From: Candidatus Desantisbacteria bacterium CG1_02_49_89 | GTDB taxonomy: Bacteria; Desantisbacteria; UBA1551 | Assembly (NCBI GenBank): GCA_001871075.1 | Contig: MNUP01000026.1 | Location: 1 to 10,305 of the forward strand | DNA: 10,305 nt | Direction of reading: 5' to 3' | In this document: positions 1 through 10,305 of the stretch, in pieces | Position numbering within the stretch: position 1 is the stretch's first letter | Layout: every line of letters starts with the position of its first letter | Made by a program: the position numbers and the translations under genes | Notes under the pieces: model-generated | Seen by the model: the letters and a program-made list of their open reading frames with translations, nothing else | Databases searched by the model: none | Told to the model about the DNA's origin: nothing

Positions 1-689
1 TTTTCATCCCCTTCGTCTCCGAGATGAGAAAGCACAATAACAATATCGGCCTTGCCTTTTGTGTCAGCAATGATCTTTTTCAAAACCGCTGCCGGGTCAA
101 GGATCACAAGCCCTTCGATCTTTTCTTTGGGGAAGAAAAGGAACGCCCTGTCATTCACAACAGACGCTATCAGGATCTTAAATCCGCCTATATCCTTGAT
201 TATGTACGGCTTAGTAAATAATGGGGACTGTCCCGATTTTTGTAAGTCAAAATCGGGACTGTCCCCTTTTACTGCGATCGTCGCTGACAGGAACGGGAAA
301 GTTGCTTTCCCCATAAGTTCCTTGAGCGCTTCTTTCCCGTACATGAATTCCTGGTCACCCAGGCCGATCGCGTCGTAACCCATCAGGTTTACGGCTTTTA
401 TAGCGTATTCCGCCTGGTCCTGCGGCGCAAGCACCGGGAACAGGTCACCCGAATCCAGGACAAGGATATTCCGGTATTTCTTGCGCATTTCCTTTATGAA
501 CGCCGCGCGCCTGGGCATTCCGCCGTTAAGCAGGTTCGGGCAGGTCGGGCAGGCATTCAGCCTTCCGTTGGAGGAGTTAGTGAACAGTATTGTAAGTTCG
601 CCTGATTTGTTCTCCTGCGCAAAAATTGAAAATGAAGAATAAATCGCCAAAGGTAAAAAAATTAGCAATACAATTTTTTTTAGTGACAT
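1..689 (-). CDS. Secreted 5'-nucleotidase-like metallophosphoesterase, N-terminal part (3' end beyond window)
   Basis: The frame is open for 229 codons from ATG at 689 to the left edge, so the C-terminus is missing. Residues 1-24 form a signal peptide (MSLKKIVLLI start, cleavage near IFA|QE). The rest follows the UshA/5'-nucleotidase calcineurin-like fold: ILFTNSSNGRL (35-44), GGMPRRAAFI (56-65), ILVLDSGDLF (75-84), NLMGYDAIGLGDQEF (101-115) and VIVLSHLGDEG (217-227). These normally build the two-metal site of periplasmic nucleotide or sugar-phosphate hydrolases. Two motifs differ from the classic family: TNDxHG is TNSSNG and GNHEF is GDQEF, while DSGD and SHLG are kept. A CPTC pair sits at 47-50. 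It may belong to a divergent cysteine-containing subfamily with another metal site, or be inactive. A GAGG ribosome site lies 7 nt upstream of ATG. Residues 142-156 are encoded by a palindromic repeat. The gap to the upstream gene is 56 bp, so co-transcription is possible. The fold is fairly sure; the substrate is unknown. Confidence -1.
   Translation of the reverse strand, partial: MSLKKIVLLIFLPLAIYSSFSIFAQENKSGELTILFTNSSNGRLNACPTCPNLLNGGMPRRAAFIKEMRKKYRNILVLDSGDLFPVLAPQDQAEYAIKAVNLMGYDAIGLGDQEFMYGKEALKELMGKATFPFLSATIAVKGDSPDFDLQKSGQSPLFTKPYIIKDIGGFKILIASVVNDRAFLFFPKEKIEGLVILDPAAVLKKIIADTKGKADIVIVLSHLGDEGDE
223..266. repeat. REP-like palindrome inside the metallophosphoesterase gene
   Basis: Two 18-bp arms (223-240 and 249-266) are inverted copies with a single mismatch, around an 8-bp loop. 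Each arm carries the core GGGGAC(T/A)GTCCCG. The element is read through in frame and adds about 15 residues (142-156, including GDSPDFD and KSGQSP) between the usual FLSA strand and the PYII strand of the fold. GTCCCC-ended cores recur at 8291-8344 and 10012-10051, which suggests a dispersed REP-type family. Palindrome certain; family assignment inferred. Confidence -1.
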
Positions 690-745
690 ACTCCTGCCTC
701 TCTATACTGATATTTCTGTTCTATTTAAATATTTTTCGTAAAAAA

Positions 746-1921
746 TTAGAAAGTTTGGCAAAAACCTAAATTTATCTGATCGACTTTTAATGTAAAATAA
801 GGAAGGAATCCGGATCCATTGCTGTCCTCTGAAACGTTGAAATTATATGCATCCAATGCCTTTTTTAAATGCTCATCTCCCTGTGCTCCGCAGATCCAGC
901 CGCCTATAGGACTTATGATCCACATACCCCATCCTCCTGCACCACTCAGAATGGAACCTGCCACATAAAGTCCTGAATTATAGCTATAGTAAGCATAATT
1001 ATATTGAAAAGAAGAGATCTGTAATACTAACCCAACCCAATACATAGCCTCAAAAACCGTCCCTGCTACCGCCCATCCCTCACAGGCTTTATACCATCCT
1101 ATCGCTTCCTTGATCTCAAATTGAGCAGATCCGGGAAAACCGCTTCCTTCAAGAAGTTGTTCTACAGTCTTAACATTTGACAGCTTTAACGTTTCGTTCA
1201 GGGTTCCATCGCCGTTTGCCCCGCAGATCAGCCCGCCTACCGGAGTAACAAAATACGCGTAAGGAATGAGGCCGAGTGGCACCCACGTGGCGCATGCTTT
1301 ATACCAGCCTATCGCGTCCCTAAGTTTCTGCTGTACCGGAGGAGTAAAAGAACTCTGATAAAGAAGTGTATCAAAAGAAACGGCGTATCCTTTCTTGGTT
1401 TTTTCTTCTTTGATAATTCTCTGAGGGACTTTCTCAAGCGCGGATAATCCTGCTATCTTGCTTGCGATATTCCTGAGCGAAATAAGAAGTGAGTCCTCCT
1501 CACACCCGGCGCATTCTTCTGTCTCTGCTTTTTCTATCTGGCCCGACTGCACATCTATGATCTTAACATTGATCAAATAGGTACTGCCTATCTTGCCTAT
1601 TGTGCCGGTAAATATCTTGCGCACGCCAAGCAGCTGGCCCATCTGTATAAGGCATTCCTGGGAAGTGCAGCCTGTCATCTGGAACTGCTGTTCCTTTAAT
1701 ATCTGTTCCATATTTTCTCTTGTCACAATGGTGAATTTTGCGGTATTAACAAGTTGCGTGCGCAGATAATCGGACAGCATAAATACCACGCCAGGAGAAA
1801 CTCCTTCCTTTGCTTCCATCTCCATTACCGCAGCGGTCACTTGTATTTCCTGGGCGTATGCCGAAAGTATAAAATTTAACATTAAAAACAAGGTCTGGGC
1901 CACCACTACGGTCTTTTTCAT
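746..1921 (-). CDS. CsgG/LpoB-like secreted protein with a duplicated C-terminal module
   Basis: 391 residues. A signal peptide covers residues 1-23 (cleavage near AYA|QE); there is no lipobox. Residues 25-165 match the CsgG/curli-assembly fold seen in many secreted regulators: LSDYLRTQLVNTAKF (49-63), VTRENMEQILKEQQF (66-80), GCTSQECLIQMGQLLGV (84-100), then a GTIGKIGSTYLINVKIID run (106-123). In that group the Cys pair (85/90) and the following strand are typical. The C-terminal half holds two copies of one module: AIGWYKAC at 203-210 and 273-280, each followed by P(V/I)GGxICGAxGD (227-238, 338-349) and a leucine-rich helix. The copies differ in spacer length; the second carries a hydrophobic, tyrosine-rich insert (284-325). 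I do not recognise the module. The protein ends in alternating hydrophobic residues and a final Phe, as many outer-membrane strands do, but this is weak. GGGAG lies 5 nt before ATG, supporting the start. Role: periplasm or outer membrane, otherwise unknown. Confidence -1.
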   Translation of the reverse strand: MKKTVVVAQTLFLMLNFILSAYAQEIQVTAAVMEMEAKEGVSPGVVFMLSDYLRTQLVNTAKFTIVTRENMEQILKEQQFQMTGCTSQECLIQMGQLLGVRKIFTGTIGKIGSTYLINVKIIDVQSGQIEKAETEECAGCEEDSLLISLRNIASKIAGLSALEKVPQRIIKEEKTKKGYAVSFDTLLYQSSFTPPVQQKLRDAIGWYKACATWVPLGLIPYAYFVTPVGGLICGANGDGTLNETLKLSNVKTVEQLLEGSGFPGSAQFEIKEAIGWYKACEGWAVAGTVFEAMYWVGLVLQISSFQYNYAYYSYNSGLYVAGSILSGAGGWGMWIISPIGGWICGAQGDEHLKKALDAYNFNVSEDSNGSGFLPYFTLKVDQINLGFCQTF

Positions 1922-1988
1922 GGCGTCTCCCGGTGAACAATCATTCCATTTCTTTTTTACACGTTTATCTAAATATCTACGCTATAAT

Positions 1989-2546
1989 CTATTTCAGTAA
2001 TTGGCTCAACTTCTCGTCAAGCTTCTTGTCTATTTCCTTGTCTTCTTTTGAAACTGACAGGATCTTGCGGTTCTTATCGATGAGTATCGTGTGCGGAACT
2101 GACTCAAAACCGTATTTCTGGAGTGTCTTCTGGTACATGTCAAGCAAAATGGGAACTTCAACGCCGTAATCTTTTATGAACTGAGGAAGCACTTCCTCGG
2201 GCTTTCCGTCAATGCTTATCAGGAACATTTTCAAGCCTTTGTCCTTATATTTTTCATAAATTCTCTGGAGGGCAGGCATCTCCTCCATGCACGGGAAGCA
2301 TATGGTAGAAAAGAAATTCAGGATCACGACGGCTCTCTGTTTCTTTAGCGCCGGAGGGGTCTTAGTGTCATCAACGTCGCAGAAATTCTTGAGGGAAACG
2401 TAACTGCCTTCAAAATCGCGCAGCATAAAAAGCGGAGCCAGCTGTCCGGGTTTCACGGGTTTCAGTTCAGCGGCCTGAATAACAGCTGAAAGCTGAAAGC
2501 CCAAAGCTGAAAGTATGATGATAATCAAAAAAATAAGCTTTTTCAT
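1989..2546 (-). CDS. TlpA/ResA-like periplasmic thiol-disulfide oxidoreductase
   Basis: 185 residues from ATG at 2546. An upstream in-frame ATG at 2720 exists, but 2546 is preferred: AGGAG lies 5 nt ahead, and MKKLIFLIII opens a clear signal peptide (cleavage about residue 26). The mature part is an AhpC/TSA-Redoxin-type thioredoxin fold: GQLAPLFMLRDFEGSYVSL (34-52), the redox pair Cys83-Phe-Pro-Cys86 in FFSTICFPCMEEMPAL, and cis-Pro151 in ESVPHTILID. The family reduces or oxidises disulfides outside the cytoplasm, for example in cytochrome c maturation. Here Trp before the CxxC is replaced (STICFPC rather than xxWCxPC). An extra Cys56 sits in the insert typical of TlpA. No cytochrome gene lies nearby, so the partner is unknown. 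A run of AGCTGAA heptamers lies within the signal-peptide codons. Family very likely; specific role open. Confidence -1.
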   Translation of the reverse strand: MKKLIFLIIIILSALGFQLSAVIQAAELKPVKPGQLAPLFMLRDFEGSYVSLKNFCDVDDTKTPPALKKQRAVVILNFFSTICFPCMEEMPALQRIYEKYKDKGLKMFLISIDGKPEEVLPQFIKDYGVEVPILLDMYQKTLQKYGFESVPHTILIDKNRKILSVSKEDKEIDKKLDEKLSQLLK

Positions 2547-2568
2547 TTTTTCTCCTTTTTTTGATCTC

Positions 2569-2604
2569 TGATTACAGTGATTTCTGACTGCGATTACGGT
2601 GATT
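2569..2604. repeat. Imperfect direct repeat in the tlpA-like leader
   Basis: GATTACAGTGATT recurs as GATTACGGTGATT 10 bp later, with CTGA-containing filler between. This is one of the many short degenerate direct repeats that fill the spacers here. No promoter can be picked with confidence in the 181-bp gap between queC and the tlpA-like gene. Confidence -1.
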
Positions 2605-2623
2605 ATTTGTTTATTATTTAAGC

Positions 2624-2735
2624 TATGACACTCTGATACGGCGCCTGCCCGCCGAAGCACCAACAAACCTTTTCGAATAGAAAATTTTAGGTTTGTTGGG
2701 TATTTGCGCAGGCGGGACACTATGATACTATGACT
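2624..2735. repeat. GACAC/GATAC short-repeat stretches flanking a hairpin
   Basis: CTATGACACTCTGATAC on the left (from 2624) and GACACTATGATACTATGAC on the right (to 2735) are degenerate runs of the same CTxTGACAC/GATAC unit and bracket the hairpin at 2641-2716. The right run continues into the last codons of queC. The same unit occurs at 3879-3912. Confidence -1.
2641..2716. repeat. Long imperfect hairpin between queC and the tlpA-like gene
   Basis: An 11-bp perfect stem (CCAACAAACCT at 2660-2670 with AGGTTTGTTGG at 2689-2699) encloses an 18-bp AT-rich loop. A second GC-rich pairing lies outside it (CGCCTGC at 2642-2648 with GCAGGCG at 2708-2714, or CCCGCC with GGCGGG). There is no clear U-run after it on the minus strand, so it is more likely an interspersed palindromic element than a classic terminator, though it could attenuate read-through from queC. 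Confidence -1.
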
Positions 2736-3372
2736 CTTTGAATCCTTTCTCCCTCAACAGGCAAGCGTCGCATTTCCCGCAGGGTTTTTTCCCGCCCGCG
2801 TAACAGGACCAGGTCAGATCAACCGGCACCCCAAGCCTTTCCGCGAGCCTGACGATCTGGGCTTTGTTCATTTTGAGAAGCGGCGCTATAATAGCCGCGG
2901 GCCTGCCCTTGATACCGCATTTTGTGCCCAGCCTGGCAACGAGCCTGAAAGCGTTGAAATATGAAGGCCGGCAGTCCGGGTATCCGCTGAAATCAACAGC
3001 GTTCGCCCCTATAACCACCGCGTTCGCGCCTATTGTTTCAGCGCAGGAAAGCGCTATACTGAGGAATATAGTATTTCTTGCCGGCACATAGGTTGAGGGG
3101 ATCCTGGATCTTATTTCTTTTAATGACGACGGCCTTGGCAGCCTGCCCGAGCCGCCGAACAGGGAACTGCCCTTCCACGGCAAATTTAACTTTACTATTT
3201 TCAGCTGACAGCCTGCTTTCCGTGCGACTGCAGCCGCGGACCTGAGCTCTCTTATATGGCGCTGTCCGTAGTCAAAAGCAAGGCACAGGCATTTCCAGCC
3301 TTTTGACCTTGCCCAAAAAAGCGATGTTGAGGAATCAATACCGCCTGATAAAAGAACCACTGCCTTTTTCAT
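2728..3372 (-). CDS. queC: 7-cyano-7-deazaguanine (preQ0) synthase QueC
   Basis: 214 residues. QueC converts 7-carboxy-7-deazaguanine to preQ0 with ATP and ammonia in the cytoplasm, on the route to queuosine tRNA modification and related 7-deazaguanines. The PP-loop ATP motif SGGIDSS is at 9-15, DYGQRHIREL follows the first strand, and STYVPARNT binds in the usual place. GANAVDFSGYPDCRP is the substrate-side motif. The C-terminal zinc site is complete: Cys190, 198, 201 and 204 in CYAGGKKPCGKCDAC. Length is near the usual 215-230. The start is chosen at MKKAVVLLSGG, which places the PP loop correctly, but the ribosome site is weak (AAAAGATT upstream). queD lies 126 bp upstream on the same strand, so both enzymes of the pathway are neighbours, with a repeat-filled gap rather than tight coupling. 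Assignment is secure. Confidence -1.
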   Translation of the reverse strand: MKKAVVLLSGGIDSSTSLFWARSKGWKCLCLAFDYGQRHIRELRSAAAVARKAGCQLKIVKLNLPWKGSSLFGGSGRLPRPSSLKEIRSRIPSTYVPARNTIFLSIALSCAETIGANAVVIGANAVDFSGYPDCRPSYFNAFRLVARLGTKCGIKGRPAAIIAPLLKMNKAQIVRLAERLGVPVDLTWSCYAGGKKPCGKCDACLLREKGFKES

Positions 3373-3381
3373 AATCTTTTA

Positions 3382-3460
3382 ACCACGAATTCCCACGGAT
3401 TCTTTGCTTCGCAACATTCTTTGTGGGCTACGTCGATAAACGACGAATTTCACGAATTAT
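3382..3460. repeat. CACGGATT/CACGAATT repeats and small hairpins ahead of queC
   Basis: This stretch holds degenerate copies of a CACGAATT/CACGGATT unit (3384-3402 and 3442-3458). It also holds a nested stem (CCCAC 3392-3396 with GTGGG 3423-3427, inner TTGC/GCAA) and a 5-bp stem (CGTCG 3431-3435 with CGACG 3441-3445). It would be transcribed as the queC leader. I looked for a preQ1 riboswitch and did not find one. The same unit recurs at 7594-7656. Confidence -1.
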
Positions 3461-3501
3461 AAACTTGTAAACTCTGTAAACTATGTAAACTGTATAAACT
3501 A
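3457..3501. repeat. GTAAAC short-repeat array at the end of queD
   Basis: Five degenerate units of about 10-11 bp, consensus AAACTxTGTA, run head-to-tail: ATAAACTTGTAAACTCTGTA and onward through 3498. The array runs into the queD stop codon (CTA on the plus strand at 3499-3501). The same unit builds the array at 4741-4822. Confidence -1.
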
Positions 3502-3861
3502 TTTTTTTCTATAAACAACGCGCACGGAATCGGATTCTGAAACGCAAACTTCAACAAGGTTTGGCAGGATTTTTTTCAGGCCCGAAAAAATAAATTTCGC
3601 TATGTTCTCAGAGGAAGGATTGTTTTTCCTGAAGAAATCGATCTGGTTCAGGAACGCATGGTCAAGATTTTTATTGACGAAACCTTCGGCTATGTCTTTT
3701 ACTTCTCCGGCATCCCTCACCATGCCCAGCTTGTCCAGTTTACCCGAACGCAGGAATACTTCAACCTTCCAGTTGTGCCCGTGAAGCTTCGCGCACCTGC
3801 CTTTGTGCCCGCGTATGCTGTGAGCCGCCGAAAAATCAGTCCCTACTCTCAATTCAAACAT
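3499..3861 (-). CDS. queD: 6-carboxytetrahydropterin synthase QueD
   Basis: 120 residues, the usual size for the bacterial QueD branch of the 6-pyruvoyltetrahydropterin synthase family. It turns 7,8-dihydroneopterin triphosphate into 6-carboxy-5,6,7,8-tetrahydropterin, an early step to preQ0. The zinc ligands His14, His27 and His29 lie in FSAAHSIRGHKGRCAKLHGH, and the catalytic Cys23 sits between them. LDHAFLN (near 66-72) gives the catalytic His, SSENIAKFI (83-91) is the conserved substrate loop, and the Glu of ESDSVRVVY closes the pterin site. The start is set by MFELRVGTDFSAAH; a weak GAGAG site precedes it. murI ends 53 bp upstream and queC lies downstream, so one transcript is plausible. 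The partner queE, which acts between QueD and QueC, is not in the window. Assignment is secure. Confidence -1.
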   Translation of the reverse strand: MFELRVGTDFSAAHSIRGHKGRCAKLHGHNWKVEVFLRSGKLDKLGMVRDAGEVKDIAEGFVNKNLDHAFLNQIDFFRKNNPSSENIAKFIFSGLKKILPNLVEVCVSESDSVRVVYRKK

Positions 3862-3878
3862 CTTTTTCTCTCTTAAAC

Positions 3879-3912
3879 TCTGACACGCTGATACACTGAC
3901 ACGTTGACACGC
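3879..3912. repeat. CTGACACG octamer array between murI and queD
   Basis: Four tandem octamers, CTGACACG, CTGATACA, CTGACACG and TTGACACG, fill most of the 53-bp murI-queD gap. The unit resembles the runs flanking the hairpin at 2641-2716. No terminator or promoter is visible here, so it may simply be an inert spacer within an operon. Confidence -1.
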
Positions 3913-3914
3913 AT

Positions 3915-4724
3915 TTAGCTGTATTCCTCTATATCGATCTTTTCAACGCTGTCAACCTGGTGCCCAAGGAATGCGCCGCCTATTTTTTTGAATTTTTCCG
4001 GGTTATCGCTTACAAAAAATTTATGCCAGCCCTTGCCTTTACCTTCGTTAGCAAGCCCTCTTTCGCGCAGCACGTCGGCGCACTCGCTGGCAACCCCGCC
4101 CGAATCTACTATTGAAACTCCGCTGCCCATAATTTTCTTTATTGTTTCCCTGAGTAAGGGGTAGTGCGTGCAACCGAGTATAAGCGTGTCAATTTTCTCC
4201 TTCTTCAGGTCTTTCAGGTACTCGCCGGCTATGGACACGGTCTCTTTCCTGTTAAACCATCCCTCCTCAACCAGGGGCACGAACAGCGGGCAGGACTCCG
4301 GAAATACCTTTATGTCCGGGCCGCTGTTCTTGATCTCTCTCTCGTACGACCCGCTCGAAACAGTGCTTTCCGTGCCTATCACGCCTATTTTCCTGTTCTT
4401 TGTGCACAGGACCGCAAGCCTTGCGGCGGGCGCTATAACGTCAATTATAGGCACTGAAGGGAATTTCTCCCTCAGGAATCCCATCGCTGTGGCAGAAGCT
4501 GTATTGCATGCCACGATAACAAGCTTGACGCCGTGAGTAAGCAGGAATTTTATGTTGCCTTTGCAGAATTTCCTTATCGTGTCCGCGCTTTTCGTCCCGT
4601 AAGGAACCCTTGCGGTATCTCCGAAATAAACCACGTTTTCATGCGGAAGGTGGTTGAATACTTCCCTGGCTACGGTCAGCCCGCCTATGCCCGAATCAAA
4701 AATCCCCACCGGCCTCTCATCCAT
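3915..4724 (-). CDS. murI: Glutamate racemase MurI
   Basis: 269 residues, full length. It interconverts L- and D-glutamate in the cytoplasm to supply D-Glu for peptidoglycan stem peptides. The cofactor-independent Asp/Glu racemase fold is clear: GIFDSGIGGLTV (7-18), with catalytic Asp10 and Ser11; VYFGDTARVPYGTKS (32-46); VACNTASA (71-78), with catalytic Cys73; and LILGCTHYPLL (181-191), with catalytic Cys185 and His187. GAGG sits 5 nt before ATG, giving a firm start. The upstream gene encodes a periplasmic amidase, so two cell-wall genes are adjacent, and queD and queC follow downstream. The spacing to the amidase is 98 bp, filled by a palindromic repeat array. Nothing is missing or odd in the protein. 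Confidence -1.
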   Translation of the reverse strand: MDERPVGIFDSGIGGLTVAREVFNHLPHENVVYFGDTARVPYGTKSADTIRKFCKGNIKFLLTHGVKLVIVACNTASATAMGFLREKFPSVPIIDVIAPAARLAVLCTKNRKIGVIGTESTVSSGSYEREIKNSGPDIKVFPESCPLFVPLVEEGWFNRKETVSIAGEYLKDLKKEKIDTLILGCTHYPLLRETIKKIMGSGVSIVDSGGVASECADVLRERGLANEGKGKGWHKFFVSDNPEKFKKIGGAFLGHQVDSVEKIDIEEYS

Positions 4725-4740
4725 TTCTTCCTCACAAACA

Positions 4741-4822
4741 GTTTACAGGTTTATAAGTTTACAAGTTTATAGAGTTATATCAAAATTATTGGACTTTGTA
4801 AACTATGTAAACTTTGTAAACT
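4741..4822. repeat. Head-to-head GTTTACA/TGTAAAC array between the amidase and murI
   Basis: The left half (4741-4771) is a run of GTTTACA-type units (GTTTACAGGTTTATAAGTTT and on). The right half (4796-4822) is a run of the reverse complement, TGTAAACTATGTAAACTTTG and on. A short unique centre separates them. The halves can pair imperfectly over about 28 bp. The unit is the same as at 3457-3501. It lies just after the amidase stop and could act as a loose terminator or stabilising hairpin. Confidence -1.
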
Positions 4823-5932
4823 CTATTTACTACTGTTTTTTAAATATTCCCTTACGCCGTTATATATGGCTTCCGCTGCCATCTTCCTGAAAGACTCGGT
4901 CGCAAGCTTTGCTTCCTCCGGCGCGTAGGAGAGGAAAGCAACCTCCACAAGGACTGACGGCGCGGCGACTCCCCTCAGCACGTAAAAAAGCGCTGTCTTT
5001 ACGCCGCGGTCCGTAAGCTTCAGTTTCTTTACCATATTAGCCTGGATGCTGAAGGCAACCATGCTGCTCTCGCGCACGAATTCGTGATAGATCATGTCTT
5101 CAAGGATGGACCTGAGGTATTTGTCTTTTGACACCCCGAGCTCCCTGATCTCCAGGTTCACAACTGAGTTTTCAAGGACTTCAACCGCCCTTGCCTCTGG
5201 ATCAACCGCCTCGGAAACGAAAAAAGTCTCGCATCCCTGCATCTTCGGCGAGAAAGCGGCGTTGCAGTGTATGCTTATGAAAAGCCCCGCTCCCTTCGAA
5301 TTCGCGAAAGTTGCCCTGTTCGCAAGGGTCACGAACGTATCTTCATCCCTTGTCATCAGAACCCTGACCGGCAGGCGCATTGTGATAAGCCCGGCAAGTT
5401 TTCTCGCGATATCAAGATTTATTTCCTTTTCCATCAAACCGTTCGGACCGATCGCACCCGGATCATGGCCGCCGTGGCCAGCGTCAACTATGATGAGATT
5501 GATCTTTGGAATAAATTGTTCTTCCTGCTCCTGCTTCTGCTCCTGCTCCTGCTTCTGTTTCTGCTCCTTTACCTCGTTTTTTACACCTGCTTTTGCTGAT
5601 TCTCTAAGCAATCTGCCTGAAAACGCCTTGACCGCGAAACTGGACGGAACAAAAATAACGCCGTCTAAAATTTTAACCGGTGCTTCAAGGCTGAAAAGCC
5701 TGTTGTTAATAAGAGCGCGCTGGCCCTGCGGGAGCAGAACAACGGTTTCACCCGGCCCTTTCAGGACTATCCTTCCGGGATAGAACTTGTGCTGGTAGTT
5801 AAAACCATATCCCTTGCATATATCTTCCAGCGCGATATATTCCCTGCCGTCGATCTCCGTTGTTTTCAACTCGGCCGCCTGGCAAAAAGATGCAATAAAT
5901 ATAAAAATCAGTATTGAAATATAGGATTTCAT
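4823..5932 (-). CDS. Periplasmic N-acetylmuramoyl-L-alanine amidase (Amidase_3) with N-terminal copper-amine-oxidase-N-like domain
   Basis: 369 residues. Signal peptide at 1-19 (cleavage near QA|AE). Residues 22-108 look like the small stalk domain often called Cu_amine_oxidN1 or AMIN-like (REYIALEDICKGYGF, GVIFVPSSFAVKAF), thought to bind wall or anchor the enzyme. A low-complexity Lys/Gln/Glu linker spans 118-140. The catalytic domain fills 143-365: DAGHGGHDPGA (150-160), EKEINLDIA (168-176), SIHCNA (220-225) and VLVEVAFLS (327-335). Zinc ligands are His153, Glu168 and His222; catalytic Glu330. It cuts the bond between muramic acid and the stem peptide, in daughter-cell separation or wall turnover. 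The ATG overlaps the stop of the upstream four-helix-bundle gene (ATGA at 5929-5932) and no separate ribosome site is seen, so translation is probably coupled. Residues 256-290 resemble the insert near the active site that gates AmiA/B/C-type enzymes. Family certain; exact cellular role inferred. Confidence -1.
   Translation of the reverse strand: MKSYISILIFIFIASFCQAAELKTTEIDGREYIALEDICKGYGFNYQHKFYPGRIVLKGPGETVVLLPQGQRALINNRLFSLEAPVKILDGVIFVPSSFAVKAFSGRLLRESAKAGVKNEVKEQKQKQEQEQKQEQEEQFIPKINLIIVDAGHGGHDPGAIGPNGLMEKEINLDIARKLAGLITMRLPVRVLMTRDEDTFVTLANRATFANSKGAGLFISIHCNAAFSPKMQGCETFFVSEAVDPEARAVEVLENSVVNLEIRELGVSKDKYLRSILEDMIYHEFVRESSMVAFSIQANMVKKLKLTDRGVKTALFYVLRGVAAPSVLVEVAFLSYAPEEAKLATESFRKMAAEAIYNGVREYLKNSSK
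5516..5569 (-). repeat. In-gene GAGCAG/AAGCAG microsatellite encoding the amidase linker
   Basis: A run of hexamers (GAGCAG and AAGCAG in minus-strand reading) encodes residues 122-139, a charged KQ/EQ stretch between stalk and catalytic domains. Six-base units keep the frame if they slip, so linker length could vary between strains without breaking the enzyme. It also yields a spurious poly-leucine frame on the other strand. Confidence -1.
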
Positions 5933-6300
5933 TTGTTTTTGTCAGTTTCTCTTTTTTCTATTCCCAAAATCAGATTGGTAAGCATCCTGCAAACTATATC
6001 CAGATCGTTTCTGTAATTCTCAACCTCGATATTTGTTAAAATCTCGTTGCTCCTGCACATTTCCAATAAAGGAACGCACTCAAAAGCTGACCCTCTTGCT
6101 ATCAGGAAAAATTGCTTTCTATCATTCTTGCTGAACCTACCGTTCCCTTCAGCTATATTAAGGGATATAGACATTGAAGCTCTTCTTAACTGGTCTATCA
6201 AAGAATAATAACCCTTTATTTGCTCAGTTGATTTAGTAATTTTATTACTGAATTCTAAAGCCCTTTTATATACGTCTAATTTTTCAAAAAGAAATGGCAT
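5929..6300 (-). CDS. Four-helix-bundle protein of the 23S rRNA intervening-sequence (S23/TIGR02436) family
   Basis: 123 residues, the typical length. Family signatures are present: FEKLDVYKRALEFSNKI (5-21), YYSLIDQLRRASMSISLNIAEG (31-52) and the following FSKNDRKQFFLIARGSAFEC (56-75), then two more helices. These proteins form pentameric helical bundles; some are encoded inside 23S rRNA intervening sequences, but many, as here, stand alone in chromosomes with no known function. GGAG lies 5 nt before ATG, a firm start. Its stop codon overlaps the amidase start by 4 bp, so the two proteins are made together. Its upstream side is a 252-bp patch of repeats and the tmRNA terminator, which suggests that the four-helix-amidase pair begins its own transcript here. 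Family nearly certain; function unknown. Confidence -1.
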   Translation of the reverse strand: MPFLFEKLDVYKRALEFSNKITKSTEQIKGYYSLIDQLRRASMSISLNIAEGNGRFSKNDRKQFFLIARGSAFECVPLLEMCRSNEILTNIEVENYRNDLDIVCRMLTNLILGIEKRETDKNK

Positions 6301-6321
6301 AAATTCTCCGAAAAACGAAAG

Positions 6322-6475
6322 AGATTAAACAAATACTGAAAATAGAGCAATTGAGAATAGACCGTCCCAACATCTTGCTATCGCAAGATAGCAGTTGGGA
6401 CTCCATTGCTCCAAATTTTCCCTTCGGGAAAAAGATTAAACAAATACTGAAAATAGAGCAATTGAGAATAGACCG
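6322..6475. repeat. 43-bp exact direct repeat pair
   Basis: Two identical 43-bp copies lie at 6322-6364 and 6433-6475; both begin AGATTAAACAAATACTGAAA and end GAATAGACCG. A degenerate inverted relative (6488-6516, built from ATCTATTCTC and ATTTTCTATTGCTC) follows, so copy two and this stretch form an imperfect palindrome. No open frame here looks like a real gene. This is the spacer upstream of the four-helix-bundle gene. Confidence -1.
6364..6401. repeat. Nested hairpin GTCCCAAC...GTTGGGAC
   Basis: Outer 8-bp stem GTCCCAAC (6364-6371) with GTTGGGAC (6394-6401). Inside are two mutually exclusive stems: ATCTTGC/GCAAGAT, or TGCTATC/GATAGCA with a GCAA loop on the plus strand. The switchable inner fold is clear in the sequence; whether it matters is unknown. 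It sits between the two exact 43-bp copies. Confidence -1.
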
Positions 6476-6548
6476 CAATGTCGCTTTAATTTTAATCTAT
6501 TCTCTATTTTCTATTGCTCCATTGCTCCAAATTTTCCCTTCGGGAAAA
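6401..6548. repeat. 32-bp exact direct repeat pair with TTTTCCC-TTC-GGGAAAA hairpin
   Basis: Identical copies at 6401-6432 and 6517-6548 read CTCCATTGCTCCAAATTTTC and on into a 7-bp stem (TTTTCCC/GGGAAAA) with a TTC loop. The second copy supplies the tmRNA terminator. The first lies 116 bp further and may be a duplicated terminator unit. Confidence -1.
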
Positions 6549-6551
6549 TTT
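6529..6551 (-). terminator. ssrA terminator hairpin
   Basis: A perfect 10-bp stem (AAATTTTCCC at 6529-6538 with GGGAAAATTT at 6542-6551) and a 3-nt loop start two bases after the tmRNA 3' end on the minus strand. The descending arm ends AAAATTT and only TTT follows, so it is a weak intrinsic terminator; the symmetry makes it usable from either strand. Confidence -1.
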
Positions 6552-6552
6552 A

Positions 6553-6895
6553 TGGAGGTGGGGGGAATCGAACCCCCGTCCGAAAATATCTCAACAGAAA
6601 CGTCTACATACTTATTCCGCATTTAATCTCGTCCCGCTCACTCCTGCGGACGGGATAAGAACGAGACCAACCTGTATTTGTTTTCGCCCCGCTTTCACAG
6701 GCATAAAGCAGAACTATCCCGCATATCTTGTGCCCTTTCCGGACCTGCGGGCGAAACCGGAAGGACATACCCGCCTAAGGCGGGTTACGCTACTAAAGTG
6801 TTCGCGTTTGAAATTTGCCGGAAATTTTACGAGGTTCCCGACATTCTCGGTATGCAGTTTCTGGTCTATATCCCCGTCGAATCCAGTTCACCCCC
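6553..6895 (-). ncRNA. ssrA: Transfer-messenger RNA (tmRNA)
   Basis: 343 nt before CCA addition. It rescues stalled ribosomes with SmpB by acting first as alanyl-tRNA, then as mRNA for a degradation tag. The 5' end GGGGGTGAACTGGATTCGAC (from 6895) carries the universal tmRNA start. The 3' end (6553-6580) has the T arm GGGGG-TTCGATT-CCCCC followed by CACCTCCA. The acceptor stem pairs GGGGGTG with CACCTCC through one G-U. CCA is not encoded: the gene goes on with TAAATTTT, so a CCA-adding enzyme is needed. PK1 (GTCGGGAA with TTTCCGGC), helix 5 (CCCGCC-TTA-GGCGGG) and PK2 (CCTTCCGG with CCGGAAAGG) can all be drawn. It is a normal one-piece tmRNA. smpB lies 79 bp upstream on the same strand, so the partners may be co-transcribed. 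No sharp promoter is visible in the repeat-filled gap. Identity certain. Confidence -1.
6785..6805 (-). other. tmRNA tag reading frame, probably ANTLVA-stop
   Basis: After the PK1 3' strand there are 11 nt, the same spacing as in E. coli, and then GCG AAC ACT TTA GTA GCG TAA, read as A-N-T-L-V-A-stop. The Ala-Asn start and hydrophobic LVA end are typical of proteolysis tags, but six residues is short against the usual 8 or more. If the resume codon is further upstream, the frame stays open for at most 13 residues (back to a TAA). Confidence -1.
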
Positions 6896-6902
6896 ATTAA
6901 TA

Positions 6903-6972
6903 CCGTCGTACGTCGTAGGTCGTACGTTTTAAAGATTTATACGTACGACGTAAGACGCATGACGCGCGACGG
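6903..6972. repeat. Head-to-head CGTCGTA array between smpB and ssrA
   Basis: The left arm (6903-6926) is CCGTCGTACGTCGTAGGTCG and on. The right arm (6941-6972) is the degenerate reverse complement, made of ACGTACGACG, TAAGACGCATG and ACGCGCGACGG. A 14-bp AT-rich centre separates them. It could form a long imperfect hairpin in the smpB-ssrA transcript. A sister array lies on the other side of smpB (7512-7590). Confidence -1.
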
Positions 6973-6974
6973 AT

Positions 6975-7430
6975 TTAAACGTCTTTCCTGCCGCGCATCA
7001 CTCTCTGCACTTCAATGTTATCGGCTTTCTTCCTCAGGCTTTCCCGCTTGTCATGCAGGTTCTTGCCCTTGGCAAGCCCGATCTCCAGCTTGGCAACCCC
7101 TTTTTTAAAGTATAGCTTCGTTGGTATCAGGGTCAGGCCCCTGCGGGAGATCTTGCCCGCGAGCCTGTTGAGCTCTTCTTTATGAAGCAGGAGCTTCCTT
7201 GTGCGCACCGGGTCATAATCGCTCTGGTCGTATGAATAGGGGTTTATATGCATGTTATAAACGAACGCCTCACCCCTTTCTATCCTTCCAAAACCGTCCC
7301 CGATGTTCGCCTTGCCGTCCCTCAGGGACTTGACTTCCCCGCCTGTCAGCACCAGCCCGGCTTCATACGTTTCAAGTATGAAGTAATCGTGATACGCCTT
7401 TCTGTTTGTTACTATTATCTTTTCACCCAT
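6975..7430 (-). CDS. smpB: SsrA-binding protein SmpB
   Basis: 151 residues, full length. SmpB binds the tRNA-like part of tmRNA and brings it to stalled ribosomes. Motifs: TNRKAYHDYFI (8-18), GLVLTGGEVKSLRDGKANI (25-43), YNMHINPYSYD (58-68), RTRKLLLHKEELNRL (76-90), SRRGLTLIPTKLYFKKG (95-111) and GLAKGKNLHDKRESLRKK (118-135). The C-terminal basic tail enters the empty mRNA channel. The usual GTEVKSLR reads GGEVKSLR; the Glu and the downstream Asn are kept. No good ribosome site is seen before ATG (GTTGAAAAACA), so initiation may be weak or leaderless-like. ssrA follows directly downstream, the classical partner arrangement. Both flanks carry CGTCGTA palindromic arrays. Identity certain. Confidence -1.
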   Translation of the reverse strand: MGEKIIVTNRKAYHDYFILETYEAGLVLTGGEVKSLRDGKANIGDGFGRIERGEAFVYNMHINPYSYDQSDYDPVRTRKLLLHKEELNRLAGKISRRGLTLIPTKLYFKKGVAKLEIGLAKGKNLHDKRESLRKKADNIEVQRVMRGRKDV

Positions 7431-7511
7431 TGTTTTTCAACTATTCAACTAAAGACTTTTTACAGGGAACCCTCCACTAAGATTGGCGGGCAGGCTTAAG
7501 AGAACTTATTT

Positions 7512-7590
7512 CGTCGTGCGTCGTAAGTCGTATGTCGTTCGCAAATGATTTTAATAATACGCAAGACGTTCGACACATGACGTATGACGG
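7512..7590. repeat. Head-to-head CGTCGTA array upstream of smpB
   Basis: Left arm (7512-7541) CGTCGTGCGTCGTAAGTCGT and on; right arm (7560-7590) is its degenerate reverse complement (CGCAAGACGTTCGACACATG and on), around an AT-rich centre. It has the same unit and layout as 6903-6972 but is not a copy of it, since many bases differ. It lies in the 234-bp gap ahead of smpB and could contain or end a transcript; no promoter is obvious. Confidence -1.
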
Positions 7591-7593
7591 CAT

Positions 7594-7656
7594 TATGAAT
7601 CCCGCTGAATCCCTGTGAAAATTGTATTTTCTATGAAAATCCGTGTAAATCCGTGG
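7594..7656. repeat. CCGTGTAAAT/CACGGATT-type direct repeats
   Basis: Degenerate units GAATCCCGCT, GAATCCCTGTGAAAAT, ATGAAAATCCGTGTAAAT and CCGTGG run tandemly up to the end of the secreted-protein gene. They are the reverse-complement style of the CACGGATT units at 3382-3460. No function is visible. Confidence -1.
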
Positions 7657-7664
7657 CTCAATTA

Positions 7665-8270
7665 TTATTTTGTTTTCTCGATTATCTCAATGTCGTCGAT
7701 GGTCCACTCGACCGGTATCTCGGAGGCGTCCTCGCAGGCTATCCTGGGCGCGAGCATTATCCCATCCCTGGGCTGCGTGTAATAAAAGTCTATCTGCGCC
7801 TTGTGCCACCTTCGGCCGTCATTTGCCTCTTTCAGGTATAAGATAGTGGTCTGGCGGGCGTCCACCTCCAGCATTTCCCAGCTCCATGCGACCATGTGGA
7901 AAACAAGTTGGCCTTCCTTTTCCGGCGATTTTATTTTATACCAGAAAGTAAGGGTCCCTTCAAGGGATTTTATGGGAACGAACCGGTTCAGCCAGACCGC
8001 TTCTCCCTTAGAAGTGATCCTAAGAGCCCTTTTGCCTGAGTGCGCGTCCTTGACGAATTCAAGAGAATCCCTGGGGTTCCCGCACCAACCGTCAGCGTTG
8101 TCCTTAGCAGGCACAGCCATCTTCACCGGATCATTTTCCGGAACTATCTTTTCATTTTCCATATCGCCCTGCGGAAAAAGATTCTTCACGGTCTCTTTCT
8201 TTTCCGCCGCGAAAGCCAGCATTCCCGCCGCCATGAACAGGCATAAAAGAACAACTGTTAATCTCCTCAT
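7665..8270 (-). CDS. Secreted protein of unknown function, probably a carbohydrate-binding-like beta-sandwich
   Basis: 201 residues. Signal peptide at 1-21 (LTVVLLCLFMAAGMLAFAA). The mature part begins NLFPQGDMENEK (30-41), the common opening of CBM/galactose-binding-like sandwiches (an N-L-x-x-x-G-D-x-E start). It goes on with SGKRALRI, GTLTFWYKIKS, a WHKAQIDFYY strand and ends EWTIDDIEIIEK. In such domains the closing IDDIxI strand pairs with the first one. No catalytic motif is seen, so it is likely a stand-alone binding or surface protein. AGGAGG lies 5 nt before ATG, the best ribosome site in the window, so it may be well expressed. smpB lies 234 bp downstream across repeat arrays. I recognise the fold type by pattern only; family and ligand are unknown. 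Confidence -1.
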   Translation of the reverse strand: MRRLTVVLLCLFMAAGMLAFAAEKKETVKNLFPQGDMENEKIVPENDPVKMAVPAKDNADGWCGNPRDSLEFVKDAHSGKRALRITSKGEAVWLNRFVPIKSLEGTLTFWYKIKSPEKEGQLVFHMVAWSWEMLEVDARQTTILYLKEANDGRRWHKAQIDFYYTQPRDGIMLAPRIACEDASEIPVEWTIDDIEIIEKTK

Positions 8271-8290
8271 CTTTGCCTCCTGATTAATTA

Positions 8291-8344
8291 GGGACAGACA
8301 CTATTTATTTTGATATCTTGCTGAAAAAAAGTAGAAGCGTCCCC
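8291..8344. repeat. REP-like element with GGGACAGAC and GCGTCCCC ends
   Basis: GGGACAGAC (8291-8299) and GCGTCCCC (8337-8344) face each other across an AT-rich middle of about 37 bp. The ends match the cores of the in-gene palindrome at 223-266 and the fragment at 10047-10055 (CGTCCCCTTTATT is shared with 8338-8350). It lies just upstream of the secreted-protein gene. Confidence -1.
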
Positions 8345-8355
8345 TTTATTTCAAA

Positions 8356-8374
8356 TGCCGAAGGGGGGAATCGA
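8356..8374 (-). other. Possible attachment-site remnant: 3' end of a tRNA-Leu
   Basis: On the minus strand TCGATTCCCCCCTTCGGCA equals a tRNA-Leu 3' end (T-loop, T-stem 3' strand, acceptor CTTCGGC, discriminator A). The T-stem 5' strand and all the rest of a tRNA are absent, as expected for an att half of an element integrated at tRNA-Leu. An imperfect inverted partner (GGATTCCCCTCGG at 8419-8431) leaves a simple hairpin as the alternative. The 308-bp spacer 8271-8578 holds nothing else that looks coding. Confidence -1.
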
Positions 8375-8466
8375 CCGAGCACAAATCTTCTAACTCCTGT
8401 TATATCAATAAAAGTTAAGGATTCCCCTCGGTATTACCCCTCCGCGATTCTTTTATTTCTTTTTAC

Positions 8467-8532
8467 TTGTTTTTATATTTTTGTGTTTGTTTTTGTCTGA
8501 ACATGGCACAAATTTGGCACAAATTTTGTTTC
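8467..8532. repeat. 66-bp direct repeat, copy 1 (left of the ATPase)
   Basis: This AT-rich block starts TTGTTTTTATATTTTTGTGT and ends with two TGGCACAAAT decamers. It matches 9905-9970 at 61 of 66 bases in the same orientation. The paired TGGCACAAAT units resemble arm-type repeats near tyrosine-recombinase attachment sites, which is inference. Confidence -1.
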
Positions 8533-8578
8533 CCTAATTTGCTTCAATGACTTGCTCAGCACTTTTGTATGTCTTTTC

Positions 8579-9802
8579 TTATAAGCCGATGCTTTTTAAA
8601 GGTTCAGCAAAGAAATCTTTCAGGCGAATTTGTTTTATTTTGCCTTCTACCCTATTTTTATAATTTGAAACAATAATGCCTTCAGCGTTTTTGTAACGTC
8701 TGACGAATATATTAATCCCATTCGAAATTTTACCATCTGCCCCTGACTTAATTTCTAAAGCAATAATTCTGGACCCAACCTGAATTACGAAATCAACTTC
8801 CAATTGTCTTTCCCTCCAATAGAAGAGGTTTCCGCCCAGGGCTTGCACCGCAAGATACAGTCTTGCCCCTGCTGCGTTTTCAACCATTCTTCCCCAGGAT
8901 ACCTTATCCGCTTTTGTAGTTTTGTAGTCCCTGCCTCTCATAGCGGAGATTATAGCATTGTCAAAAACAAGTAGTTTTGGTATTGAACCTTTTTGCTTCA
9001 CCCTGCTTCCGCTCCACCTTTCCAAAGAACCTGCCAGAAAAGCATTTGACAGTAACTTCAGGTACGAAACCAGAGTAGTAGCGTTCCCCGCATCCTGCAG
9101 TTGTCCCAGCATTTTTTGATAGCTGACTATTTCGGCAGGATGTGCAACGGCAAGGCCAAAAGTCTGACGCAGCAAAGCCGGCTTTGTCACGGGAGACATC
9201 AGAAGCACGTCTTTGGATAGAACGGTTTCTATCAATGAATCACGGATATAGCGCATCCACCTTTCCTCGTCCTTGCGCATGGGAAGCGCTCCGGGATATC
9301 CTCCAAAGTATAAATATTCATTTAGATTAAGAGAAAAACACTCCCTGCATTCAGAAAATGACCACTGGTAATGCCGGTGGAGTTCAAACCGCCCTGCAAG
9401 ACTTTCAGTAAGCCCCCTCTGCATTAAAAGAGCTGAGGAACCCAGCAGAACGGCTCTCAAAGGAGTTTTGTTTCTATGGTCTTCATCATATAACTTTTTT
9501 ACTATTTCACTCCACCGAGGAATTTTTTGAATCTCATCTAATATAAGCAGTGTTTCCTGCTTTTTCTTTTTAGAAAGTAGTCTTGCTTTTAACCATTGTT
9601 CAGCAATCCAATTCGAAGAAGGCGTTTGAGGCAGGTCTGCTGCCTCGTAAATCTTATTGCCATTCCATTCATCCAGGATCTGCATGGCAAGGGTTGTTTT
9701 TCCCACCTGGCGCGGCCCGACAACTGCCTGGATTAAATTGGGCTTGCAGTGCAACACCCGCCATAGAGAGTCGAATAATTTCTTTCTTTTATAGTTTTTC
9801 AC
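8579..9802 (-). CDS. AAA_14 / DUF4143 ATPase
   Basis: 407 residues. N-terminal AAA_14 domain: Walker A GPRQVGKTT (29-37), Walker B LLILDEIQKI (85-94), sensor strand AVLLGSSALLM (117-127) and SLAGRFELHR (134-143). GGYPGAL (167-173) marks the passage to the C-terminal DUF4143 region. That region ends in a nuclease-like strand set, EVDFVIQ (335-341) and IIALEIKSG (346-354), with Asp337, Glu350 and Lys352 placed as in PD-(D/E)xK folds. Such proteins are widespread, patchily distributed and often in accessory DNA; their role is unsettled. The start is GTG; AGGGG lies 5 nt upstream. A perfect 34-bp palindrome ends 12 nt before the start codon, suggesting self-regulation or an RNA hairpin over the ribosome site. 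A 66-bp direct repeat brackets the gene, consistent with a movable unit. No neighbour shares an operon with it. Family sure; function unknown. Confidence -1.
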   Translation of the reverse strand: MKNYKRKKLFDSLWRVLHCKPNLIQAVVGPRQVGKTTLAMQILDEWNGNKIYEAADLPQTPSSNWIAEQWLKARLLSKKKKQETLLILDEIQKIPRWSEIVKKLYDEDHRNKTPLRAVLLGSSALLMQRGLTESLAGRFELHRHYQWSFSECRECFSLNLNEYLYFGGYPGALPMRKDEERWMRYIRDSLIETVLSKDVLLMSPVTKPALLRQTFGLAVAHPAEIVSYQKMLGQLQDAGNATTLVSYLKLLSNAFLAGSLERWSGSRVKQKGSIPKLLVFDNAIISAMRGRDYKTTKADKVSWGRMVENAAGARLYLAVQALGGNLFYWRERQLEVDFVIQVGSRIIALEIKSGADGKISNGINIFVRRYKNAEGIIVSNYKNRVEGKIKQIRLKDFFAEPLKSIGL

Positions 9803-9814
9803 ACCTGCCCCTAT

Positions 9815-9848
9815 TTACAATTTGTTCAGTCGACTGAACAAATTGTAA
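9815..9848. promoter_or_regulatory. Perfect 34-bp palindrome upstream of the ATPase gene
   Basis: TTACAATTTGTTCAGTC (9815-9831) and its exact reverse complement (9832-9848) meet at the central GTCGAC without a loop. Seventeen perfect base pairs are far beyond chance in so short a spacer. It lies 12 nt ahead of the GTG start and downstream of a candidate promoter, the position of an operator or a translation-blocking hairpin. Confidence -1.
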
Positions 9849-9863
9849 GTGATTATGTATAAT

Positions 9864-9891
9864 ATATTACTCATTTTTGATAAAAAGTCAA
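9864..9891 (-). promoter_or_regulatory. Candidate promoter of the ATPase gene
   Basis: On the minus strand TTGACT (9886-9891, 5 of 6 to the -35 consensus) is followed after 16 bp by TAATAT (9864-9869, 4 of 6 to -10). Transcription would start near 9857 and the palindrome would fall in the 5' leader. Predicted from sequence only. Confidence -1.
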
Positions 9892-9904
9892 GAAAAATCA
9901 AAAT

Positions 9905-9970
9905 TTGTTTTTATATTCTTGTGTTTGTTTTTGTCTGGATATGGCACAAATCTGGCACAAATTTTATTTC
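9905..9970. repeat. 66-bp direct repeat, copy 2 (right of the ATPase)
   Basis: Second copy of the block at 8467-8532, five substitutions and no gaps, 1438 bp away. Copy 1 lies 46 bp past the ATPase stop and copy 2 lies 102 bp before its start. Recombination between the two would delete the ATPase with its palindrome. Confidence -1.
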
Positions 9971-10011
9971 TCAAAACCAAGAATAACATTTATTTGTGTT
10001 GAATTAGGTAA

Positions 10012-10069
10012 TGTGTCCCCGGAATCCTAAAAATTAAATGAACCCGTCCCCTTTATTCTAATTTTAGGA
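10012..10069. repeat. REP-like fragment and AT-rich hairpin
   Basis: TGTGTCCCCGGAAT (10012-10025) recurs inverted at 10235-10248. Next to it TCCTAAAAATTA (10025-10036) pairs with TAATTTTAGGA (10059-10069, one bulge) around a loop with CCCGTCCCCTTTATT. Beyond this, the 352-bp gap 9803-10154 shows no gene; 10070-10154 is plain AT-rich sequence. Confidence -1.
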
Positions 10070-10154
10070 ACTTCTTCAATTAATTAATAAATAGGCACAG
10101 CTGTCACATTTTTCTATTTTTCTTGCGAATTAAATTTAACCGTCACCTTCATTA

Positions 10155-10305
10155 TTACCAGTCAGAAGGGACAAGGGCATTTCCTTCGCGCCACCTTTCA
10201 ATAATACGTGTTTGAAAATCAACTTCTCCTGCAAATTCCGGGGACACAATACTTAATTGCCTTTTATATGGCACAAATTTAATTTCATCGCTATAGAGTA
10301 AGACA
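10155..10305 (-). CDS. C-terminal end of an unrecognised protein (5' part beyond window)
   Basis: An open frame of 49 codons enters from the right edge and stops at TAA (10155-10157). Its end reads SPEFAGEVDFQTRIIERWRE (21-40 of the visible part), then GNALVPSDW. The sequence is well-formed, with charged amphipathic helix spacing and normal codon use, so I take it as a real gene end rather than a chance frame. I cannot name the family. Residues IVSPEF are encoded by a copy of the GTGTCCCCGG core also seen at 10012, so the repeat family may touch this gene too. It is on the same strand as the ATPase but 352 bp away with a promoter between, so it is probably a separate unit. Confidence -1.
   Translation of the reverse strand, partial: VLLYSDEIKFVPYKRQLSIVSPEFAGEVDFQTRIIERWREGNALVPSDW

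What the first reader, a model, noticed from the sequence alone, without database searches (positions are those of the whole stretch)
9815..9848. Perfect 34-bp palindrome controlling a DUF4143 ATPase
A loopless, fully symmetric 34-mer centred on GTCGAC sits between a plausible promoter and the GTG start. It could be a dimer operator, with the ATPase itself or an unknown repressor binding, or a hairpin sequestering the ribosome site. If similar palindromes precede other AAA_14/DUF4143 genes, that would be a shared regulatory or self-targeting signal for a large family of unknown role.
Basis: partly seen in the sequence, partly recalled or inferred. Interest (0 to 1): 0.65.

Follow-up and report, generated by a model that had tools for sequence, protein, structure and literature searches.

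The report
Self-operator of a DUF4143 ATPase
The perfect palindrome is very probably a DNA switch that the neighbouring ATPase protein itself recognises to control its own gene, and the same arrangement, with matching changes in protein and DNA, recurs in relatives of this common but uncharacterised family across about twenty bacterial phyla.

Summary
The 34-bp palindrome is real (expected by chance 6e-7 per window). It lies between a promoter-like site and the GTG start of an AAA_14–DUF4143 gene, a member of the unvalidated phage-defence candidate family PDC-S01. It is not a one-off. In 77 sequences of its subfamily (about 20 phyla) the upstream region carries inverted half-sites at exactly 11-bp steps, alternating in orientation: 58/77 significant against 2/148 control windows. 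The usual half-site is ACTCA; the window has GTTCA; others are AGTAG, ACTAG, ATTAG. Half-site type co-varies with the protein. Residue 241, the first residue of the predicted recognition helix of DUF4143's winged helix, ranks first of 368 columns in phylogenetically independent contrasts (4.67 of 5). In 54 new homologues the link held: T241 goes with TAC-type half-sites in 41/42, other residues in 3/12. Sites sit almost only at these genes, and two paralogues in one genome carry different sites. Many overlap sigma-70 promoters, and in 13 relatives the palindrome lies upstream of the promoter, which rules out an RNA hairpin as the general role. Best reading: the ATPase–winged-helix–nuclease binds its own operator and probably represses itself. 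Binding is inferred, not shown.

The parts
9815..9848 (.). perfect 34-bp palindrome, proposed operator
9824..9828 (.). half-site GTTCA (first)
   Evidence: 11-bp half-site geometry shared with the subfamily
9835..9839 (.). half-site TGAAC (second, inverted, 11 bp from the first)
9864..9891 (-). promoter-like site TTGACT-16-TAATAT
   Evidence: weak consensus match only
9869..9873 (-). lone subfamily-consensus half-site TGAGT(AA); possibly a relic, possibly chance
   Evidence: counted as an exception
9804..9812 (-). purine-rich ribosome-binding site AGGGGCAGG
   Evidence: by eye
8579..9802 (-). gene of a 407-aa AAA_14-winged helix-PD-(D/E)XK (DUF4143) ATPase, PADLOC PDC-S01 (PDLC04791)
9350..9733 (-). 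AAA_14 ATPase domain (residues 24-151, Walker A GPRQVGKT)
   Evidence: invariant residues
8966..9181 (-). winged helix-turn-helix, residues 208-279 (H208-220, H228-234, H241-253, strands 257-262 and 276-279)
   Evidence: AlphaFold model, mean pLDDT 94.6
9044..9082 (-). predicted recognition helix, residues 241-253; A241 is the residue that best tracks the half-site
8666..8905 (-). PD-(D/E)XK-like nuclease part with invariant E308, D337, E350 and nearly invariant K352
   Evidence: reading as a nuclease fold follows the published description of PDC-S01

Best explanation
The palindrome is a DNA operator for the ATPase encoded next to it. A dimer (or, where half-sites are repeated, a row of protomers) binds through the winged helix inside DUF4143. 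It places one recognition helix in each GTTCA half-site, 11 bp (one helical turn) apart and related by a twofold axis. Because the sites overlap or flank the gene's own promoter, binding most likely represses transcription, giving a self-limiting, self-contained cassette. Shown by computation: the palindrome, its recurrence with 11-bp geometry in the subfamily, its near exclusivity to these genes, and co-variation with the first residue of the recognition helix. Inferred: physical binding by the ATPase, dimer stoichiometry, repression rather than activation, and any role of ATP or of the nuclease part.
For: Half-sites ACTCA/TGAGT: 171 in 77 upstream regions against 8.5 in control windows, in alternating orientation at 11, 22, 33, 44 bp. 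Motif-free scan: spacing 11 significant in 58/77 regions against 2/148 controls; spacings 8, 10, 12, 14 near chance. Per-locus half-sites. In 40 genomes nearly every site lies at the ATPase gene. Half-site class against protein: column 241 is top of 391 by mutual information, with 238, 242, 245 and 246 also in the top ten. On a tree built without the winged helix, 5 independent contrasts agree in 4.67 and oppose in 0.0, first of 368 columns, next best 3.05. New genomes: T241 with TAC-type half-site 41/42, non-T 3/12, Fisher 4e-7. Residue 241 starts the third helix of a winged helix in a confident model. Nearest relatives (50-60% identity) have T241 and ACTCA; the window has A241 and GTTCA. One genome (G117) carries paralogues with GTTCA (V241) and ACTCA (T241) sites. 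Dyad in the -35/-10 spacer in 9 loci, or abutting the -35 in 13.
Against: No binding or expression data exist. Half-site classes were read by eye for the rarer types. There are exceptions: ACTCA sites with A/V/P at 241 (L045, L052, L065, L080, L092, L184, L194), and TCTCA-type sites with V (L178, L179, L181). L016 and L100 have no clear site. Only 5 independent contrasts exist, so the sign test alone reaches p=0.0625 at best. The window has a single half-site pair (p=0.04 by that generic test), though its palindrome is perfect over 34 bp. A fixed operator-promoter distance in the group nearest the window would also suit an activator.
Confidence: 0.78

Rival explanations
1. The site is mainly a self-address or assembly platform: the ATPase-nuclease binds it to hold or license its ATPase or nuclease activity (for example kept inactive at home and released on phage infection), and transcriptional control is secondary.
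For: Arrays of up to five or six half-sites on one face of the helix, more than a simple repressor needs; ATPase and nuclease residues conserved; listed as a phage-defence candidate; solo sites away from the gene exist (L042:5266, C71:19172).
Against: Sites sit at the gene's own promoter in fixed positions, which transcriptional control explains fully; solo sites are rare.
Confidence: 0.13
2. A separate transcription factor binds the palindromes.
For: The co-variation test cannot see an unlinked regulator.
Against: Half-site changes track the ATPase's own recognition helix across independent lineages; sites occur in about 20 phyla with the gene only; paralogues in one cell have different sites.
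Confidence: 0.05
3. RNA hairpin: the palindrome acts in the leader RNA, hiding the ribosome site or ending transcription.
For: The window RNA folds at -19.7 kcal/mol, z -5.3; a terminator-like match is seen on the plus strand.
Against: In 13 relatives the palindrome is upstream of the -35 and so not transcribed from that promoter; half-sites keep an 11-bp DNA-turn spacing and 22-bp direct repeats; sequence, not only pairing, is conserved.
Confidence: 0.03
4. Chance or an unrelated repeat such as a mobile-element end.
For: The window carries other inverted repeats.
Against: Expected 6e-7 per window; a single full copy in the genome; recurrence upstream of homologues.
Confidence: 0.01

Closest known systems
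PDC-S01 (PADLOC phage-defence candidate; AAA_14/DUF4143, COG1373-type ATPase)
   Same: The window protein matches the PDC-S01 model PDLC04791 at E=4.4e-145; ATPase fused to a PD-(D/E)XK fold as described for PDC-S01 (PMC12988326).
   Different: No operator, DNA-binding site or self-regulation was found described for the family in the library searched.
Autoregulating helix-turn-helix repressors with inverted-repeat operators (general knowledge)
   Same: Twofold half-sites about one helical turn apart, at the promoter of the regulator's own gene.
   Different: The regulator is a 400-aa ATPase-nuclease, not a small repressor; operators are often arrays of 3-6 alternating half-sites.
Archaeal Orc1/Cdc6 and the SSO1545/PABY2304 ATPases
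   Same: ATPase followed by a winged helix; top structural matches are 2qen Z 17.2 (rmsd 3.1, 258 aligned) and 2fna Z 16.6 (rmsd 3.7, 267 aligned), with Orc proteins 1w5t Z 14.2 and 2qby Z 14.0. Orc1 binds repeated DNA boxes with its winged helix (general knowledge).
   Different: Nuclease domain at the C-terminus; no sign of an origin here; low sequence identity (10-17%).

Membership tests
AAA_14-DUF4143 ATPase (Pfam PF13173 + PF13635) | both Pfam domains above their cut-offs | tested here: met
   87.4 and 84.9 bits against cut-offs 27 and 28.1
AAA_14-DUF4143 ATPase (Pfam PF13173 + PF13635) | intact Walker A/B and nuclease residues | tested here: met
   G29-T37 GPRQVGKTT, D89-E90, E308, D337, E350, K352 invariant or nearly so
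PDC-S01 phage-defence candidate | match to PADLOC model | tested here: met
   PDLC04791 E=4.4e-145
PDC-S01 phage-defence candidate | protects against phage | not testable with these tools
   experimental validation is described as pending for most such candidates
Autoregulatory operator | inverted repeat at the regulator's own promoter, conserved in homologues | tested here: met
Autoregulatory operator | site co-varies with the DNA-reading helix of the encoded protein | tested here: met
Autoregulatory operator | regulator binds the site and changes expression | not testable with these tools
   needs binding and reporter assays
RNA hairpin regulator | element lies in the transcript | tested here: not met
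   upstream of the -35 in 13 relatives; would be transcribed in the window itself
Iteron-type replication origin | repeats belong to a replicon and its Rep protein | tested here: inconclusive
   22-bp repeats present, but only 4 of 72,556 plasmid records hold a homologue at E<=1e-40; replicon function not tested

The most novel reading that the evidence does not exclude
PDC-S01/DUF4143 proteins in general are self-addressed DNA-binding ATPase-nucleases. Each lineage has its own operator code read by the first residues of the winged-helix recognition helix, and arrays of 11-bp-phased half-sites nucleate an ATP-dependent oligomer on the protein's own promoter. That oligomer is part of how the system senses or is held off from invading DNA, so regulation and effector function are one mechanism.
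Probability: 0.22. Interest if true: 0.85.

Novelty: new variant of a known kind. Interest (0 to 1): 0.72.

Why it matters
PDC-S01 is reported as the fourth most common defence entry across prokaryotes (PMC12988326), yet its function is unvalidated. A dedicated operator, a predicted recognition residue and natural pairs of paralogues with different sites give a direct handle on it: what DNA it reads, how it is switched, and how to build reporters for it. If confirmed, the co-variation also gives a set of mutually distinct operator-regulator pairs.

Tried and rejected
The first upstream scan used the wrong strand and was redone. Viral contigs hold only distant relatives of the protein (at most 35% identity) and were not used. 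No solved structure is matched convincingly by sequence (best E=0.006 to unrelated ATPases). NCBIfam gave no name and PHROGs only weak ATPase-type matches. The paper search for AAA_14 returned noise; DUF4143, COG1373, PF13635 and PF13173 returned no functional study. Literal searches for the site sequence returned unrelated text. Mobile-element ends and a scattered repeat were rejected. Most paralogues in the window's own genome show no perfect upstream palindrome, so the ACTCA/GTTCA type is a trait of the subfamily, not of every DUF4143 gene.

Full report
OBSERVATION. The window is a whole contig (G000:C34) of a 2.48-Mb genome from a phylum of which only two genomes are held. Positions 9815-9848 read TTACAATTTGTTCAGTCGACTGAACAAATTGTAA, a perfect loopless palindrome. 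About 6e-7 are expected in a window of this size, and the next longest loopless palindrome there has arms of 7. On the minus strand it ends 12 bases before the GTG start of a 407-aa AAA_14-DUF4143 protein, downstream of a weak promoter-like site TTGACT-16-TAATAT.

RECURRENCE. The first search for homologues gave proteins of 40-49% identity from other groups, and their upstream regions held TTTACTCAAtataTTGAGTAAA palindromes, often two or three in a row. A scan of GTDB genomes gave about 70 subfamily members, and nearly all showed the same kind of element 20-85 bp before the start. ACTCA/TGAGT half-sites number 171 in 77 upstream regions, against 8.5 expected from control windows. They alternate in orientation at exactly 11, 22, 33 and 44 bp. 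A scan that assumes no motif, only alternating inverted half-sites at a given spacing, is significant in 58 of 77 regions at spacing 11 and in 2 of 148 control windows. Even spacings next to 11 are near chance; odd spacings 9, 13 and 15 rise because they share the dyad of a two-half-site palindrome. The window's GTTCA-GTCGAC-TGAAC core has the same 11-bp geometry.

HALF-SITE CLASSES. Most members use ACTCA. The window, L046, L063, L072 and L078 use GTTCA; L056, L085, L093 AGTAG; L094-L096 ACTAG; L079 and L104 ATTAG; L083 and L089 AGATT; L102 TTTCA; L107 and L108 TTCGA. These classes were read from the DNA before the winged-helix part of the proteins was inspected, partly by eye.

WHO BINDS. 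Across 391 alignment columns the one with most mutual information with half-site class is residue 241; 238, 242, 245 and 246 are also in the top ten. AlphaFold (mean pLDDT 94.6) shows a winged helix whose third helix begins at residue 241, the place where a recognition helix enters the major groove. On a tree built without the winged-helix columns, GTTCA needs five changes, and the window groups with ACTCA members L042 and L110 with strong support. In independent contrasts, loss of C at half-site position 2 goes with loss of T241 in 4.67 of 5 pairs and against it in none; this is first of 368 columns, the next best scoring 3.05. With five pairs the sign test itself cannot go below 0.0625; the ranking is the stronger statement. 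A test on genomes fetched afterwards held: of 54 new, non-duplicate loci, T241 had a TACTCA, TACTAG or TACGCA half-site in 41 of 42, other residues in 3 of 12 (Fisher 4e-7). The closest homologue, L207 at 60-61% identity, has T241 and ACTCA where the window has A241 and GTTCA. The Bacteroidales genome G117 holds two paralogues with different sites and helices, and the Elusimicrobia genome of L046 and L085 holds another pair.

WHERE ELSE. The full palindrome is single in its genome at up to 3 mismatches. In 40 genomes of relatives, almost every near-perfect ACTCA site lies at the ATPase gene; solo exceptions include L042:5266. The own genome has one degraded copy of the core with its leader at C71:19172, about 110 bp after another DUF4143 gene and before an unrelated reading frame. 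It may be the remnant of a lost gene or a second target.

HOW IT WORKS. Where a TTGAC-type promoter can be recognised, the dyad falls mostly at two set places: 14-15 bp before the -35 (13 loci, mostly the window's nearest relatives, with 17-bp spacers and good -10 boxes), or in the middle of the spacer (9 loci), with the -10 formed by the operator arm itself (TTGACTTTACTCAATATATTGAGTAAAAT). Operators inside the spacer can hardly do other than block RNA polymerase. The constant position before the -35 would also allow activation. In many members the array runs over the start codon. In the 13 loci the palindrome is not transcribed from that promoter, so a leader hairpin cannot be the common role, although the window's own RNA would fold well. 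Autorepression by the encoded protein is therefore the best reading; binding, stoichiometry and direction of control are inferred.

KNOWN RELATIVES. The protein is PDC-S01 in PADLOC (E=4.4e-145). PDC-S01 is described as an ATPase fused to a PD-(D/E)XK fold, the fourth most common defence entry in prokaryotes, with validation pending for most such candidates (PMC12988326); it is also the most frequent single locus in rumen genomes (PMC13356809). No paper found describes DNA binding or regulation, within a library that lacks most subscription journals. Structure comparison puts the model nearest to archaeal ATPases 2qen and 2fna, then CED-4/NLR and Orc proteins, a group that pairs an ATPase with a winged helix.

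BEYOND THE SUBFAMILY. A second DUF4143 clade carries a different, interrupted palindrome, CCTTGYAAATT...AATTTRCAAGG (L114, L116, L120, L033, L237, L246 and others), and a paralogue in the window's own genome (L009) has tandem TGTCGGTT-AACCGACA palindromes. Self-operators may thus be general in DUF4143; this was not tested statistically.

Noticed in passing
L248:1501-1520 (G000:C71:19172-19191): Degraded copy of the window operator with its leader (TTTGTTCAGTCAATTGAGCAAATTGTAAATAGGGG) about 110 bp after another DUF4143 ATPase gene and just before a 493-aa reading frame; remnant of a lost gene or a second target.
   Followed up: partly
L009 (G000:C66), upstream of its AAA_14 gene: A paralogue in the window's own genome has its own tandem palindromes TGTCGGTTataaACCGACA and TGTCGGTTaataTCCGACA upstream.
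   Followed up: no
L114, L116, L120, L033, L237, L240-L243, L246, L247 upstream regions: Another DUF4143 clade has a longer interrupted palindrome of type CCTTGYAAATTKAAA-loop-TTTMAATTTRCAAGG before the start.
   Followed up: partly
L042:5266: A second perfect ACTCA site stands 1.6 kb downstream of the ATPase gene with no ATPase gene after it.
   Followed up: no
L164:1501 and 2302: The operator-start region of a Chloroflexi member is duplicated 800 bp away without an obvious second ATPase gene.
   Followed up: no
L018 (G058:C1): A truncated homologue with an in-frame TAG keeps an upstream-type ACTCA palindrome.
   Followed up: no
window 220-269: Inverted repeat AATGGGGACTGTCCCGATTTT / AAAATCGGGACTGTCCCCTTT, of the GGGGACTGTCCC type seen as repeats in many genomes (from memory).
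   Followed up: no
window 5929-6300: Gene of a 23S rRNA intervening-sequence-type protein (PF05635) with no rRNA gene noticed beside it.
   Followed up: no
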